DNA of 64,000 nt from the NCBI GenBank assembly GCA_025455885.1, contig JALOLR010000003.1, positions 124,001 to 188,000 of the forward strand, read 5' to 3'. Positions within the stretch are counted from its first letter, which is position 1. Each line of letters opens with the position of its first letter. The position numbers were made by a program, and so were the translations under genes. The notes beneath the pieces were generated by a model. The model did no database searches. It had not been told where the DNA came from and saw only the letters and a program-made list of their open reading frames with translations. Shown in pieces: positions 1 to 64,000 of this stretch. Source of the stretch: Acidimicrobiales bacterium. GTDB taxonomy: Bacteria; Actinomycetota; Acidimicrobiia; Acidimicrobiales; Acidimicrobilacustridaceae.

Positions 1-150
1 CGGTCCGTCTTCGAGTGGGGCCCGGCCCCGAAGCCGGGTGCCGGCGGCCGGTCCGACCAGGGCCGTCGCCGGAGTGCCGCCGTCCCGACCACTGGCGCGA
101 CCGACGCGCCACCCACCGATCCCCGAGGAACGAAGGACCCGTCGACATGA
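1..150 (+). CDS. rimP: RimP ribosome maturation factor, C-terminal end (partial)
   Basis: An open frame runs in from the window edge and ends at TGA 148-150. It begins RSVFEWGPAPKPG, which resembles the C-terminal strand of actinobacterial RimP (a V-F-E-W-G-P pattern), followed by a low-complexity tail of about 35 residues. RimP is needed for 30S subunit maturation. The stop overlaps the nusA start as ATGA, which is the usual rimP-nusA arrangement and supports translational coupling. Only 49 residues are visible, so the call rests on this short motif and on synteny. Confidence 0.75.
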   Translation, partial: RSVFEWGPAPKPGAGGRSDQGRRRSAAVPTTGATDAPPTDPRGTKDPST

Positions 151-1415
151 ACAACCCCGACCTGATGGATGCCCTCCAGGCGCTCGCCGCCGACAAGGGC
201 ATCTCCGTCGACACGCTGTTCGGTGCGCTCGCCGACGCGCTCGAGTCCGCCTACAAGCGCATGCCCGATGCCCAGGAGTACGCCTGGGTCACCATCGACC
301 CCGACACCGCCGAGATCCGGGTGATGGCCCAGGAGCTCGATGAGGAGGGCGAGCCGATCGGGCCCGAGCTCGACGTCACCCCGGACGACTTCGGGCGCAT
401 CGCCGCCCAGACCGCCAAGCAGGTGATGGGCCAGCGCATCCGTGAGGCCGAGCGGGAGATGAAGTACGAGGAGTACGCGGGGCGCGAGGGCGACATCGTC
501 ACCGGCATCATCCAACAGACCGACGCCCGCTACACGCTGCTCGACCTGGGTCGGGTGGAGGCGCTCATGCCCCAGGCCGAGCAGGTGCCCTACGAGCGTC
601 CCGAGCCGGGCAGCCGGGTCAAGGCCTACATCGTCGAGGTCCGCAAGACGGCCAAGGGCCCGCAGATCGTCACCAGCCGCACCCATCCGGGGCTCATCAA
701 GCGCCTCTTCGAGCTCGAGGTGCCCGAGATCGCCGACGGCGTCGTCGAGATCAAGGCGTGCGCCCGCGAGCCCGGCGCCCGCACCAAGATCGCCGTGTGG
801 TCGAACGACGCCAACGTCGACCCGGTGGGGGCCTGCGTGGGGGCCCGCGGCGCCCGGGTCCGCATGGTCGTCAACGAGCTGCGGGGCGAGAAGATCGACA
901 TCGTCCCCTTCTCCGACGACTCCCCCGACTTCGTGATGAAGGCGCTGTCGCCCGCCAAGGTCAAGGAGGTCCGGATCCACGAGGACACCGGGACCGCCGA
1001 GGTGATCGTGCCCGACTACCAGCTCTCGCTGGCCATCGGCAAGGAGGGCCAGAACGCCCGCCTCGCCGCCCGGCTCACGGGGTGGCGCGTCGACATCAAG
1101 AGCGAGACCCAGCTCGCCGAGGAGGAGGCCTACGCCAACCAGGACTGGGCCGAGGGCGAGTGGGTCGTCGACCCCGAGACCGGCGAGCAGGTGTGGCAGT
1201 CCGCCGAGGGCGGCGAATCGCTCTCCGCCGAGGCCTACGCCCAGCAGTCCGTCGCCGAGGCCGAGGCCGAGGCTGCGGCGGTGGAGACCGGTGCCGCCGG
1301 GACCGAGCCCGCCGCCGAGGTGTCGGGCGAGTCCGACGCGGCGAGCCCCGACGGCGCAGTCGCGACCGACGCTCCCGCCGAGGAAGCCCCGCCCGAGGCC
1401 GATAGCGTCGTCTGA
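147..1415 (+). CDS. nusA: Transcription termination/antitermination factor NusA
   Basis: 422 aa. NusA binds RNA polymerase and nascent RNA and modulates pausing, termination and antitermination. Residues 1-110 form the polymerase-binding N-terminal domain. An S1 domain starts at GDIVTGIIQQTDARYTLLDLG (about 115-178). KH1 follows (about 201-255, with VGARGARVRMVV) and then KH2 (about 275-320, with LAIGKEGQNARLAARL). The last 100 residues are an acidic Ala/Glu-rich tail, as in other high-GC actinobacteria. ATG 147 was chosen because it overlaps the rimP stop (ATGA); longer in-frame extensions upstream are non-homologous. No ylxR gene lies between nusA and infB. Confidence 0.96.
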   Translation: MNNPDLMDALQALAADKGISVDTLFGALADALESAYKRMPDAQEYAWVTIDPDTAEIRVMAQELDEEGEPIGPELDVTPDDFGRIAAQTAKQVMGQRIREAEREMKYEEYAGREGDIVTGIIQQTDARYTLLDLGRVEALMPQAEQVPYERPEPGSRVKAYIVEVRKTAKGPQIVTSRTHPGLIKRLFELEVPEIADGVVEIKACAREPGARTKIAVWSNDANVDPVGACVGARGARVRMVVNELRGEKIDIVPFSDDSPDFVMKALSPAKVKEVRIHEDTGTAEVIVPDYQLSLAIGKEGQNARLAARLTGWRVDIKSETQLAEEEAYANQDWAEGEWVVDPETGEQVWQSAEGGESLSAEAYAQQSVAEAEAEAAAVETGAAGTEPAAEVSGESDAASPDGAVATDAPAEEAPPEADSVV

Positions 1416-1570
1416 GCGCCTTTCGGGGCGCCACGCGCCCGGCGGCACCGGCGGTCGTTCGTGCTCGCCGGTCGCCGTGCGCGACAATGGATGGCCGCTC
1501 GGCGCCGCTGAGCGCCGTGCACGACGTTCCGGTCGGTTCGTCGTCATTGCTGCAAGGACTGAGGTCGAGG

Positions 1571-1945
1571 TTGCCAGGAAACATCCGCGTCTACGAGCTG
1601 GCCCGTGAGCTCGGGCTCACCAACAAGGAGACGCTCGACCTCTGCGTCGCGCTCGGCATCGGCGTGAAGAGCCACTCCTCCAGCGTCGTCGAGGCCCAGG
1701 CCGACCGTGTCCGTCGCAAGGCCGAGCGCGAGGGCCTGATCCGCGACGAGCAGCCCGAGGAGCCCTCGGCCAAGAAGCCGGCCAAGAAGGCGGCTGCGAA
1801 GAAGGCCGCCGAGCCGCCGCCTGCCGCCGAGGCCGCTGCCCCGGTGGAGGCCGAGACCTCGACGCCGGCCCCCGAGGTCGCGCCGGCCCCCGCCCCGGAG
1901 TCCCCCGCGGAGGTGACCCCGCCGGCGCCTCCCGCCCCCCCGTAG
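1571..1945 (+). CDS. infB: Translation initiation factor IF-2, N-terminal segment, ended by an in-frame TAG
   Basis: 124 aa from TTG 1571, preceded by a purine-rich GAGGTCGAGG. The first 50 residues (PGNIRVYELARELGLTNKET...) are the IF2_N domain found at the start of actinobacterial IF-2. They are followed by a Lys/Ala and Pro/Ala-rich linker. The frame stops at TAG 1943-1945 inside the proline linker, and the rest of IF-2 continues in the same frame from 1949. Either infB is split by a nonsense change or the TAG is a sequencing error. A longer start at ATG 1487 is possible but has no homologous residues. Confidence 0.8.
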   Translation: MPGNIRVYELARELGLTNKETLDLCVALGIGVKSHSSSVVEAQADRVRRKAEREGLIRDEQPEEPSAKKPAKKAAAKKAAEPPPAAEAAAPVEAETSTPAPEVAPAPAPESPAEVTPPAPPAPP

Positions 1946-1948
1946 CGG

Positions 1949-4339
1949 GTGATCGCCTCGGGCGGTGCGGCCCATCCGCCGCCGCGCCGCGAGGAGGTGG
2001 CACCTCCCGCACCAGCGCCGATCGAGCGCCCGGCGGCCGCCGCGCCGTCGGTGCCGCCGATCGACCGACCCACGACGCCGCGCCCTCCGCAGGCTCCGGC
2101 CGCCGGTGGTCCGGGCGCGCCCCCCGGGGCGCCGCCGCGTCCCCCGGTGTCCACCTCGGGCAAGCCCATCCCTCCGCCTCCCGGGCGTCCGCCGACCTCG
2201 GCGACCGGCAAGCCCATCCCGCCGCCGCCGGGGGCCCGTCGTGCCCCCGCCGGTCCGACCGGCCGTCCCGGTGGTCCGGGTCGCCCGCCCTCGGGTGGCG
2301 CCGGTCGACCGATGGGCGGCGGTGGACCGCGTCCCGGTGGGGGCGGCATGGGCCCGCGTCCCGGCGGCGGGCCCGGTGGCGGCCCGGGTGGTGGACCCGG
2401 CGGTCGTCCCGGTGGTCCCGGTGGCGGCCGTCCCGGTGGTCCCGGCCAGCGCCGACCCCCCCGTCGCAAGGGGCGTCGTCGCCGCAACCGCGACGAGCTC
2501 CAGCCCATCGACGCCCCGAGCTACACGCCCCGCGAGGCCCCGGTCCCGATCGGCGAGATCGTCGTCGAGCGGGCGTCGACGCCCCAGGAGCTCGGCCCGA
2601 AGCTGAACCGCACCGCGGCCGACGTGGTGCGCTTCCTCATGCAACAGGGCGAGATGGTCACGGCCACCCAGTCGCTCAACGACGACATGATCGAGCTGTT
2701 CGCGGCAGAGGTCGGCGCCGAGATCCGACTCGTGAACCCGGGTGAGGAGCAGGAGGTCGAGCTCCAGAAGCTCCTGCTCGTCGACGACGACGTCGACGAC
2801 GAGACCTACGAGGCCTGGCCGGTGCGCCCCCCGGTGATCACCGTGATGGGCCACGTCGACCACGGCAAGACCAAGCTGCTCGACCAGATCCGCAACGCCA
2901 ACGTGGTGGCCGGCGAGGCCGGCGGCATCACCCAGCACATCGGTGCCTACCAGGTGGCCAAGGACGGTCACGAGATCACGTTCCTCGACACCCCCGGCCA
3001 CGAGGCGTTCACCGCCATGCGGGCCCGTGGCGCCGAGGCCACCGACATCGTGGTGCTGGTGGTGGCCGCCGACGACGGCGTCATGCCCCAGACCGTCGAG
3101 GCCCTCAACCACGCCAAGGCCGCCGACGTCCCGATCGTGGTGGCCATCAACAAGATCGACCGCGAGAACGCCGACCCCAACCGGGTCATGCAGCAGCTCT
3201 CCGAGCACGAGCTGGTGCCCGAGGCGTGGGGCGGCGACACGGTGATGGTCGAGGTGTCGGCCCTCCAGAACCTCGGCATCGACGACCTCCTCGAGAACCT
3301 GGTCGTCCTCTCCGAGCTCGAGGACCTCCGCGCCACCGACGAGGGTCGGGCCCGCGGGGTGGTGCTCGAGTCCAACCTCGACATCGGTCGGGGTCCGGTC
3401 GCCACCGTGTTGGTGCAGCGCGGCACGCTCCGCGTGGGCGACCCCATGGTCGCCGGTGCGGCATGGGGTCGGGTTCGTGCCCTCATCGACGACAAGGGCA
3501 ACCAGGTGAAGGAGGCCGGACCGTCGGCGCCGGTGCAGGTGCTCGGCCTCTCGGAGGTCGCGGTGTCCGGCGACCGCTTCGTGGTCGCCCCCGACGAGAA
3601 GACGGCCAGCAAGGTCGCGTCCACCCGCGAGCACTGGATCAGGGTCGCCTCGATCGGCCGCGAGGCCCACGCCATGAGCGGTGGCGCCAAGCTCGAGGAC
3701 ATCTTTCAGCAGATCCAGTCGGGCGAGACGGCCACGCTGAACCTCATCGTCAAGGCCGACGTGAACGGGTCGCTCGAGGCGCTCACCGAGAGCCTGAAGA
3801 AGCTCGAGCGCGACGACGTGAAGCTCTCCTTCGTCCATCGCGAGGTGGGCGGCATCACCCAGTCCGACATCCAGCTCGCCGCGGCCTCGAACGCCACGAT
3901 CATCGGCTTCAACGTCCGACCGGACCGCAAGGCCCGGGAGATGGCCGACGAGGAGAACGTCGAGATCCGGACCTACGAGATCATCTACCAGGTGCTCGAG
4001 GACATCGAGAACGCCATGCTGGGCCTGCTCCAGCCGGAGTTCGAGGAGGTGGTGACCGGCGAGGCCGAGGTCCGCGAGATCTTCCGGGTCCCGAGGGTCG
4101 GCGCCATCGCCGGCTGCTACGTCACCAACGGGGTCATCACCAGGGGCTCGAAGGTGCGGTTCCTGCGTGACGGCACCGTCATCTGGAAGGGCGCCATCGC
4201 CTCGCTGCGGCGGTTCAAGGACGACGTGCGCGAGGTGGCCAGCGGATTCGAGTGCGGCATCGGCCTCACCGACTTCCAGGACCTGAAGGGCGGCGACGTC
4301 ATCGAGACCTACGAGGACCGGGAGATCCCCAGGGCCTGA
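1949..4339 (+). CDS. infB: Translation initiation factor IF-2, main part with GTPase core
   Basis: 796 aa if started at GTG 1949, three bases after the TAG that closes the upstream segment. Residues 1-190 are a Pro/Gly-rich linker ending in a basic [12 protein letters not shown] stretch. The G domain has GHVDHGKT (301-308), [12 protein letters not shown] and SAL motifs. Domains II, III and the fMet-tRNA-binding C-terminal domain follow in full. IF-2 places initiator tRNA on the 30S subunit. No Shine-Dalgarno sequence precedes GTG 1949, so expression would need reinitiation or readthrough; E. coli makes shorter IF-2 forms from internal starts. The functional core is intact and ylxP follows. 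Confidence 0.93.
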
Positions 4340-4373
4340 TCCGCCGGCCCGGGGTCAGGGTCCCCGGCGGCGG

Positions 4374-4379
4374 TACCCT
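4374..4379 (+). promoter_or_regulatory. Candidate -10 element (TACCCT) of a leaderless promoter for ylxP
   Basis: TACCCT ends 7 nt before GTG 4387. There is no Shine-Dalgarno sequence between them, so the transcript could begin at or within a base of the start codon. No convincing -35 hexamer is seen. Confidence 0.45.
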
Positions 4380-4386
4380 GAACGTC

Positions 4387-4686
4387 GTGGCACTGCACGT
4401 CCTGGCCTTGGCCGTCGACCTGCGGATCCCCGACGCCGACTCCCTCAAGGCCAAGCGGTCGGTGGTCCGGTCGCTCGTCGAAGGCTCGAGGCGCCGGTTC
4501 GGGGTGAGCGCCGCGGAGACCGGGTTCGCCGACGAGCACCAGCGGGCCGAGCTGGGGTTCTCGGTGGTCAGCGGGAGCCCCGGCCAGTGCGCCGAGGTGC
4601 TCGACGCCGTCGAGCGGTTCGTCTGGTCGTTCCCGGAGATCGAGGTGGTCGGCACCGACCGCCACTGGACGGAGGTGGACCGATGA
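4387..4686 (+). CDS. ylxP: YlxP-like DUF503 protein
   Basis: 99 aa. It matches the small DUF503/YlxP family encoded between infB and rbfA in many Gram-positive bacteria. The LRIPDADSLKAKRSVVRSLV segment near the N-terminus is the family signature (K-x-K-R after S-L). The rest is a ferredoxin-like alpha/beta fold with a VSGS strand. The role is not firmly known; an association with ribosome assembly is presumed from its position. GTG 4387 was chosen because it begins at the conserved strand and has a -10-like TACCCT just upstream. The stop overlaps rbfA as ATGA. Confidence 0.87.
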   Translation: MALHVLALAVDLRIPDADSLKAKRSVVRSLVEGSRRRFGVSAAETGFADEHQRAELGFSVVSGSPGQCAEVLDAVERFVWSFPEIEVVGTDRHWTEVDR

Positions 4687-5102
4687 GCCAACGAAGCAAG
4701 CGCAGCGGAGCCCGCCAGTACCCGCGCACGGCCCGCCTCAACGAGCTGCTCCGCGAGATCCTGGCCGAGGAGCTGGCCGCCCTCGACGACGAGCGCCTCG
4801 ACCTGCTCACCGTCACCGCCGTCGACGTCGACGGCGACCTGCGCACGGCGATCGTGTTCTACGACTCCCTGCAGGGTGAGGAGGGTGACGCCGAGATCCT
4901 CGAGGCGCTCGAGGAGAACCGCTGGCGTCTGAAGGGGGCGATCGCCCGGCAGGCCCGGATCAAGCGCACCCCCGAGCTCACCTTCAGCCCGGACCTCGCC
5001 GTGCGCCAGGGCGCCCGGATCGAGGAGCTGCTGTCGACGGTGACGCCGCCCGTCGATCCCGGCGACGGCATCGACGCCGAGCGCCCCGACCCGCCGGCGT
5101 GA
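4683..5102 (+). CDS. rbfA: 30S ribosome-binding factor RbfA
   Basis: 139 aa. RbfA binds the 30S subunit and helps 16S rRNA 5' processing, especially in the cold. The KH-like fold is visible from ARLNELLREILAEELA through DLLTVTAVDVDGDLRTAIVF. The RQARIKRTPELTF segment is the characteristic C-terminal part of the fold, followed by a short Pro/Asp-rich tail. It overlaps ylxP (ATGA) at its start and truB (GTGA) at its end, so the three genes are translationally coupled. Many actinobacteria have a DHH phosphoesterase gene between rbfA and truB; it is absent here. Confidence 0.94.
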   Translation: MSQRSKRSGARQYPRTARLNELLREILAEELAALDDERLDLLTVTAVDVDGDLRTAIVFYDSLQGEEGDAEILEALEENRWRLKGAIARQARIKRTPELTFSPDLAVRQGARIEELLSTVTPPVDPGDGIDAERPDPPA

Positions 5103-6034
5103 GCCGCCGGGGTGGCGCCGACGGGCCCGACGGTCTGGCCGTCGTCGACAAGCCGGCGGGGTGGACCTCCCACGACGTGGTGGCCAAGAGCCGGGGGCTG
5201 TTGGGCACCCGCAAGGTGGGTCACTCCGGGACCCTCGATCCCGGCGCCACCGGCCTGCTGCTGCTCGGCGTCGGTCGGGTCACCCGGCTGCTGCGCTTCC
5301 TCACCGCGCTCGACAAGACCTACACCTGCGAGATCGTGCTCGGGGTGGCGACGAGCACGCTCGACGACTCGGGGGAGGTGATGGCCACCTACGAGATGGG
5401 CGACGTGAGCCCCGACGCCGTGGTGGCGGCGGCTGGGGGCCTCACCGGCGCCATCCTCCAGGTGCCGCCCATGGTCTCGGCGGTCAAGGTCGACGGGCGC
5501 CGGCTCCACGAGCTCGCCCGCGAGGGGCTCGAGGTCGAGCGCGTGGCCCGGCCGGTCACCGTCCACCGCTTCGAGGTCATCCCCGTGGCCGGGGAGCCGT
5601 TGCGCTACCGGGCCGAGGTCCGGTGCTCGTCGGGAACCTACGTGCGCACCCTGGCCGCCGACCTCGGCGCCGCGCTGGGCGGGGGCGCCCACCTGCGCGA
5701 CCTGCGCCGCACGGCCATCGGCTCGTTCTCGCTCGCCGACGCCTGCCCTCTCGAGGCGGTGTCGCCGGAGGGCCTGCTCACCCCGGCCGACGCGCTGCGC
5801 GACTACCCGGCGGTGGTCGTCGACGACGTCGAGGCGGTGGACGTCGGGCACGGCAAGGTCCTGTCCGCCACCGACCGCTTCGCCGGTGAGGGCCCGTGGC
5901 GGGTGCTCGACGGGGACGGCCGGCTCCTCGCCGTCTACGGGCCCCACCGGGAGGGGACCGTGAAACCCGAGGTGGTCGTGGTGCCGGTGGAGGGCCCCGG
6001 TCCGACCACCGGTGAGCGGGCCGTGCAGGGGTAG
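5099..6034 (+). CDS. truB: tRNA pseudouridine(55) synthase TruB
   Basis: 311 aa. TruB converts U55 of tRNA to pseudouridine in the T-psi-C loop. The catalytic motif is GHSGTLDPGATG, with nucleophile Asp47. LAVVDKPAGWTSHDVV near the N-terminus and the later GTYVRTLAADLG motif are family hallmarks. The C-terminal 80 residues form the variable PUA-like or TruB_C_2 region. GTG 5099 overlaps the rbfA TGA as GTGA. ribF follows 12 nt after the stop. Confidence 0.96.
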   Translation: MSRRGGADGPDGLAVVDKPAGWTSHDVVAKSRGLLGTRKVGHSGTLDPGATGLLLLGVGRVTRLLRFLTALDKTYTCEIVLGVATSTLDDSGEVMATYEMGDVSPDAVVAAAGGLTGAILQVPPMVSAVKVDGRRLHELAREGLEVERVARPVTVHRFEVIPVAGEPLRYRAEVRCSSGTYVRTLAADLGAALGGGAHLRDLRRTAIGSFSLADACPLEAVSPEGLLTPADALRDYPAVVVDDVEAVDVGHGKVLSATDRFAGEGPWRVLDGDGRLLAVYGPHREGTVKPEVVVVPVEGPGPTTGERAVQG

Positions 6035-6037
6035 CGT
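6032..6037 (+). promoter_or_regulatory. Candidate -10 element (TAGCGT) upstream of ribF
   Basis: TAGCGT overlaps the truB stop region and ends 9 nt before the ribF ATG. No Shine-Dalgarno sequence intervenes. It may give ribF an internal leaderless promoter within the operon. Confidence 0.35.
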
Positions 6038-6046
6038 TCGCCTGCC

Positions 6047-7000
6047 ATGGAGGTCCTCCACGACGTCAGCTCGTGCCCCCGCCCCCCGCAGGGCACCGCG
6101 GTCACGATCGGTGCCTACGACGGGGTGCACCGCGGCCACCGGGCCGTGATCGCCACTGTGCGCGAGCTGGCCCACGACCGGGGTCTGGCCACCGCGGTGG
6201 TCACCTTCGACCGCCATCCTGCGAGCGTGGTGCGTCCGGAGTCGGCGCCGCTGCTGCTCACCGACCTCGACCAGAAGTTGGAGCTGCTGGCCGAGTGCGG
6301 GGTGGACTACACGCTGGTCGTGCACTTCGACGAGGCCCGCTCCAAGGAGCCGGCGGCGGAGTTCGTGACCGACGTGCTGGTGGGCTGCCTCAACGCCTCG
6401 GCGGTGGCGGTGGGGGAGGACTTCCACTTCGGCCACCGGCGGTCGGGCAACGTCGAACTGCTGCGCTCGATGGGCGCCGAGCTCGGCTTCGAGGTCGTCG
6501 GCCACGACCTGGTGGGCGTCGACGGACAGGCCGCCGAGGACCCGGTGTCGTCGACCCGGGTGCGGGCCGCTCTGCGCGCCGGTGACCTCGACGCCGCCAC
6601 GACGATGCTCGGGCGCCACCACGAGGTGCGGGGGGTCGTGGCCCACGGCGACGGCCGGGCCCGGGAGCTGGGCTACCGGACCGCGAACGTCGCCGTCCCC
6701 GAGTCGATCTGCCTGCCCGCCGACGGCATCTACGCCGCCTGGTACGTGCTCCCCGACGGCACCCGCTGGCCGACCGCCGTCTCGCTGGGCCGCCGGCCCA
6801 CCTTCTACGAGTTCGCCGACACCTCGCTGCTCGAGGCCCACCTCGTCGACTTCGACGGCGACCTCTACGGCCAGCCCGCGCGGGTGCAGTTCGTCGAGTA
6901 CCTGCGTCCCGAGCTGAAGTTCGACTCCGTCGACGCGCTGGTCACCCAGATGGGTCTCGACGTCGACCAGGCCCGCGACCTGCTCGCTGCGCTCGCCTGA
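6047..7000 (+). CDS. ribF: Bifunctional riboflavin kinase / FAD synthetase RibF
   Basis: 317 aa, the usual length. The enzyme phosphorylates riboflavin to FMN and adenylates FMN to FAD. The N-terminal nucleotidyltransferase domain shows GAYDGVHRGHRAV (about 22-34) and the downstream VEDFHFGHRRSGN-like loop (here VGEDFHFGHRRSG). The C-terminal kinase domain starts near residue 185 and has GDGRARELGYRTANV (G-x-x-x-x-x-G-x-x-T-A-N) and GRRPTF. It ends the infB-truB operon and is convergent, with a 9-nt gap, to the sulfotransferase gene. No FMN riboswitch was seen upstream. Confidence 0.95.
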   Translation: MEVLHDVSSCPRPPQGTAVTIGAYDGVHRGHRAVIATVRELAHDRGLATAVVTFDRHPASVVRPESAPLLLTDLDQKLELLAECGVDYTLVVHFDEARSKEPAAEFVTDVLVGCLNASAVAVGEDFHFGHRRSGNVELLRSMGAELGFEVVGHDLVGVDGQAAEDPVSSTRVRAALRAGDLDAATTMLGRHHEVRGVVAHGDGRARELGYRTANVAVPESICLPADGIYAAWYVLPDGTRWPTAVSLGRRPTFYEFADTSLLEAHLVDFDGDLYGQPARVQFVEYLRPELKFDSVDALVTQMGLDVDQARDLLAALA

Positions 7001-7009
7001 CCGGCGCAG

Positions 7010-8287
7010 TCACCAGGGCTCGTCGGGGATGGAGAAGCGCTCGCTGTAGGCGCGCATGTCGGCGCGGCGGCGGGCCACGTCGAGGCCGAGCTGGGTGGGG
7101 TCGTAGATGACCTTGCCGTGGCGGTCACGTTGGTGGGTGGCGCCGTACTCGGCGAGGGCGGCCTCGGCGGCGGCGTCCATGGGCTGGTCGGCCAGTTCGT
7201 AGATGCGGCGCACGGTGCCGAGGTCGTCGGCCATGAACTGGTCGAAGCGGACGTCCATCGACTGGGCGTCGGGGAGCAGACCCCGGTCGTTCATCGCCGC
7301 GTTGAGCATCGTCTCCAGGCGGTCGGCCCAGTAGTTGGCGATCCTGGACGGGTCGATCGGGTCGAGCGACATGCGGGCCGAGTAGGCGATCATCGTGCCC
7401 ATCGACACCATCACCGACACGGGGTCGCGGTGGGTGACGAGCACGGTGGCGTCGGGGAACGTGTCGATGACAGGGCCGAACTGCTCGAGGTGCTGGGGCG
7501 ACTTCAGGATCCACCGGTCGCCGCCGCGCAGGAACTGGCAGGCCTTCAGCACGGTCTTCATGAACTCGTAGTGAGGCCGCTGGTCGTGGGCGAGGTAGTA
7601 CTCCCGCCACGTCGGCATGGGCGCCATCGTCTCGAACAACATCGTGGAGAAGTCGATGGCGAGGATCTGGATCTCCTCGTGCACGTGCCACGTGGTCATC
7701 TCGTGCATGCGCTTGAACTCGGGCATCACCGCTTCGAGCATCACCAGGCCGCCCTCGGTGCGAGCCAAGCGGGGATCGTCGGGCGTGTTCGCCAGCGCAG
7801 CCTCGGCGGGGAACGGCACCGGTTGCATGCTCTCCCAGTAGGGGAGCGAGCGCAGCGCCGGGTCGGCCGAGATGAGGTTGTGGAGGTGGGTGGTCCCGGT
7901 GCGGGGGAGTCCGGCGATGATCATCGGGCGGGCGATCTCGATGTCGTGGATCTCGGGGTGGCGGGCCAGCAGGTCGGCCAGCAGCAGCCGGTTGGTGAGC
8001 AGTTGGCCCATCTGGGCGGCGGCCGACAGGCGACCCATGGGGGAGAGGCCGGCCTCGGTGTCGAGGGCCCCGAGGAGCACCTCGAGGCGTTCCACGAAGT
8101 CCATCGGGCCGTAGTCGTCGAGTCCGACCTGCTCGGCGGTCTGGGTCATGAGCGCGTCGGCGTTGAGCTCGACGGCCTCACCCATCGCCGCGGCGCCGGC
8201 CATCATCTCGGTGATCTCGGCCGAGAACCGCGGGGCCGCCAGGTCGTCGAGGCGCACCGGTTCGGGCCGTCCGGTGGTCTGGGTCAT
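7010..8287 (-). CDS. PAPS-dependent sulfotransferase family protein
   Basis: 425 aa. The 5'-phosphosulfate-binding loop PRTGTTHLHNL is at residues 128-138. The second PAPS motif is the KSPQHLEQF region followed by VTHRDPVSVMVSM, where the conserved Arg and Ser contact the 3'-phosphate. The family (Sulfotransfer_3 type) transfers sulfate from PAPS to an acceptor that cannot be predicted. The start at 8287 was chosen because an AGGGGGAA Shine-Dalgarno sequence lies just upstream; a longer open frame toward 8671 is non-homologous. The gene lies alone, opposite in strand, between ribF and rpsO. Confidence 0.88.
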   Translation of the reverse strand: MTQTTGRPEPVRLDDLAAPRFSAEITEMMAGAAAMGEAVELNADALMTQTAEQVGLDDYGPMDFVERLEVLLGALDTEAGLSPMGRLSAAAQMGQLLTNRLLLADLLARHPEIHDIEIARPMIIAGLPRTGTTHLHNLISADPALRSLPYWESMQPVPFPAEAALANTPDDPRLARTEGGLVMLEAVMPEFKRMHEMTTWHVHEEIQILAIDFSTMLFETMAPMPTWREYYLAHDQRPHYEFMKTVLKACQFLRGGDRWILKSPQHLEQFGPVIDTFPDATVLVTHRDPVSVMVSMGTMIAYSARMSLDPIDPSRIANYWADRLETMLNAAMNDRGLLPDAQSMDVRFDQFMADDLGTVRRIYELADQPMDAAAEAALAEYGATHQRDRHGKVIYDPTQLGLDVARRRADMRAYSERFSIPDEPW

Positions 8288-8685
8288 CGTCCGTTCCCCC
8301 TGTCGTCGGCCGGGCCCCCGCCCGGCGGATGCTGAGACTACGGCGCCCCGTGTGCCCGCTCCGCTTCGCCTCGATCCATGGGGTCCGACGCGCTCGTCGA
8401 CGCCGCCGTCGAGGGGCCCGGCGCGATCCCGGAGGCGTCCGGACCCGTCGAGGTGCGGACGCAGTGCCCTCCACCGGGCATGGCGACGGCGCGTGTGCGA
8501 CCGGCCATTGGGGATTCCCGGGCCGTGGCTGGTACGGTTGACGGGTCGGTCGACCACCCGGTCGTCCGCATCCGCCCCGGGCCACGCCAGACGCGTCGCG
8601 CACCGGAGGGCTCCCAGGAGTCCTCCCGCAACGCGCACAGCGAGCCACGGAGCCGGGTCAGACACCCACACGTAGAGGAAAAGAC
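8288..8685. other. Intergenic region between divergent sulfotransferase and rpsO genes (398 bp)
   Basis: No gene is supported here. The region carries the sulfotransferase ribosome-binding site near 8290-8300 and a candidate rpsO promoter near 8508-8538. About 150 bp of rpsO leader follow and could hold an S15 autoregulatory structure, but no defined fold was recognised. Confidence 0.5.
8508..8538 (+). promoter_or_regulatory. Candidate rpsO promoter
   Basis: TTGGGG at 8508-8513 and TGGTACGGT, with TACGGT at 8533-8538, are separated by 19 bp. TACGGT preceded by TGG resembles an extended -10 element. It would give a 5' leader of about 140 nt for rpsO. The spacing is long, so confidence is modest. 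Confidence 0.4.
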
Positions 8686-8964
8686 TTGTCCAAGGATCCC
8701 GCCAACCTTCCTCCGAAGGCCGGCACCATCGCCGAGCATCGCACCCACGAGACCGACACCGGTTCTCCCGAGGTGCAGATCGCGCTCCTCACGGACCGCA
8801 TCGACCACCTCACCGAGCATCTCAAGATGCACAAGAAGGACCATCACAGCCGTCGAGGCCTGCTGATGCTGGTGGGACGGCGCCGCCGTCTCCTCGACTA
8901 CGTCAAGAAGAACGACGTCGAGCGGTACCGCTCGATCATCGCCAAGCTCGGCTTGCGCCGCTAG
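8686..8964 (+). CDS. rpsO: 30S ribosomal protein S15
   Basis: 92 aa from TTG 8686, preceded by a GAGGA Shine-Dalgarno sequence. S15 binds the 16S rRNA central domain. The hallmarks are [37 protein letters not shown] and the terminal [13 protein letters not shown]. The normal family length is 89-90, so the start codon is well placed. rpsO-pnp is the classic bacterial pair. A strong hairpin between the two genes suggests partial termination or processing. Confidence 0.97.
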
Positions 8965-8977
8965 CTGCACCATCCCC

Positions 8978-9004
8978 GGAGGGCGACCCCAGCGGTCGCC
9001 CTCC
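8978..9004 (+). terminator. Perfect 11-bp stem-loop after rpsO
   Basis: GGAGGGCGACC (8978-8988) and GGTCGCCCTCC (8994-9004) form a perfect 11-bp stem with a CCAGC loop, 14 nt after the rpsO stop. There is no U-tract, as is common in high-GC actinobacteria. It may be an intrinsic terminator or attenuator, or an mRNA processing site before pnp. Confidence 0.65.
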
Positions 9005-9147
9005 GCCGTTCCCGCCCCGGTGCCTGGCATCGTGGAGGGGACACCCCCGGCGGTCGGACGACCTCAGTTGCCGGTGGTGAGCGGCGGGTCACCCACCCGC
9101 TCCGCCGCCCACCACTGGGAACTGGTGTTGCCACCGCCTCCGAACCC

Positions 9148-9164
9148 GTGAGACGCCGTCTCAC
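9148..9164. promoter_or_regulatory. Perfect palindrome in the pnp leader
   Basis: GTGAGAC-GCC-GTCTCAC is a perfect 7-bp inverted repeat with a 3-nt centre, ending 24 nt before the pnp start. It could be a leader hairpin, since pnp mRNAs are often autoregulated through 5' stems, or a DNA operator. It shares TGAGAC/GTCTCA half-sites with the operator at 19255-19281. Confidence 0.45.
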
Positions 9165-9187
9165 GTCACCTGTTCCAGGAGGAACCC

Positions 9188-11599
9188 ATGGCAGACGCCA
9201 TCACCGTCGCCGCACCCGTGCCGGGTGAGGACGACAAGACCATCGATTTCAGCGCCGGGAAGTTCGCCGGCCTCGCCGACGGTGCCGTCACCGTCCAGCT
9301 CGGCGACACCGTCGTGCTCGTCACGGCCACCGCCGCCAAGTCCGCCCGTGAGGGCGCCGACTTCTTCCCGCTCACCGTCGACATCGAGGAGCGGATGTAC
9401 GCCGCCGGCAGGATCCCCGGCTCGTTCTTCCGGCGGGAGGGCAAGGCCCCCGACCAGGCCATCCTCACCTGCCGCCTCATCGACCGCCCGCTGCGCCCCT
9501 GCTTCCCCGACGGGTTCCGCAACGAGGTCCACGTCGTCGGCACCACGCTCGCCGCCGACCTCGTCAACCCCCACGACGTCATCGCCATCAACGGCGCCTC
9601 CGCGGCGCTCATGCTCTCGGGCATCCCGTTCGACGGGCCCATCGGCGCCGTGCGTCTGGCCTACACCGCCGACGGCGACTGGATCGCCTTCCCCACCTAC
9701 GACGAGGGCGAGGAGTCCACGTTCGAGATGGTCGTGGCCGGCCGGGCCCTCGACGACGGCGACGTCGCCATCTCCATGGTCGAGGCCGGCGGGACCGAGG
9801 CCTCGTGGCCGGCGTTCCAGGACGGCGCCCCCAAGGTCGACGAGTCCGTCGTGGCCGCCGGGCTCCAGGAGGCCAAGGCCCACATCAAGGCGTCCATCGA
9901 GGCCCAGCGCCAGCTCATGGCCCAGGTCGGCGTCAAGGAGCCGATGGTCTACGGCGTCAGCGTCGACTACGCCCCCGAGGTCCTCGCGGCCATGGAGACC
10001 AAGCGCGACGCCATCACCGCCACCCAGGTCATCTCCGACAAGGCCGAGCGCCTCGCCGCCGAGGCGGCCCTGCGCGACGAGCTCGTCGCCGAGCTGGCCC
10101 CGCAGTTCACCGACCTCGACGGCGCCGAGAAGCAGCTCAAGGCGGCGTTCCGGTCGGTCACCAAGGCCGTGGTCCGCAGCCGCATCGTCAACGACGGGAT
10201 CCGCATCGACGGTCGCGGCCCGAAGGACATCCGCCCGCTGTCGGCGGAGGTCGGCCTGCTCCCGTCGGTGCACGGCTCCGGGCTGTTCCAGCGCGGCGAG
10301 ACCCAGGTGCTCAACGTGGCCACCCTCGGCATGCCCCGCATGGAGCAGATGATCGACGCCCTTGGCAACGTCACCCGCAAGCGCTACATGCACCACTACA
10401 ACTTCCCGCCGTACTCCACCGGTGAGACCGGCTTCATGCGCGGCCCGAAGCGCCGGGAGATCGGCCACGGCATGCTCGCCGAGCGGGCCCTCGTGCCGGT
10501 GCTGCCCACGCCCGAGGAGTTCGCCTACACCATCCGCACCGTCTCCGACGTGCTGTCGTCCAACGGCTCCACCTCCATGGCCTCGGTGTGCGGCTCCACC
10601 CTGTCGATGATGGACGCCGGCGTGCCCTTGCGGGCCCCGGTGGCCGGCATCGCCATGGGTCTGGTGTTCGCCGACGGCAAGTACACGACCCTCACCGACA
10701 TCCTCGGCGCCGAGGACGCGTTCGGCGACATGGACTTCAAGGTCGCCGGCACCTCGGAGTTCGTCACCGCCCTCCAGCTCGACACCAAGATCGACGGCAT
10801 CCCCGCCGACGTGCTGGCCCAGGCCCTCGAGCAGGCCAAGGAGGCCCGCCTCGCCATCCTCGAGGTCATGGCCGGCGCCATCGCCGAGCCCCGCCCCGAG
10901 GTCGGTGCCACCGCCCCGAAGATCGTCAGCTTCGAGATCCCGATGGACAAGATCGGCGAGGTCATCGGCCCGAAGGGCAAGGTCATCAACGCCATCCAGC
11001 TCGAGACCGGCGCCGACATCAGCGTCGACGACGACGGCAGCGTCGGCCGGGTCAGCATCGGCTCCACCGACTCCGGCGCGGTGGCCGAGGCCGAGCGCCA
11101 GATCCGCCTCATCCTCAACCCGCCGACCGCCGATGTCGGCCAGACCTACACCGGTCGGGTCGTCAACGTCACCAAGTTCGGGGCGTTCGTCAACATCCTC
11201 CCGGGCCGTGACGGGCTGCTGCACATCTCCAAGATCGGTGGCGGCAAGCGCATCGACCGGGTCGAGGACGTCCTCGACCTCGGCGACACCGTCGAGGTCC
11301 GCGTCGACGATGTCGACCCCAACGGCAAGGTGTCGCTGTCGCTGGCCAACCCCGTCGCCGGTGGCGGCGAGAGCGCCTCGTCGGACTCCCCGGCCCCCGC
11401 AGCCGCCGAGGCACCGGCGGCCGACGCCGGCAACGGCGCCGAGCGCGAGTACGTCTCGTTCGAGGACTCCTTCGACGACGAGATCGCCGGTGAGCTCGGC
11501 GACCTCGGGCCGGCTGCCGCGGCCGAGCGTCGTGGCGGTGACGGCGGCTCCGGCGGCCGTGGCCGGCGTGGCGGCGGGGGTGGCGGCCGTCGCCGCTGA
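9188..11599 (+). CDS. pnp: Polynucleotide phosphorylase (PNPase / guanosine pentaphosphate synthetase)
   Basis: 803 aa. PNPase degrades RNA 3'-5' phosphorolytically and forms the core of RNA turnover. Two RNase PH domains (about 15-230 and 320-555) flank an all-alpha linker. A KH domain starts near 580 (KIGEVIGPKGKVINAIQ) and an S1 domain near 650 (GQTYTGRVVNVTKFGAFV). An Ala/Glu linker and a short Arg/Gly-rich tail follow. Actinobacterial PNPases can also make (p)ppGpp derivatives; that activity is not inferable here. The ATG follows a clear CAGGAGGAA Shine-Dalgarno sequence. The end overlaps the M16 peptidase gene. Confidence 0.97.
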   Translation: MADAITVAAPVPGEDDKTIDFSAGKFAGLADGAVTVQLGDTVVLVTATAAKSAREGADFFPLTVDIEERMYAAGRIPGSFFRREGKAPDQAILTCRLIDRPLRPCFPDGFRNEVHVVGTTLAADLVNPHDVIAINGASAALMLSGIPFDGPIGAVRLAYTADGDWIAFPTYDEGEESTFEMVVAGRALDDGDVAISMVEAGGTEASWPAFQDGAPKVDESVVAAGLQEAKAHIKASIEAQRQLMAQVGVKEPMVYGVSVDYAPEVLAAMETKRDAITATQVISDKAERLAAEAALRDELVAELAPQFTDLDGAEKQLKAAFRSVTKAVVRSRIVNDGIRIDGRGPKDIRPLSAEVGLLPSVHGSGLFQRGETQVLNVATLGMPRMEQMIDALGNVTRKRYMHHYNFPPYSTGETGFMRGPKRREIGHGMLAERALVPVLPTPEEFAYTIRTVSDVLSSNGSTSMASVCGSTLSMMDAGVPLRAPVAGIAMGLVFADGKYTTLTDILGAEDAFGDMDFKVAGTSEFVTALQLDTKIDGIPADVLAQALEQAKEARLAILEVMAGAIAEPRPEVGATAPKIVSFEIPMDKIGEVIGPKGKVINAIQLETGADISVDDDGSVGRVSIGSTDSGAVAEAERQIRLILNPPTADVGQTYTGRVVNVTKFGAFVNILPGRDGLLHISKIGGGKRIDRVEDVLDLGDTVEVRVDDVDPNGKVSLSLANPVAGGGESASSDSPAPAAAEAPAADAGNGAEREYVSFEDSFDDEIAGELGDLGPAAAAERRGGDGGSGGRGRRGGGGGGRRR

Positions 11600-12887
11600 A
11601 CCCTTCTTCCCGGGCCTGCTCGCCGGCGAGCCCGACGTCGAACGGACCGATCTGGTCTCGGGTGTGCGTGTCGTCACCGAACGCATGCCCGAGGCGCGGT
11701 CGGTCTCCGCGGGCCTGTGGTTCGCGGTGGGATCGCGCGACGAGACCGAGGACGTCGCCGGGGCGTCCCACTTCCTCGAGCACCTCCTGTTCAAGGGCAC
11801 CGACACCCGCTCGGCGCGCACCATCGCCACCACCGTCGACGCCGTCGGCGGCGAGATGAACGCCTACACCGGACGGGAGCACACCGCCTACCACCTCCGC
11901 CTGCCGGTTCGGGACCTGCACTTCGGGCTCGACCTCCTGGGCGACATCGTCAGCCGCCCCGCCTTCCGCCCCGACGAGATCGACGCCGAGCGCGACGTGA
12001 TCGTCGAGGAGCTCCTCATGAGCGAGGACACCCCCGACGACCAGGTGTTCACCACGCTCTACGAGCACCTCTTCCCCGACCACCCGCTCGGTCGGGAGAC
12101 GCTCGGCACCCGTGACTCCGTCGAGACCATGGGCCGAGACGACATCGTGGCCTTCCACGACCGCTGGTACCGCCCGGCCAACCTCGTGGTGGCGGCCGCC
12201 GGCGACCTGCACCACGCCGACGTCGTCGAGGCCGTCGCCGGGCTGATGGCCGACCGGGCCCCTGGCGAGGCGCCGTCCCGCACCGCTCCCGTCGCCGCGC
12301 CCCGACCGCTGGCCGTCGTCGAACGGCCCACCGAGCAGGCCCATGTGGCCATGGCCTGGCGGGGCCTCCCGTACGGCGACGACCACCGCTACGCCCTGAA
12401 GCTGGCGAACCACGTCCTCGGCGGGGGTCTCTCGAGCCGGCTGTTCCAGGAGGTGCGCGAGGACCGCGGCCTGGCCTACACGGTCTTCTCGGCCCCGTCC
12501 TCCTACGTCGACGCCGGGAGCCTGATCGTCTACGCCGGTGCCGCCCCCGAGAAGGTCGACGAGCTCTGGCGGGTGGTCCAGGGCGTGCTCGACTCGCTCG
12601 TCGCCGACGGCATCACCGAGGAGGAGCACGCCACCGCCCTCGGGTTCCTCGAGGGCTCGATGCTGCTCGGGCTCGAGGACTCCGGCAGCCGCATGGCCAG
12701 ACTCGGCAACGCCGTCGTGGCGGTCGACGAGGTCGTCCCCGTCGAGGAGCACCTGCGCCGCTACCGCGAGGTCACCCCGGGTGACGTGCAGCGGGTGCTC
12801 GGCGCCGTCCTCGGGGGTCCCCGCACCGTCTCGGTGGTCGGGCCGTTCGCATCCGACGCCGACCCCCGTCTCGCCGTCCTCGGCTGA
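11580..12887 (+). CDS. M16-family zinc metallopeptidase (YmxG/PqqL-like)
   Basis: 435 aa from GTG 11580; GTG 11559 and 11568 are alternatives, and all overlap the pnp 3' end. The inverted zinc motif HFLEH is at residues 64-68, with the distal glutamate in the VIVEELLMSED segment about 75 residues later. This defines an active-type M16 peptidase. The C-terminal half contains the second M16 fold, with GGGLSSRLFQEVREDRGLAY. Homologues sit directly after pnp in many actinobacteria and firmicutes. The substrate is unknown. dapB follows after 85 nt with its own -10 element. Confidence 0.93.
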   Translation: MAAVAAEPFFPGLLAGEPDVERTDLVSGVRVVTERMPEARSVSAGLWFAVGSRDETEDVAGASHFLEHLLFKGTDTRSARTIATTVDAVGGEMNAYTGREHTAYHLRLPVRDLHFGLDLLGDIVSRPAFRPDEIDAERDVIVEELLMSEDTPDDQVFTTLYEHLFPDHPLGRETLGTRDSVETMGRDDIVAFHDRWYRPANLVVAAAGDLHHADVVEAVAGLMADRAPGEAPSRTAPVAAPRPLAVVERPTEQAHVAMAWRGLPYGDDHRYALKLANHVLGGGLSSRLFQEVREDRGLAYTVFSAPSSYVDAGSLIVYAGAAPEKVDELWRVVQGVLDSLVADGITEEEHATALGFLEGSMLLGLEDSGSRMARLGNAVVAVDEVVPVEEHLRRYREVTPGDVQRVLGAVLGGPRTVSVVGPFASDADPRLAVLG

Positions 12888-12960
12888 CGCCGCCGGGGGC
12901 GCCCCCCGTCCGGGACGCGTCGCCGGGCCCTCTCCGATGGCGTGGGCTCGCGGTGAGCCG

Positions 12961-12966
12961 TAGATT
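12961..12966 (+). promoter_or_regulatory. -10 element (TAGATT) of a leaderless dapB promoter
   Basis: TAGATT ends 6 nt before GTG 12973, placing the likely transcript start at the start codon. The same TAGATTCGCC sequence precedes dapA at 21082, and both genes lack a Shine-Dalgarno sequence. Confidence 0.55.
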
Positions 12967-12972
12967 CGCCCC

Positions 12973-13761
12973 GTGACGTTGCGCGTGGGGGTCTTCGGGG
13001 CAGGCGGGCGGATGGGCCGAACCGTCTGCCAGGCAGTGGCTGCCGACCCCGCCCTCGACCTCGTCGCCGCCGTCGACCCGCACCACGCCGGGCTCGACCT
13101 TCGCCAGGTCACCGGCGTCGACCGGTCGTGGCAGATCGAGAAGAGCGCCGAGGCGTTCGTCGAGGCCGGCGTGGAGGTGGCCGTCGACTTCACCCACCTC
13201 GAGGCCGCCCGCGCCAACCTGCTCTGGCTGGCCGCCCACGGCATCCATGCCGTCGCCGGCACCACCGGCTTCTCCGACGAGGACTACGACGCCTTCGAGC
13301 GGGCCTTCGCGTCCAGCAACTGCGTGATCGCGCCGAACTTCGCCATCGGGGCGGTCCTCATGATGCGCTTCGCGGAGATCGCCGCGCCCTACTTCGAGAC
13401 CGCCGAGATCATCGAACTGCACCACGATGCGAAGATCGACGCCCCGTCGGGCACGGCGATGCTCACCGCCGACCGCATGGCCGACGCGTCCGCCGACTGG
13501 GCGCCCGACCCCACGACGACCGAGGTCGTCGCCGGGGCCCGCGGCGGCGCCGGACCCGCCGACATCCGGATCCACTCGGTGCGCCTGCGCGGCCTCGTCG
13601 CCCACCAGGAGGTCGTCCTCGGCACGACCGGTCAGACGCTCAGCATCCGCCACGACTCCTACGACCGCGACTCCTTCATGCCAGGCGTGGTGCTGGCGGT
13701 GAAGGCGGTGCCCGAGCGCCCGGGCGTCACCGTCGGCCTCGACGCCCTGCTCGACCTGTAG
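12973..13761 (+). CDS. dapB: 4-hydroxy-tetrahydrodipicolinate reductase DapB
   Basis: 262 aa. DapB reduces 4-hydroxy-tetrahydrodipicolinate with NAD(P)H in the DAP/lysine pathway. The nucleotide loop is GAGGRMGR (9-16). The catalytic motif HHDAKIDAPSGTA has His150, His151 and Lys154. The GTTGF loop is at 96-100 and the C-terminal strand includes RDSFMPGVVLAV. Length and motifs are complete. It follows the pnp-M16 pair, the usual actinobacterial order, while dapA lies 7 kb downstream. Confidence 0.96.
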   Translation: MTLRVGVFGAGGRMGRTVCQAVAADPALDLVAAVDPHHAGLDLRQVTGVDRSWQIEKSAEAFVEAGVEVAVDFTHLEAARANLLWLAAHGIHAVAGTTGFSDEDYDAFERAFASSNCVIAPNFAIGAVLMMRFAEIAAPYFETAEIIELHHDAKIDAPSGTAMLTADRMADASADWAPDPTTTEVVAGARGGAGPADIRIHSVRLRGLVAHQEVVLGTTGQTLSIRHDSYDRDSFMPGVVLAVKAVPERPGVTVGLDALLDL

Positions 13762-13876
13762 GCCGGCCAACGGGGAACGCAACGTTTCCGAAACTCGACC
13801 CGGGGTGGCGTGGCGGCCGCCGACGGGGGTGCTGGGATGGTCGGGTCCCGGAAGCGCCGGGCAGGACAGGAGAGTC

Positions 13877-14515
13877 GTGGGTGCGAAGAGGCACTGGCCG
13901 GTAGTGGTTGCTGCAGTGGCGGCGTTGACGTTGGTGGCCGCGGCCTGCGGCTCGAGTTCCTCCGACGACGGGGCGGCCGCCCCGACGACGGCACCTGCAC
14001 CCACCACCGTGGCGCCGACCACCTCGGCGCCGGCCACGGGCCCCACCGAGGCCCCGCCGGCCCCTGCGGCGTCGACCGTCGACTTCGCCCCGTGGCAGAC
14101 CATCGAGATCACCGACGTCGACGGCGTCACCTTCACGCTGGCCTCGTTGGCCGGTCGGCCGCTGTTCGTCGAGAACTTCGCGACGTGGTGCCCCACGTGC
14201 CGGTCCCAGCTCGGCCGCACCCAGGCTGCCGCGGCGACGCTCGGCGACGAGGCGGTGGTCCTGGCCCTCAGCGTCGAGACCGACCTCTCCTCCGACGAGG
14301 TGGCCGACTACGCCAAGGACAACGGCTTCGACAACATCCGCTTCGCCGTGATGAGCGACGAGATGCTCGCCGCGTTCGTCGACGCCTTCGGCACCAGCGC
14401 CGCCAACCCGCCGAGCACCCCGCACGTGGTGGTGGCCGCCGACGGGACCCCCGGGGAGATGAAGACCGGCGGCATCAGCGAGGACGCGATCGTCGCCGCC
14501 GTGCGCGGCGCCTGA
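13877..14515 (+). CDS. TlpA-like thioredoxin-fold lipoprotein
   Basis: 212 aa from GTG 13877, preceded by CAGGAGAG. The N-terminus is a lipoprotein signal: basic KRH, a hydrophobic stretch, and lipobox VAAAC with Cys about 24. A Thr/Pro/Ala-rich spacer of about 40 residues follows. The thioredoxin-like domain begins near residue 70 and has the redox motif WCPTC in ENFATWCPTCRSQL. It would act outside the membrane, reducing disulfides or supporting cytochrome maturation. The CcdA-like gene starts 8 nt downstream and is the likely electron donor. Confidence 0.87.
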   Translation: MGAKRHWPVVVAAVAALTLVAAACGSSSSDDGAAAPTTAPAPTTVAPTTSAPATGPTEAPPAPAASTVDFAPWQTIEITDVDGVTFTLASLAGRPLFVENFATWCPTCRSQLGRTQAAAATLGDEAVVLALSVETDLSSDEVADYAKDNGFDNIRFAVMSDEMLAAFVDAFGTSAANPPSTPHVVVAADGTPGEMKTGGISEDAIVAAVRGA

Positions 14516-14523
14516 GCCGGCAC

Positions 14524-15195
14524 GTGGACGAGTTCTTCGAGGCGTTCTCGCTGGGGAACGCCGCGATCCTCGGCAACGTCTGCATGCTCCCGCTGTACCC
14601 GGGGCTGTTCGTGCTCTTCGCCAACCAGAGCGCCAACCCCCGCAACGCGTGGGTCACCAAGTGGCTCGGCCTGCTGGTGCTCGGCGGGGTGGTCACCGTG
14701 ATGATCGCCATCGGCTTCCTGTTCCACCAGATCCAGCGCAGCGTCGCCGACGTCCTCGTGTGGCTCCTGCCGCTCATGTACGGGCTGGTCCTCGTCCTCG
14801 GTATCGCCATGCTGGCCGGGCGCAACCCGTTCGCCCGCCTGTCGAGCACGCAGGTCCCGATCCTGCGCAACCCCGCCGCCACCGCCTACGTCTACGGGAT
14901 GCTGCTCGCTCCGCTCACGCTGCCCTGCACCGGCCCGCTCATCGTCTCGGCGTTCGTCGTCGGCAGCGTGAGCGGGTCGGGCGCCCTCGTCGAGTCGTTG
15001 CGCTACTTCCTGTGGTTCTCGCTGGGGTTCGGGTGGCCGCTGGTCCTGCTCCCGTTGCTGGCCGCGCCGAAGCAGCAGGCCATCACCCGGTTCCTCGGAC
15101 GCCACCACCGCACCATCGGGGCGTTGTCCGGCGTCTTGTTGATCGTGATCGCCGGCCTCGGGTTCTGGAACGACGTGCGCCCGACCTACGTCTGA
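14524..15195 (+). CDS. CcdA/DsbD-type thiol-disulfide transmembrane protein
   Basis: 223 aa from GTG 14524, with six hydrophobic segments. Two conserved cysteines lie in the positions expected for CcdA: GNVCMLPLYPG in TM1 and LTLPCTGPL in TM4. Such proteins pass electrons from cytoplasmic thioredoxin to extracytoplasmic thioredoxin-fold proteins. The TlpA-like lipoprotein gene immediately upstream fits as its acceptor. No cytochrome c biogenesis genes (ccsA, resB) are adjacent, so the end use is open. The 3' end overlaps the convergent DedA-like gene by 10 bp. Confidence 0.85.
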   Translation: MDEFFEAFSLGNAAILGNVCMLPLYPGLFVLFANQSANPRNAWVTKWLGLLVLGGVVTVMIAIGFLFHQIQRSVADVLVWLLPLMYGLVLVLGIAMLAGRNPFARLSSTQVPILRNPAATAYVYGMLLAPLTLPCTGPLIVSAFVVGSVSGSGALVESLRYFLWFSLGFGWPLVLLPLLAAPKQQAITRFLGRHHRTIGALSGVLLIVIAGLGFWNDVRPTYV

Positions 15196-15968
15196 GGCGT
15201 CGCCGGGCCCCCGGGATCGGCGTCGGACGCGCCGGCCGGCTCGGCATCGGATGTGGCCGGCCCGGCTGCCGTCGGGTCGGGGTCGGTGTGGTGCGGGTCG
15301 TCCTCGGCCTGTAGCTCGTGGAGGGCGTCCATGCCCTTGCGGCCCCGGCGGGCCTCGGCGGCGGCACCGAGAGCCACGATCGTGATCGACGCCACCAGCA
15401 GCGGGATCCGGTAGTCCGCGATCCATCCGAGCACCGAGTCGATCGGGGCGCTGAAGACGTCGCCCACCCAGGCCAGCAGGATCAGCCGGCCCACCGTGCC
15501 GGTGAGGTTGAGGAAGAAGAACAGACCCGGCGACATCCGGCTCGCTCCGGCGATGACGCACACGTAGTTGTTGGGGATCAGCACGACCAGCGGGTGGCCG
15601 AAGCGCACGAAGAGCTTCTCGACGCGCCGCATGATGCTGCCCACCGTCGGCGTCCGGTTCTCCATCCACTTCAGCGCCGCGGGGCCGTAGAACCAGCCCA
15701 GCGCGAAGAGGAACGGGTCCGGCGCCATCAGGCGGGCCGTGCCGATCAGGTAGTACGCCCAGTCGTCGATGCGGCCGGTGACCAGCACCAGGTAGCGGTT
15801 GCGGGAGCTCAGCGCGATCAGCAGTTCCGGCGCCGAGGTCACCAGGTCCGGCCAGAGCGCGTCGGCGACCTGGGTCATCACGACCATCACCGCGACCGGT
15901 CCCAGGATGAGGGCCAGCCGCGAGCGCCGGAGCGGGGTCGCCGAGGGGGTGGGGGTGCTCTCGGGCAA
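15186..15968 (-). CDS. DedA/VTT-domain-like membrane protein
   Basis: 260 aa from TTG 15968, with a GAGAGGA Shine-Dalgarno sequence. After an N-terminal TM segment (about 18-36), the central region has the DedA-type pattern GWFYGPAALKW, then FVRFGHPLVVLIPNNYVCVIAGASRM, then two further TM segments. The hydrophilic C-terminus (about 60 residues) is Asp/Pro-rich. DedA proteins act in membrane lipid or proton homeostasis; the exact role is unknown. The two central motifs are degenerate compared with classical DedA, so this is a divergent member. Confidence 0.7.
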   Translation of the reverse strand: MPESTPTPSATPLRRSRLALILGPVAVMVVMTQVADALWPDLVTSAPELLIALSSRNRYLVLVTGRIDDWAYYLIGTARLMAPDPFLFALGWFYGPAALKWMENRTPTVGSIMRRVEKLFVRFGHPLVVLIPNNYVCVIAGASRMSPGLFFFLNLTGTVGRLILLAWVGDVFSAPIDSVLGWIADYRIPLLVASITIVALGAAAEARRGRKGMDALHELQAEDDPHHTDPDPTAAGPATSDAEPAGASDADPGGPATPQT

Positions 15969-16037
15969 GGCCGAATCCTCTCACGTACGCTCGCCCCGAC
16001 GGCTGCGGTCCGGGTGGGACCGCCGAAGGGGGCGCAC

Positions 16038-17666
16038 GTGCAGGGGCTCATGCAGGACCGACCGTTGGTGCTGACCCACTTCCTCGAGCGCGCCGAGCGG
16101 CTCTTCGGCGACAAGGAGGTGGTGACCGCCACCGCCGACGGCACCGACCGCGTGACCTACCGCGAGTGGGGCGGGCGCACCCGGCGCCTGGCCGGGGTGC
16201 TCGACGACCTCGGCATCAGCGCCGACGGCCGGGTGGGGACCTTCGGGTGGAACACGGCCCGCCACCTCGAGCTCTACTTCGCCGCCCCGTGCAGCGGACG
16301 GGTGCTGCACACCCTCAACATCCGGCTGTTCCCCGAGCAGCTCACCTACGTCGTGAACCACGCCGAGGACGAGGTGATCTTCGCCGACCGGTCCCTCCTG
16401 GGCCTGCTCTGGCCGATCGTCGACACCTTCGCCACGGTCCGTCACATCGTGGTGATGGACGACGGGCGAGGCGAGCTGCCCGCCGACACCAAGGGGGTGA
16501 CCGTCCACGACTACGAGACCCTGCTCGCCGCCGCGACCCCCGCCGAGCTCCGCGTCGACGACGAGGACCAGGCGGCGTCGATGTGCTACACGTCCGGCAC
16601 CACAGGCCATCCGAAGGGGGTGGTCTACAGCCATCGCTCCACCTGGCTGCACACCGCCGGGGTGATGATGGCCGACAGCCTCGGCGCCTGCGAGCGCGAC
16701 GTCATCCTCCCCGTCGTGCCGATGTTCCACGCCAACGCCTGGGGTCTCGCCCACGCCGGCGTGGCCGCCGGCGCCACCCTCGTGATGCCCGGGCCCGACC
16801 TGTCGCCCCCGGCGCTCGTGTCGCTCATCGAGCGCGAGCGGGTGACCGTCGCCGCCGGGGTGCCGACCATCTGGATGGGGGTGCTCGGGGCGCTCGACGG
16901 CCACGACGTGTCGAGCCTGCGCGCCGTCCCGTGCGGAGGATCGGCGGTGCCCCGGTCGCTGTCCGAGGCCTACCGGGAGAAGATCGGTCTGCCCATCCTC
17001 CAGGCGTGGGGGATGACCGAGACCAGCCCGGTGGCGTCGATCTGCCGCGTCAAGTCCACTCTCGACCATCTCGACGAGGACGCCAAGGCCGACCTCCGGT
17101 CGACCATCGGGCTCGTCGCCCCGGGTGTCGACTTCCGGGTCGCCGACCAGACGACCGGCGCCGAGCTCCCCTGGGACGGGGTGAGCCGGGGCGAGCTCCA
17201 GGTGGCGGGGCCGTGGATCGCCCGGGAGTACTACGACGACGACCGCTCGCCGCAGTCCTTCACCGACGACGGGTGGCTTCGGACCGGCGACGTCGTCACG
17301 TGCGACGCCGAGGGGTACCTCCGCATCGTCGACCGCACGAAGGACGTCGTGAAGTCCGGCGGCGAGTGGATCTCCTCGGTCGAGCTCGAGAACGAGATCA
17401 TGGGCCACCCCGCCGTGGCCGAGGCGGCCGTCATCGGTGTGAAGCACCCAAAGTGGAGCGAGCGGCCGCTGGCCTGCGTCGTGGTGGCCCCGGGCGCGAC
17501 GCTCACCCGGGAGGAGCTGCTCGAGTACCTCGACGGGAGAGTGGCGTCGTGGTGGTTGCCCGACGACGTCGTCTTCATCGACGAGGTGCCGAAGACCTCG
17601 GTCGGCAAGTTCTCCAAGCGCGACCTCCGCGACCGCTTCGCCGACCACGAGCTGCCCACCGTCTGA
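16038..17666 (+). CDS. Fatty-acyl-CoA synthetase / AMP-dependent ligase
   Basis: 542 aa. It belongs to the ANL superfamily and activates a carboxylic acid as acyl-AMP and then acyl-CoA. The P-loop motif YTSGTTGHPKGVVYSH is near residue 180. The A5 motif is GMTETSPV, the A7 motif DGWLRTGDV, the A8 hinge IVDRTKDVVKSGGEWIS, and the A10 lysine lies in KTSVGKFSKRDLR. The GGEWISS hinge is typical of medium/long-chain acyl-CoA ligases. GTG 16038 was chosen for its AAGGGGG Shine-Dalgarno sequence; ATG 16050 is the alternative. It is divergent from the DedA-like gene. Confidence 0.92.
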   Translation: MQGLMQDRPLVLTHFLERAERLFGDKEVVTATADGTDRVTYREWGGRTRRLAGVLDDLGISADGRVGTFGWNTARHLELYFAAPCSGRVLHTLNIRLFPEQLTYVVNHAEDEVIFADRSLLGLLWPIVDTFATVRHIVVMDDGRGELPADTKGVTVHDYETLLAAATPAELRVDDEDQAASMCYTSGTTGHPKGVVYSHRSTWLHTAGVMMADSLGACERDVILPVVPMFHANAWGLAHAGVAAGATLVMPGPDLSPPALVSLIERERVTVAAGVPTIWMGVLGALDGHDVSSLRAVPCGGSAVPRSLSEAYREKIGLPILQAWGMTETSPVASICRVKSTLDHLDEDAKADLRSTIGLVAPGVDFRVADQTTGAELPWDGVSRGELQVAGPWIAREYYDDDRSPQSFTDDGWLRTGDVVTCDAEGYLRIVDRTKDVVKSGGEWISSVELENEIMGHPAVAEAAVIGVKHPKWSERPLACVVVAPGATLTREELLEYLDGRVASWWLPDDVVFIDEVPKTSVGKFSKRDLRDRFADHELPTV

Positions 17667-17720
17667 ACGGCCGCGGTCGCCGGTCGCCGTGTCGGTTCGT
17701 GAGCCGGTGGGGCCCGGTCC

Positions 17721-17726
17721 TAGCCT
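17721..17726 (+). promoter_or_regulatory. -10 element (TAGCCT) of a leaderless SURF1 promoter
   Basis: TAGCCT ends 6 nt before GTG 17733 and no Shine-Dalgarno sequence is present. Confidence 0.5.
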
Positions 17727-17732
17727 GGTCAC

Positions 17733-18560
17733 GTGTACCGCTTCGCCCTGAAGCCCGGCTGGATCCTCTCGCACCTCTTCGTGGGCTCGTGCGTCGTGGC
17801 GATGATCTGGGCGGGGTTCTGGCAGCTCAGCCGGCTCGACGAGCGCCGAGCGGCCAACGCCGCCGTGCTCGCCGCCCAGGACCTGCCCACCGCACCGCTC
17901 GCCGAGGTCCTGCCCGCGGGGGTGGCGAGCACCGACGACGAGGTGGCCGCCGCACGGTTCCGGACCGTCACCGTCACCGGCACCTATCGGCCCGAGGACG
18001 AGGTCCTGATCCGCAACCGCTCCTACGAGGGGGCTCCCGGGTACTGGGTGCTCACCCCCCTGGTGCAGGCCGACGGCACCGCCGTCGCCGTGAACCGGGG
18101 ATGGGTGCCCTTCGCCGTGCAGCCCGAGGGGCCCTGGGACCGCTTCGCGCCCCCGACGGGCACCGTCACCGTCACCGGGCTCGTCCGTGAGCCCCAGGTC
18201 CGCTCGACGGGCGGCATCGTGTCGAGCCCCCAGGATCCGGGCGAGGGCCGGCTGCGCACCCTCTCGCGGGTGGACGTGGGACGCCTCGCCCAGCAGGTGA
18301 CCTCGCCGTTGATCCCCGCCTACGTCGACCTCCGGGTGCAGGAACCGGCCCAGCCCGACCAGACCCCGACCCCGGTGCCCGCGCCGGAGCTGAGCGAGGG
18401 ACCCCACCTCGGCTACGCCGGGCAGTGGTTCATCTTCGCCACGCTGACCACGGTGGTCTACGTGCTCATGCTGCGCCGGGTGGCCCGCAACCGGGCTGCC
18501 CCGGACACGGTCGAGGCCGAGGCGGGGGACACCGAGACGGCGACGACGGTCGGGAGCTGA
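17733..18560 (+). CDS. SURF1-family cytochrome oxidase assembly protein
   Basis: 275 aa. TM segments at about 12-30 and 228-248 flank an extracytoplasmic domain, the SURF1 topology. Signature residues are GFWQLSRLDER after TM1, the VNRGWVP strand, and YAGQWFIFA entering TM2. SURF1 proteins help insert heme a into cytochrome c oxidase subunit I. No oxidase genes are adjacent. The stop codon overlaps the ATG of the next TetR gene (TGATG), indicating coupling with that regulator. Confidence 0.92.
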   Translation: MYRFALKPGWILSHLFVGSCVVAMIWAGFWQLSRLDERRAANAAVLAAQDLPTAPLAEVLPAGVASTDDEVAAARFRTVTVTGTYRPEDEVLIRNRSYEGAPGYWVLTPLVQADGTAVAVNRGWVPFAVQPEGPWDRFAPPTGTVTVTGLVREPQVRSTGGIVSSPQDPGEGRLRTLSRVDVGRLAQQVTSPLIPAYVDLRVQEPAQPDQTPTPVPAPELSEGPHLGYAGQWFIFATLTTVVYVLMLRRVARNRAAPDTVEAEAGDTETATTVGS

Positions 18561-19162
18561 TGGCCGAGGCGTCGCGGGTGGATCCCGACGAGCGGCGGGT
18601 CCGCTTCTACCGGGCCGCCCGGGCCTGTGTGGAGTCCGCCGGGCTCGGGGCCACCTCCGTGGAGGATGTCGCCCGTGCCGCCGGGTCGTCGCGAGCCACG
18701 CTGTACCGGACGTTCCCGGGCGGACGCGACCAGCTCATGGCCGAGACGGTCGGCTGGGAGGTGGCGTCGTTCTTCGAGGACCTGGCCCGGGCGGTCGACG
18801 CCGAGCCCGATCTCGAGGGCAAGGTGGCCACCGGCCTGGCGGTGGGGCGGCGCTCGATCACCGAGCACGGCCTGCTCCAGCGCCTGTTGCGCACCGAGCC
18901 CGAGGCGGTCCTGGGCGAGCTGTCGGCCACGACGGCGCTGGTGCGCGAAGGGATCACCGGCTACATCGGGACCGAGCTGGCGCGGGCCCGGCGTGCCGGT
19001 GTGGTGCGCGCCGACTGCGACGTCGACGAGGCCGCCGACCACCTCGCTCGGCTGTTCCTGTCCTACATGGCCAGTCCCGGGCGATGGGACCTCGACGACC
19101 CCGACCAGGTGGCGCTCCTCGTCCGCACCCAGTTCCTCGCCGGGGTCCTGGCCCCGAGCTGA
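18560..19162 (+). CDS. TetR/AcrR-family transcriptional regulator
   Basis: 200 aa. The N-terminal HTH is clear: AARACVESAGLGATSVEDVARAAG then SSRATLYRTFPGGRDQLM, covering residues 15-60. The C-terminal ligand-binding domain has no recognised ligand class. ATG 18560 overlaps the SURF1 stop, so it is translationally coupled and not separately operator-controlled. A second TetR gene, with the same P-G-G-R after the recognition helix, follows 122 bp later; the two are probably paralogues. Confidence 0.9.
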   Translation: MAEASRVDPDERRVRFYRAARACVESAGLGATSVEDVARAAGSSRATLYRTFPGGRDQLMAETVGWEVASFFEDLARAVDAEPDLEGKVATGLAVGRRSITEHGLLQRLLRTEPEAVLGELSATTALVREGITGYIGTELARARRAGVVRADCDVDEAADHLARLFLSYMASPGRWDLDDPDQVALLVRTQFLAGVLAPS

Positions 19163-19225
19163 CCCCCGTCCGCCGGCTGGCTTCCCACGTACAGTGACCC
19201 CGGAACACGGAACGCGCGAAGACGC

Positions 19226-19281
19226 GAGACAATTCCGCGCTGACTGTCTTGTCATGAGACAGCCGGGGGCGTAGTGTCTCA
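19226..19281 (+). promoter_or_regulatory. Promoter and operator of the second TetR gene (leaderless)
   Basis: -35 TTGTCA (19249-19254) and -10 TAGTGT (19272-19277) are exactly 17 bp apart; the -10 ends 7 nt before GTG 19285. The inverted repeat TGAGACA (19255-19261) N13 TGTCTCA (19275-19281) spans the spacer and the -10. Further half-sites GAGACA (19226-19231) and TGTCTT (19245-19250) lie upstream. Occupancy would block polymerase, which fits TetR autorepression. Confidence 0.65.
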
Positions 19282-19284
19282 AGG

Positions 19285-19905
19285 GTGATCCCCGTCACAG
19301 CCCGGCCGACCCCCGCACCCGAACCCCTCGCCGGCCCCGCCCTCGAGGCCCGTATCCTGCGCGCCGCCCGCGACTGCGTGGCCGACCGAGGCCTCCGGGC
19401 GACGACCATCGAGGACGTCGCCGCCGCGGCCGGATGCGGCCGGGCCTCCATCTACCGCATCGTCCCCGGCGGGCGGCGCGGGCTGCTGCGCGCCGTGGTC
19501 GCCGAGGAGGTGGCCACCCTCTTCGACGAGCTCGGCGTCCGCATCGACGCCGCCGCGGACCTCGCCGGCGCGGTGGTCGACGCCGTCAACGGCGCCGCCG
19601 TGCACCTGGCCGACCACGCCGCCCTCCAACGCCTCCTCGCCGACGAGCCCGGCGTGATCATGCCCTTCATCTCCTTCGACGGCGCGGCCCCGCTGCTCGC
19701 CTCGGTCTCGGCCTGGGGCGGAGGGCACTTCCGGCGCTTCCTTCCCGCCGACGAGGCCGAAGCGGTCGCCGAGTGGGCCGCCCGCCTCGTCCTGTCCCAC
19801 CTCCAGGAGCCCCACGACCTCCTCGTGCTCACCGACCCCGTCCGTGTCCGCCACCTCGTCGAGACCTACCTCTTGCCCGGCGTGCGCGTCGGCGTCCCCG
19901 CCTGA
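19285..19905 (+). CDS. TetR-family regulator linked to the di-iron protein gene
   Basis: 206 aa from GTG 19285. The HTH is ARILRAARDCVADRGLRATTIEDVAAAAG with recognition helix GRASIYRIVPGGRRGLL (about 22-68). The C-terminal domain is unclassified. There is no Shine-Dalgarno sequence and the predicted transcript starts at the GTG, so it is probably leaderless. The downstream ferritin-like oxygenase gene begins 25 nt after its stop and has its own AGGAG site, so both likely share one TetR-repressed mRNA. Confidence 0.88.
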   Translation: MIPVTARPTPAPEPLAGPALEARILRAARDCVADRGLRATTIEDVAAAAGCGRASIYRIVPGGRRGLLRAVVAEEVATLFDELGVRIDAAADLAGAVVDAVNGAAVHLADHAALQRLLADEPGVIMPFISFDGAAPLLASVSAWGGGHFRRFLPADEAEAVAEWAARLVLSHLQEPHDLLVLTDPVRVRHLVETYLLPGVRVGVPA

Positions 19906-19930
19906 ACCCTTCCGCCACCCAGGAGCCACC

Positions 19931-21046
19931 GTGACCAGCACCGAGCACCTCATCGGCCGCACCGAGATCAACGACCTCGAGGCCATCCTGCAGATCACCA
20001 ACCACGACGTCGACGCGCTGGCCCACACCGTGGCCAACGAGGCCGACACCATCTTCACCTGGGACTACGCCAAGGGTGCGCGGCCGGCGCTCGAGCGGCT
20101 CTACGAGAAGGCCAAGACCTCGCAGTGGAACGGCCAGACCGACCTTCCGTGGCACCTCGACGTCGACCAGGAGCAGGTCGTCCAGGCCAACGCCGTCGCC
20201 AACAACCGCGGCGTGAACCTCGACGTCGAGGGCACGTTCTTCGAGAGCTGGGGCGACAAGGAGTGGCTCCAGCTCGGCATCGAGTCGCAGAACTGGCTGC
20301 TCAGCCAGTTCATGCACGGCGAGCAGGGCGCCCTGGTGTGCACCGCCAAGATCGTCGAGACCGTGCCGTGGATCGACGCCAAGTACTACGCCGCCACCCA
20401 GGTGATGGACGAGGCCCGCCACGTCGAGGTGTTCGCCAAGTACCTCGACGAGAAGCTGTCGGGCAGCTACCCGGTCAACGCCCACCTCCGCCTGCTGCTC
20501 GACGACATCGTGGCCGACAGCCGTTGGGACATGACCTACCTCGGCATGCAGATCATGGTCGAGGGCCTGGCCCTCGCGGCGTTCGGCTTCATGCACCAGA
20601 TGACCACCGAGCCGCTCCTCAAGCAGCTGCTGCGCTACGTGATGAGCGACGAGGCACGCCACGTGGCCTTCGGGGTGCTGTCGCTCCAGGAGTTCTACGC
20701 CGGGCTCACCCAGGCCGAGATCCGCGAACGCCAGGAGTTCGCCTTCGAGGCGGCCGTGCGCATGCGCGACCGCTTCCTCCAACAGGAGGTCTGGGAGCGC
20801 ATGGGCGTGCCGGTGCACGAGGCCATCTCGGTCATCATGGCCACGCCCGACCAGCAGCTCTTCCAGCAGATGTTGTTCACCAAGATCGTGCCCAACTGCC
20901 GCAAGCTCGGCCTGCTCGACGCCGGCGACGGCTGGTTGCGCGAGCGCTTCACCGAGCTCGGCGTCATCGAGTTCGAGCACGCCGAGGACACCGGCTCGGA
21001 CTACGAGGCCTTCGCCCTCACCGACGCCGACCCCGTCTCCTCCTGA
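19931..21046 (+). CDS. Ferritin-like di-iron protein (R2/AurF-type fold)
   Basis: 371 aa from GTG 19931 with AGGAG upstream. All six di-iron ligands of the R2-like fold are visible: Glu131 (HGEQ), Glu161 and His164 (DEARH), Glu211 (MVEG), Glu241 and His244 (DEARH). The spacing of two E-x-x-H helices matches carboxylate-bridged oxygenases and N-oxygenases. The helix bundle is followed by about 90 residues rich in aromatic residues. The substrate is unknown. It is not a class I RNR small subunit by context (no nrdE/nrdA, and nrdJ is present). A TetR gene lies directly upstream, suggesting inducible oxidation of a small molecule. Confidence 0.82.
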   Translation: MTSTEHLIGRTEINDLEAILQITNHDVDALAHTVANEADTIFTWDYAKGARPALERLYEKAKTSQWNGQTDLPWHLDVDQEQVVQANAVANNRGVNLDVEGTFFESWGDKEWLQLGIESQNWLLSQFMHGEQGALVCTAKIVETVPWIDAKYYAATQVMDEARHVEVFAKYLDEKLSGSYPVNAHLRLLLDDIVADSRWDMTYLGMQIMVEGLALAAFGFMHQMTTEPLLKQLLRYVMSDEARHVAFGVLSLQEFYAGLTQAEIRERQEFAFEAAVRMRDRFLQQEVWERMGVPVHEAISVIMATPDQQLFQQMLFTKIVPNCRKLGLLDAGDGWLRERFTELGVIEFEHAEDTGSDYEAFALTDADPVSS

Positions 21047-21081
21047 CCCCATCCCTCGCGTGGCCCGAACAGGGTCACTGG

Positions 21082-21087
21082 TAGATT
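21082..21087 (+). promoter_or_regulatory. -10 element (TAGATT) of a leaderless dapA promoter
   Basis: TAGATT ends 7 nt before ATG 21095, with no Shine-Dalgarno sequence. It is identical in the TAGATTCGCC core to the dapB element at 12961. Confidence 0.55.
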
Positions 21088-21094
21088 CGCCGTC

Positions 21095-21979
21095 ATGCCC
21101 CGCTTCGGTCCGGTGATGACGGCGATGATCACGCCGTTCGACGATGCCGGCGACGTCGACCATGACGGTACGGCCGAGCTGGCCCGCTGGCTCGTCGAGC
21201 AGGGCAACGACGCACTGGTCGTCACCGGCACCACCGGTGAGGCGTCGTGCCTCACCGACGACGAGCAGGTGGCCGTGTGGCGCACCGTCCGCGACGCCGT
21301 CGACGCCCCGATCATCGTCGGCAGCGGCACCAACGACACCCGCCACGCCGCCGAGCTCACCGGCCGGGCCGCCGCCGCCGGTGCCGACGGCGTGCTGCTG
21401 GTCACGCCGTACTACAACCGTCCCTCCCAGGCCGGCATCGAGGCTCACTTCCGCCAGGTCGCCGCGGCCACCGACCTGCCCGTCGTCCTCTACGACATCC
21501 CCGTGCGCACCGGGCGCAAGATCAGTGACGAGGTCATCCTGCGCCTCGCCCGCGAGGTGCCGAACGTCGTGGCGCTCAAGGACGCCGCCGGCCACCCCGG
21601 CGACACGGCCCGGCTCATCGCCGCCGCCCCCGACGGCTTCGAGGTCTACTCCGGCGACGACCCCCTCACGCTGCCCCTCCTGGCCGTCGGCGCGGTCGGG
21701 GTCATCGGGGTGGCCACCCACTGGTGCGCGCCGGTGATGGCCGAGATGATCGCCGCCCACGCCAAGGGCGATGTGGCCCACGCCATCGAGCTCAACACCC
21801 GGATGATCGAGAGCTTCGAGTTCGAGACCGGCGACCTCGCCCCCAACCCGCTGCCCACCAAGGCCATGATGCGGGCCCTCGGCCGGCCCGCCGGCCACTG
21901 CCGCCCGCCGGCCGGGCCGCCGCCCGAGGGGCTCGAGGCGCGCGCCCTCGAGGTCCACCGGCGGCTCTACCCGGCGTGA
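21095..21979 (+). CDS. dapA: 4-hydroxy-tetrahydrodipicolinate synthase DapA
   Basis: 294 aa. DapA condenses pyruvate with aspartate semialdehyde, the first committed step to DAP and lysine. The (beta/alpha)8 aldolase motifs are complete: GTTGE (about 48-52), the proton-relay tyrosine in TPYYNRPSQ, YDIPVRTG, and Schiff-base lysine in VVALKDAAG. The C-terminal tail is Pro-rich as in other actinobacterial DapA. The dapA-RNase J adjacency is conserved in many actinobacteria. Confidence 0.96.
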   Translation: MPRFGPVMTAMITPFDDAGDVDHDGTAELARWLVEQGNDALVVTGTTGEASCLTDDEQVAVWRTVRDAVDAPIIVGSGTNDTRHAAELTGRAAAAGADGVLLVTPYYNRPSQAGIEAHFRQVAAATDLPVVLYDIPVRTGRKISDEVILRLAREVPNVVALKDAAGHPGDTARLIAAAPDGFEVYSGDDPLTLPLLAVGAVGVIGVATHWCAPVMAEMIAAHAKGDVAHAIELNTRMIESFEFETGDLAPNPLPTKAMMRALGRPAGHCRPPAGPPPEGLEARALEVHRRLYPA

Positions 21980-22060
21980 CGCCCTCCGGTCGACGTCGAC
22001 CCGGCGCCCGCCGATCCCCACTCCCCCCGACACGAGGTCCGCACATGCCCGAGGCCACGA

Positions 22061-23737
22061 ATGGCTGACACCGCCACGCCCGCACCCGTCAAGGTCACCT
22101 TCCTCGGAGGGCTCGGCGAGATCGGTCGCAACTGCGCCTGCATCGAGGTCGACGGCGCCATCATGCTGCTCGACTGCGGCCTCATGTTCCCCGACCTCGA
22201 CATGCTCGGCGTCGACCTCGTACTACCCGACCTCACCTACCTGCACGAGAACGCCGAGCGCATCGTCGGCTGCATCGCCACCCACGGCCACGAGGACCAC
22301 ACGGGGGCGCTCTCGTTCCTGCTCCGTGAGCTGTCGTTCCCGATCTACGGGTCGGCGCTCACCCTCGGCCTCGCCCGCAACCGCATCGAGGAGGCCGGGC
22401 TGCTCGACCGCACCGAGTTCGTCCCGGTCAAGGACGGCGAACGGCGCCGCATCGGTCCGTTCGACGTCGAGTTCATCCCCGTCACCCACTCGGTGCCCCA
22501 CGGCTTCGCGACCGCGTTCCACACCCCGCAGGGGGTCATCCTCCACAGCGGCGACTTCAAGATCGACCTCACTCCTGTCGACGGTCGACTCACCGACCTC
22601 GGCCGCATCGGCGCCATCGCCGGCACCGACGGCGTACGGCTCCTGTTGTCGGACTCCACCAACGCCGACGAGCACGGCCACTCGGCGTCGGAGACGACCG
22701 TGGGCAGCGTCCTCTACGACCTCTTCCACGCCTACGAGGGCCGGCGGATCATCACCACCTGCTTCGCCAGCCACGTCCACCGCGTGCAACAGATCGCCGA
22801 CGCGGCGATGGCCTTCGACCGCACCGTGGCCACCATGGGCATGTCGATGAAGAAGAACGTCCGACTGGCCCGCGAGATGGGCCTGTTGAAGATCCCCGAC
22901 CACCGCCTGCGCGACATCGACGACATCGCCGACCTCGACCCCGCCAAGGTCTGCATCATCTCCACCGGGTCCCAGGGCGAGCCGATGTCGGCGCTGGCCC
23001 TCATGGCCGCCAACGAGAACCGGTGGCTGAAGCTGTCCGACAACGACGTCGTGATCATGAGCTCGCACCCCATCCCGGGCAACGAGCAGGACGTCTCCAA
23101 GGTCATCGACGGCCTCCTGCGCGCCGGGGCCGAGGTCGTCCACTCCGGCATCGCCGACGTGCACGCCTCCGGCCACGCCAAGGCCGAGGAGTTGAAGCTC
23201 CTCCTCTCGATCACCAGGCCCGAGTGGTTCGTGCCGGTGCACGGCGAGTACCGCCACCTCATGGCCCACGCCCGCCACGGCCGTACGATGGGGGTGCCCG
23301 CCGACAACGTGATGGTCTGTCTCGACGGCGACCAGCTCACCCTCGACGCCGAGGGACTGCGTCGCAGCGGTCAGGTGCCGGCCGGGTTCCTCTACGTCGA
23401 CGGGATCATCGGCGACGTCGGCGACGGCGTGCTGCGCGACCGGCGGGTGCTGGCCGACGAGGGCGTGGTCGTCGTGATCGTCGGCGTCGACGTGACCACC
23501 GGGGCGGTGCTCATGGGCCCCGAGATCATCACCCGGGGCTGGGTGTACGCCCCCGAGGCCGAGGACCTGCTCGAGCAGTGCGCCGAGCGGGTGCGTGACG
23601 CGATCAAGGACGCCTTCCAGCACGACGCCACCACGATCGAGGACCTGCAACGCCACGTCCGCCGCGCCGCCGGGCGCTTCGTGAACCAGCAGACCAAGCG
23701 GCGTCCGATGATCGTCCCGGTGGTGATGGAGGCCTGA
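22061..23737 (+). CDS. rnj: Ribonuclease J
   Basis: 558 aa. RNase J is a beta-lactamase-fold endo- and 5'-3' exoribonuclease. The metal motif is THGHEDHTGA (about 72), with HSVPHGFA, HSGDFKID and DSTNAD following. The beta-CASP domain has TCFASHVHRVQQ and the later SGHAKAEEL; the C-terminal domain ends with RRPMIVPVVMEA. GAGG lies 7 nt upstream of ATG 22061. It follows dapA by 81 nt in a probable operon. Confidence 0.96.
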   Translation: MADTATPAPVKVTFLGGLGEIGRNCACIEVDGAIMLLDCGLMFPDLDMLGVDLVLPDLTYLHENAERIVGCIATHGHEDHTGALSFLLRELSFPIYGSALTLGLARNRIEEAGLLDRTEFVPVKDGERRRIGPFDVEFIPVTHSVPHGFATAFHTPQGVILHSGDFKIDLTPVDGRLTDLGRIGAIAGTDGVRLLLSDSTNADEHGHSASETTVGSVLYDLFHAYEGRRIITTCFASHVHRVQQIADAAMAFDRTVATMGMSMKKNVRLAREMGLLKIPDHRLRDIDDIADLDPAKVCIISTGSQGEPMSALALMAANENRWLKLSDNDVVIMSSHPIPGNEQDVSKVIDGLLRAGAEVVHSGIADVHASGHAKAEELKLLLSITRPEWFVPVHGEYRHLMAHARHGRTMGVPADNVMVCLDGDQLTLDAEGLRRSGQVPAGFLYVDGIIGDVGDGVLRDRRVLADEGVVVVIVGVDVTTGAVLMGPEIITRGWVYAPEAEDLLEQCAERVRDAIKDAFQHDATTIEDLQRHVRRAAGRFVNQQTKRRPMIVPVVMEA

Positions 23738-23779
23738 ACCAGGGGCCCCGGACCGTCCGGGCGCGCCGCCGGCGAGCAC

Positions 23780-23785
23780 TAGCCT
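23780..23785 (+). promoter_or_regulatory. -10 element (TAGCCT) upstream of bioB
   Basis: TAGCCT ends 8 nt before ATG 23794 with no Shine-Dalgarno sequence; likely leaderless or with a leader of one or two bases. No biotin-repressor palindrome was seen. Confidence 0.45.
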
Positions 23786-23793
23786 CTCCGCCC

Positions 23794-24867
23794 ATGTCCG
23801 ACGTTCCCGTCGCCCTGTCGCCGAACCCGCGTGACTCCGCTCCGCCCCGTCCCCGGCTGTCGTCCGACGACGCCCGCAGGGCGATCCGCGCCGCCGAGGC
23901 GGCACTGCTCGACGAGCGCCGCCAGCTCCGCCCCGACGAGCTGGCCACCCTCGCCGACGTGCCCGACGCCTCGGTGCCGATGCTGGCCGCGCTGGCCCAC
24001 GAGGTGCGCCTCGCGTGGTGCGGCGACACCGTCGAGGTCGAGGGCATCCTCTCGGCCAAGACCGGCGGGTGCCCCGAGGACTGCCACTTCTGCAGCCAGT
24101 CGGCCAAGTTCGAGTCGCCCGTGCAGGCCACGCCGTTCCTGGACACCGCCGACGTGCTCGCCGCGGCCCGTGAGACCGCCGCCCTCGGGGCCAGCGAGTT
24201 CTGCATCGTCCTCGCCATCCGCGGCCCCGACGAGCGGACCATGGAACGGGTGCTCGAGCTCGTGCCGCTGGTGAAGGACGAGACCGGCCTCGACGTGGCC
24301 GTGAGCGCCGGCGTCCTCACCCCCGAACAGGCCCGACGCTTCGCCGCCGGTGGGGTCCACCGCTACAACCACAACCTGGAGACGGCCGAGTCGTTCTTCC
24401 CCGAGGTCGTCACCACCCACACGTGGGCCGAGCGCTTCGACACCTGTCGGCTGGTGCGTGACGAGGGCATGGAGCTGTGCTGCGGCGTGCTGCTCGGCAT
24501 GGGCGAGTCCGTCGAGCAGCGCCTCGAGCTGCTCGAGCAGCTCCGGTCCGTCGAGCCCCACGAGGTGCCGGTCAACTTCCTCAACCCCCGACCGGGCACC
24601 CCGTTCGCCGGCCGCCCGCTCGTCGAGCCGCTCGAGGCGATCCGCTGGATCGCGCTGTTCCGCCTCGCGCTGCCGTCGGTGATCCTGCGCTACGCCGGCG
24701 GCCGCGAGGTGACGCTGAGAGAGCTGCAGGCCCTGGGCCTGACGAGCGGCATCAACGCCCTCATCGTCGGCAACTACCTCACCACGCTCGGCCGCTCGCC
24801 CGACGAGGACCTCCAGATGCTCGACGACCTCGCCATGCCGATCGGCGCGCTGTCGAAGGCCCTCTGA
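23794..24867 (+). CDS. bioB: Biotin synthase BioB
   Basis: 357 aa. BioB is a radical-SAM enzyme that inserts sulfur into dethiobiotin. The 4Fe-4S cysteines are in GGCPEDCHFCSQS (C-x3-C-x2-C). The YNHNLETAESFF segment and the GLLGMGE-like loop (here GVLLGMGES) are typical. The conserved arginine of the auxiliary cluster site lies in ILRYAGGREV. The N-terminal extension of about 35 residues is longer than in E. coli. bioA, bioD and bioF are not nearby. A small BsaP-like gene follows after 3 nt, matching the mycobacterial arrangement. Confidence 0.95.
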   Translation: MSDVPVALSPNPRDSAPPRPRLSSDDARRAIRAAEAALLDERRQLRPDELATLADVPDASVPMLAALAHEVRLAWCGDTVEVEGILSAKTGGCPEDCHFCSQSAKFESPVQATPFLDTADVLAAARETAALGASEFCIVLAIRGPDERTMERVLELVPLVKDETGLDVAVSAGVLTPEQARRFAAGGVHRYNHNLETAESFFPEVVTTHTWAERFDTCRLVRDEGMELCCGVLLGMGESVEQRLELLEQLRSVEPHEVPVNFLNPRPGTPFAGRPLVEPLEAIRWIALFRLALPSVILRYAGGREVTLRELQALGLTSGINALIVGNYLTTLGRSPDEDLQMLDDLAMPIGALSKAL

Positions 24868-24870
24868 CCG

Positions 24871-25056
24871 TTGGTCCCGGAGGCCGCCCACTGCACCTGG
24901 TGCGGCACAACGCTGGCCGAGCACGTCGTCCCGTCGTGCTCCCGGCCGCTGGAGCCCCCCCGGTTCTGCCCGACCTGCGGGCGTCGTCTCCGTGTGCAGG
25001 TCCACCCCACCGGTTGGGACGCCCGCTGCCGCGACCACGGCGTCATCGAGTCCTGA
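24871..25056 (+). CDS. bsaP: BsaP-like biotin synthase auxiliary protein
   Basis: 61 aa from TTG 24871, three bases after the bioB stop. It has two zinc-ribbon-like pairs, HCTWCG near residue 8 and RFCPTCGRR near residue 31, followed by a V-Q-V-x-P-x-G-W and R-C-R-D-H-G pattern. In mycobacteria a small Cys-rich protein encoded beside bioB, BsaP, is required for BioB activity. Length, position and cysteine pattern fit. The match is from memory of the family, so symbol confidence is moderate. Confidence 0.78.
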   Translation: MVPEAAHCTWCGTTLAEHVVPSCSRPLEPPRFCPTCGRRLRVQVHPTGWDARCRDHGVIES

Positions 25057-25071
25057 CCTCTCACCCCTCGC

Positions 25072-25125
25072 CCGAACTGTTGAGCGCTCCGCTCGTCTGG
25101 GCGAGCTGGGGACGCAACAGTTCGG
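25072..25125. terminator. Long hairpin between convergent bsaP and lipase genes
   Basis: CCGAACTGTTG (25072-25082) and CAACAGTTCGG (25115-25125) form a perfect 11-bp inverted repeat with a 32-nt loop. A nested GCTCG/CGAGC stem lies at 25091-25106. It sits between convergent genes and could terminate both directions. No U-tract is present. Confidence 0.55.
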
Positions 25126-25159
25126 AAGCAGGGGAGGGCGAGCCGGTCGGGGGAGGGGC

Positions 25160-26431
25160 CTACGTCGGCGGGCAGGACTGGGTCTCGGGCACCGGAGGGC
25201 CGACCGGCTGGTAGGGGTCGGGCGCCGATTCGCCGGCGAAGCGGTCGTCGATCCAGCGCAACATGTCCGCGAACGACGCCGTCACGACCCCGCCGTGGGT
25301 CTGGTCCGGGTACACCCAGCGCTGTGTCACCTGGCCGATCGCGCACATCTGGTCGAACAGCAGGGCGCTCGACGCAACCGGGATCTGCTCGTCGCTCCCA
25401 CCGTGGATGATGAGCAGCGGAGCCGTCGCGGGCGTGGTGAACGTCCCCGGGTCGTTCTCGCGCAGCAGGGCGTTCCACGTGGGCACCGTGGCCGGGTCCG
25501 CCTTCTGCAGGGTGGACATGTCGACGCCCGCGAACTGGGCAGCGAGGTCGCCGGTGCACGCCTCGCCGACCTCGTCCAAGAGGTCCAGCCCGGCGGGGGT
25601 GAGCACCTCGTCGAGCGGCGCGGCCTCATCGCCGTACGCGGCGTTGATGGCCGCAGCGACCATCGCGATGTAGTGGCGGTAGGGGCTGGTCTGCAACGCG
25701 GCGTTGATCAACAGCAGCTGTGACGGCGGCGCACCTGCCACCACCCCCAGCTGCTGGAGCTCCGGGGCCCACTCCTCACCGATGTCGAGGGTGAACATGG
25801 CTGCGTGACCGCCCTGGGAGTGGCCCCACACCACGTAGCGGTCGCTGACGTCGAGGTCGGGGAGGTTGCGGGCCGCCCGCACGCTGTCGATCGTGCCGCG
25901 GGCCTCGCTGTCGCCGACGATGTAGGGGTGCAGCCCGGGGGTGCCGAGGCCCTCGAAGTCGCTGGCGGTGACCAGGTAGCCGGCGTCGAGCAAGGGGTTG
26001 GCCAGCGGGGCGAGCTCGTCGGCGTCGAGCGACGGAGCACACGTGTCGGCCAGACCCTCCGTGCCGTGGGCCCAGCTCACCACCGGGTAGCCGCCCTCCG
26101 GGGCGGGGGACGACGGCACGACGATCAGCCCGGTGACGGCGATGTCCTCGCCCTGCACCGACTCGGAGTGGTACATCACCCGCCACGTGGTCCCGTTCAC
26201 ACCGGCCACGTCGAGCCGCTCGGCGGCGATGAGGTCACCCGGCTCCCCCGGGGGGAGTGGGTCGGGCACGCCGTAGAAGGCGGGCAGGCCGACCGGCGGG
26301 GCGAGCGTGGCGGTCGGTGCGGCCGTGGTGGCGGTCGACGAATCGTCGCCGGTCGACGAGCACGCGCCACCCACCAGGGCCAGGCCCACGACGAGCGCGA
26401 CCCACCGGGCGGTTCTGGTCCTGCGATGCAT
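25160..26431 (-). CDS. Secreted lipase-like alpha/beta-hydrolase lipoprotein
   Basis: 423 aa. The N-terminus is a lipoprotein signal: RRTRTAR, a hydrophobic core and lipobox LVGGAC (Cys about 24). A Ser/Thr-rich spacer follows. The hydrolase fold carries the nucleophile elbow GHSQGGHAA, the acid in HGGSDEQIPV and the likely catalytic His in QTHGGVV. The arrangement matches the secretory lipase (LIP) family of triacylglycerol lipases. A GAGGGGAA Shine-Dalgarno sequence precedes ATG 26431. It is divergent from ftsK, with 171 bp between them. Confidence 0.88.
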   Translation of the reverse strand: MHRRTRTARWVALVVGLALVGGACSSTGDDSSTATTAAPTATLAPPVGLPAFYGVPDPLPPGEPGDLIAAERLDVAGVNGTTWRVMYHSESVQGEDIAVTGLIVVPSSPAPEGGYPVVSWAHGTEGLADTCAPSLDADELAPLANPLLDAGYLVTASDFEGLGTPGLHPYIVGDSEARGTIDSVRAARNLPDLDVSDRYVVWGHSQGGHAAMFTLDIGEEWAPELQQLGVVAGAPPSQLLLINAALQTSPYRHYIAMVAAAINAAYGDEAAPLDEVLTPAGLDLLDEVGEACTGDLAAQFAGVDMSTLQKADPATVPTWNALLRENDPGTFTTPATAPLLIIHGGSDEQIPVASSALLFDQMCAIGQVTQRWVYPDQTHGGVVTASFADMLRWIDDRFAGESAPDPYQPVGPPVPETQSCPPT

Positions 26432-26516
26432 CGGTTCCCCTCGTCGATCCCTCGCCCCGCGAGCGGAGCCTTCTCACCGTGACGTTACCCACCGGTCGTC
26501 GCCTGTCGGCACCCCA

Positions 26517-26556
26517 GGGACCGGTCCCCGCGTCCGTCCCCGGGGACCGGTACCCT
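26517..26556 (+). promoter_or_regulatory. Candidate ftsK promoter with a repeated GGGACCGGT motif
   Basis: GGGACCGGTCCC (26517-26528) is a perfect 12-bp palindrome. A second GGGGACCGGTACC at 26542-26554 overlaps TACCCT (26551-26556), a -10-like hexamer. The two copies are about 25 bp apart. They may be operator sites in the ftsK/lipase divergent region. Confidence 0.35.
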
Positions 26557-26602
26557 CGGGAGCGGCGCGCGGAGTGGGGCCCCGAACGGAACGCGCACGC
26601 CT

Positions 26603-29119
26603 GTGGCCACTCAGCAACGCTCCAGCACGAAACGGTCGAAGTCCACCTCCGGGCGGTCGTCGTCGGCAGGCTCCCGGCGCCCCACCGGGGGCGCCAAGGC
26701 GGCCGCACCGAAGGGTCGACCGGCCAGCGCCGCCCGTCCTGCGGGACCCGGCCCGATCCGGCGCGCCTTCGAGGGCCACGGCCACGACGTCTGGGGGGTC
26801 GCCCTCGTCGCCCTCGGCCTCCTGAGCGGCCTCGGGATCTACCTCGACCTCGCCGGGCCCCTCGGACGCGGCCTCGGCGACGCATTCGGCGCGCTGGTCG
26901 GTGTGCTGCGGGTCCTCGTGCCGGTGGCCCTCGTCGTCCTCGGGGCCCTGTTGCTGCGAGGCCCGGCGCCCGAAGCGGACCGGCGCCCCCTCACCCGCGC
27001 CGTCGTCGGCTCGGTGCTGGTGCTCCTCGCCGCCACCGGGCTGTTCCACCTCGCGAAGGGCGCACCGGCGTTCGGCGAGCCGCTCGCGGGCTTCATCGAC
27101 GCCGGCGGCTACGTCGGCGCGCTGGTGGCCAACCCGCTCCAGGGTCTGCTGGCCCGCTGGGGGGCGTCGCTGCTGCTCGTCGCCCTCGGGGTGGTCGGCC
27201 TGGTCATCCTCACCGGGGTGTCGGTGCGCACCGCCGCCGGTCGGACCGCCGACACGGTCAAGCCGGTGCACGGAGTGGCGCGCCGCGCCCTCGACTCGTT
27301 GTTCGTGCTCGGTCGCGCCACCCCGCCCGCCGACGCAGGCGACGACCGACCCGAGCTCTTCGACGGCGAGGCCGGCGACGACCTGGCGCCTCGGCAGATC
27401 CGGCCCGGCGACGACCAGGGCGAGGGTGCCCCGCAGGTGTTCGTGGCCGGCGAGGACGATGCCGGTCTCCTCGACGTCGACCCCGACGAGCTCGACGCCA
27501 TCATCGACCCCGGCGCCCACGACGACCTCGAGCTCGACCTGCGCGACGACGAGCCGGTCCTGCACGTGCCGACCGACGGGCCCGTCGAGGTCGAGCAGCT
27601 GGCCATGCCGATCGTCCCCGCGGTGAAGCCCCGGGCGTGGAAGCTGCCCCCGGCGAAGCTCCTCGACCGCTCCGAGCACCAGGAGGTCGATCGGGCCCGT
27701 GTGGAGGAGCGGGGTCGCACGCTGGAGAGCGCCCTCGCCGAGCACGGCGTCGACACCCGCCTGGTGGGGATGGTCGTCGGGCCGACGGTCACCCGTTACG
27801 AGCTCGAGCTGGCGCCCGGCGTGAAGGTGGCCCGGGTGACCAGTCTGCACAAGGACATCGCCTACGCCATGGCCTCGGCCGACGTACGCATCCTCGCCCC
27901 GATCCCCGGCAAGCAGGCCATCGGCATCGAGGTCCCCAACGACAGCCGCCAACTCGTCGCCGTCGGCGACATCCTGGCCTCCCCCGAGGCGAGAGCCGCC
28001 ACGAACCCCCTCGAGGTCGTGATCGGCCGTGACATCAACGGGCGCGCCGTCATGGCCGACCTGGCCAAGATGCCCCACCTCCTCATCGCCGGGGCGACCG
28101 GAGCGGGCAAGTCGTCGGGCATCAATTCGCTGATCACCTCGATCCTGATGCGCACCACCCCCGACGAGGTCCGCCTGATCCTCGTCGACCCCAAGCGGGT
28201 CGAGCTCGGCCAGTACAACCGCCTGCCCCACCTGCTCACCCAGGTCGTCACCAACCCGAAGAAGGCGGCCAACGCCCTCTCCTGGGCGGTGCGGGAGATG
28301 GAGCGCCGCTACGACCTGCTCAGCGAGATCGGCTTCCGCGACATCAACGGCTACAACGCCGCCTTCGACCGCGGCGAGCTGTACCGCGACCCGTCGGAGG
28401 GCGTCGAGTACCAGCGCCTTCCGTACATCCTCATCGTCGTCGACGAGCTCAACGACCTGATGATGGTGGCGGCCCGTGACGTCGAGGAGTCGATCTGTCG
28501 CATCGCCCAGATGGCCCGTGCCGTCGGCATCCACCTCGTCATCGCCACCCAGCGCCCCTCGGTGAACGTCATCACCGGCGTGATCAAGGCCAACGTCCCC
28601 GCCCGTCTCGCGTTCGCCGTCTCGAGCCTCGCCGACAGCCGGGTCATCCTCGACCAGGGCGGGGCCGAGAAGCTCCTCGGGCGCGGCGACATGCTGTTGC
28701 TCGGCCCGAGCTCCAGCGTCGCCCAGCGCATCCAGGGGGCGTGGGTCACCGAGGCCGAGGTCCGGGCGGTGGTCGGGTTCTGGCGGCGCCAGCAGCCCGA
28801 GGTCGCCTACGACGAGGCCGTCCAGGGCAGCGACGAGGGCTCCGCGGGCGCCGCCGGGACCGTCGGCGCCGGTGGGGGCGGTGGGGACGACGACGACGAG
28901 GAGCTCACCCGCCAGGCGATGGAGCTCGTCGTGCGCTCCCAGCTCGGGTCCACGTCGATGCTCCAACGCAAGCTGCGGGTGGGCTTCGCCCGCGCCGGCC
29001 GACTGATGGACCTGCTCGAGCAACAGGGTGTGGTCGGGCCCTCCGAGGGCTCGAAGGCCCGCGCCGTGCTCATGACCCCCGAGGAGCTCGACGGCGCCGG
29101 GCCCGACGACGCCGCCTGA
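26603..29119 (+). CDS. ftsK: DNA translocase FtsK/SpoIIIE
   Basis: 838 aa. FtsK pumps DNA at the division septum and aids chromosome dimer resolution. The N-terminus is basic and Ser-rich (1-60), followed by about four TM segments (65-215). An Asp/Glu-rich linker leads to the motor: alpha domain near 370-470, Walker A GATGAGKS (497-504), Walker B LILVDPKRVEL and YILIVVDELNDLMM. The C-terminal gamma winged-helix domain (STSMLQRKLRVGFARAGRLMD) is present. Walker B usually reads DELADLMM; here Ala is Asn. The GTG lacks a clear Shine-Dalgarno sequence. Confidence 0.95.
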   Translation: MATQQRSSTKRSKSTSGRSSSAGSRRPTGGAKAAAPKGRPASAARPAGPGPIRRAFEGHGHDVWGVALVALGLLSGLGIYLDLAGPLGRGLGDAFGALVGVLRVLVPVALVVLGALLLRGPAPEADRRPLTRAVVGSVLVLLAATGLFHLAKGAPAFGEPLAGFIDAGGYVGALVANPLQGLLARWGASLLLVALGVVGLVILTGVSVRTAAGRTADTVKPVHGVARRALDSLFVLGRATPPADAGDDRPELFDGEAGDDLAPRQIRPGDDQGEGAPQVFVAGEDDAGLLDVDPDELDAIIDPGAHDDLELDLRDDEPVLHVPTDGPVEVEQLAMPIVPAVKPRAWKLPPAKLLDRSEHQEVDRARVEERGRTLESALAEHGVDTRLVGMVVGPTVTRYELELAPGVKVARVTSLHKDIAYAMASADVRILAPIPGKQAIGIEVPNDSRQLVAVGDILASPEARAATNPLEVVIGRDINGRAVMADLAKMPHLLIAGATGAGKSSGINSLITSILMRTTPDEVRLILVDPKRVELGQYNRLPHLLTQVVTNPKKAANALSWAVREMERRYDLLSEIGFRDINGYNAAFDRGELYRDPSEGVEYQRLPYILIVVDELNDLMMVAARDVEESICRIAQMARAVGIHLVIATQRPSVNVITGVIKANVPARLAFAVSSLADSRVILDQGGAEKLLGRGDMLLLGPSSSVAQRIQGAWVTEAEVRAVVGFWRRQQPEVAYDEAVQGSDEGSAGAAGTVGAGGGGGDDDDEELTRQAMELVVRSQLGSTSMLQRKLRVGFARAGRLMDLLEQQGVVGPSEGSKARAVLMTPEELDGAGPDDAA

Positions 29120-29180
29120 TCCGCTCCCCGCTCTCCCCGCCCACGCCGCAGGCCCGCGGCGATCGGTGGTAGAGGAGGGC

Positions 29181-30131
29181 ATGCCCGACCGCCTCCCCAC
29201 CGCCGGCGACGCCACCACCCTGGCGACCGGACTGCGCTTCCCAGAGGGCCCCGTGGCCCTCGCCGACGGCTCGACGATCCTCACCGAGATCGCCGGGGCC
29301 TGTGTCACCCGGATCGGGCCCGACGGCACGCCGGCCCACGTCGCCGACGTCCCCGGTGGTCCGAACGGGCTCGCCGTCGCCGGCGACACCCTCCTGGTGT
29401 GCAACAACGGCGGCTTCTTCGTCTTCACCGAGACCGACGGGTTGACCGTCCCCGGCCACGGGAACGAGGCGTGGCGGGGCGGGAGCATCGACCGGGTCGA
29501 CCCGTCCACCGGGGCGCTCGAGGCGCTCTACACCCACTGCCACGGCGACCGGCTCCAGGCCCCCAACGACCTGGTGCTCGATGGGGCCGGGGGCTTCTGG
29601 TTCACCGACCACGGGGTGCGGGCCGACGGCTCGGCAGGTGGGGGAGCGGCGGGCGTCCACTGGGCGGCCGTCGACGGATCGGCGATCCGCCCCGCGGCGT
29701 TCGGGGTCGACGCCCCCAACGGCATCGGTCTCTCCCCCGACGCCACGGTGCTCCACGTCGCCGAGACCTATGCCGGGCGGGTGTGGTCGTGGCCGGTCGT
29801 CGGTCCCGGTGAGCTGGGCCGCCACCCCGACGCCCACCCCGACGCGCCGCACGGGGGGCGGCTCCTCTACGACGCCCCCGACGGGCACCTGTTCGACTCC
29901 CTCGCCGTCGACGCCGGTGGTTTCGTCGTCGTGGGCACCCTCGGCGCGGGCGGCCTCACGGTGATCGACCCCGACGGCGGCGGTGGGGTCCACATCCCCC
30001 TCGACGATCCGCTGGTCACCAACGTCTGCTTCGGCGGTCCCGACGGGCGCACCGCCCACTGCACCGGGTCCGGGTGGGGCACCCTCTTCACGCTGCCGTG
30101 GCCCCGGCCCGGGGCGCCGCTGCACACCTAG
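29181..30131 (+). CDS. SMP-30/gluconolactonase-like beta-propeller protein
   Basis: 316 aa from ATG 29181, with GAGGAGGG upstream; GTG 29166 is an alternative. The SGL beta-propeller is shown by GLRFPEGPV near the start, then GGPNGLAV, LQAPNDLVLDGAGGFWFTD (the conserved N-D metal site), DAPNGIGLSPD and a late DSLAVDAGG. These residues bind the divalent metal of gluconolactonase/SMP-30 enzymes. The lactone substrate is unknown. The DyP peroxidase gene follows 43 bp later with its own -10 element. Confidence 0.88.
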   Translation: MPDRLPTAGDATTLATGLRFPEGPVALADGSTILTEIAGACVTRIGPDGTPAHVADVPGGPNGLAVAGDTLLVCNNGGFFVFTETDGLTVPGHGNEAWRGGSIDRVDPSTGALEALYTHCHGDRLQAPNDLVLDGAGGFWFTDHGVRADGSAGGGAAGVHWAAVDGSAIRPAAFGVDAPNGIGLSPDATVLHVAETYAGRVWSWPVVGPGELGRHPDAHPDAPHGGRLLYDAPDGHLFDSLAVDAGGFVVVGTLGAGGLTVIDPDGGGGVHIPLDDPLVTNVCFGGPDGRTAHCTGSGWGTLFTLPWPRPGAPLHT

Positions 30132-30162
30132 GGCGAGCGGATCCGGCCCGCGGCCCGATCGC

Positions 30163-30168
30163 TACCAT
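30163..30168 (+). promoter_or_regulatory. -10 element (TACCAT) of a leaderless DyP promoter
   Basis: TACCAT ends 6 nt before GTG 30175. No Shine-Dalgarno sequence lies between them. Confidence 0.5.
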
Positions 30169-30174
30169 CCGGGC

Positions 30175-31095
30175 GTGCCCACCCCGAACCTCGTCCCCCA
30201 GCCCGGCATCTTCGCCCAGGGCACCCGCAGCCACCACCTGCTCGAGCTCGCCGTCGGACCCTCGGCCACGGATGGCGAGATCCGCGCCGCCCTCGCCGCC
30301 GTCCGCCAGCCGACCGTGACCGCCGGGGGGATCAACCTCGTCCTCGGGCTCGGCGCCTCGCTGTGGCACCGGCTGCGCCGCGACGACACCCCCGCGGACC
30401 TCGCCCCCTTCCCGGCCCTCGACGGCCTCGACGGCCACACCGCCCCCTCGACCCAGGGCGACGTGTGGGTCTGGGTCCACGGCACCGGCGAGGACGTGGT
30501 CTTCGACGCCGCCCGAGCCACGGTGGCGGCTCTCGCCCCGGTGGCCGCCGTCGTGCTCGAGCAGCCCGGCTTCGTGTACCACGACAGCCGTGACCTGACC
30601 GGCTTCGTCGACGGGTCGGCCAACCCGCCCCTGGCCGATGCGTTCGAGGTGGCGTGCATCCCCGACGGTCTCCCGGGGGCTGGCGGCAGCCACGTCCTCG
30701 CCCAGCGATGGGTGCACGACCTCGACGGCTTCCACGCGCTGCCGGTCGCCGAGCAGGAACGGGTGATCGGCAGGACCAAGCCCGACAGCGTCGAGCTCGA
30801 CGACGCCCACAAGCCCGCCGACGCCCACATCGCCCGGGTCGAGATCGACCTCGACGGGGAGGAGGCCGAGATCTACCGACGCTCGGTCCCGTACGGGCGA
30901 GTGGGGGAGATGGGGTTGTACTTCCTGGCCTTCAGCGTCGAGCAGCGCCGCTTCCGCGTGATGCTGGAGCGGATGTTCGGCCTGGCCGACGGGATGCGCG
31001 ACCGCCTGACCGACTTCTCCCGGCCCAACTCGGGGGCGTACTACTTCGCGCCCTCGATGGGGGCCCTCGACGACCTGCTCGGCGGGGCCCTCTGA
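30175..31095 (+). CDS. DyP-type heme peroxidase (class B, YfeX-like)
   Basis: 306 aa. The DyP signature GFVDGSANP carries the distal catalytic Asp. The proximal heme His is probably in KPADAHIARVE. The distal Arg lies after SRDL or near the MGLYFLAFSVEQRRF segment, and the C-terminus has the YYFAPS strand. Class B DyPs oxidise dyes and phenolics or act on heme. The protein ends LDDLLGGAL with no encapsulin-targeting tail, and no encapsulin gene is adjacent. No signal peptide is visible. Confidence 0.9.
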   Translation: MPTPNLVPQPGIFAQGTRSHHLLELAVGPSATDGEIRAALAAVRQPTVTAGGINLVLGLGASLWHRLRRDDTPADLAPFPALDGLDGHTAPSTQGDVWVWVHGTGEDVVFDAARATVAALAPVAAVVLEQPGFVYHDSRDLTGFVDGSANPPLADAFEVACIPDGLPGAGGSHVLAQRWVHDLDGFHALPVAEQERVIGRTKPDSVELDDAHKPADAHIARVEIDLDGEEAEIYRRSVPYGRVGEMGLYFLAFSVEQRRFRVMLERMFGLADGMRDRLTDFSRPNSGAYYFAPSMGALDDLLGGAL

Positions 31096-31153
31096 GACGA
31101 CCTCGACCGGACGCGTCGGCCCCGGCATGTGGTCGACGTGGCGGGCGCCCACC

Positions 31154-31159
31154 TAGCAT
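31154..31159 (+). promoter_or_regulatory. -10 element (TAGCAT) upstream of rimO
   Basis: TAGCAT ends 8 nt before ATG 31168 with no Shine-Dalgarno sequence. Confidence 0.45.
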
Positions 31160-31167
31160 GGCCGGCC

Positions 31168-32475
31168 ATGCCCGAGCGCTACTGGATCGAGACGCTCGGC
31201 TGCCCCAAGAACCAGGTCGACTCCGACAAGCTGGTGGGTCGCCTCCTCGCCGACGGGCTCGTCGAGGCCGCCTCCGCCGAGCAGGCCGACCTGGTGGTGG
31301 TCAACACCTGCGCGTTCGTCGAGGAGGCCCGCCAGGAGTCCGTCGACACGATCCTCGCCCTCGACGATGCCCGTCGCGACGGCGCCCGCCTCGTGGTCAC
31401 CGGGTGCATGGCCGAGCGTTACGGCACCGAGCTCGCCGAGGCGCTGCCCGAGGTGGACGCCGTCGCCGGGTTCGGCGTGCCGGTCACCCTGGGCCGTCGC
31501 CCTGATCCTGCGGCTCCCGCCGTCCAGGCCTTCGATCTGCTCGAGCTCCCCCGACCGCCGGCCACCGCCCCGTGGGCCTACGTCAAGGTGGCCGAGGGCT
31601 GCGACCGGGCCTGCGGGTTCTGTGCCATCCCCAGCTTCCGGGGTCCGCAGCGGTCGCGCGCCCTCGCCGACGTGCTCGCCGAGGTCGACGGGCTCGGTGC
31701 GCGTGAGATCGTGCTGGTCGCCCAGGACCTCGCCGCCTACGGCCGTGACCAGGGGGTGGGGGAGCGGGCCATCGTCCCGCTGGTCGAGGCCGTCGCCGCC
31801 CGTGTCGACCGCACCCGGCTCCTGTACCTCTACCCCTCGGACCTCACCGACGCCCTCATCGACGCCGTCCTGGCCACCGGTGTCCCGTACTTCGACCTGT
31901 CCCTCCAACACGTTGCACCCGAGCTGATGCGGCGCATGCGGCGGTGGGGCGACGGCGAGCGGTTCCTGCGCCGCATCGACGACATCCGTCGCCGTGACCC
32001 CGGCGCCACGTTCCGGTCGAACTTCATCGTCGGCTACCCCGGTGAGCGCGAGGAGCACCACGACGCCCTCCTGCGCTTCGTGGCCGACGCCCAGCTCGAC
32101 TGGTGCGGGTTCTTCGCGTTCTCGAACGAGGAGGGCACCCACGCTGCCGGTCTCGACGGGCACGTGCCCCGGTCGTTGATCGACGAGCGCCTGGCCGAGC
32201 TGCGCGAGCTCCAGGACGGCGTCACCGCCGCCCGACGTGACCGGTTGATCGGTGCGGTGGTCGACGTGCTCGTGGACGAACCCGGCCAGGGCCGAACGCA
32301 CCGCGAAGCCCCGGAGATCGACGGGGTCGTGCTCGTGCCCGACACCCTCGAGGTCGGCACCATCGTCAGCGTCCGGGTGGTCGACGCGCTGGGCCCCGAC
32401 CTGGTGGCCGAGCCGCTCGACCAGGCCCTCGCCCCGGCCACCGGCGCCCTGGGGGGCACGGGGGTGGGGGCGTGA
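31168..32475 (+). CDS. rimO: Ribosomal protein S12 methylthiotransferase RimO
   Basis: 435 aa. RimO methylthiolates Asp88/89 of ribosomal protein S12. The N-terminal UPF0004 domain has the three auxiliary-cluster cysteines in ETLGCPKNQVDSD, VNTCAFVEEA and VTGCMAERY. The radical-SAM motif is EGCDRACGFCAIP (C-x3-C-x2-C). A C-terminal TRAM domain covers about 365-425. The L-G-C-P-K-N-x-V-D-S-D signature separates RimO from MiaB, which is encoded at 37594. It overlaps pgsA by four bases (GTGA). Confidence 0.95.
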   Translation: MPERYWIETLGCPKNQVDSDKLVGRLLADGLVEAASAEQADLVVVNTCAFVEEARQESVDTILALDDARRDGARLVVTGCMAERYGTELAEALPEVDAVAGFGVPVTLGRRPDPAAPAVQAFDLLELPRPPATAPWAYVKVAEGCDRACGFCAIPSFRGPQRSRALADVLAEVDGLGAREIVLVAQDLAAYGRDQGVGERAIVPLVEAVAARVDRTRLLYLYPSDLTDALIDAVLATGVPYFDLSLQHVAPELMRRMRRWGDGERFLRRIDDIRRRDPGATFRSNFIVGYPGEREEHHDALLRFVADAQLDWCGFFAFSNEEGTHAAGLDGHVPRSLIDERLAELRELQDGVTAARRDRLIGAVVDVLVDEPGQGRTHREAPEIDGVVLVPDTLEVGTIVSVRVVDALGPDLVAEPLDQALAPATGALGGTGVGA

Positions 32476-33119
32476 GCGAGTCAGGGGCCCAGCCCACCCA
32501 GCCCCGGCCCGACCAGCCCCGGCCCGACCACGGGGCCGACGACGCCCCCGCCGGGTACGGGCCCTCGGCGCTGGCCACGCCGGCCAACGCCCTCACCGTG
32601 GTCCGGCTGCTGGTCTCCCCTCTCCTCTTCGCCATGATCAGCGACACCCCGAGCGGTTGGCTCGTCTGGTTCGTCTTCACCGCCCTCTCGCTCACCGACG
32701 GTGTCGACGGGTGGATCGCCCGTCGTTACGGCACCACCCGGAGCGGAGCGTTCCTCGACCCGCTCGCCGACAAGATCCTCGTGCTCGGCTCGATGTTCGC
32801 CCTCGTCGCGGTCGACCGCTTCCCGGTGTGGCCGGTGGCCGTCATCGCCGTGCGGGAGGTGGCCATCAGCCTGTACCGCGTCTACTGGGGCCGGCGCGGG
32901 CTGGCGGTGCCGGCCCGACGTTCGGCCAAGGCCAAGACCCTCGTGCAGTCCCTCGCCGTGGGGGCCGTGCTCATGCCCCCGCTGACCGACGTCACCTGGC
33001 TGGCCGACTCGCTGCTCTACCTGGCCGTGGCCCTCGCGGTGATCAGCGCGGCGCAGTACCTGCTCGACGGGCGTCGCGCCGCGACGGCGAGGGGCGACCG
33101 CAGCGGCCTCGTCGGGTGA
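32472..33119 (+). CDS. pgsA: CDP-alcohol phosphatidyltransferase (phosphatidylglycerophosphate synthase)
   Basis: 215 aa. The CDP-OH-P motif D-G-x2-A-R-x8-G-x3-D-x3-D is complete as DGVDGWIARRYGTTRSGAFLDPLADK, split here around residues 77-102. Five or so TM segments follow. The enzyme probably makes phosphatidylglycerophosphate, an assignment supported by the conserved rimO-pgsA-cinA-recA order. The first 30 residues are a Pro/Gln/Asp tail encoded by a tandem CCCGGCCCGACCAG repeat. The GTG start overlaps the rimO stop. Confidence 0.93.
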   Translation: MSESGAQPTQPRPDQPRPDHGADDAPAGYGPSALATPANALTVVRLLVSPLLFAMISDTPSGWLVWFVFTALSLTDGVDGWIARRYGTTRSGAFLDPLADKILVLGSMFALVAVDRFPVWPVAVIAVREVAISLYRVYWGRRGLAVPARRSAKAKTLVQSLAVGAVLMPPLTDVTWLADSLLYLAVALAVISAAQYLLDGRRAATARGDRSGLVG

Positions 33120-33147
33120 GCCCCGACGCACCCGGGGCGGTCCGGCG

Positions 33148-34317
33148 GTGACCGCCGAGCGGGACGGCGGGCCCGAGCAGGCCGCCCCCACCGGGTCGGC
33201 GGCTCCCGCCGTCGGGTTCCTCGAGCTGTTCTACGACCTGGTCTTCGTGGCCGCCACCATGGTCGTGTCCAACGTCTTCTCCGCCGACGTCAGCTGGTCC
33301 GGCGCGTTCACCTGCGCGCTGCTCTTCGCGTTGCTGTGGCTGCTGTGGTTCCACACCACGACGCTGGCCAACGTCGAACGCACCGACGACCTCACCCATC
33401 GGGTGCTCGTGCTGGTGCAGATGTTCTTCATCACGCTCACGGTGGTCGCCTTCGCCAACCGGGAGACCTCCGCCAGCGACTTCGTCGGGATCACCTACGC
33501 CGTGGCGGTGTTCTCGGTGGCCTATCTCCACCATCGCGCCGCACAGACCTCCCCGCAGGCGGGCGCCTGGGCGCGGCGACGTCGCGACCGCCTCGTGGTC
33601 GCCGGGCTCCTCGTGCTGTCCACCGGGCTCTTCGACGATCGGCTCGACGACGTGGCGCTCTTCCTGGCGATCGTCGTGTTGGTGGTGCCCTCGGCGCTCG
33701 GGAGCGGACGGAAGGCGCCGGCGCCCCCCGTCGACGTCCACCACCTCGTCGAACGTGGCGCGCTGCTCACCCTGATCATGTGCGGCGAGGCGTTCGTCAA
33801 GGTCGGTCTCGTCGTCTCCACCGGCACGATCGAGGCGTCCGACGTGCTGGCGATGGTCGTCGAGTTCGTCGGCGTGTTCGCCATCTTCTTCATCTACTTC
33901 GACGACATCCCCAAGGCCGGCGTGCGGCCCGGAACCGGCAAGGGTGAGCTGTGGGCGCTCGCCCACCTCCCGCTCCACATCGGCATCGTCGGTGTGGCCA
34001 TCGGCATCTCGAAGTTCCTGCAGACCGCCAGCCACCCGGTGCACGACGAGGTCAGTGTGATCCTCGGGGTGAGCTTCGCCCTCGTCTACGCAGGACTCGC
34101 CGTCGTGGGATCGCTGGGCCTGCGCACCCCCATCGGCCCGCTGACCGCCGCCCGCCTCGGCGCGCTCGGTGTGGTCCTCGTCCTCTCCGGGCTGTCGTGG
34201 GGTGTGGGCTGGTTCACCCCCGGGCAACTGCTCGTGGGCCTCGCCGTCCTCGCCGTCGCGCACGCCGCGCTGGCCGCCCGGCTGCGCCGCTCGACGACGG
34301 TGCCGGCCGTCAACTGA
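33148..34317 (+). CDS. ltrA: LtrA-family (low temperature requirement protein A) membrane protein
   Basis: 389 aa from GTG 33148, 28 nt after pgsA. The family signature FLELFYDLVFVAA is at residues 24-36. Ten or eleven hydrophobic segments cover the rest. LtrA was named from Listeria cold-growth mutants; its biochemical role is unknown. Conserved residues HTTTLANVERTDD and HHLVERGALLTLIMCGEAFVK agree with PF06772. It interrupts the common pgsA-cinA pair. Confidence 0.87.
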   Translation: MTAERDGGPEQAAPTGSAAPAVGFLELFYDLVFVAATMVVSNVFSADVSWSGAFTCALLFALLWLLWFHTTTLANVERTDDLTHRVLVLVQMFFITLTVVAFANRETSASDFVGITYAVAVFSVAYLHHRAAQTSPQAGAWARRRRDRLVVAGLLVLSTGLFDDRLDDVALFLAIVVLVVPSALGSGRKAPAPPVDVHHLVERGALLTLIMCGEAFVKVGLVVSTGTIEASDVLAMVVEFVGVFAIFFIYFDDIPKAGVRPGTGKGELWALAHLPLHIGIVGVAIGISKFLQTASHPVHDEVSVILGVSFALVYAGLAVVGSLGLRTPIGPLTAARLGALGVVLVLSGLSWGVGWFTPGQLLVGLAVLAVAHAALAARLRRSTTVPAVN

Positions 34318-34391
34318 GGATCCGCCGGTCGCGCCCACCGGGTAGCGTCGCCGGGCCGAGCCGGGGAGGACGTCGTGGGCAGGAGCATGGT

Positions 34392-35636
34392 GTGAACTGC
34401 GAGGTGGTGGCCGTCGGGACCGAACTGCTGCTCGGCCAGATCGTCGACACCAACTCGTCGTGGATCGGCGAGCAGCTCGCCCTGGCCGGCATCGACTCCT
34501 ACGTGCAGACCAAGGTCGGCGACAACTGGGACCGGATCTCGGCCGCGCTGCGGACGGCGCTCGGTCGCAGCGACGCGGTGATCGTGTGCGGAGGGTTGGG
34601 CCCCACCCAGGACGACATCACCCGCGACGTGATCGCCGAGGTGATGGGCGTCGAGCTGGTCGAGGACCCCGAGGTCGTCGAGCGGCTCGCCGCGATGTTC
34701 GGCGGCCGCGGCCGCGAGATGCCGGCCAACAACCTGCGCCAGGCCCTCGTGCCCGTGGGGGCCGCCCGCATCCCCCAACAGCCGGGCACCGCCCCCGGCC
34801 TGGTGTGTCCCGTGGGCGACAAGGTGATCTTCGCGGTGCCGGGCGTCCCCTACGAGATGAAGGAGATGGTGGCCGGAACGGTGATCCCCGAGCTGCGCCG
34901 GCGCGCCGGCGACACCGGCGTCATCCGCAGCCGCACCGTACGCACCTGGGGTCACAGCGAGTCGGGCATCGCCGAGATCCTCGCCGATCGCATCGAGGAG
35001 CTTGACCGCTCCGATCCGGACAGCCGGGCGACGATCGCCTTCCTGGCCAGCGGCATCGAGGGCCTGAAGGTGCGCCTCACGGCCAAGGCGCCCACCGCCG
35101 ACGCCGCCGAGGCCGTCCTCGGTCAGGAGGTCGACCTCGTGGCCGAGCTCCTCGACGGCTACGTCTTCTCGGTCGACGACGAACCGATGGAGGTCGTGGT
35201 GCTCGACCTGCTCCGGGCGGCCGAGCTGAGCCTGGGCGTCGCCGAGTCGGTCACCGGTGGGCTCGTCACCGCCCGCCTCACCGGGGTCCCGGGGGCGAGC
35301 GAGGTGCTGCGCGGTGGGGTCACCGCCTACGCCGGCGAGGTCAAGTTCGACGTGCTCGGCGTGCCGGTCGGGCCGGTCGTCTCCGACGACGCCGCGGCCG
35401 CGATGGCCGAGGGGGTCTGCCGAGTGCTCGGCGCCGACGTCGGGCTGGCCACCACCGGCGTCGCCGGGCCGGACCCCCAGGAGGGCATCGCCCCGGGGAC
35501 CGTCCACATCGCCAGCCACCTCGACGGCGTCACCGAGACGGCCATGATCCGGTTGCCCGGCGGGCGCGACCAGATCCGCCAGTTCACGGTGATCTCCGTG
35601 CTCGACCACCTGCGCCGCCGTCTCCTCGCCCGCTGA
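34392..35636 (+). CDS. cinA: CinA: competence/damage-inducible protein with NMN amidohydrolase domain
   Basis: 414 aa from GTG 34392, with AGGAG six bases upstream. The N-terminal MoCF-like domain shows VGTELLLGQIVDTN and CGGLGPTQDD (pyrophosphatase part). The C-terminal CinA_C domain has the nucleophile serine in GVAESVTGGLV and TTGVAGPDPQEG, the nicotinamide-nucleotide deamidase motif. Canonical CinA reads ESCTGG; the Cys is Val here. A TAGCGT -10-like hexamer lies at 34343-34348. recA lies downstream, as in most actinobacteria, although msrB now separates them. Confidence 0.95.
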   Translation: MNCEVVAVGTELLLGQIVDTNSSWIGEQLALAGIDSYVQTKVGDNWDRISAALRTALGRSDAVIVCGGLGPTQDDITRDVIAEVMGVELVEDPEVVERLAAMFGGRGREMPANNLRQALVPVGAARIPQQPGTAPGLVCPVGDKVIFAVPGVPYEMKEMVAGTVIPELRRRAGDTGVIRSRTVRTWGHSESGIAEILADRIEELDRSDPDSRATIAFLASGIEGLKVRLTAKAPTADAAEAVLGQEVDLVAELLDGYVFSVDDEPMEVVVLDLLRAAELSLGVAESVTGGLVTARLTGVPGASEVLRGGVTAYAGEVKFDVLGVPVGPVVSDDAAAAMAEGVCRVLGADVGLATTGVAGPDPQEGIAPGTVHIASHLDGVTETAMIRLPGGRDQIRQFTVISVLDHLRRRLLAR

Positions 35637-35685
35637 GGCGGGCGGGTCCTCGGCGCAGGGAGCGGGCCCCTCGCTCGGCCGGGGC

Positions 35686-35735
35686 TCAGGTCCGTCGGGT
35701 GTCAGGTCCCGTCGGGTGTCAGGTCCCGTCGGGGT
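35686..35735. repeat. Three-unit 16-17 bp tandem repeat between cinA and msrB
   Basis: Units TCAGGTCCGTCGGGTG (35686-35701), TCAGGTCCCGTCGGGTG (35702-35718) and TCAGGTCCCGTCGGGGT (35719-35735) lie head to tail. The third unit holds the msrB stop codon, so repeat number can alter the msrB C-terminus or its stop position. Confidence 0.8.
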
Positions 35736-36132
35736 CGAGGCGCAGTGACGCAGAGTTCATGCAGTAGCGCAACCCCGAGGGAGCGGGACCGTCGTCGAAG
35801 ACGTGGCCGAGGTGGGCGCCGCACGTGGCGCACGCCGCCTCGGTGCGGACCATCCCCGCGCTGCGGTCGACGTGGGTGGTCACGGCACCGTCGTCGACGG
35901 CCTCCCAGAAGCTGGGCCACCCGGTGCCCGAGTCGTACTTGGTGTCGGACCGGAACAGGGCGGTGTCGCACACGATGCACCGGTAGACGCCGTCGTCCTT
36001 GGTGTCCCAGTAGGTGCCCGTGAAGGCCCGTTCGGTGCCGGCCTGCTGGGTGACCTGGTACTGCAGCGGGGTGAGTCGCTCACGCAGCAGGGCCTCCCGC
36101 TCGGCGGGGTCCGTGGGGAGAGGCTGGCTCAT
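35719..36132 (-). CDS. msrB: Peptide-methionine (R)-S-oxide reductase MsrB
   Basis: 137 aa. MsrB reduces R-methionine sulfoxide in oxidised proteins. Two zinc pairs are visible (RCIVCD and ACATCG), along with GTGWPSF and the catalytic Cys in RYCMNSASL. The protein ends LDPDGT at a stop within the tandem repeat. GGAG lies upstream of the ATG at 36132 in reverse orientation. It is convergent with cinA and divergent from recA. Confidence 0.95.
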   Translation of the reverse strand: MSQPLPTDPAEREALLRERLTPLQYQVTQQAGTERAFTGTYWDTKDDGVYRCIVCDTALFRSDTKYDSGTGWPSFWEAVDDGAVTTHVDRSAGMVRTEAACATCGAHLGHVFDDGPAPSGLRYCMNSASLRLDPDGT

Positions 36133-36244
36133 GGGGGCTCCTCGGTGGGCGACGGGCTCTGTCCCGACGATACCAACCGCGCTCCCCGACGGGCCCTGAC
36201 GGGCGCCAGATTCGGACGCCGGACCGAACGCAGGGCAGGGGTGC

Positions 36245-36273
36245 TTGACCGAACGGTTGTTCGTACTTACACT
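36245..36273 (+). promoter_or_regulatory. recA promoter with SOS (LexA) box
   Basis: -35 TTGACC (36245-36250) and -10 TACACT (36268-36273) are spaced by exactly 17 bp. The actinobacterial/Gram-positive SOS box GAACGGTTGTTC (36251-36262, GAAC-N4-GTTC) fills the spacer directly after the -35. LexA binding would block the promoter. It lies in the 318-bp msrB-recA gap, whose remainder is leader sequence with a tandem repeat. Confidence 0.85.
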
Positions 36274-36300
36274 GCTGTCGTTTCCCGCTGCACCGGCCCG

Positions 36301-36342
36301 CCGGCCCTGTCCCGCCGGCCCTGTCCCGCCGGCACTGTCCCA
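36301..36342. repeat. Three-unit 14-bp tandem repeat in the recA leader
   Basis: CCGGCCCTGTCCCG occurs at 36301-36314 and 36315-36328, and a variant CCGGCACTGTCCCA at 36329-36342. It lies in the transcribed leader about 110 bp before the recA start. Copy number may vary between strains. Confidence 0.75.
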
Positions 36343-36450
36343 CCCCCTCCGTAGGGTCCTCCTCATCGCACTCGCCGAGGCGTCGCCCGGCCCTCCAGCA
36401 CCACATCCGCCGGCGCACCAGGCGCCCACCAGCACGTCAGGAGACACATC

Positions 36451-37515
<1,065 letters not shown>

Positions 37516-37581
37516 CCCTCGACGGGCCCGTGGCGCCGACCCGTCCCCCGTCGCGCCGCGGGCCCGTCCATGTCGCGCCGG

Positions 37582-37587
37582 TAGCCT
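37582..37587 (+). promoter_or_regulatory. -10 element (TAGCCT) of a leaderless miaB promoter
   Basis: TAGCCT ends 6 nt before GTG 37594; no Shine-Dalgarno sequence is visible. Confidence 0.5.
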
Positions 37588-37593
37588 CGCAGC

Positions 37594-39060
37594 GTGACCG
37601 ACGGCCGCACCTACGCCATCCGCACCTTCGGGTGCCAGATGAACGAGCACGACTCGGAACGGATCGCCGGTCTGCTCGAGGCCGACGGTCTCCGCCCCGC
37701 GTCGTCACCCGACGACGCCGATGTCGTCGTGCTCAACACGTGCTGCATCCGCGAGAACGCCGACAACAAGCTGTACGGCACCCTGGGCCACCTGAAGTCG
37801 GCCAAGGCGGCCCGACCGGGGATGGAGATCATCGTCAGCGGCTGCCTCGCCCAGAAGGACCGGGAGCTGCTCCAACAGCGTGCCGGTCACGTCGACGTCG
37901 TCGTCGGCACCCACAACGTGCACCGCACCGTCGAGCTCCTGCACGCATCGCGGATGTCGGGCCCCGTGACCGAGATCTGGGACGAGGCCCTCGACGACGC
38001 CGAAGCGTGGCCGTCGGCGCTCCCGGTCCGCCGCGAGGTGGACCACTCGGCATGGGTCACCATCCAGATCGGGTGCGACAACGCCTGCGCCTTCTGCATC
38101 GTCCCGGCTGTCCGCGGCCGTGAGATCAGCCGTCCCTTCGGCGAGCTCGTGGCCGAGGTCGAGCGCCTCGCCGTCGACGGGGTCATCGAGGTCACCCTGC
38201 TCGGCCAGAACGTGAACTCCTACGGGCGCGACCTCACCACCGCCCGGCGGGGCGAGGCGCTGTCACCCGCCGACCGGAGCATCGCCGGACCGGTCTGGGC
38301 CGAGGATCCGGCCCGCCGGCCTCGCCCCTTGTTCGCCGACCTGCTGGGCGCGGTGGCCGGGGTCCCGGGCATCGAGAGGGTCCGCTACACCTCGCCGCAC
38401 CCGAAGGACCTGCGGCCCGACACGATCGCCGTCATGGCCGAGGTGCCCGAGGTGTGCCCCCACCTGCACCTGCCGCTGCAGTCCGGCAGCGACCGGGTGC
38501 TGGCGGCGATGCACCGCGGCTACACCGCCGAGCGCTACCTGGCGAAGCTGGCCGACGCCCGAGCGGCCATCGACGATCTCGCCGTCACCACCGACATCAT
38601 CGTGGGCTTCCCGGGGGAGACCGACGCCGACTTCGCCGACACGCTCGACGTCGCCGCCACGGCCGCGTACGACTCCGCCTACACGTTCATCTACTCCCCC
38701 CGCGCCGGTACCGAGGCGGCCGAGCTCACCGATCGCTTCGTCGCTCCCGATGTGGTGGCGGAGCGCTTCGACCGGCTCCGCGTGGTGGTGGAGCGCTCGG
38801 CGCTGGTCCGCCACCGGGCCCGCATCGGACGGCGCGAGGAGGTCGTCGTCGAGGGGCCGAGCAAGCGCGACCGCACCGTGCTCACCGGGCGCACCACGCA
38901 GAACAAGCTCGTCCACTTCGCGTCGGCGGCGCCGATCCGAGCCGGTTCGCGGGCGTCGGTCGACATCATCGACGCCGGCCCCCACTTCCTGCGCGGCGAC
39001 CTCGTGGACGTCCTCGCCCCACCGCGGCACCGCACCCGGATCCCGGTCGCCGCGAGCTGA
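37594..39060 (+). CDS. miaB: tRNA-2-methylthio-N6-dimethylallyladenosine synthase MiaB
   Basis: 488 aa. MiaB adds the methylthio group to i6A37 of tRNA. The UPF0004 domain begins RTFGCQMNEHDSE and continues with LNTCCIRENAD and VSGCLAQKD. The radical-SAM motif is IGCDNACAFCIVP. LHLPLQSGSDRVL and the terminal TRAM domain (about 405-475) complete the family. The F-G-C-Q-M-N-E signature distinguishes it from RimO. miaA begins two bases after the stop, so both steps of ms2i6A37 formation are coupled. Confidence 0.96.
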   Translation: MTDGRTYAIRTFGCQMNEHDSERIAGLLEADGLRPASSPDDADVVVLNTCCIRENADNKLYGTLGHLKSAKAARPGMEIIVSGCLAQKDRELLQQRAGHVDVVVGTHNVHRTVELLHASRMSGPVTEIWDEALDDAEAWPSALPVRREVDHSAWVTIQIGCDNACAFCIVPAVRGREISRPFGELVAEVERLAVDGVIEVTLLGQNVNSYGRDLTTARRGEALSPADRSIAGPVWAEDPARRPRPLFADLLGAVAGVPGIERVRYTSPHPKDLRPDTIAVMAEVPEVCPHLHLPLQSGSDRVLAAMHRGYTAERYLAKLADARAAIDDLAVTTDIIVGFPGETDADFADTLDVAATAAYDSAYTFIYSPRAGTEAAELTDRFVAPDVVAERFDRLRVVVERSALVRHRARIGRREEVVVEGPSKRDRTVLTGRTTQNKLVHFASAAPIRAGSRASVDIIDAGPHFLRGDLVDVLAPPRHRTRIPVAAS

Positions 39061-39062
39061 CG

Positions 39063-40043
39063 GTGCCCCCTCCGGCCCCGACCGGGTTCCGCCCGGGGCC
39101 CCGCCACCTCGCCGTGGTCGGTCCGACCGCGTCGGGCAAGTCGTCCCTCGCGCTCGCCCTGGCCCGACGCCGGCCGGAGCTCGAGATCGTGGCCGTCGAC
39201 TCGATGCAGGTCTACCGGGGCATGGACATCGGCACGGCCACGCCCACCGCCGCCGAACAGGCCGAGGTGGCCCATCACCTGATCGACGTGGTGGAGCCCG
39301 ACGTCGACTACTCGGTGTCGCAGTACGCCGAAGCGGCCGCCGCCGTGCTGGCCGAGCTCGAGCGACGAGGGCGCCGGGGCCTGCTGGTGGGCGGGACCGG
39401 CCTCTACCTCCAGGCCGTCGTCGACGGGCTCGACATCCCCGGCCGCTTCCCCGACGTCCGCGCCCGGCTCGAGGCGGAGGACGACACGGCCGCCCTCCAC
39501 CTCCGGCTGACCGACCTCGATCCCGTCGCCGCCGGCCGGATGGAACCCACGAACCGTCGTCGGGTGCTGCGGGCCCTCGAGGTCACCCTCGGGGCCGGGC
39601 GGCCGTTCTCGTCGTTCGGCCCGGGCCTCGACGCCTACCCGCCGCTGCCCTTCCCCGTCGTGGGCCTCCGGCTCGGCCGTCCGCGGCTCGATGCCCGCAT
39701 CGCCCGGCGGTACGCCGACCAGATCGACCGGGGGTTCGTGGCGGAGGTGCAGGCCCTCCTCGACCGACCGGCCGGGCTGTCGCGCACCGCTCGCCAGGCG
39801 CTCGGCTACGCCGAACTGCTCGACCACCTCGAGCACGGCACGCCGCTCGACGAGGCGGTCTCCACCGCGGTGCTCCGGACCCGCCGGTTCGCCCGACGCC
39901 AGCAGCGCTGGTTCGGACGGGACCCCCGGATCCAGTGGCTCGACCTCGACGGGGAACCGCACGGCGACGTCGGCGAGGGCGCCCTCCCCCCGGCGTCCGT
40001 CGCGAACGCGTTGGTGGCCCTCGACCGAATCCTGGGAGACTGA
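39063..40043 (+). CDS. miaA: tRNA dimethylallyltransferase MiaA
   Basis: 326 aa from GTG 39063. MiaA transfers dimethylallyl to A37, the substrate for MiaB. The P-loop is VVGPTASGKSSLA (about 18-30). AVDSMQVYRGMDIGTA, HHLIDVVEP, VGGTGLY and RRVLRALEV are the classical motifs. The C-terminal region has TRRFARRQQRWFGRD. The N-terminal 15 residues are Pro-rich. It lies between miaB and dapF in a compact run. Confidence 0.95.
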   Translation: MPPPAPTGFRPGPRHLAVVGPTASGKSSLALALARRRPELEIVAVDSMQVYRGMDIGTATPTAAEQAEVAHHLIDVVEPDVDYSVSQYAEAAAAVLAELERRGRRGLLVGGTGLYLQAVVDGLDIPGRFPDVRARLEAEDDTAALHLRLTDLDPVAAGRMEPTNRRRVLRALEVTLGAGRPFSSFGPGLDAYPPLPFPVVGLRLGRPRLDARIARRYADQIDRGFVAEVQALLDRPAGLSRTARQALGYAELLDHLEHGTPLDEAVSTAVLRTRRFARRQQRWFGRDPRIQWLDLDGEPHGDVGEGALPPASVANALVALDRILGD

Positions 40044-40049
40044 ACTCCC

Positions 40050-40877
40050 ATGCGCCTCTCCAAGCACCACGGCCTCGGCAACGACTTCCTCATCGTGCTC
40101 GAGGAGGTCAACGGCCCCGTCACCGTGACCGCGGAGCGGACGCGGGAGCTGTGCGACCGGCGTCGGGGCATCGGGGCCGACGGGCTGATCGTCGGCGCGG
40201 TCCCCGCGAAGGACTCGTCCGATGGGGACGGGCACCCCGTCGACGTCGTCATGACGCTCCGCAACGCCGACGGTGGCGTCGCCGAGATGAGCGGCAACGG
40301 CATCCGCTGCCTCGGCCAGGCGCTCGCCCAGGCCCGCGACGAGCACCAGACCGACTACGTCGTGGCCACGGACGCGGGCCTGCGCCGCCTGACGGTGCAC
40401 GACGACGCCCAGCGGCGCCTGGCGACGGTGAGCGTCACCATGGGCGCCGTCGCCGGCGGCCCGGCGGTCCCCCCGGATGTGGCCGAGCGTCTCGGTGCGC
40501 GGCGTCACGCCACCGTCGACGTGGGCAACCCGCACCTGGTCGTCGTGGTCGACGACGTCGGTGCCGTCGACCTCGGGCACGAGGGCGCCTGGCTGGAGGC
40601 GCGCTTCGCCGACGGGATCAACGTCGAGTTCATCGCCGTGGCCGAGGCTCCCGACACCCTCGGTCTGCGGGTGTGGGAGCGCGGCGCCGGAGTCACCGAG
40701 GCCTGTGGCACGGGAGCCGTGGCCGCCGCCCACCTGGCCCACGCCTGGGGCCTCGTCGGCACCGAGGTACGCGTCGAGATGCCGGGGGGCGTCGCCGAGG
40801 TCGTCCTCGCCGGCGAGGAGCCGCTGCTCGTCGGCCCCACCCAGCACGTCGCCACGATCGAGGTCCCCGATGCGTGA
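40050..40877 (+). CDS. dapF: Diaminopimelate epimerase DapF
   Basis: 275 aa. DapF interconverts LL- and meso-DAP. The two catalytic cysteines are in SGNGIRCLGQ and TEACGTGAVA. The N-terminal KHHGLGNDFL and ADGLIVG motifs match the family. Stop and start overlap with hflX by eight bases. The miaA-dapF-hflX order is standard in actinobacteria. Confidence 0.96.
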   Translation: MRLSKHHGLGNDFLIVLEEVNGPVTVTAERTRELCDRRRGIGADGLIVGAVPAKDSSDGDGHPVDVVMTLRNADGGVAEMSGNGIRCLGQALAQARDEHQTDYVVATDAGLRRLTVHDDAQRRLATVSVTMGAVAGGPAVPPDVAERLGARRHATVDVGNPHLVVVVDDVGAVDLGHEGAWLEARFADGINVEFIAVAEAPDTLGLRVWERGAGVTEACGTGAVAAAHLAHAWGLVGTEVRVEMPGGVAEVVLAGEEPLLVGPTQHVATIEVPDA

Positions 40878-42354
40878 CCCTGGCCGCGAGGACGATCCGT
40901 TCGCCGACGTCGCCCCCGGCGCGGACGAGGCAGCCGACCCGTTCGGCGATGCCCACCTCGCGAACCCGGACGTCGACGAGGCGGAGGACGACGTCGACCT
41001 CGGCCCGTCGGCCCAGACGGGCCATCGCGGTGCGTTCGGCGACTTCGGCGGCACCTCGTCCGGGCTCATCGACCGGGCCTTCCGGGAGAAGATCGTGATC
41101 GTGGGGGTGACCCGCCCCCACGATCTGGAGGAGGACACCGACCGCCACCTCGACGAGCTCGCCCTCCTGGTCGACACCGCCGGCGCCGACGTGATCGGGC
41201 GGGTCGTGCAGCGCCGCCACCACCCCGACCCCGCCACCTTCCTCGGCAGCGGGAAGGTCGAGGAGCTGCGTGTCCTCTGCGAGCAGCTCGACGTCGACAC
41301 GGTGGTCTTCGACGACGAGCTGAGCCCCGGCCAGCAGCGCAACCTCGAGAAGCTCCTCGGCCGCACCGCCATCGACCGGACCGCGGTGATCCTCGACATC
41401 TTCGGGCAGAACGCGTCGAGCCAGGAGGGCAAGGCCCAGGTCGAGCTGGCGCAGATCCGTTATCGCCTCCCCCGCCTGCGCGGCCGGGGCAAGCAGCTCT
41501 CCCAGCAGCGGGGCGGCATCGGTGCCCGCCAGGGCGGCGGCGAGACCCAGCTCGAGATCGACCGCCGGCGACTCGTGCGTCGGATGCACAAGCTGGAGGC
41601 CGAGCTGCGGGGGGTCACCCGGGTCCGGCGGACGCAGGCCAAGGCCCGCCGGCGGTCACGTCTGCACACCGCGGCCATCGTGGGGTACACGAACGCCGGC
41701 AAGTCGACCCTGCTGAACCGGCTCACCGACGCCGGCGTCCTCGTCGAGGACCGTCTGTTCGCCACCCTCGACGCGACCACGCGTCGGCTCGCGCTGCCGG
41801 GCGGCGAGTCGGTGCTGGTCACCGACACCGTCGGCTTCATCACCAAGCTCCCCCATCAGCTCGTCGAGGCCTTCCGGTCGACGCTCGAGGTCGTGGTCGA
41901 CGCCGACCTGCTCGTCCACGTGGTCGACGGCTCCACCTCTGACCCCGGTGAGCACATCGACGCCGTCAACGGCGTGCTCGACGAGATCGGGGCCGGCCGG
42001 GTCCCCCAGCTGCTCGTCGTGAACAAGTGCGACCTCGACCCGGTGGCGGTGGCCCGCCTCGTCGCGCTGCACCCCGGCTCGGTGCCGGTGAGCGCGGTGA
42101 CGGGGGAGGGCATCGACGGGTTGCTCCGAGCGGTCGGCGACCGGCTCCGGGGGATGGCGTCGGTGGTCGAGCTCGTCGTGCCCTTCGACCGGGGCGACGT
42201 GCTCGCTGCCCTGCACCGCGAGGGCGAGGTCCTCGCCGCCGACGCCGGCGACGATGCCATGGTGGTGCGCGCCCGCCTCGACGACGCTTCCGCGCACCGG
42301 TTCCGGGAGTTCGTGGCCGCCGCCCCGGCGTCGATCGGCACCACCGCCCCCTGA
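40870..42354 (+). CDS. hflX: GTPase HflX
   Basis: 494 aa from ATG 40870. HflX is a ribosome-associated GTPase that splits stalled ribosomes. After an acidic N-terminus of about 70 residues comes the nucleotide-binding N-domain, with TFLGSGKVEEL. A coiled-coil linker contains GGGETQLEIDRRRL. The G domain has GYTNAGKST, DTVGFITKLP and NKCD. The C-terminal domain continues to residue 494. The last base of its stop is the first base of the dapC ATG (TGATG). Confidence 0.95.
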   Translation: MRDPGREDDPFADVAPGADEAADPFGDAHLANPDVDEAEDDVDLGPSAQTGHRGAFGDFGGTSSGLIDRAFREKIVIVGVTRPHDLEEDTDRHLDELALLVDTAGADVIGRVVQRRHHPDPATFLGSGKVEELRVLCEQLDVDTVVFDDELSPGQQRNLEKLLGRTAIDRTAVILDIFGQNASSQEGKAQVELAQIRYRLPRLRGRGKQLSQQRGGIGARQGGGETQLEIDRRRLVRRMHKLEAELRGVTRVRRTQAKARRRSRLHTAAIVGYTNAGKSTLLNRLTDAGVLVEDRLFATLDATTRRLALPGGESVLVTDTVGFITKLPHQLVEAFRSTLEVVVDADLLVHVVDGSTSDPGEHIDAVNGVLDEIGAGRVPQLLVVNKCDLDPVAVARLVALHPGSVPVSAVTGEGIDGLLRAVGDRLRGMASVVELVVPFDRGDVLAALHREGEVLAADAGDDAMVVRARLDDASAHRFREFVAAAPASIGTTAP

Positions 42355-43469
42355 TGGCCGCCCCTGCGGGGTTCGTCCCGCCGCCGTATCCGTACGACCG
42401 TCTCGCCGACGTCGTCCCCCTGGCCGAGGCCCACGAGGGCGGTGTCGTCGACCTCTCGATCGGCACCCCGTGCGACCCACCTCCGCAGTTGGTCCTCGAC
42501 GCGTTGGCCCGCTCGGGTGCCGAGCGCGGCTATCCGCCGTCGGTGGGCTCGCCGGCCTACCGCGAGGCCGCCGCCGGCTGGCTGGAACGGCGCCTGGGCG
42601 TCACGGTGGCGCCCTCGGACCTCGCCGCCTGCATCGGCACGAAGGAGCTCGTGGCCGGCGTCCCCCACTGGCTGCGGCTGCGGGATCCGTCCCGCGACAC
42701 GGTGCTGTACCCGGCGGTGAGCTACCCCACCTACGCCATGGGCGCCACCCTGGCCGGAGCCCGGGCGGTGCCCGTCGGCGTGCGGCCCGACGGCGCCCTC
42801 GACCTCGACGCCGTCGATCCCACCGACGCGGACCGAGCGATCTGTCTGTGGGTGAACACCCCCGCCAACCCCACCGGTGCCCTCGGCGACCTCGCTGCGG
42901 AGGCCGCGTGGGGTCGCCGCCACGACGTCCCCGTCTTCAGCGACGAGTGCTACGTCGAGTTCACCTGGTCGGGGCGGCGCCGGACCATCCTCGAGCACGG
43001 CCCCGACGGGGTGGTGGCGGTCCACTCGCTGTCGAAGCGGTCGAACCTGGCCGGTGCTCGCGCCGGCTTCTACGCCGGTGACGGTGACCTCGTCCACTAC
43101 CTGTCCGAGGTCCGCAAGCACGCCGGGTTCATGGTCCCCGGACCGGTCCAGGCCGCCGCGGTCGCGGCGTGGGACGACGACCGTCACGTCGACGAGCAGT
43201 GCGATCGCTACCGGCGCCGCCTCGAGGAGATGGCCCGCGTCCTGACCGACGCCGGTGTGCCGGCGGGGATGCCCGACGGCGCCTTCTACCTGTGGGTGGC
43301 GGCGCCGGACGGCGACGCCTGGGCCCTGACCCGACGCCTCGCCCGCGACGGTGGCGTGCTGGTGAGTCCGGGGGAGTTCTACGGACCCGGGGGCGCGGCG
43401 TTCGTCCGGGTGGCCGTCGTCCAGCCCGACGATCGGATCGCGCTGGTCGCCCGCCGGCTGTCCTCGTGA
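42354..43469 (+). CDS. dapC: N-succinyldiaminopimelate aminotransferase DapC
   Basis: 371 aa. A fold-type I, class I/II PLP aminotransferase. The PLP lysine is in HSLSKRSNLAG; NTPANPTGAL and FSDECYVEF contact PLP, and the substrate carboxylate Arg is in FVRVAVV. The family position next to dapF, dapD and dapE supports DapC, which converts N-succinyl-2-amino-6-ketopimelate to N-succinyl-LL-DAP. Related aminotransferases cannot be fully excluded from sequence alone. It is coupled to hflX. Confidence 0.88.
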   Translation: MAAPAGFVPPPYPYDRLADVVPLAEAHEGGVVDLSIGTPCDPPPQLVLDALARSGAERGYPPSVGSPAYREAAAGWLERRLGVTVAPSDLAACIGTKELVAGVPHWLRLRDPSRDTVLYPAVSYPTYAMGATLAGARAVPVGVRPDGALDLDAVDPTDADRAICLWVNTPANPTGALGDLAAEAAWGRRHDVPVFSDECYVEFTWSGRRRTILEHGPDGVVAVHSLSKRSNLAGARAGFYAGDGDLVHYLSEVRKHAGFMVPGPVQAAAVAAWDDDRHVDEQCDRYRRRLEEMARVLTDAGVPAGMPDGAFYLWVAAPDGDAWALTRRLARDGGVLVSPGEFYGPGGAAFVRVAVVQPDDRIALVARRLSS

Positions 43470-43546
43470 TCCGGCCGGCGACGACCGGCTGAGCCGAGGG
43501 GTCGAGATCCGCGACGGCGGTCGACGAGATGCGCGAGAGTGCACCC

Positions 43547-44479
43547 ATGGCCATGCCTGCGACTCCCACCCCGCCCGCCAAGCTGCCGTCCAAGGGCTTC
43601 TGGATCGCCTTGGTGATCTTCCTCGTCACCGCGGTCGTCGGCATCGTGATGATCGTCGTGTCGTTCACGACCATCGCCAACGCCATCAGCGACTTCGCCG
43701 AGATCGACGTCCCCCAGACCGCCGAGGTGCGGCTGTCGACCGGGGAGTACTGGGTGTTCGTCGGGACCGACAGCGCCAGCACCGGTGCCGCCTCGCTCGT
43801 GGACGTCACCGTCACCGCGCCGGACGGTTCGTCGCTGGTGCTGACGTCCGACATCGGCCAGTACGACGCCGAGACCGGCGGTCTGTCCTTCACCTCCCTC
43901 GGGCGGATCGACATCGACCAGGCGGGCGTCTACACCTTCGAGACGGACGGGCCCGACGGGACGAGCGTGCGGGTCGGCCAGCTGCCCATCGGCACCTTCG
44001 TCGGGCTCCTGATCGGGGGCATCGCCCTCGGAGCCCTCGGGTTCCTCGTGGCCTTGATCCTCGTGATCGTCACGCTGGTGCGCAGGAGCAAGGCCAAGAA
44101 GCAGATGGTGCGCACGGCCGGCTACCCGGGTGCCGCGACGGCGTACCCGCCGTCGTACGCCCCCACCCCGCCGCCGGCCCCCATGCCGCCGCCCACCATG
44201 GCCCCGCCCGGCCAGTCCGCTCCGCCGCCGGGTCCGCAGGCGCCGCCTGCGCCGGCCACGCCGCCGCCGGCCCCGGCTCCGACGCCACCGCCGCCGGCCC
44301 CGGCTCCGACGCCTCCGCCCCCGGGTCCGCAGGCGCCGCCTGCGCCGGCCACGCCGCCGCCGGCCCCGGCCCCGGCTCCGACGCCTCCGCCGCCGGGTCC
44401 GACGCCTCCGCCGCCGGGTCCGCAGGCGCCGCCCATGGCGCCCCCGGCCGCCCCGCCGGCCTCGGACCCGCCCGGCTGA
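43547..44479 (+). CDS. Membrane protein with extracytoplasmic domain and proline-rich tail
   Basis: About 310 aa from ATG 43547; ATG 43529 would add six residues. No known function. A TM segment (about 18-40) is followed by a beta-rich domain of about 105 residues, then a second TM (about 150-175) ending in basic RRSKAKK. The last 120 residues are almost only Pro, Ala, Gly and Thr and are encoded partly by a 48-bp duplication. The topology suggests a small exposed domain and a cytoplasmic poly-proline tail. Such tails need EF-P for translation. It sits between dapC and dapD. Confidence 0.7.
   Translation: MAMPATPTPPAKLPSKGFWIALVIFLVTAVVGIVMIVVSFTTIANAISDFAEIDVPQTAEVRLSTGEYWVFVGTDSASTGAASLVDVTVTAPDGSSLVLTSDIGQYDAETGGLSFTSLGRIDIDQAGVYTFETDGPDGTSVRVGQLPIGTFVGLLIGGIALGALGFLVALILVIVTLVRRSKAKKQMVRTAGYPGAATAYPPSYAPTPPPAPMPPPTMAPPGQSAPPPGPQAPPAPATPPPAPAPTPPPPAPAPTPPPPGPQAPPAPATPPPAPAPAPTPPPPGPTPPPPGPQAPPMAPPAAPPASDPPG
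44230..44370. repeat. 48-bp perfect direct repeat in the proline-rich tail
   Basis: The 48 bases at 44230-44277 recur without mismatch at 44323-44370, separated by 45 bp of similar Pro/Ala codons. Each copy begins GGGTCCGCAGGCGCC and encodes PGPQAPPAPATPPPAPA. The repeat reflects tail expansion by slippage or recombination. Confidence 0.85.
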
Positions 44480-44538
44480 CCCGGACGGCACCGGTCGGCC
44501 GCGGGACGGCGACGGCTGGGCCGTCGGAGGTTGGCCGA

Positions 44539-44544
44539 TAGCCT
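44539..44544 (+). promoter_or_regulatory. -10 element (TAGCCT) upstream of dapD
   Basis: TAGCCT ends 8 nt before ATG 44553; no Shine-Dalgarno sequence is present. Confidence 0.45.
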
Positions 44545-44552
44545 GCCGCGCC

Positions 44553-45377
44553 ATGGCCGACCTCTCCGCAACGATCGACGAGCTCTGGGCGCGGCGCACC
44601 GAGCTCGCTCCCGACGACGCCGACGCCAACGACGCCATCGGTGAGGCCATCGCCCTGCTCGACTCCGGCGCGGCCCGCGTCGCCGAGCTCGACGCCCACG
44701 GCGAGCCCGTCGTGCACCAGTGGTTGAAGCACGCCATCCTCCTGTACTTCCGCCAGTCGCAGATGGCGACCACCGAGCTCGGGCCCTTCGAGTACGCCGA
44801 CAAGATCCCCCTCAAGACCGACTACGCCGCCGCCGGCGTCCGCGTGGTGCCGGGGGCTTCGGCGCGGTACGGGTCGTTCCTCGATCGGGGTGTGGTGCTG
44901 ATGCCGAGCTACACCAACATCGGCGCACGGGTGGGCGCCAACACGATGGTCGACACCTGGGCGACCGTCGGATCCTGCGCGCAGATCGGCGCCGACGTGC
45001 ACCTCTCCGGCGGCGTCGGGATCGGTGGCGTGCTCGAACCGCCGCAGGCCGCGCCCGTGATGGTCGGCGACGGCTGCCTCATCGGCAGCCGCTGCATCGT
45101 CGCCGAGGGCGCCCGGGTGGGCGAGGGAGCGGTCCTCGGAGCGGGCTGCATCCTCACCGGGTCCATCCCCGTCATCGACGCCCAGACCGGCGAGGAGCTC
45201 GGTCGGGGGGTGGTGCCGCCCTGGTGCGTCGCCGTCTCGGCCACCCGCCCGCGGTCGTTCCCCGGTGGCGAGTTCGGTCTGCCCTGCGTCCTCGTGCTCA
45301 AGCGCCTCGACGAGGGCGAGCGCCACGACAAGGCGGCGCTCAACGACGTCCTGCGGCTCCACGGCGCCGCGACCTGA
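44553..45377 (+). CDS. dapD: Tetrahydrodipicolinate N-succinyltransferase DapD
   Basis: 274 aa. DapD succinylates tetrahydrodipicolinate from succinyl-CoA. The N-terminal helical domain has HQWLKHAILLYFRQS and KIPLKTDY. The left-handed beta-helix of hexapeptide repeats spans about 95-215 (for example VGANTMVDTWATVGSCAQIG and GGVGIGGVLEP). The C-terminus includes VSATRPRSFPGGEFGLPC. It shows the succinylase branch of DAP synthesis. dapE starts one base after its stop. Confidence 0.94.
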   Translation: MADLSATIDELWARRTELAPDDADANDAIGEAIALLDSGAARVAELDAHGEPVVHQWLKHAILLYFRQSQMATTELGPFEYADKIPLKTDYAAAGVRVVPGASARYGSFLDRGVVLMPSYTNIGARVGANTMVDTWATVGSCAQIGADVHLSGGVGIGGVLEPPQAAPVMVGDGCLIGSRCIVAEGARVGEGAVLGAGCILTGSIPVIDAQTGEELGRGVVPPWCVAVSATRPRSFPGGEFGLPCVLVLKRLDEGERHDKAALNDVLRLHGAAT

Positions 45378-45378
45378 C

Positions 45379-46473
45379 ATGACCGCCACGGCCCGTCCCG
45401 GGGCCCACCTCCTGGCGCTCACCGCCGAGCTCGTCGACGTGTGGTCGCCGTCGCGCGAGGAGGCGGCGCTGGTGGCGCAGCTGGAGAGCCGGCTCCGGCT
45501 CGCCTCGCACCTGTCGGTGACCCGGGTCGGCGACAACCTCGTGGCCCGCACCGAGCTGGGGCGGCGCTGGCGCCTCGTCCTGGGTGGGCACACCGACACC
45601 GTGCCTGCCGACGACAACTTCCCGGGCCGCCTCGCCGACGACCGACTCTGGGGGGTGGGATCGGCCGACATGAAGGGCGGTCTGGCGGTCATGCTCGACC
45701 TCGCCACGCGGCTGGCCGAGCCCGCGGTCGACGTCACCTACGTCTTCTACGCCCGCGAGGAGATCCGCTCGGCCGAGAGCGGACTCGGTGAGCTGTTCGA
45801 GGTCCGTCCTGATCTGCTCGTGGCCGACGCCGCCCTGCTCGGCGAGCCCACCGGCGGTGCTCTGGAGGCGGGCTGTCAGGGGACGATGCGCCTGGCCGTG
45901 ACGCTGGCGGGGGAGCGGGCCCACACCGCTCGACCGTGGATGGGCCGCAACGCCGTCCACCGCCTGGCCGGGTTGTTGGGGGTGCTCGACGGCTACCGCG
46001 AGCGGCGACCGGTGATCGACGGCTGTGAGTTCCGCGAGGCACTTCAGGCGGTGTCGGTCAGGGGTGGCGTGGCCGGCAACGTGGTCCCCGACGAGGTGGA
46101 CCTCGTCGTGAACCACCGCTTCGCCCCCGACCGTTCCCCCGTCGAGGCCGAGACCCACGTGCGGGATCTCCTCGCCCCGTGGCTCGAACCGGGTGACGCC
46201 GTCGAGGTCGTCGAGTGCGTGGCCGGCGCGGCACCGTCGCACACCCATCCCCTGATCGGCGCCCTCGTCGAGCGCGCCGGGCTCGAGGTGCGGGCCAAGT
46301 TGGGGTGGACCGATGTCGCCCGCTTCGCGGAGGCCGGCGTCCCGGCGGCCAACTTCGGGCCCGGCGACGCCACGGTGGCCCACACCCGCGGCGAGTACCT
46401 CGACGCCGCGGACCTCCACGCCGTCTGGTCGGCGACCCACGAGCTGCTCACGAGGGGCCCGGCCTCTCTCTGA
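45379..46473 (+). CDS. dapE: Succinyl-diaminopimelate desuccinylase DapE
   Basis: 364 aa. An M20 metallohydrolase that removes succinate from N-succinyl-LL-DAP. Metal and catalytic residues are seen in GGHTDTVPADD, GSADMKGGLAV, ARFEEIRS-type motif (here AREEIRSAESG) and LLGEPTGG, with a distal histidine in AHTRGEYL. The dimerisation domain contains RAHTARPWMGRNAVH. The start is ATG 45379, one base after the dapD stop. The adjacency with dapD makes DapE rather than another M20 peptidase likely. Confidence 0.92.
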   Translation: MTATARPGAHLLALTAELVDVWSPSREEAALVAQLESRLRLASHLSVTRVGDNLVARTELGRRWRLVLGGHTDTVPADDNFPGRLADDRLWGVGSADMKGGLAVMLDLATRLAEPAVDVTYVFYAREEIRSAESGLGELFEVRPDLLVADAALLGEPTGGALEAGCQGTMRLAVTLAGERAHTARPWMGRNAVHRLAGLLGVLDGYRERRPVIDGCEFREALQAVSVRGGVAGNVVPDEVDLVVNHRFAPDRSPVEAETHVRDLLAPWLEPGDAVEVVECVAGAAPSHTHPLIGALVERAGLEVRAKLGWTDVARFAEAGVPAANFGPGDATVAHTRGEYLDAADLHAVWSATHELLTRGPASL

Positions 46474-46507
46474 CCCGGCGCGGTCTCTCACCCGGCCGGC
46501 CACGTCC

Positions 46508-46513
46508 TAGGGT
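46508..46513 (+). promoter_or_regulatory. Candidate -10 element (TAGGGT) for the peroxiredoxin gene
   Basis: TAGGGT lies 55 nt before ATG 46569. That gene also has an AGGAG Shine-Dalgarno sequence, so it would be a leadered transcript. Confidence 0.35.
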
Positions 46514-46568
46514 GACCTCCCACATCGCCCCGGGGGCTCGTGCCCGCCCGACACCCAGGAGTTCACCC

Positions 46569-47030
46569 ATGGCCATCGAGATCGGTTCCGACGCCCCGGA
46601 CTTCACGCTCAAGGACCAGTCCGGGGACGAGGTGACGCTGTCGTCGTTCGAGGGTCGCTCGCCCGTGGCGGTCGTGTTCTACCCGTTCACCTTCACCGGG
46701 GTGTGCGAGGGCGAGCTGTGCACCATCCGTGACGACTTCGGGGAGTTCGAGGCGGCCGGCGTGCAGGTGCTGGCGGTGTCGTGCGACAGCCGGTTCGCGC
46801 AGGCCAAGTGGGCCGAGGAGATGGGGTACACCTTCCCGGTCCTGTCCGACTTCTGGCCCCACGGCGCAGCGGCGAAGGCCTTCGGCGTGTTCAACGAGGC
46901 GCTCGGCTGTGCGAACCGCGGCACCTTCGTGATCGACGCCTCGGGCACCGTGGTGGACGCCTTCGAGAGCCCCGATCTCGGCACGGCGCGCCCGGCCGAG
47001 CGCTACCGCGAGGCGATCGCCAAGCTGTGA
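46569..47030 (+). CDS. AhpE-like peroxiredoxin
   Basis: 153 aa with AGGAG upstream of ATG 46569. The peroxidatic Cys is in FTFTGVCEGELC (about residue 45). FPVLSDFWPHGAAAKAFGVFNE and NRGTFVIDASG resemble mycobacterial AhpE closely. AhpE is a one-Cys peroxiredoxin that reduces peroxides and peroxynitrite. A second Cys lies five residues after the first, so a disulfide-recycling mechanism is possible. It is convergent with lexA, 22 bp away. Confidence 0.9.
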   Translation: MAIEIGSDAPDFTLKDQSGDEVTLSSFEGRSPVAVVFYPFTFTGVCEGELCTIRDDFGEFEAAGVQVLAVSCDSRFAQAKWAEEMGYTFPVLSDFWPHGAAAKAFGVFNEALGCANRGTFVIDASGTVVDAFESPDLGTARPAERYREAIAKL

Positions 47031-47052
47031 GAGCCCTCGCCGCCGGCCGGAT

Positions 47053-47685
47053 TCAGAGCTTGCGCATCACCGTGACGACCCGCCCGTAGACGGCGACCTC
47101 GTCGGCGTCGAACTCCATCGGGGCGAGCGCCTCGTTGGCGGGGAGGAGCACCACCTTCGTGCCCTTGCGCGTGTAGGTCTTCACCGTGGCCTCGTCGCCG
47201 GGGATGCCGGCGATCACGATGTCGCCCTTCTCGGCGGTCTGCTGGGCGCGGGCCACGACGTAGTCGCCGTCGAGGATGCCGGCGTCGACCATCGAGTCGC
47301 CGCGGACGCGCAGCATGAACAGCTCGCCGTCACCGCAGAGGTCGGCGGGCAACGGCATGATCTCCTCGACGTTCTCCTCGGCGAGCACGTCGGTGCCGGC
47401 GGCGACGTCGCCCACCAGTGGGACGTGGCGCACCGGTCGACGCTCCATCGACGCCCCGGAGTTGGGGTCGTAGCGCACCTCGATGGCTCGCGGCTTGGTG
47501 GGGTCGCGGCGCAGGTAGCCCAGGCGCTGCAGGGTGTTCAGCTGTGAGTGGACGCTCGAGGGGGAGGTGAGGCCCACCGCCTCGCCGATCTCGCGGACCG
47601 ACGGTGGGTAGCCCCGCTCGGTCATGTGCTGCTCGATGGTGTCGAGGATCTGGAGTTGGCGGGCGGTGAGTCGGTCGGTGCTCAT
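47053..47685 (-). CDS. lexA: SOS repressor LexA
   Basis: 210 aa. The N-terminal winged helix has TARQLQILDTIEQHMTERGYPPSVREIG, with recognition region LTSPSSVHSQLNTLQRLGYL. The cleavage site Ala-Gly is in VGDVAAGTDV. Catalytic Ser lies in RGDSMVDAGI and Lys in DEATVKTYTR. LexA represses the SOS genes and is cleaved when RecA is active. GAGGGGAA precedes ATG 47685. The promoter region carries SOS boxes, so lexA is autoregulated. Confidence 0.97.
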   Translation of the reverse strand: MSTDRLTARQLQILDTIEQHMTERGYPPSVREIGEAVGLTSPSSVHSQLNTLQRLGYLRRDPTKPRAIEVRYDPNSGASMERRPVRHVPLVGDVAAGTDVLAEENVEEIMPLPADLCGDGELFMLRVRGDSMVDAGILDGDYVVARAQQTAEKGDIVIAGIPGDEATVKTYTRKGTKVVLLPANEALAPMEFDADEVAVYGRVVTVMRKL

Positions 47686-47753
47686 TGGTTCCCCTCCACG
47701 GGGTGCGGCCGGGACGGGCCCGGTCTGACGGAGGCCGACACTGCCGTGCCGGC

Positions 47754-47765
47754 GAACGCTCGTTC
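47754..47765. promoter_or_regulatory. SOS box GAAC-GCTC-GTTC at the lexA promoter
   Basis: This GAAC-N4-GTTC box covers the predicted lexA start. On the minus strand, -35 TTGCCG (47793-47798) and -10 TACGGT (47770-47775) are 17 bp apart, and transcription would begin near 47763 within the box. Confidence 0.8.
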
Positions 47766-47826
47766 GGCCACCGTAGCGCAGGTGGACGACATCGGCAAAC
47801 ACCTGTTCGGAGAATCGCTTGACGCC

Positions 47827-47838
47827 GAACAGTTGTTC
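47827..47838. promoter_or_regulatory. SOS box GAAC-AGTT-GTTC in the lexA/LysM divergent region
   Basis: It follows TTGACG (47819-47824) by two bases, mirroring the recA promoter where the box follows TTGACC directly. It most likely controls the LysM gene. Confidence 0.8.
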
Positions 47839-47860
47839 GTGATTGGGTGAGGACCGTAGC

Positions 47861-47872
47861 GAACGTCCGTTC
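47861..47872. promoter_or_regulatory. SOS box GAAC-GTCC-GTTC upstream of the LysM gene
   Basis: This third GAAC-N4-GTTC box overlaps a possible -10 TAGCGA (47857-47862), which has TTGTTC (47833-47838) 18 bp upstream. Together with the box at 47827 it would give double LexA control of the LysM gene. Confidence 0.75.
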
Positions 47873-47957
47873 GTCGGTGGTGGATGGGCGCACCTGCAGC
47901 CCCCCGCCATCCCCAGCTCCCCGTCGACTGTCCCACCCCCTGAGGAGACTGGCTCCC

Positions 47958-48467
47958 ATGGCCGCCGTGATCACCCCCACCTCCACCCCCGCTCCCGCTC
48001 CGTGGCACCACCCGCCCAGCGCCCGCCCCCAGCTCCGGGTGCTGCCCGGGGGTCCCGCGGCGGTGCGCGCGCAGCGTCGCCGCGGGGCCGGTGTCGCCCG
48101 CCCCGGGGCAACGGCGGTCCTCGCCGGCCTCGTCACGGCGGCCGTCGTGGCCCTCGCCCTCGTGGGGCTCGCCCACCTCCTCGGCGCCGACGCTGCCGCC
48201 TCCGGGCCGGCGTCGACCGCCCAGTCCTCGCCGGCCGCAGGGGGGGCTTCCCCCTCTGCTCCGGTCGAGGCGTCCGCCGGTGCGCCGACAGCCGCATCGG
48301 CGGTCGCCGACCACGTCGTCGTCGCTCCGGGCGACACGCTGTGGAGCATCGCCCGCACCCTGCAGCCCTCGGGCGACGTCCGCCCCCTGGTCGACCGCCT
48401 CGCGGCACGGGCGGGCGGGCCCGTCCTGGCCGTCGGTCAGCGCATCGACGTGACCGGCCTGGCCTGA
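47958..48467 (+). CDS. SOS-regulated LysM membrane protein (YneA/ChiZ/DivS-like division inhibitor)
   Basis: 169 aa with GAGGAG upstream of ATG 47958. A cytoplasmic Pro/Arg-rich N-terminus (1-50) precedes one TM segment (about 53-74). A Ser/Ala-rich linker leads to a C-terminal LysM domain (about 115-168) starting VVVAPGDTLWSIAR. Genes of this type divergent from lexA encode SOS-induced cell-division suppressors: YneA in Bacillus, ChiZ (Rv2719c) in M. tuberculosis, DivS in Corynebacterium. Two SOS boxes precede it. The inhibitor role is inferred from topology and place. Confidence 0.82.
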   Translation: MAAVITPTSTPAPAPWHHPPSARPQLRVLPGGPAAVRAQRRRGAGVARPGATAVLAGLVTAAVVALALVGLAHLLGADAAASGPASTAQSSPAAGGASPSAPVEASAGAPTAASAVADHVVVAPGDTLWSIARTLQPSGDVRPLVDRLAARAGGPVLAVGQRIDVTGLA

Positions 48468-48521
48468 GCCCGTTCGCCGGGGACGGAGGCATCGTCATGA
48501 CGGGGGCCGCGACGGCGCCGC

Positions 48522-48527
48522 TAGCGT
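48522..48527 (+). promoter_or_regulatory. -10 element (TAGCGT) of a leaderless nrdR promoter
   Basis: TAGCGT ends 7 nt before GTG 48535; no Shine-Dalgarno sequence intervenes. Confidence 0.5.
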
Positions 48528-48534
48528 CCACGCT

Positions 48535-49002
48535 GTGCGGTGTCCCTCGTGCTCTCACCTCGACGACAAGGTCGTCGACTCGCGCCAGGCCGACGACGGC
48601 CAGTCGATCCGTCGCCGCCGCGAGTGCCTGGACTGCGGGCAGCGCTTCACGACCTTCGAGCGCCTCGAGGAGGTCCCTCTCGTCGTGGTCAAGCGCTCCG
48701 GTGACCGTGTCCCGTTCGACCGGACCAAGATCTCGAGCGGCGTCGTGGCGGCCGCCAAGGGCCGGCCGGTCACCCTCGAGGCCGTCGAGGAGCTCTGTAC
48801 GGATCTCGAGAACCTCGTGCGCCAGTCGGGGGGCGAGCTCACCAGCGAGCAGCTCGGTGTCGCCGTCCTCGAGCGCCTCCGTGACCTCGACCAGGTCACC
48901 TACGTCCGCTTCGCCAGCGTCTACAAGGGCTTCGACGACGCCGCGGACTTCTCCCGCGAGATCCGCCTCCTCACCAAGTCCACCGCTCCCAAGCGTCACT
49001 GA
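48535..49002 (+). CDS. nrdR: Transcriptional repressor NrdR
   Basis: 155 aa. NrdR senses ATP/dATP and represses ribonucleotide reductase genes. The zinc ribbon is RCPSCSHLDDKVVDSR with CLDCGQRFTTFER. The ATP-cone spans about 48-138, with VVVKRSGDRVPFDRTKI. Length is normal. The predicted target is nrdJ, 1.5 kb downstream, which has two NrdR-like boxes. The LysM-nrdR order is the same as Rv2719c-Rv2718c. Confidence 0.96.
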   Translation: MRCPSCSHLDDKVVDSRQADDGQSIRRRRECLDCGQRFTTFERLEEVPLVVVKRSGDRVPFDRTKISSGVVAAAKGRPVTLEAVEELCTDLENLVRQSGGELTSEQLGVAVLERLRDLDQVTYVRFASVYKGFDDAADFSREIRLLTKSTAPKRH

Positions 49003-49024
49003 GCCCGTCTGCGCCCCGGCTCGG

Positions 49025-49065
49025 CACCACCCGACTCGGGGTCGGCATCCGGGTCGGGGGTGGTG
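49025..49065. terminator. Possible hairpin between convergent nrdR and RibD_C genes
   Basis: CACCACCCGAC (49025-49035) can pair with GTCGGGGGTGGTG (49053-49065), with a G-rich bulge. It sits between convergent genes. No U-tract. Confidence 0.35.
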
Positions 49066-49087
49066 GCGTGGTCGGCGGCGGGTCGGC

Positions 49088-49831
49088 TCAGGCCCTCGTG
49101 TAGCGCAGGAGCAGCGTGCCGTCGTCGTCGGCGACCACCCGTCGCAGGCGCAGCGGGGTCGCACCGCTGCCGGCGGCGCCGTGCGCGGGCCGGCTCGAGG
49201 GTCCGGCCACGAGCATCGGCGCCACCGTCGTGCACCACTCGTCCACCAGCCCCTCCGCAACCATCTGGCCGTTCAGCGAGGGGCCTCCCTCACACAGCAC
49301 CACCGTCGCTCCATGGTCGGCGAGCACGGCCAGCATCGTCGCGAGGTCGACCTCGGCCTGCTCGGCGCGCACGATCGTCGCCACCCCGGCCATCGCTTCG
49401 CTCCGCGCCGCGTCGGCCCGGGCGCCGGTGAAGACCAGCGGGCGCTCCTCGGCCTCGGCGAAGAGCCCCTGGGCCGGGTCGAGGTCCATCCGGCCCGACA
49501 CCACCGCGATGCGGGGGGTGGGTCGCTGCCCTCGCGCCACGCGGGCGGCGCGGATCGTGTCGCTCGGCCGGGGCGGGCCGTAGTGCTCGGCGCGCACCGT
49601 CGCCGCCCCCACGACGACGACGTCGGCGATCCCGCGCAGCGCCCGGAACATCGCCCTGTCGGCCGGGCCGCCCAGGCCCCCGGAGACGCCGGCGAGTGCG
49701 GTCGCGCCGTCCACGCTGGCGATCATGTTCACCGCCACCCAGGGCCGACCCGGTGGCGTCGGGCGCTCGTCGCCGGCCACCACGGCGTCGGCGTCGAGGT
49801 CCTCGCCCGGTTCGGGCCACAGCTCACGCAT
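49088..49831 (-). CDS. RibD C-terminal-domain reductase (pyrimidine reductase family)
   Basis: 247 aa from ATG 49831. It is a stand-alone RibD_C/DHFR-like reductase: VAVNMIASVDGATAL near the start, then DVVVVGAATVRAEHYGP, and the NADPH loop VLCEGGPSLNGQMV. Similar actinobacterial proteins are annotated as pyrimidine reductases of riboflavin synthesis, but no deaminase domain or rib genes are adjacent. The start was chosen because TACGGT (-10) lies exactly 6 nt upstream on the minus strand; GTG at 49849 is an alternative. Confidence 0.85.
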   Translation of the reverse strand: MRELWPEPGEDLDADAVVAGDERPTPPGRPWVAVNMIASVDGATALAGVSGGLGGPADRAMFRALRGIADVVVVGAATVRAEHYGPPRPSDTIRAARVARGQRPTPRIAVVSGRMDLDPAQGLFAEAEERPLVFTGARADAARSEAMAGVATIVRAEQAEVDLATMLAVLADHGATVVLCEGGPSLNGQMVAEGLVDEWCTTVAPMLVAGPSSRPAHGAAGSGATPLRLRRVVADDDGTLLLRYTRA

Positions 49832-49837
49832 CGCCGC

Positions 49838-49843
49838 ACCGTA
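49838..49843 (-). promoter_or_regulatory. -10 element (TACGGT, minus strand) of the leaderless RibD_C gene
   Basis: The minus-strand TACGGT ends 6 nt before the ATG at 49831, with no Shine-Dalgarno sequence. Confidence 0.45.
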
Positions 49844-49849
49844 GGCCAC

Positions 49850-50188
49850 CGACGCCGGCGTCCCCCGCTCCGCGTCGGTCGGTCGTCCCCTGCCCTGTGG
49901 ATACGTTCACGGTTCGTCCACCGGGAATTCACAGCGTTGTTCCCCTTACGCTCCACAGGGGCGGTTTCGTAGCGTGTCCCCTCGTGGGTACAGGGCTGCG
50001 ACGTGGGCGACGGATGGTGGCCGGCGTCTTGACACACGTGTCTGGCAGGACGACGCCTTGAGCGGCCCCCGGGGGGACTCGCTCTACCTGACGTCCGCGT
50101 CGCAGCCCCACCTTCCCGTCGCCGCCGTCGCGGAGGAGGGCCCCGAGGAACCGCCCGTGGAGTCGCTCGCGAATCTTCGCCGGAATCG
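49850..50188. other. Intergenic region upstream of the nrdJ promoter
   Basis: No conserved gene is supported. It contains a 9-bp inverted repeat CCCTGTGGA/TCCACAGGG (49893-49901 and 49952-49960). A nested hairpin follows, with GGCGTC (50023-50028) pairing GACGCC (50052-50057) and an inner GACAC/GTGTC stem (50031-50042). A possible 25-codon leaderless ORF spans 49984-50061. Confidence 0.5.
49984..50061 (+). CDS. Possible leaderless small ORF (25 aa), unknown
   Basis: GTG 49984 lies 8 nt after TAGCGT (49970-49975). The frame encodes a basic peptide starting MGTGLRRGRRMVAG and ends at TGA 50061. It overlaps the nested hairpin at 50023-50057. Nothing identifies it as real beyond the promoter-like spacing. 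Confidence 0.2.
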   Translation: MGTGLRRGRRMVAGVLTHVSGRTTP

Positions 50189-50277
50189 TTGACAAGGGCG
50201 TAATTACTCTGGTGTAATCCTCCGACATCTTGTGGCTCCCGGCCTGTGGGGGGCATGAACACCACAAGATCTTGTGT
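50189..50277 (+). promoter_or_regulatory. nrdJ promoter with two NrdR-like boxes
   Basis: -35 TTGACA (50189-50194) and TGTAAT (50213-50218) are 18 bp apart. Box 1 CTCCGACATCTTGTGG (50220-50235) lies at the predicted start. Box 2 CCACAAGATCTTGTGT (50262-50277) is nearly palindromic. Their CTTGTG cores are exactly 42 bp apart, four helical turns, fitting cooperative NrdR binding. The leader continues about 190 nt to nrdJ without a recognisable cobalamin riboswitch. Confidence 0.7.
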
Positions 50278-50469
50278 TGTACCCGATACGACCACGGCGG
50301 GGGTGAAGGGCTCCATCCAGGCGCCACGGCCCCTCGGACGACCAACGGGGGCGGATCTCACCACCTCGAGCCCACCGCACCCCACGATTCCCCGAAGTCC
50401 CCGACACCGCCTCTCACCACCTCACACCCGACGCAGCACCCGACACCCACCACGCCCCGAAGGAGCACG

Positions 50470-53271
50470 ATGGCCATCGCACCCGAGCAGGCCGGCATCG
50501 GCATTCGCCGCCGTTTCACCGTCGAGGGGACCCACCCCTACGACATGGTCGAGTGGGAGCGCCGCGACGCCCGCATCTCGAACTGGAAGACCGGCGAGAT
50601 CGCCTTCGAGCAGCTCGGGGTCGAGTTCCCCGCCGGGTGGTCCCTCAACGCCACCAACATCGTCGCCCAGAAGTACTTCCGCGGCACGCTCGGCACGCCC
50701 GAGCGGGAGTGGTCGCTCAAGCAGGTGGCCGACCGGGTCGTCGACACGATCACGGCCTGGGGGCTGAAGGACGGCTACTTCGTCGACGACGCCGAGGCCG
50801 AGGCGTTCTCCGACGAGCTCAAGTACCTCATCATCACCCAGCGGGCGGCGTTCAACTCGCCGGTGTGGTTCAACATCGGTGTCAAGGGCGTGCCCCAGCA
50901 GGCCTCGGCCTGCTTCATCCTCTCCGTCGACGACACGATGGACTCGATCCTCAACTGGTACGTCGAGGAGGGAACCATCTTCAAGGGCGGCTCCGGGGCG
51001 GGCATCAACCTGAGCCGCATCCGCTCGTCCAAGGAGCTCCTCAAGGGGGGCGGCACCGCGTCGGGCCCGGTGAGCTTCATGCGCGGCGCCGACGCCTCGG
51101 CGGGCACCATCAAGTCGGGTGGCAAGACCCGTCGGGCCGCCAAGATGGTCATCCTCGACGTCGACCACCCCGACATCGAGGAGTTCATCTGGTGCAAGTC
51201 ACGTGAGGAGCGCAAGGCCCGCGCCCTCGAGGCCGCCGGGTTCGACATGACCCTCGACGGCGCCGACATCACCTCGATCCAGTACCAGAACGCCAACAAC
51301 TCGGTCCGGGTCACCGACGACTTCATGCAGGCCGTCGTCGACGACGCCGACTGGCATCTCCGCGGCGTCATCGACGGCGAGATCATCAAGACCGTCAAGG
51401 CCCGCGACCTCATGCGCCAGATCTCCCAGGCCGCCTGGGAGTGCGCGGACCCCGGCATGCAGTTCGACTCCACCATCAACCGTTGGCACACCGCGGCCAA
51501 CACCGGTCGGATCAACGGCTCGAACCCGTGCTCGGAGTACATGCACCTCGACAACTCGGCCTGCAACCTCGCCAGCATGAACCTGCTCACGTTCCTCGAC
51601 GACGACGGGACCTTCGACGTGGACGGCTTCAAGGCCGCCGTCGAGTGCGTGTTCACCGCCCAGGAGATCCTGGTGGGCAACGCCGACTACCCGACCGAGG
51701 CCATCGGGGAGACCTCGCACCGCTTCCGCCAGCTCGGGATCGGCTACGCCAACATCGGCGCCATGCTCATGGCACTCGGTCTGCCCTACGACTCCGACGA
51801 GGGCCGCTCGCTGGCCGCGGCCGTCACGTCGCTCATGACCGGTCACGCCTACGCCACCTCCGCTCGCACCGCGGCCCGCATGGGCCCCTTCGCCGGCTAC
51901 ACCGAGAACGCCGAGCACATGCTCCGCGTCCTCGACCAGCACCGCAGTGCCGCCGCCGAGATCGACGAGGAGCTGGTGCCCCACGATCTGCTCTCGGCCG
52001 CCCAGCAGGCGTGGGACGACGCGTGCGAGCTCGCCGGAGAGGTCGGGGTGCGCAACTCCCAGGCCTCCGTGCTCGCCCCGACCGGCACCATCGGGCTGAT
52101 GATGGATTGCGACACCACCGGTGTGGAGCCAGACCTCGGCCTGGTCAAGATGAAGAAGCTGGTCGGCGGCGGCACGATGTCGATCGTCAACCAGACCGTT
52201 CCCCGGGCCCTCCGCCGCCTCGGCTACACCCCCGATCAGGTCGCCGAGATCGTGGCCTACATCGACGAGAACATGTCGATCATCGGTGCGCCCCACGTGG
52301 CCGCCGAGCACCTCCCGGTGTTCGCGTGCTCGATGGGCGACAACACCATCCACTACTCGGGCCACGTCCGGATGATGGGCGCCGTGCAGCCCTTCATCTC
52401 CGGGGCCATCTCCAAGACGGTGAACCTCCCCGAGGAGGCGACCCTGGAAGAGGTGGAGCAGCTCCACATCGACGCCTGGCGCCTCGGCATCAAGGCGGTG
52501 GCCATCTACCGTGACAACTGCAAGGTCGCCCAGCCGCTGTCGCCGTCGCAGAAGGACGACGACCGAGCCGACGCCGGCACGGTCGAGGCGGCCACGGAGG
52601 TCGTCGAGCGGATCGTCGAGAAGATCGTCTACGAGCCGATCCGCCAGAAGCTGCCCCGCACCCGCACCTCGAAGACCTTTGAGTTCCGGGTCGCGGACTG
52701 CAAGGGCTTCGTGACCGTCGGCGAGTACGAGGACGGCCGGCCGGGCGAGATCTTCGTGCGGGTCTCCAAGCAGGGCTCCACCCTCGCCGGCATCATGGAC
52801 GCCTTCGCCATCTCGGTCAGCCACGGCCTGCAGTACGGGGTGCCGCTGCGCAGCTTCGTCGACGCCTTCACCGGCATGCGCTTCGAGCCGGCCGGCATGA
52901 CCGACGACCCCGACATCCGCATCGCCAACTCGTTGATGGACTACCTGTTCCGTCGCCTCGCTCTCGAGTACCTCTCGGTGGAGGAGCGGGCCGAGCTCAA
53001 CATCCTGAGCACCGCCGAGCGGATGCAGCCCACCCTGCCGGGCGTCGAGGAGACCATCGTCGAGACCCGCCAGGGGTCCGAGCTCCCGGCCGACCCGCCG
53101 TCGATCGAGTCGGTGTCGACCCTCATCGCCGAGACCCAGACCCGGGTCGTGCGCGAGACCCACACGGTGAGCCACGACGCCCCGCTGTGCATGCAGTGCG
53201 GCGTCGTGATGCAGCGCTCCGGCAGCTGCCACGCCTGCCCCAGCTGCGGGACCACCAGCGGCTGCAGCTGA
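50470..53271 (+). CDS. nrdJ: Class II (adenosylcobalamin-dependent) ribonucleotide reductase NrdJ
   Basis: 933 aa from ATG 50470, with AAGGAG upstream. It reduces ribonucleotides to deoxyribonucleotides using an adenosylcobalamin radical. The N-terminal region includes AAFNSPVWFNIG. The active-site loops are GSGAGINLSRIRSS, NPCSEYMHLDNSACNLAS (radical Cys and Glu) and APTGTIGLMMDCDTTGVEPD. A C-terminal extension from about residue 690 ends in zinc/thiol cysteines CMQCG and CPSCGTTSGC. It is oxygen-independent. NrdR control is expected from the upstream boxes and the nearby nrdR gene. Confidence 0.96.
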   Translation: MAIAPEQAGIGIRRRFTVEGTHPYDMVEWERRDARISNWKTGEIAFEQLGVEFPAGWSLNATNIVAQKYFRGTLGTPEREWSLKQVADRVVDTITAWGLKDGYFVDDAEAEAFSDELKYLIITQRAAFNSPVWFNIGVKGVPQQASACFILSVDDTMDSILNWYVEEGTIFKGGSGAGINLSRIRSSKELLKGGGTASGPVSFMRGADASAGTIKSGGKTRRAAKMVILDVDHPDIEEFIWCKSREERKARALEAAGFDMTLDGADITSIQYQNANNSVRVTDDFMQAVVDDADWHLRGVIDGEIIKTVKARDLMRQISQAAWECADPGMQFDSTINRWHTAANTGRINGSNPCSEYMHLDNSACNLASMNLLTFLDDDGTFDVDGFKAAVECVFTAQEILVGNADYPTEAIGETSHRFRQLGIGYANIGAMLMALGLPYDSDEGRSLAAAVTSLMTGHAYATSARTAARMGPFAGYTENAEHMLRVLDQHRSAAAEIDEELVPHDLLSAAQQAWDDACELAGEVGVRNSQASVLAPTGTIGLMMDCDTTGVEPDLGLVKMKKLVGGGTMSIVNQTVPRALRRLGYTPDQVAEIVAYIDENMSIIGAPHVAAEHLPVFACSMGDNTIHYSGHVRMMGAVQPFISGAISKTVNLPEEATLEEVEQLHIDAWRLGIKAVAIYRDNCKVAQPLSPSQKDDDRADAGTVEAATEVVERIVEKIVYEPIRQKLPRTRTSKTFEFRVADCKGFVTVGEYEDGRPGEIFVRVSKQGSTLAGIMDAFAISVSHGLQYGVPLRSFVDAFTGMRFEPAGMTDDPDIRIANSLMDYLFRRLALEYLSVEERAELNILSTAERMQPTLPGVEETIVETRQGSELPADPPSIESVSTLIAETQTRVVRETHTVSHDAPLCMQCGVVMQRSGSCHACPSCGTTSGCS

Positions 53272-53281
53272 GCTCACGGGC

Positions 53282-53298
53282 CGTCGGGGCCACCGACG
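53282..53298. terminator. Possible hairpin after nrdJ
   Basis: CGTCGG (53282-53287) and CCGACG (53293-53298) form a short GC stem just after the nrdJ stop, with flanking GGG/CCC after a one-base bulge. It lies before the convergent PhyH gene. No U-tract, weak evidence. Confidence 0.3.
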
Positions 53299-53389
53299 CC
53301 CGGTCCGTCCGAGCCGACCCGGGGGTGCCGATCGTCCGGCGCCGCCGGGTCGGTCCGCGTCCGGGCGGTCCGGGCCCGGGGTCGAGGGC

Positions 53390-54283
53390 TCAGGCGCGCT
53401 CGCCGGCCGGCCAGGCGAGCGGGCACACGTCGGTCAGCTCGTCGCCGTCGTGCAGCGACCCGTGATGGCCCTTGGTGGGCGCGCCGGGCGTCACGGCGAA
53501 CCGGGCGTCGTCGCCGGCGTAGCGGACGCTGATGGCCCGGCGGCGGCGGGTGGCGCTGGCGTTGGCGTAGGCGCCGTGGATCGTCCGGGCGTGGTGCACG
53601 GTCACGTCACCGGGTTCGGTGTCGAAGCTCACGATCCGTGCCCCGCCGGACACCAGGTGGGCCTCGTCGGGGACCTCGACCCCGGCGGTGCCGGGGATCG
53701 ACGTCGTGGTGACGAAGAGGTTCGGCCGGTAGGGCGTCCGGTCGAGGTGGGAGCCCACCACGAAGCGCACCGCACCGCTCTCGGCGGTCACGGGGTCGAG
53801 CGGGACCCACGTGGTGCACACCTGATCTCCGGTGAGGTGGAAGTACGCCATGTCCTGGTGGAAGGCGGTCGCCTCCCGGGTCCCGGGCTCCTTGACCAGG
53901 AGGCTGTCCTCGTACAGGTGCACCTTCTCGGTGCGCAACAGCCGGGCGACGATCGGACCCAACGGCGAGCGGAGGGCGAAGTCGGCGAAGGCCGGCAGCT
54001 CGAGCCAGTGGTCGGTGCCGGCCCGGAACCGTCCCCGGACCGGGGTGCGCACCGCCTCGTCCACGGTGCCGTCACGGTCCCCGGCCTCGGCCAGGGCCTC
54101 ACCCATCCCGGTCAGGTCGGCGGTCGAGGATCCGCCGAGGGCGTCCTCGACCGGATCGGCCATCGCCTCCAGCCATTCCTCGGGCATGACCCCGCGAAGG
54201 CACACCACGCCGTCGCGCCAGAAGGCGTCGACCTCGGCGTCGGTGACGGGTCGCAGCGGCGCGTCGGGGAGCGGGGTCGGCAT
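53390..54283 (-). CDS. Phytanoyl-CoA dioxygenase (PhyH)-family Fe(II)/2OG oxygenase
   Basis: 297 aa. The Fe(II)-binding His-x-Asp is in AFHQDMAYF and the distal His in VHHARTIHGAY. The 2-oxoglutarate-binding Arg is in RRRRAISVRY. The N-terminal VTDAEVDAFWRDGVVCLRGV is typical of PhyH proteins. The substrate is unknown; members include phytanoyl-CoA hydroxylases and enzymes of secondary metabolism. No clear Shine-Dalgarno sequence. It is transcribed in the same direction as the potassium channel gene, 29 bp downstream of it. Confidence 0.88.
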   Translation of the reverse strand: MPTPLPDAPLRPVTDAEVDAFWRDGVVCLRGVMPEEWLEAMADPVEDALGGSSTADLTGMGEALAEAGDRDGTVDEAVRTPVRGRFRAGTDHWLELPAFADFALRSPLGPIVARLLRTEKVHLYEDSLLVKEPGTREATAFHQDMAYFHLTGDQVCTTWVPLDPVTAESGAVRFVVGSHLDRTPYRPNLFVTTTSIPGTAGVEVPDEAHLVSGGARIVSFDTEPGDVTVHHARTIHGAYANASATRRRRAISVRYAGDDARFAVTPGAPTKGHHGSLHDGDELTDVCPLAWPAGERA

Positions 54284-54312
54284 GCCCGGAGTCTGTCAGC
54301 AGCCGTTGGTGC

Positions 54313-55035
54313 TCACCGCTCCGGCTGCGGAGCCGGCCCGGGTGGTGAGGGCGCGGGGCCGTCTCCCGTCCGTCCCCGTCGCTCGGCGGCGATCTCCTCG
54401 CGGCGGCGCTGCAGCCCCACCTGGGACGCGTTGACGACCAGCCGGGCGACGAACCCGATCAGGACCAGCCCCAGGATCATCTGGGCGGTCACGATCATGC
54501 GGGCCTGCGTGCTGACCGGGGTGATGTCGCCGAAGCCGACCGTCGACAGAACGGTCACCACGAAGTAGATGCCGTCGACTCGACCCACCGGTTGGCTGAA
54601 CGCCTGCGGGTCGCTGCTCGAGAGCCACACGTACACGTAGGCGAACACCACGATGAACATGGGAAGGATCGTGGCCACCGCCTCGGCGCCGCTGGCGATC
54701 GGGTGGGGGGACACGAGGATGCGCTCGATCTGGCGGACGGTGACGACGACGATCGCCGCCACCCCCGCGAAGAGGACGAGGGCACCGGGGGTCTTCCCGT
54801 CGGCGCTCAGGGGTAGCAGCGCGTAGATGGCGATCAGCACCGCGGTGGTCGCCGCGATGCGCAGTGCCACCTTCAACAGCAGCCGGTTGCGGGCCCGTCG
54901 GTCCAGGTCCGGGCGGAGCCCCGTGAGACGCTCGCTCGTCGTGCTCCCGGACCCGTCGCGGGCGTCACCGCGGCGGTCGGGGGCGGGCTCGGGCGGGGGT
55001 GGATCGTCCGGGGACGACGTGTCCGGTGGCGTCAT
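54313..55035 (-). CDS. Potassium channel-like membrane protein
   Basis: 240 aa. The pore-loop selectivity filter TVGFGD lies in TVLSTVGFGDITPVS (about 165-180). Two N-terminal TM segments (about 52-76 and 82-100), a third at about 115-137 and the inner helix at about 188-210 give a four-TM K+ channel with no RCK domain. The N-terminus is Pro/Asp-rich and the C-terminus basic then Pro-rich. A -10-like TACCGT (minus strand, 55066-55071) lies about 30 nt upstream of the ATG. Regulator or ligand is unknown. Confidence 0.87.
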   Translation of the reverse strand: MTPPDTSSPDDPPPPEPAPDRRGDARDGSGSTTSERLTGLRPDLDRRARNRLLLKVALRIAATTAVLIAIYALLPLSADGKTPGALVLFAGVAAIVVVTVRQIERILVSPHPIASGAEAVATILPMFIVVFAYVYVWLSSSDPQAFSQPVGRVDGIYFVVTVLSTVGFGDITPVSTQARMIVTAQMILGLVLIGFVARLVVNASQVGLQRRREEIAAERRGRTGDGPAPSPPGPAPQPER

Positions 55036-55142
55036 GCGGGTCCTCGTGGCGGGGTCGTCCCCTCGACGGTACGCGGTGCGCGCCGTCGGTACCTCGATCC
55101 CGGTGCCGTGGCCGGTCGGGCCTCCCGCTACCGTCGCCCGTG

Positions 55143-55211
55143 ATGATCGTCGGACCACCCCTGCGGGCCGTCGTCCGGACCCCGGCTCTCGAAGGGACCG
55201 GTGTCGCGTGA
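55143..55211 (+). CDS. Possible 22-codon upstream ORF coupled to the SDR gene
   Basis: ATG 55143 begins MIVGPPLRAVVRTPALEGTGVA and ends at TGA 55209-55211, overlapping the SDR GTG (GTGA). A -10-like TACCGT (55129-55134) lies 8 nt upstream. It could be a leaderless leader peptide that feeds ribosomes to the SDR start. Homology is not recognised. Confidence 0.3.
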   Translation: MIVGPPLRAVVRTPALEGTGVA

Positions 55212-55891
55212 GCGCGCGACGACTCCACGGTGCCGTCGTCGCCGTGGTCGGTGCCGGGGGAGGGTTGGGCGCACCGATCGCGCGGCGACTCGCCGAGCGG
55301 GGTGCCGAGCTGGTTCTCGCCGGGCGCCACCCGGAGCGCTTCGAGGTGCCGGCCGGCGCGAGCACCGTCGCCCTCGACGTGCGCGACGTCGATGCCGGCG
55401 ACGCGCTGGTGGCCGCGGCCCTCGACCGCCACGGTCGCCTCGACGGGCTGGTGGTGGCCTCCGGGGTGGTGGCCTTCGGCCCCCTCGTCGAGACCGACGA
55501 CGTCGTGATCGAGGAGCTCTTCCTCACCAACGTCGTCGGCCCGTTGTGGCTGCTGCGTCGGGCCATTCCCGCCCTCGCGGCCACGAAGGGCTTCGTCGTC
55601 AACCTGAGCGCCGTCGTCGCCGAGCAGCCGCTCCCCGGCATGGCCGCCTATGCGGCGACGAAGGCGGCGCTCACCGCGGCCGACGTCGCCCTGGCCAGGG
55701 AGCTCCGCCGGTCGGGGATCCACGTCTGCGACGTCCGTCCGCCCCACACCGAGACGGGGCTGGCCGACCGGCCCCTCGCCGGTCGGGCGCCGAAGCTTTC
55801 CGCGGGCCTCGACCCCGACACCGTGGCGGCCCGGATCGTCGCGGCGGTGGAGGCGGGGGAGGCGACGGTCGCCGCCGCCCAGTTCCCGTGA
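55208..55891 (+). CDS. Short-chain dehydrogenase/reductase
   Basis: 227 aa from GTG 55208. The Rossmann motif is AVVAVVGAGGGLGAPIARRL (T-G-x3-G-x-G variant). The NAD(P) strand VALDVRDVD, the catalytic Ser in NLSAVVAEQ and Y-A-A-T-K (YAATKAAL) complete the classical SDR set. It is short, lacking the usual substrate-loop extension at the C-terminus. The substrate is unknown. The end overlaps the DUF952 start (GTGA), and a possible uORF overlaps its beginning. Confidence 0.88.
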   Translation: MSARRLHGAVVAVVGAGGGLGAPIARRLAERGAELVLAGRHPERFEVPAGASTVALDVRDVDAGDALVAAALDRHGRLDGLVVASGVVAFGPLVETDDVVIEELFLTNVVGPLWLLRRAIPALAATKGFVVNLSAVVAEQPLPGMAAYAATKAALTAADVALARELRRSGIHVCDVRPPHTETGLADRPLAGRAPKLSAGLDPDTVAARIVAAVEAGEATVAAAQFP

Positions 55892-56238
55892 CCGAGCGGC
55901 CTGAGCTCGTCTACCACCTCGCCGACGCCGGCGAGTGGGAGGCGGTCGTGGCCTCGGGGGAGCCCTGGCGACGTTCCACGATCGGCCAGACCCTCGACGA
56001 GGTCGGGTTCGTGCACTGCGCGCTGGCCCACCAGGTCGCCGGGGTGGTGGAGCGCTACCACCCGGCGCGGGCCGGCGTCGTGGTCGTGACCATCGAGACC
56101 GCGCGTCTCGGTGCGCCCCTCGTGCTCGAGAACACCTCGGGGGGCACCGAGCTCTTCCCGCACCTCTACGGGCCGCTCGATCCCGACGCCGTCGTTGCAG
56201 TCACCCCGCTCGCGACCTTCCTCCGGGCGCGGACCTGA
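55888..56238 (+). CDS. DUF952 domain protein
   Basis: 116 aa. It matches the small DUF952 family: VYHLADAGEWEAV near the start, then GFVHCALAHQV, and ENTSGGTELFPHLYGPL near the end with a conserved His-Leu-Tyr-Gly. The F-x-H-C and FPHLYG motifs may form an active site; a hydrolase or glyoxalase-like role is only conjectural. The GTG overlaps the SDR stop codon, so the two genes are translationally coupled. Confidence 0.82.
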   Translation: MTERPELVYHLADAGEWEAVVASGEPWRRSTIGQTLDEVGFVHCALAHQVAGVVERYHPARAGVVVVTIETARLGAPLVLENTSGGTELFPHLYGPLDPDAVVAVTPLATFLRART

Positions 56239-56249
56239 CCACCACTCGC

Positions 56250-56269
56250 TAGAGTTCTTGCGTACGCAA
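56250..56269 (+). promoter_or_regulatory. -10 element and perfect 12-bp palindrome before the VOC gene
   Basis: TAGAGT (56250-56255) is a -10-like hexamer. TTGCGTACGCAA (56258-56269) is a perfect palindrome lying at the predicted transcription start. It is flanked by AGT and ACT, extending the symmetry to about 22 bp with mismatches. It looks like an operator for an unidentified repressor. Confidence 0.55.
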
Positions 56270-56298
56270 ATACTTTCACCGTCACGTCGGGAGCTCCC

Positions 56299-56814
56299 AT
56301 GGCCATCCACCGTCTCAACCACGCCGTGCTCTACGTCCGCGACGTGGCCGTCAGCCAGGCGTTCTACACCGACGTCCTCGGCTTCCGGGTGGTGGTCGCC
56401 GTGCCCGGCCAGGCCGCCTTCCTCCAGGCCCCCGACTCGACCAACGACCACGACCTCGGCCTCTTCCAGATCGGGGCCGGGGCCGGACCGTCCGGTGCGG
56501 GGCGCACCACCGTCGGGCTCTACCACCTGGCGTGGGAGGTCGACACCCTCGACGAGCTGGCCCGCCACCGCGACCGGTTGGCCGAGCACGGGGCGCTCGT
56601 CGGGTCGTCCGATCACGTCACCACCAAGGCCCTCTACGCACGCGACCCCGACGGTCTCGAGTTCGAGGTGAGCTGGCTCCTGCCCGCCCACCTCCTCACC
56701 GACGAGATCAGGGCCCAGGGCCTCCAGACCCGCCCGCTGGATCTCGACGCCGAGATCGCCCGCTACGGCGGGTCGACCCGCGGTGGGGTCGGCGTGTCCC
56801 TCCCCGCCGTCTGA
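56299..56814 (+). CDS. VOC-family (glyoxalase/extradiol dioxygenase) protein
   Basis: 171 aa. Two VOC half-motifs are visible: RLNHAVLYVRDVAVSQAFYTDVLGF at the N-terminus and LYHLAWEVDTLDEL further on, with the late metal Glu in DPDGLEFEVSW. His in the first strand, His in the second and Glu could bind a divalent metal. The substrate is unknown; catechol- or thiol-adduct enzymes are possible. It is preceded by a palindromic operator and a GGGAG Shine-Dalgarno sequence. Confidence 0.87.
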   Translation: MAIHRLNHAVLYVRDVAVSQAFYTDVLGFRVVVAVPGQAAFLQAPDSTNDHDLGLFQIGAGAGPSGAGRTTVGLYHLAWEVDTLDELARHRDRLAEHGALVGSSDHVTTKALYARDPDGLEFEVSWLLPAHLLTDEIRAQGLQTRPLDLDAEIARYGGSTRGGVGVSLPAV

Positions 56815-56872
56815 CCGTTCATCGCCGGGCATCACCGGTGCGGTGGGCCGATGGGCGCGATGCTGGGCGGCG

Positions 56873-58225
56873 ATGGACACGTCGACGAACGACCCCCAAG
56901 AGCCGACCCGGCCCGGGCCCGCTTGGCGCCGCCGCCTCGCCGTCATCCTCGTGGTGGTCGGTGCGGTGCTGTCGCCCCTCGCCGTCGACGCCCTGTGGAT
57001 CAAACGGACGGTGCTCGAGACCGACCAGTTCGTCGCCCAGCTGGGTCCTCTGGCCGACGACCCCGACGTGCAGGCCCTGGTCGCCGAGCGGGTCTCCACG
57101 GCGCTGATCGAGCAGGCCGACCTCTCCACGCGCCTGGAGGGCGCCCTCCCCCCCGAGCTGCAGTTCCTCGACGGGACGCTCGCCAGCGCCGGCGACGGGC
57201 TGATCACCGAGGCCACCTCACGGGTCGTGGCCAGCGACCAGTTCGCCCAGCTCTGGCGCCAGGCCCTGGCGATCGCGCACGAGGAGGTCGTCAACGTCCT
57301 GACCGGCGACACCCGGGTGGTCGACGTGCAGGACGGTACGGTCACCCTCGACCTGAGCTCGCTGCGCGACGCGGTGCGCGAGCGGATCTCCCAGACCGGC
57401 CTGGCCCAGTTCCTGCCCCCGGCCAGCAGCGACCCCCTCGAGATCACCCTCTACCAGTCCGACGCGCTGGCCAGTGCCCAGAGTTTCGTGGAGCTCCTCG
57501 ACGTGTTGGGCTTCGTGCTCCCGCTCCTCGTGATCGCCCTCTTCGGCGCCTCCATCGCCCTGGCGCTCGATCGTCGCCGCGGCGTCTTCCGCGTCGGCCT
57601 CGCCCTGACCATCGCCATGGTCGTGCACCTCCTGGCGCTCCTGGTCGGGCGGTCCTTCTACCTCGACTCGGTGATCCCCGCCCTGCCCGAGCCCGCCGCC
57701 GCCTCGATCTACGACCTGCTGGTGACCTTCCCCCGGGTCGGCACCCGGGCGATGCTCCTGGTCGGCATCCTGTTGATGATCGGTGCCGCCGTCCTCGGCC
57801 CGACCGCTCTGGCCGCCCGCACCCGGGCGGTGGTCGCCGCCGCCATCGGTCGGGCCGGCACCGAGGTGGCGAAGGCCGAGCCGGCCGGGCCCGTCACCGG
57901 CTTCGTGGCCCGCTACCGCAAGGCGTTCCACATCGCGGTCCTGGTGGGCGCCGCCCTGGTGCTGTTCTCCTTCGAGCGGGTCACCCCCGGGAGCCTCCTC
58001 GTGCTGGTCGTCGTGACCCTCGTCGTGCTGGCGGTGATCCAGGTGCTCGCCACCGCCGGTGCCTCCGCCGTCGGCGCGCCGGACCCGGCGACGTCGACGG
58101 CGGCGGCACCCTCGTCGCCGACCGTCGAGCAGCCACCGTCGGCGACCCCCACCGTCGAACAGCCCACGGCGGTGACCGTCGAGGATCCGCCGGAGGGCGC
58201 AGCGGGTCCGACCGCCGACGAGTGA
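56873..58225 (+). CDS. Multi-pass membrane protein with large extracytoplasmic domain
   Basis: 450 aa from ATG 56873. A first TM (about 20-42) leads into a 150-residue extracytoplasmic alpha-helical region with many Leu/Glu heptads. About five further TM segments follow between residues 200 and 395. The C-terminal 60 residues are a Pro/Thr/Glu tail with repeated TVEQP units. Function not recognised. The topology resembles a conserved actinobacterial membrane protein family, but no enzyme motif is seen. Confidence 0.75.
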   Translation: MDTSTNDPQEPTRPGPAWRRRLAVILVVVGAVLSPLAVDALWIKRTVLETDQFVAQLGPLADDPDVQALVAERVSTALIEQADLSTRLEGALPPELQFLDGTLASAGDGLITEATSRVVASDQFAQLWRQALAIAHEEVVNVLTGDTRVVDVQDGTVTLDLSSLRDAVRERISQTGLAQFLPPASSDPLEITLYQSDALASAQSFVELLDVLGFVLPLLVIALFGASIALALDRRRGVFRVGLALTIAMVVHLLALLVGRSFYLDSVIPALPEPAAASIYDLLVTFPRVGTRAMLLVGILLMIGAAVLGPTALAARTRAVVAAAIGRAGTEVAKAEPAGPVTGFVARYRKAFHIAVLVGAALVLFSFERVTPGSLLVLVVVTLVVLAVIQVLATAGASAVGAPDPATSTAAAPSSPTVEQPPSATPTVEQPTAVTVEDPPEGAAGPTADE

Positions 58226-58299
58226 CGCCGGGCGGTCGATAGCGTGGCCACGGGCCCGGATTCGTCCGTGCCCGGCGTGCCGCGAGAAGATGGAGCACC

Positions 58300-58707
58300 G
58301 TGACCCAGAGCCGACCACTCACCTCGCCGGACGCCGACGACATGACCGCGATCGGGCCGGTCGCCCCGGCGGGCGCCTCTGCTCCCGCGGGCACGGCGGC
58401 GCCCGTCGACCCGAACGCGGCCGTCACCAAGGCGTTCAGCATGTCGGTCCTCGTCTCGGCCGTGCGGTGCCTGCTCACCTACATCCTGTTCCCGTGGGTG
58501 CTGCCGCTGCTCGGCGTGGCCAAGGGCGTCGGGCCGGTGGTGGGCCTCACCGTCGGCGTCGTGGCCATCGGATTCAACGTCGCCAGCATCCGGCGCTTCA
58601 TGCGCTCGGGGCACCGCTACCGCTACTGGATCTCCGGCCTCAACGTGATGGTCATCGGGCTGCTGGTCGTGCTCATCGTGCGCGACCTCTCCGAGCTCCT
58701 CGGCTGA
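58300..58707 (+). CDS. Small membrane protein, unknown
   Basis: 135 aa from GTG 58300, with GGAG upstream. The first 45 residues are Ala/Pro-rich and hydrophilic. Three TM segments follow (about 47-70, 75-95 and 110-130) with basic loops RRFMRSGHRYRYW. A TAGCGT hexamer at 58240-58245 may be its promoter. No family with known function is recognised. Confidence 0.7.
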   Translation: MTQSRPLTSPDADDMTAIGPVAPAGASAPAGTAAPVDPNAAVTKAFSMSVLVSAVRCLLTYILFPWVLPLLGVAKGVGPVVGLTVGVVAIGFNVASIRRFMRSGHRYRYWISGLNVMVIGLLVVLIVRDLSELLG

Positions 58708-58716
58708 CCCCGGAGC

Positions 58717-58722
58717 TACCCT
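58717..58722 (+). promoter_or_regulatory. Candidate -10 element (TACCCT) for the hydrolase gene
   Basis: TACCCT lies 40 nt before ATG 58762, leaving a short leader that holds the GGCGCC-GACC-GGCGCC inverted repeat (58731-58746) and a GAGGGGGAG Shine-Dalgarno sequence. Confidence 0.35.
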
Positions 58723-58761
58723 CCGTCCGCGGCGCCGACCGGCGCCGTTGGAGGGGGAGAG

Positions 58762-59733
58762 ATGCAGCTCTGGTCCGACGAGATCGACGCCATGCGCGCC
58801 GAGTCCCGCCAGGTGGTCGCCGCCGGTATGGAGGTGGTCGCCGCCTCGCTCGCCGGTGCCGGGGAGCCACCGGCGGGGCTCCACGAACGAGCCCTGTTCG
58901 CTCGCGAGTCCTTCGCCCGCACGTTCCCCGCTCCCGACGCCGGGGGCGTCGATCGCGAGATCGCCGGCGTCCCCTGCCGGGTGTTCGTCCCCGAGGGCCC
59001 CGCCGCCGCGGTGTACCTGCACTTCCACGGCGGCGCCATGTACCTGGGCGCGCCGATCATGAACGACGCCGGCAACGCCGCGCTGTGCCGCGACCACTCG
59101 CTGGCGGTGGTGTCGGTCGACTACCGCCTGGCACCCGAGCACCCCTACCCGGCCGGTCCCGACGACGGCCTCGCCGTCGCCGCGTGGTTGATCGAGCACG
59201 CCGCCGAGGAGTTCGGGACCGCCCGCCTGCTGATGGGCGGGGAGTCCGCGGGGGGCTACATGGCCGCCGCCGTGTTGTTGCGGGTGCGCGACGAGTTGGG
59301 CGCCGCCGACCGGGTCGACGGGGTGAACCTCGTGTATGGGGTGTTCGACTGGTCCCACTCGCCCAGCCAGCGCGGGATGCGGGCCAGCGACGGGCCCGAC
59401 ATGCTCAGCCCGGACGCCAACGACACGATGGTGCGCTGCTACCTGCCGGGCACCACGCTCGACGAGCGTCGCGGCCCGGCCATCTCGCCGGTGGCGGCCG
59501 ACCTGCACGGCCTGCCGCCCGCGTTCTTCTCGGTGGGCACCGCCGACCACCTCCTCGACGACACCCTCTTCATGGCCACGCGCTGGGTGGCGGCGGGCAG
59601 CGAGGCCGAGCTCTTCGTCGCTCCCGACATGCCCCACGGGTTCCAGGCGTTCCCGTGTGCGATGACCACGGCATGGCAACAGGCCCTCGACGACTGGATC
59701 CGAGGGATCCTCGCTCGTCCGCCGCGAGCCTGA
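58762..59733 (+). CDS. HSL-family alpha/beta hydrolase (esterase)
   Basis: 323 aa with a strong GAGGGGGAG Shine-Dalgarno sequence. The oxyanion-hole motif is LHFHGGAMYLG and the nucleophile elbow is GGESAGGYMAA, both typical of hormone-sensitive-lipase-like esterases. The acid is in VGTADHLLDD and His in MPHGFQAFP. An amide or ester substrate cannot be told. It lies upstream of the CoA-transferase operon and may supply its acid substrate. Confidence 0.9.
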   Translation: MQLWSDEIDAMRAESRQVVAAGMEVVAASLAGAGEPPAGLHERALFARESFARTFPAPDAGGVDREIAGVPCRVFVPEGPAAAVYLHFHGGAMYLGAPIMNDAGNAALCRDHSLAVVSVDYRLAPEHPYPAGPDDGLAVAAWLIEHAAEEFGTARLLMGGESAGGYMAAAVLLRVRDELGAADRVDGVNLVYGVFDWSHSPSQRGMRASDGPDMLSPDANDTMVRCYLPGTTLDERRGPAISPVAADLHGLPPAFFSVGTADHLLDDTLFMATRWVAAGSEAELFVAPDMPHGFQAFPCAMTTAWQQALDDWIRGILARPPRA

Positions 59734-59828
59734 CGGCCTCGTTCCGAGCCCCAGGCCCGCGACGTCGGCGTAGCCGGGTCGCGCGAGGCTCTCCGACCGG
59801 GGCCAGGGGGTCCCGGGAGAGGAGCACG

Positions 59829-61052
59829 GTGTCGGGTCCACTCGAAGGCGTGAAGGTCGTGGAGCTGGGGATGTGGGTCGCCGGGCCGGCCTGCGCCGGC
59901 ATCCTGGCCGACTGGGGTGCGGACGTGGTGAAGCTCGAGCCGCCCGTCGGTGGCGACCCGGCCCGCACCTACCAGCGGCTCTTCGGCGAGGAGATGCCCG
60001 ACAACCCCGTCTTCGAGATGGACAACCGGGCCAAGCGCAGCGTCGCCGTCGACCTGCGCACACAAGAGGGGCGCGACGTGGCCCTCGAGCTGCTCGACAC
60101 CGCCGACGTGTTCGTGACGAACCTGCGGACCTCGGCACTCGAGCGCTTCGGCCTCGATCCGACAGCCGTCCTGGCCCGGTGTCCCCGTCTCGTGTACCAG
60201 CTCATCACCGGCTACGGGATGGACGGCGCCGACGCCGGCCGACCGGCCTACGACATCGGGGGGTTCTGGGCCCGGTCCGGCGTGGCCGACCTGCTGCGCA
60301 CCCCCGACGGTCCGCTGCCGTTCCAGCGGGGCGGGATGGGTGACCACCCCACCGGCAGCTCGGCGGCAGGTGCGGTGTGCGCCGCGCTCTTCGCCCGCGA
60401 GCGCACCGGGGAGGGCCAGCTGGTGTCCACCTCGTTGGTCCGCCAGGGCGCCTACACCGTGGGCTTCGACCTCTCCATCACCCTCGGCTGGGGCGCTCAC
60501 ATCGGCATCGGTCGCCGCGAGACGATGGGCAACCCGGCCATGAACAACTACACCGCCGGGGACGGCCGGGCGTTCTGGCTCATCGGCCAGGAGGCCGAGC
60601 GCCACTGGCCTCCGCTGGCCCGCGTCGTCGGCCATCCCGAGTGGCTCTCCGACGAGCGCTTCTCGACCGCCGTGGGGCGCCGCCAGAACGCCGCGGAGCT
60701 CATCGGTCTGCTCGACGAGGTCTTCGCCACCCGGACCCTCGACGAGTGGGCCGAGGCCTTCGACACCGAGCCGGACATGTTCTGGGCGCCGGTGAACACC
60801 ATCGACGACGTGCTCGTCGACCCCCAGATGCACGCCGCCGGCACGTTCGTGGAGGTCCCCGAGCGCGACGGTGGGGCGCTCCGGGTGGCCAGCCCGTCGG
60901 ACTTCTACGGCACCCCGTGGGCTCCCCGCGGGCCCGCCCCGCTCCTCGGCGAGCACACCCGCGAGGTGCTCGCCGAGCTCGGGCGCGATCCCGCCTCGGT
61001 CGACGCGTTGGCGGCGGCCGGCGTCGTGTCCCTGGCCGAGGTCGACCGGTGA
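59829..61052 (+). CDS. CaiB/BaiF family III CoA-transferase
   Basis: 407 aa from GTG 59829, with GAGAGGAG upstream. The N-terminus GVKVVELGMWVAGPACAGILADWGADVVKLEPP is the family signature. The glycine loop is RGGMGDHPTGSSAAGAV. The catalytic Asp is probably in the DNRAKRSVAVDL or downstream segment. These enzymes move CoA between acids without acyl-phosphate intermediates. The gene overlaps the next hydrolase (GTGA). Confidence 0.9.
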   Translation: MSGPLEGVKVVELGMWVAGPACAGILADWGADVVKLEPPVGGDPARTYQRLFGEEMPDNPVFEMDNRAKRSVAVDLRTQEGRDVALELLDTADVFVTNLRTSALERFGLDPTAVLARCPRLVYQLITGYGMDGADAGRPAYDIGGFWARSGVADLLRTPDGPLPFQRGGMGDHPTGSSAAGAVCAALFARERTGEGQLVSTSLVRQGAYTVGFDLSITLGWGAHIGIGRRETMGNPAMNNYTAGDGRAFWLIGQEAERHWPPLARVVGHPEWLSDERFSTAVGRRQNAAELIGLLDEVFATRTLDEWAEAFDTEPDMFWAPVNTIDDVLVDPQMHAAGTFVEVPERDGGALRVASPSDFYGTPWAPRGPAPLLGEHTREVLAELGRDPASVDALAAAGVVSLAEVDR

Positions 61053-62056
61053 CCGTCACCGGCTACGACCCCCGCCTGCGCCCGGCGCAGCCCGCCACGC
61101 CGCCCGCCGACGCCTTCGACGTCCACCGTGCCGAGGTGGCCGACGGCCTCGAGCTGGCCTACGTGCGCGAGGGCGTGGGCGGGTACCCCTTGCTGCTCGT
61201 GCACGGCTACCCCGAGACCAAGCGGATCTGGTGGCGCAACATCGAACCGCTGGCGGCGGCCGGGTTCGAGGTGATCGTCCCCGATCTGCGGGGCCACGGC
61301 GACTCGGACCTCTCCGTCGACGACACCTACGACATCGTCACCTACTCGCGTGATCTGCGGACGCTCGTCCACGACGTGCTCGGCCACGACGCCTACGGCA
61401 TCGCCGCCGGCGACGTCGGCGGGGTGGTCGCCGTCGACATGGCGCTGCGCTTCGACGGCGACGTGGACGGTCTGTGCTTCTTCGACACCGTCCCGCCGAT
61501 GCTGATCGACGAGTTCGTGGCCGCCGGGATCGACATCGGGTCGATCACCGCCATCGGCGACGGGCCCACCGGCGACTACCGGCGCCGACAGGGCCAGGCC
61601 CCCGACGAGCTGGCCGCCGAGCTGTCCTCGCCCGAGGCCCGGCGCAGCTGGGTGGCGGCCATGTACGGGCCGCGGCTGTGGGCCTCGCCGGGGACCTTCT
61701 CCGACGACGACATCGCCTTCCACACCGAGCCGTGGGCCGAGGAAGCCCGCCTGCGAGCCGGGTGGGCCGTCTACCAGCTCGGCCACGGCCGGGGGATGGC
61801 CGAGGCGCCCCTCCTCGGCCAGGCCGTCGACATCCCGACGCTGCTGCTCTACGGCGCGGACGACCACGTCGTCGGCGCGGACTTCCTCCACTGCTGCGAG
61901 GTGGCGTTCACCGACCGGGTCGGTCCCCTCGTCCTGCCCGGCGCCGGCCACTTCCTGCAGTGGGAGCGGGCCGACCTGTTCAACCCGACGGTGACCATGT
62001 TCTTCGCGGGCCTGGCCGCCCGGGCCGGACGTCCCTGGCCGGGGGCGGGCCGGTGA
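61049..62056 (+). CDS. Alpha/beta hydrolase (epoxide hydrolase/dehalogenase-like)
   Basis: 335 aa from GTG 61049, overlapping the CoA-transferase stop. The oxyanion motif is VHGYPETKRIWW. The nucleophile elbow AGDVGGVVA has Asp in place of Ser, the pattern of epoxide hydrolases and haloacid dehalogenases, although the usual G-H-D-x-G-G reads G-D-V-G-G. The base His is in GAGHFLQWE. Substrate not identifiable. It is coupled to both neighbours by GTGA overlaps. Confidence 0.85.
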   Translation: MTVTGYDPRLRPAQPATPPADAFDVHRAEVADGLELAYVREGVGGYPLLLVHGYPETKRIWWRNIEPLAAAGFEVIVPDLRGHGDSDLSVDDTYDIVTYSRDLRTLVHDVLGHDAYGIAAGDVGGVVAVDMALRFDGDVDGLCFFDTVPPMLIDEFVAAGIDIGSITAIGDGPTGDYRRRQGQAPDELAAELSSPEARRSWVAAMYGPRLWASPGTFSDDDIAFHTEPWAEEARLRAGWAVYQLGHGRGMAEAPLLGQAVDIPTLLLYGADDHVVGADFLHCCEVAFTDRVGPLVLPGAGHFLQWERADLFNPTVTMFFAGLAARAGRPWPGAGR

Positions 62057-63543
62057 CCCTCGATCCGTCGACCCCCGTGGTGGTCGCCGCGGCGGCGGTG
62101 ACCCGACACCCCGGCGACGGCTTCGAGGCCTCGTCGGCCACGGCGCTGATGCTCGACGCCACCCGGGCCGCTCTGGCCGGCACGGGCGCGGCCCGTGAGT
62201 TGGGGGCGGCGATCGGCGAGGTACTGGTCCCTCACGGCACCTGGCCCGAGTCCGACCCTGGGCGGGCGGTGGCCGCGGCGGTCGGGGCGCCGCAGGCGCG
62301 GTCGGTGATGGGGGAGCTGGGGGTGTTGCAGCACTCGCTGATGGCTCGCGCCGCCCGTGCGGTGGCCGAGGGCTCGGTGCAGGCGGCCCTGGTGACGGGT
62401 GGCGAGAACCGCTGGTCGGGCGTGGTGGCCGCGAAGTCGGCGACGCCGGTACCGGAGCCTCCGCCGCTCGCCCTGGCGACGGACCCCGACGACGTGCTGC
62501 GCCCGACCGACATGGTCGTCAACGCCGTCGAGGTCGAACGCGACCTCACCACCGCCGCCCACCAGTACGCGATCATCGAGAGCTGTCTGCGCCACCACGC
62601 CGACCACGGGGCGGACGAGCACCAGGCGTTCCTCGGTCGGCTGTGGGAGCGCTTCGCGGCGATCGCCGCCGCCACCCCCTCGGCCTGGGACCGTCGCGGG
62701 TTGTCCGCCGCGGAGATCACCGAGGTGTCCGACACCAATCGGCTGATCGCCGCGCCCTACCCGAAGTGGATGGTCTCGCAGTGGAACGTCGACCAGGCGG
62801 CGGCGCTGGTGTTCACCACCGTCGCCGTCGCCGAGCGCCTCGGCGTACCACGGGAGCAGTGGGTCTTCCCCCTGGCGATGGTCGAGTCCAACCTGGTCGT
62901 CCCGCTCTCCGAGCGCGCCGAGCCGCACCGGTGGCCGGCCATGGGCATCTGCGGCGAACGGGCCCTCGGGCTCGCCGGCCGGTCCCTCGCCGACGTCGGG
63001 CCGGTCGACCTCTACTCGTGCTTCCCGGCCGCCGTGCAGGTCACCGCCGCCGAGCTCGGCCTCGACCTCGATCGCGACCTCACCCTCACCGGCGGCATGA
63101 CCTTCGGCGGCGGTCCCTACGACAACTACGTGCTCCAGGGGGCCGTGGCCATGGTCGAGCGCCTCCGCTCCGATCCCGTCGGCACCGTCGGCCTCACCAC
63201 GGCCGTGAGCGGGCTGTTGACCAAGCCCGGAGTGACGGTCTGGTCCTCCGCGGACCCCGTCACCCCGTTCGTGGCCCACGACGTGTCCGAGGCGGCGGCC
63301 GAGGTGTCGCCGAGACGCCCGGTCGACCCCGACGCCACGGGCCCGGCCACCGTGGTGGGCTACACCGTCGTGCCCGGCCGGCCGGACGGTCTCACCGCCA
63401 TCGCCGTCGTCGAGACCGACGACGGCCGGCGCAGCGTCGCCCGGTGCGCCGATCAGGCCGTCGCCACGCTCCTGCTGCGCGGCGACCACGTCGGCCACGC
63501 GGTGCGCCTCGTGGCCCCGGGGGAGTTCGTCCCCGGGCGTTGA
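62053..63543 (+). CDS. Thiolase-like protein (atypical acetyl-CoA acetyltransferase)
   Basis: 496 aa from GTG 62053, overlapping the previous stop. The overall thiolase fold is seen: VTGGENRWS near residue 115, AAALVFTTVAVAERLG, then DLYSCFPAAVQVTAAELGLD and TGGMTFGGGPYDNYVLQGAVAMVE. The catalytic Cys of the N-terminal half is not found in its usual C-x-S-G context, and the G-H-P motif reads GGGPYDNY. It is thus a non-canonical member, like those annotated near CaiB and amidohydrolase genes in actinobacteria. It closes the operon. Confidence 0.8.
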   Translation: MTLDPSTPVVVAAAAVTRHPGDGFEASSATALMLDATRAALAGTGAARELGAAIGEVLVPHGTWPESDPGRAVAAAVGAPQARSVMGELGVLQHSLMARAARAVAEGSVQAALVTGGENRWSGVVAAKSATPVPEPPPLALATDPDDVLRPTDMVVNAVEVERDLTTAAHQYAIIESCLRHHADHGADEHQAFLGRLWERFAAIAAATPSAWDRRGLSAAEITEVSDTNRLIAAPYPKWMVSQWNVDQAAALVFTTVAVAERLGVPREQWVFPLAMVESNLVVPLSERAEPHRWPAMGICGERALGLAGRSLADVGPVDLYSCFPAAVQVTAAELGLDLDRDLTLTGGMTFGGGPYDNYVLQGAVAMVERLRSDPVGTVGLTTAVSGLLTKPGVTVWSSADPVTPFVAHDVSEAAAEVSPRRPVDPDATGPATVVGYTVVPGRPDGLTAIAVVETDDGRRSVARCADQAVATLLLRGDHVGHAVRLVAPGEFVPGR

Positions 63544-63622
63544 CGCCCCCTCGTCGGCGACCTTCGCCGGGGGAGGGGCTTTCCGGGCGCCGACGTCGCC
63601 TCGGCCGGCGAGGGGTGCCAAA

Positions 63623-63637
63623 CTGACGGTCCGTCAG
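63623..63637. promoter_or_regulatory. Perfect palindromic operator before the amidohydrolase gene
   Basis: CTGACGGTCCGTCAG is a 7+1+7 perfect inverted repeat, ending 36 bp before ATG 63674. Its symmetry is typical of TetR-family sites. No regulator gene is in the window next to it. Confidence 0.65.
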
Positions 63638-63673
63638 ATCCCGGGGCCGCCGGGTGTGGACACGGAGGACGAC

Positions 63674-64000
63674 ATGGACATCCCTCGGATCATCTCGGTC
63701 GACGACCACGTCGTGGAGCCCCCGAACCTCTGGCAGGACCGTTTACCGGCGAAGTACCTTGACCGGGCCCCCCGGGTGGTGCGCGAGAAGGTGCGCATGA
63801 GCCTCGTCGGCGGCTACTCCTTCGAGACCGGCGTCGAGGACGGCGTCGAGTGCGACGTCTGGTACTACGACGACCTCAAGTACCCGTTCACCCGACTGTC
63901 GGCCGCCGTGGGCGCCGAGGTCGTGAAGAACGAGCCCACCACCTTCGACCAGATCCGCCTCGGTTGCTACGACCAGACCGCGCGGCTCGCCGACATGGAC
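63674..64000 (+). CDS. Amidohydrolase family 2 protein, N-terminal part (runs off the window)
   Basis: The frame from ATG 63674 (GGAGG upstream) is open to the window end: 109 residues starting MDIPRIISVDDHVVEPPNLW. The SVDDHVVEPP motif is the D-x-H metal site of the TIM-barrel amidohydrolase-2 family, which includes decarboxylases and hydrolases of aromatic or cyclic acids. The remaining metal ligands lie beyond the edge. A palindromic operator is just upstream. Confidence 0.85.
   Translation, partial: MDIPRIISVDDHVVEPPNLWQDRLPAKYLDRAPRVVREKVRMSLVGGYSFETGVEDGVECDVWYYDDLKYPFTRLSAAVGAEVVKNEPTTFDQIRLGCYDQTARLADMD

Follow-up and report, generated by a model that had tools for sequence, protein, structure and literature searches.

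Gene content and conservation of the cluster

The window analysed here, a stretch of 64,000 nucleotides from an Acidimicrobiales bacterium, ends in a run of plus-strand genes whose open reading frames were all confirmed at the coordinates first assigned to them. An HSL-type esterase (58762–59733; Abhydrolase_3, 162.6 bits; best PDB matches 8q03 ORF30 and 5jd5) carries a GESAG motif, and its Ser162, Asp262 and His292 are invariant in six sequences. It is followed by a family III (CaiB/BaiF) CoA-transferase (59829–61052) with a whole-length CoA_transf_3 domain (342.4 bits). The GD-motif Asp has a catalytic role in family III CoA-transferases, and the likely catalytic Asp172 of this protein aligns in the GD motif of 3ubm and is invariant in seven sequences. 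The next gene encodes an epoxide-hydrolase-like alpha/beta-hydrolase (61049–62056; Abhydrolase_1, 86.1 bits) with Asp122, in a GDVGG motif, as its nucleophile; this residue and His301 are invariant in a seven-sequence alignment, in which the candidate lid tyrosines 206 and 242 vary. The third gene of this trio (62053–63543) encodes a TLP1-type thiolase-like protein that matches 4egv over its whole length (E 1.8e-46). An operator-like palindrome, AACTGACGGTCCGTCAGAT (63621–63639), lies 34 bp 5′ of the ATG of a PF04909 gene, the first part of which (63674–64000) is in the window. This last gene starts at GTG 63656 or, as relatives indicate, at ATG 63674; it is truncated by the window end, and its stop is at 64882 in the genome sequence.

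Both GTGA overlaps reported within the trio, at 61049 and 62053, are present in the window sequence, and the coupling is kept in relatives: the CoA-transferase stop is overlapped by ATGA or GTGA in 6/6, and no more than 21 bp separate the hydrolase stop from the aligned thiolase-like start, again in all six. The esterase does precede the trio, as had been described, but its linkage is looser in relatives, with a gap to the CoA-transferase of 0.13 kb in L012 and of 0.85–3.5 kb in the other four for which it was measured. Without the esterase, the block is found in the same order in five of the six sampled family genomes and in L012, a Microthrixaceae MAG, with gene order conserved at 58–94% protein identity. 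The cluster extends onward with genes for an SDR, an LLM protein (446 against a cut-off of 335 for TIGR03559, F420_Rv3520c), FadD, paired acyl-CoA dehydrogenases and two further PF04909 proteins. The preliminary description had made its proposal of a coherent CoA-thioester catabolic cluster depend on co-occurrence in relatives; comparison of neighbourhoods upheld this within the family, and the cluster is real and conserved.

Plasmid searches with four proteins returned no close copy, the best identities among the matches listed being 53, 31, 55 and 41%. Loosely similar gene sets were seen on plasmids of R. qingshengii and Rhodococcus BH4. On a plasmid of M. branderi, a PF04909 gene (46%) lies two genes away from a thiolase-DUF35 pair, whose thiolase has a YDSF motif and matches 4u4e, 9myr and 6ok1.

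The thiolase-like and PF04909 proteins

The label of atypical thiolase given to the product of 62053–63543 proved apt. The nucleophilic Cys is absent and YSCF (Tyr321–Phe324; 63013–63024) replaces NEAF, which rules out an ordinary thiolase; thiolysis of a beta-keto thioester, the role first suggested, is therefore unlikely. Gly90, Tyr321, Cys323 and Phe324 are invariant in 42/42 sequences. Dedicated models scored low, with TLP1_add_C at 23.6 (below its cut-off of 26.1) and no NCBIfam PRK08257-type model above 299 (cut-off 757). In the TLP1 profile ranking, 4egv was followed by the archaeal thiolases 7yvy and 6esq, which stood above Ltp2, and CtSal (9myr) was not among the matches at E 0.01. 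Alignment with 6ok1 places YSCF on the YDHF of Ltp2, so that the protein has the Tyr of the YDxF/Y motif of Sal and Ltp2, with a Cys as in Sal; the aldolase chemistry of CtSal involves a Tyr/Cys pair.

The extra C-terminal beta barrel of TLP1 is also present, as an OB domain (residues 426–496; 63328–63540) that matches 4egv with Z 8.6 over 79 residues. This domain resembles DUF35 without its zinc ribbon, there being no CxxC pairs in its sequences. Against the DUF35 protein ChsH2 (6ok1_D), it gave Z 6.3 at 27% identity (VIA scores), and its hhalign score was 30.0 against a maximum of 17.0 among 150 shuffles, in a DUF35 comparison of 11 rows, two of which are the same domain. In OB-fold Z scores, DUF35 was tied with unrelated SSB proteins. 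An AlphaFold model of the thiolase-like protein, built from three sequences, had a mean pLDDT of 38 and was usable only at about residues 420–496. The cluster’s ‘thiolase’ may be an aldolase that cuts C–C bonds.

The PF04909 gene had been called an amidohydrolase, and its whole product does match Amidohydro_2 (105 bits in the profile search). Judged against the ligands listed for AibH2 and LynB7, all seven metal-site residues are present (Asp10, His12, His229, Glu281, Asp351, His354 and Asp356), which is the pattern of amidohydrolase-related dinuclear oxygenases (ARO), namely Asp, His, His, Glu, Asp and His with an acidic residue two places on. The nearest solved structures are DitZ (8uyr, 8e-57) and PtmU3 (1.9e-36), with decarboxylases far behind. 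A dinuclear-metal oxygenase is thus the more likely identity, and the protein is probably an O2-using hydroxylase. PtmU3 is a diterpenoid pathway enzyme, and DitZ, on which no paper was found in the open library searched, presumably belongs to such a pathway as well, judging by its name. The genome has 26 PF04909 places. The 19 distinct proteins that aligned well all have the six ligands, and the seventh residue is acidic in 17 of them and Thr in L108 and L112; L110, L111, L118, L120, L124, L126 and L129 were left out of this count because their matches were weak or partial or because a neighbouring ORF had been picked (L111, L118). Among ARO, those of the AibG type have a Rieske ferredoxin as redox partner; an AibH1-like partner is absent in the case of PtmU3. 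Inspection of the gene lists by eye revealed no Rieske reductase that could act as partner within the cluster.

General pairing of PF04909 genes with thiolase-type functions was rejected as evidence. In seven genomes, 12/59 DUF35 genes lie within 5 kb of a PF04909 gene (3.75 expected by coverage), which is non-specific since the CoA-transferase control is similarly enriched (8/59 against 2.4); at 2.5 kb, the values are 5 against 2.0 for DUF35 and 3 against 1.25 for the control. PF04909 genes occur in 10/41 TLP1 neighbourhoods. Five of the ten are copies of the cluster described here; the remaining 5/36 are about what is expected from 26 PF04909 genes in 3.29 Mb. No TLP1 or thiolase-type gene was present in 20 loci (6–18 kb) of PF04909-gene orthologues outside the family.

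Distribution of the palindrome

The palindrome CTGACGGTCCGTCAG (63623–63637) was not found 5′ of the trio. It sits after the trio and before the PF04909 gene and is therefore relevant to the latter; the palindromic operator of the preliminary description thus stands as a conserved operator-like site that would bear on the PF04909 gene, but not on the trio. A search of the 3.29-Mb genome for its exact core, TGACGGNCCGTCA, gave a single place, against 0 for the control. When one mismatch is tolerated, the window has 1 site against 0.57 expected, so its weight comes from conservation rather than from rarity in the window: the footprint is present in 6/6 cluster copies. The operator is also conserved in G127 and G155 and before two PF04909-gene orthologues in other families, and is missing at 18/20 such orthologues outside the family.

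Across the genome, ATCTGACGnnnCGTCAGAT stands 2–87 bp 5′ of start codons at eleven places, several of which are conserved in a congener. The relaxed search gave 33 strand hits, made up of 24 at 12 places on both strands and 9 one-strand places with three mismatches; the twelfth two-strand place (C9:88171), with three mismatches and near an apparent ribosomal protein gene, was dismissed as chance. One site precedes an echA20-like-ipdA-ipdB-ipdC operon (steroid rings C/D) and another heads an acyl-CoA dehydrogenase-SDR operon. Other linked genes encode an aldehyde dehydrogenase, an LLM protein, a CoA-transferase, thiolase and DUF35 proteins and a PF04909 oxygenase-type protein. Ferredoxin and reductase genes also stand behind another copy of the operator elsewhere in the genome.

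In relatives, 13 sites with up to three mismatches were found in 62 loci, or 2.5 per 12 loci. Of 26 control palindromes made by shuffling its letters, which gave 0–4 per 12 loci (mean about 1), three reached the operator value; motif rarity alone was accordingly rejected as evidence, and the weight rests on the positions of the sites. Most likely, the palindrome is the operator of a catabolic regulon for steroid-like acyl-CoAs in Acidimicrobiia.

The steroid genes behind this operator bear on the earlier statement that no known pathway was recognised. The ipdA-type protein scores 354 bits to 6co6 and the echA20-like hydratase 423 against 260 for PRK07938; a FabK-type flavoprotein is present, and ipdB was assigned by position and by eye. 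The genome thus has genes of the ipdA, ipdB, ipdC and echA20 types of the 9,10-seco pathway, and IpdAB and EchA20 are known to act on steroid rings.

A proposed route and its relation to known systems

Gene content, conservation, residues, domain resemblance and operator distribution are observed; from them we infer which reactions take place, on what substrate and in what order, what kind of regulator acts, and that trio and oxygenase belong to a single route. The esterase would liberate an acid, which the CoA-transferase and/or FadD would convert to a CoA thioester. The PF04909 oxygenase would hydroxylate this thioester, and the analogy with PtmU3 points to the beta carbon. In the TLP1-type protein, Tyr321 could serve as the base and Cys323 as the acid of a retro-aldol reaction that splits the beta-hydroxyacyl-CoA, giving a short acyl-CoA together with a ketone or aldehyde; the fused OB domain would do the work of the DUF35 partner, which is a separate protein in Sal and Ltp2. 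The remaining oxidations would fall to acyl-CoA dehydrogenases, hydratase, SDR and LLM proteins, the Asp-hydrolase might open an epoxide or similar group, and a repressor on ATCTGACGnnnCGTCAGAT, probably of TetR type, would control the oxygenase gene, a candidate being the TetR of a FadD-SDR-TetR operon (G000 C4:29033–29692). That the stretch opens a conserved catabolic cluster for an acid of bulky, steroid-like (polycyclic isoprenoid) kind, and that its operator links this cluster to scattered regulon members, steroid C/D-ring genes among them, is a tentative proposal to which we give a little less than an even chance.

Somewhat less probable is a generic cluster for branched-chain or xenobiotic acyl-CoAs, with PF04909 as a metal hydrolase or decarboxylase, the thiolase-like protein as a non-catalytic CoA binder or unknown acyl-transfer enzyme, and a broad acyl-CoA-sensing regulator for which the ipd targets are incidental. 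The PF04909 family does include hydrolases and decarboxylases (PMC10811679), MsTLP1, a monomer, showed weak CoA binding and no thiolase activity, and the regulon members are broad in kind; however, the seven dinuclear-site residues and the lead of DitZ and PtmU3 argue against a hydrolase or decarboxylase, and a bare binder would need neither the invariant Tyr321 nor Cys323. The terpenoid-like substrate suggested early on is plausible, and the same enzymes could serve a terpenoid rather than a steroid route, for instance for resin-acid-like diterpenoids, with the ipd genes as a shared lower pathway. Although DitZ and PtmU3 point this way, the ipdA-type genes under the operator have their known role in steroid rings, and we consider this route rather unlikely. 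Chance assembly of unrelated neighbours is very improbable and already refuted for the family: orthologues are dispersed outside it (in G176, for example, a one-contig genome, they lie at four places far from one another), whereas within it order, coupling and operator footprint are kept.

The TLP1 family has had a structure since 2012 and no assigned function. Extending the steroid-like route, one could imagine that the whole family consists of single-chain retro-aldolases, each a thiolase fold with a fused DUF35-like OB domain and the Tyr/Cys chemistry of Sal, acting after PF04909 dinuclear oxygenases, a shortcut where a tertiary beta carbon blocks the acyl chain, with the Acidimicrobiia copy beside an undescribed operator regulon (about eleven promoters, including steroid C/D-ring genes) and an expanded set of candidate ‘amidohydrolase’ oxygenases, 19 in one 3.3-Mb genome; we regard this broader idea as doubtful, a shade more so than the generic cluster. 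If true, it would give a testable function to this orphan family and to many actinobacterial proteins annotated ‘amidohydrolase 2’, and the operator would allow members of a steroid-like catabolic regulon to be predicted across other members of the largely uncultured class Acidimicrobiia.

Among known systems, the epoxide hydrolases 7ac0 and 9c2g, the best PDB matches of the Asp-hydrolase, share with it the Asp nucleophile, the His and an HGYPE-type loop, but the scores are of a low class (75 and 70 bits) and its lid Tyr is not invariant in relatives. The dinuclear oxygenases PtmU3, DitZ and AibH2 have all seven metal-site residues in common with the PF04909 protein, which differs in its setting, since it lies in a cluster for acyl-CoA catabolism and no Rieske partner was recognised beside it. 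Like the thiolase-like protein, TLP1 of Mycobacterium smegmatis (4egv) has YSCF, lacks the nucleophilic Cys and ends in a beta barrel; the two are in the class of about 30% identity, and the protein described here belongs to a GVLQ-type clade and is encoded in a defined cluster. The steroid side-chain aldolases Sal and Ltp2 share the thiolase fold by family, the motif Tyr, the Cys (Sal), the missing nucleophile and an OB-fold domain. Their DUF35 partner is separate and has a zinc ribbon, whereas the OB domain here is fused in a single chain and has none; the sequence is closer to archaeal thiolases than to Sal, and its aldolase role is a prediction. Finally, the KstR2 regulon of HIP catabolism in actinobacteria that degrade steroids (echA20, ipdA, ipdB, ipdC, ipdF) is, as here, dispersed and marked by a palindromic operator, with an echA20-like-ipdA-ipdB-ipdC operon and an acyl-CoA dehydrogenase-SDR operon as common ground. 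The conserved palindrome ATCTGACGnnnCGTCAGAT differs from both the KstR2 motif AnCAAGnnCTTGnT and the KstR motif TnnAACnnGTTnnA, and the regulon described here, unlike that of KstR2, includes PF04909 oxygenase-type and thiolase-DUF35 genes.

Layout and conservation of the cluster

The region that a preliminary description had called an uncharacterised catabolic cluster is a real and conserved catabolic cluster, and a more specific assignment was reached. It most likely belongs to a regulon for the catabolism of steroid-like acyl-CoAs, in which an oxygenase was probably misread as an amidohydrolase and the thiolase-labelled protein is possibly an aldolase.

Five genes were confirmed, coding for an esterase (58762-59733), a CoA-transferase (59829-61052), an Asp-type alpha/beta-hydrolase (61049-62056), a TLP1-type thiolase-like protein (62053-63543) and a PF04909 protein, as were the GTGA overlaps at 61049 and 62053. 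The cluster was followed beyond the window end in the source genome, G000 (3.29 Mb in 33 contigs), in which the window spans C3:124001-188000. The PF04909 gene extends to 64882; since an MDIPRIIS start is common to the relatives, translation more likely begins at the ATG at 63674. In six of six relatives, the CoA-transferase stop carries ATGA or GTGA and the thiolase-like start lies at most 21 bp from the hydrolase stop, whereas the esterase spacing, in the five relatives measured, varies from 0.13 kb (L012, a Microthrixaceae MAG locus) up to 3.5 kb. Thus, the CoA-transferase, hydrolase and thiolase-like protein form a tight unit, with the esterase as a looser neighbour. Upstream, a ribonucleotide-reductase-like gene, named by eye, is found both in the window (50230-53271) and in L012 (2-2023), so the chromosomal place is common to both genomes. 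A PhyH-type (phytanoyl-CoA dioxygenase) gene (53390-54283, minus strand, 97.7 bits) lies a few kb upstream of the cluster, outside the conserved block.

Homologues were surveyed in 198 genomes drawn from the order. At E values up to 1e-40, the thiolase-like protein was matched in 142 genomes and the hydrolase in 26; at 1e-80, the CoA-transferase was matched in 78 and the PF04909 protein in 83. The contiguous four-gene block, from CoA-transferase to PF04909, was present in five of the six sampled genomes of the family (G000, its congener G127, G053, G155 and G180) and absent from the sixth, G095. It was also found in L012, and a small Acidimicrobiales contig (L011) carries a partial esterase gene, the CoA-transferase and hydrolase genes and a partial thiolase-like gene. 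By their listed coordinates, the 21 other hydrolase-positive genomes had no over-threshold CoA-transferase match nearby. Where the fetched stretch suffices (L044, L046), the block goes on in relatives with SDR, LLM, FadD, two acyl-CoA dehydrogenase and two more PF04909 genes; the downstream part in G000 is also interspersed with genes for an enoyl-CoA hydratase and an acetoacetate-decarboxylase-like protein and with some additional ones. Genes for a glycine-rich protein (65805-66791) and a double-cupin protein (67770-68957; both on the window scale, locus L009) stand between the PF04909, SDR and LLM genes, which immediately adjoin one another in L012.

The PF04909 protein

The solved structures closest to this protein were DitZ (8uyr, E 8.2e-57) and PtmU3 (6omp, 1.9e-36), followed by 4dzi, the SfbO group and AibH2, with decarboxylases lower (from 3.6e-9 down). 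PtmU3 is described as carrying two irons and hydroxylating diterpenoid-CoA intermediates at C-5 (PMC10127204); the dinuclear oxygenase class is named ARO (PMC10811679; PMC10401708). AibH2 and LynB7 are described as binding their metals through Asp, His, His, Glu, Asp and His, and a further acidic residue follows two positions later (PMC7782822, PMC10127204); the window's protein matches all seven with D10, H12, H229, E281, D351, H354 and D356 (numbered from the ATG). With these seven dinuclear-site residues and DitZ and PtmU3 as nearest structures, the amidohydrolase label was not borne out, and the protein is probably an oxygenase.

PF04909 is strongly expanded, with 26 places in G000 and 52 matches, one below the cut-off, in the 3.6 Mb of G176. 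Among the 19 distinct G000 proteins that aligned well, which we infer to be oxygenases, all have the six ligands and 17 the acidic seventh. Five oxygenase-type PF04909 genes occur within 18 kb in L107 (G004:C182:10100-28100), one of which, 59% identical, sits behind a perfect ATCTGACGnnnCGTCAGAT site. On the Mycobacterium branderi plasmid pJCM12687 (L086, 649460-678632), a PF04909 gene 46% identical to that of the window is followed in a single run by SDR, thiolase (YDSF) and zinc-ribbon OB-fold genes.

The TLP1-type protein

The thiolase-like protein matched MsTLP1 (4egv) over its whole length (E 1.8e-46). MsTLP1 is described as an orphan in function with the fingerprint YSCF, without the nucleophilic cysteine and with no thiolase activity shown in the work cited (PMC3406046). 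Gly90, Tyr321, Cys323 and Phe324 of the window's protein were unchanged in all 42 homologues. A profile of these sequences found 4egv first, then the archaeal thiolases 7yvy (5e-21) and 6esq (2e-15), 4u4e (2e-14) and the aldolase Ltp2 (6ok1, 1.2e-7), and its alignment pairs YSCF with YDHF of Ltp2. CtSal (9myr) was not among the 15 matches of the profile; we read 9myr as CtSal because its YDCY spans residues 326-329 of the chain, 24 higher than the published numbers. In the CtSal motif, Tyr302 is reported as the catalytic base and Cys304 as the catalytic acid, and the motif tyrosine of Ltp2 is likewise given as the base (PMC12329534).

The C-terminal 71 residues have an OB-domain fold, for which 4egv was the best structural match (Z 8.6), followed by OB folds of the SSB type (Z 6-7, at most 16% identical). 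Tied in Z with these SSB-type folds were two DUF35 matches, ChsH2(DUF35) from the Ltp2 complex (Z 6.3, 27% identical over 64) and the 6esq DUF35 chain (Z 6.2, 23% identical). Compared with DUF35 sequences at the profile level, the domain scored 30.0 in hhalign (probability 57%, E 1.1e-4), and none of 150 column shuffles exceeded 17.0. The domain resembles DUF35 of the Ltp2/ChsH2 partnership but lacks the zinc ribbon. From the YSCF/YDHF alignment, the catalytic tyrosine of Sal and Ltp2 (with the cysteine in CtSal) and the DUF35-like domain, we propose that the protein could carry out a Sal-like retro-aldol reaction; we do not file it as a Sal-family member. With YSCF present and no nucleophilic cysteine, the thiolase reading did not hold, and the protein may be an aldolase instead.

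The candidate operator and the putative regulon

An operator-like palindrome lies at 63621-63639, ahead of the window's PF04909 gene. TGACGGNCCGTCA occurs once in G000, and the relaxed AACTGACGNNNCGTCAGAT, at up to 3 mismatches, gave 19+14 strand matches against 1+0 for the reversed pattern. The matches to the relaxed pattern comprise 12 places hit on both strands and another 9 hit on a single strand; the 12 were inspected, and 11 of them stand 2-87 bp ahead of start codons. Besides the window's PF04909 gene, single sites precede an LLM gene, an aldehyde dehydrogenase gene, an HMG-CoA-synthase-like gene with a thiolase gene after it, a CoA-transferase gene divergent from ferredoxin and reductase genes, an SDR-acyl-CoA dehydrogenase-SDR operon (its final SDR scores 440, above the PRK07831 cut-off of 336) and an enoyl-CoA hydratase-ipdA-ipdB-ipdC operon. 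Two sites each accompany a second PF04909 oxygenase-type gene with a divergent acyl-CoA dehydrogenase and a thiolase-DUF35 gene divergent from FadD-SDR-TetR. The TetR-family gene ending the latter run (17034-17693 of L146, on G000:C4) is kept in G127 at 83% and is a candidate regulator. The ipdA product matched 6co6, which we take to be IpdA, with 354 bits, and other operator-associated genes would presumably be echA20, fadE30 and ipdF. EchA20, IpdAB, IpdC and IpdF are described as working on the final two rings of steroids (PMC5380842).

Across 260 kb of G000 loci, partly picked for holding sites, 11 sites (up to 2 mismatches) were found against 0 for a control palindrome. The footprint precedes the PF04909 gene in all six cluster copies; among 20 orthologue loci from other families, two (L106 and L107) have it as well. 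G127 has one site ahead of the HMG-CoA-synthase-like gene, another in the interval from thiolase-DUF35 to FadD, and two separating the acyl-CoA dehydrogenase and oxygenase-type genes, a locus with one site in G155. The fetched stretches of G053, G180 and G176, where oxygenase-type genes are 44-46% alike or genes are rearranged, had no site, and the raw site number in relatives' loci is unexceptional, being reached by 3 of 26 shuffled palindromes.

In two other G000 sets, L142 (G000:C8:47000-66000) and L143 (G000:C7:128000-147999), PF04909 genes that carry every ligand residue neighbour thiolase-type genes (YDGF, YDPF) and DUF35, an arrangement that counts in favour of the proposed steroid-like pathway with oxygenase and aldolase; neither set had an operator site at up to 3 mismatches. 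Against it count the pairings, as the TLP1-PF04909 neighbourhood was not above chance outside Acidimicrobilacustridaceae and the DUF35-PF04909 pairing was no stronger than a CoA-transferase control, and the lack of an operator ahead of the three-gene unit.

As published, the KstR and KstR2 operators (PMC1995591, PMC3068626) are different from the operator described here. Our searches of open-licence papers listed no precedent for the gene combination, the operator or the TLP1 proposal; the component parts are known families.
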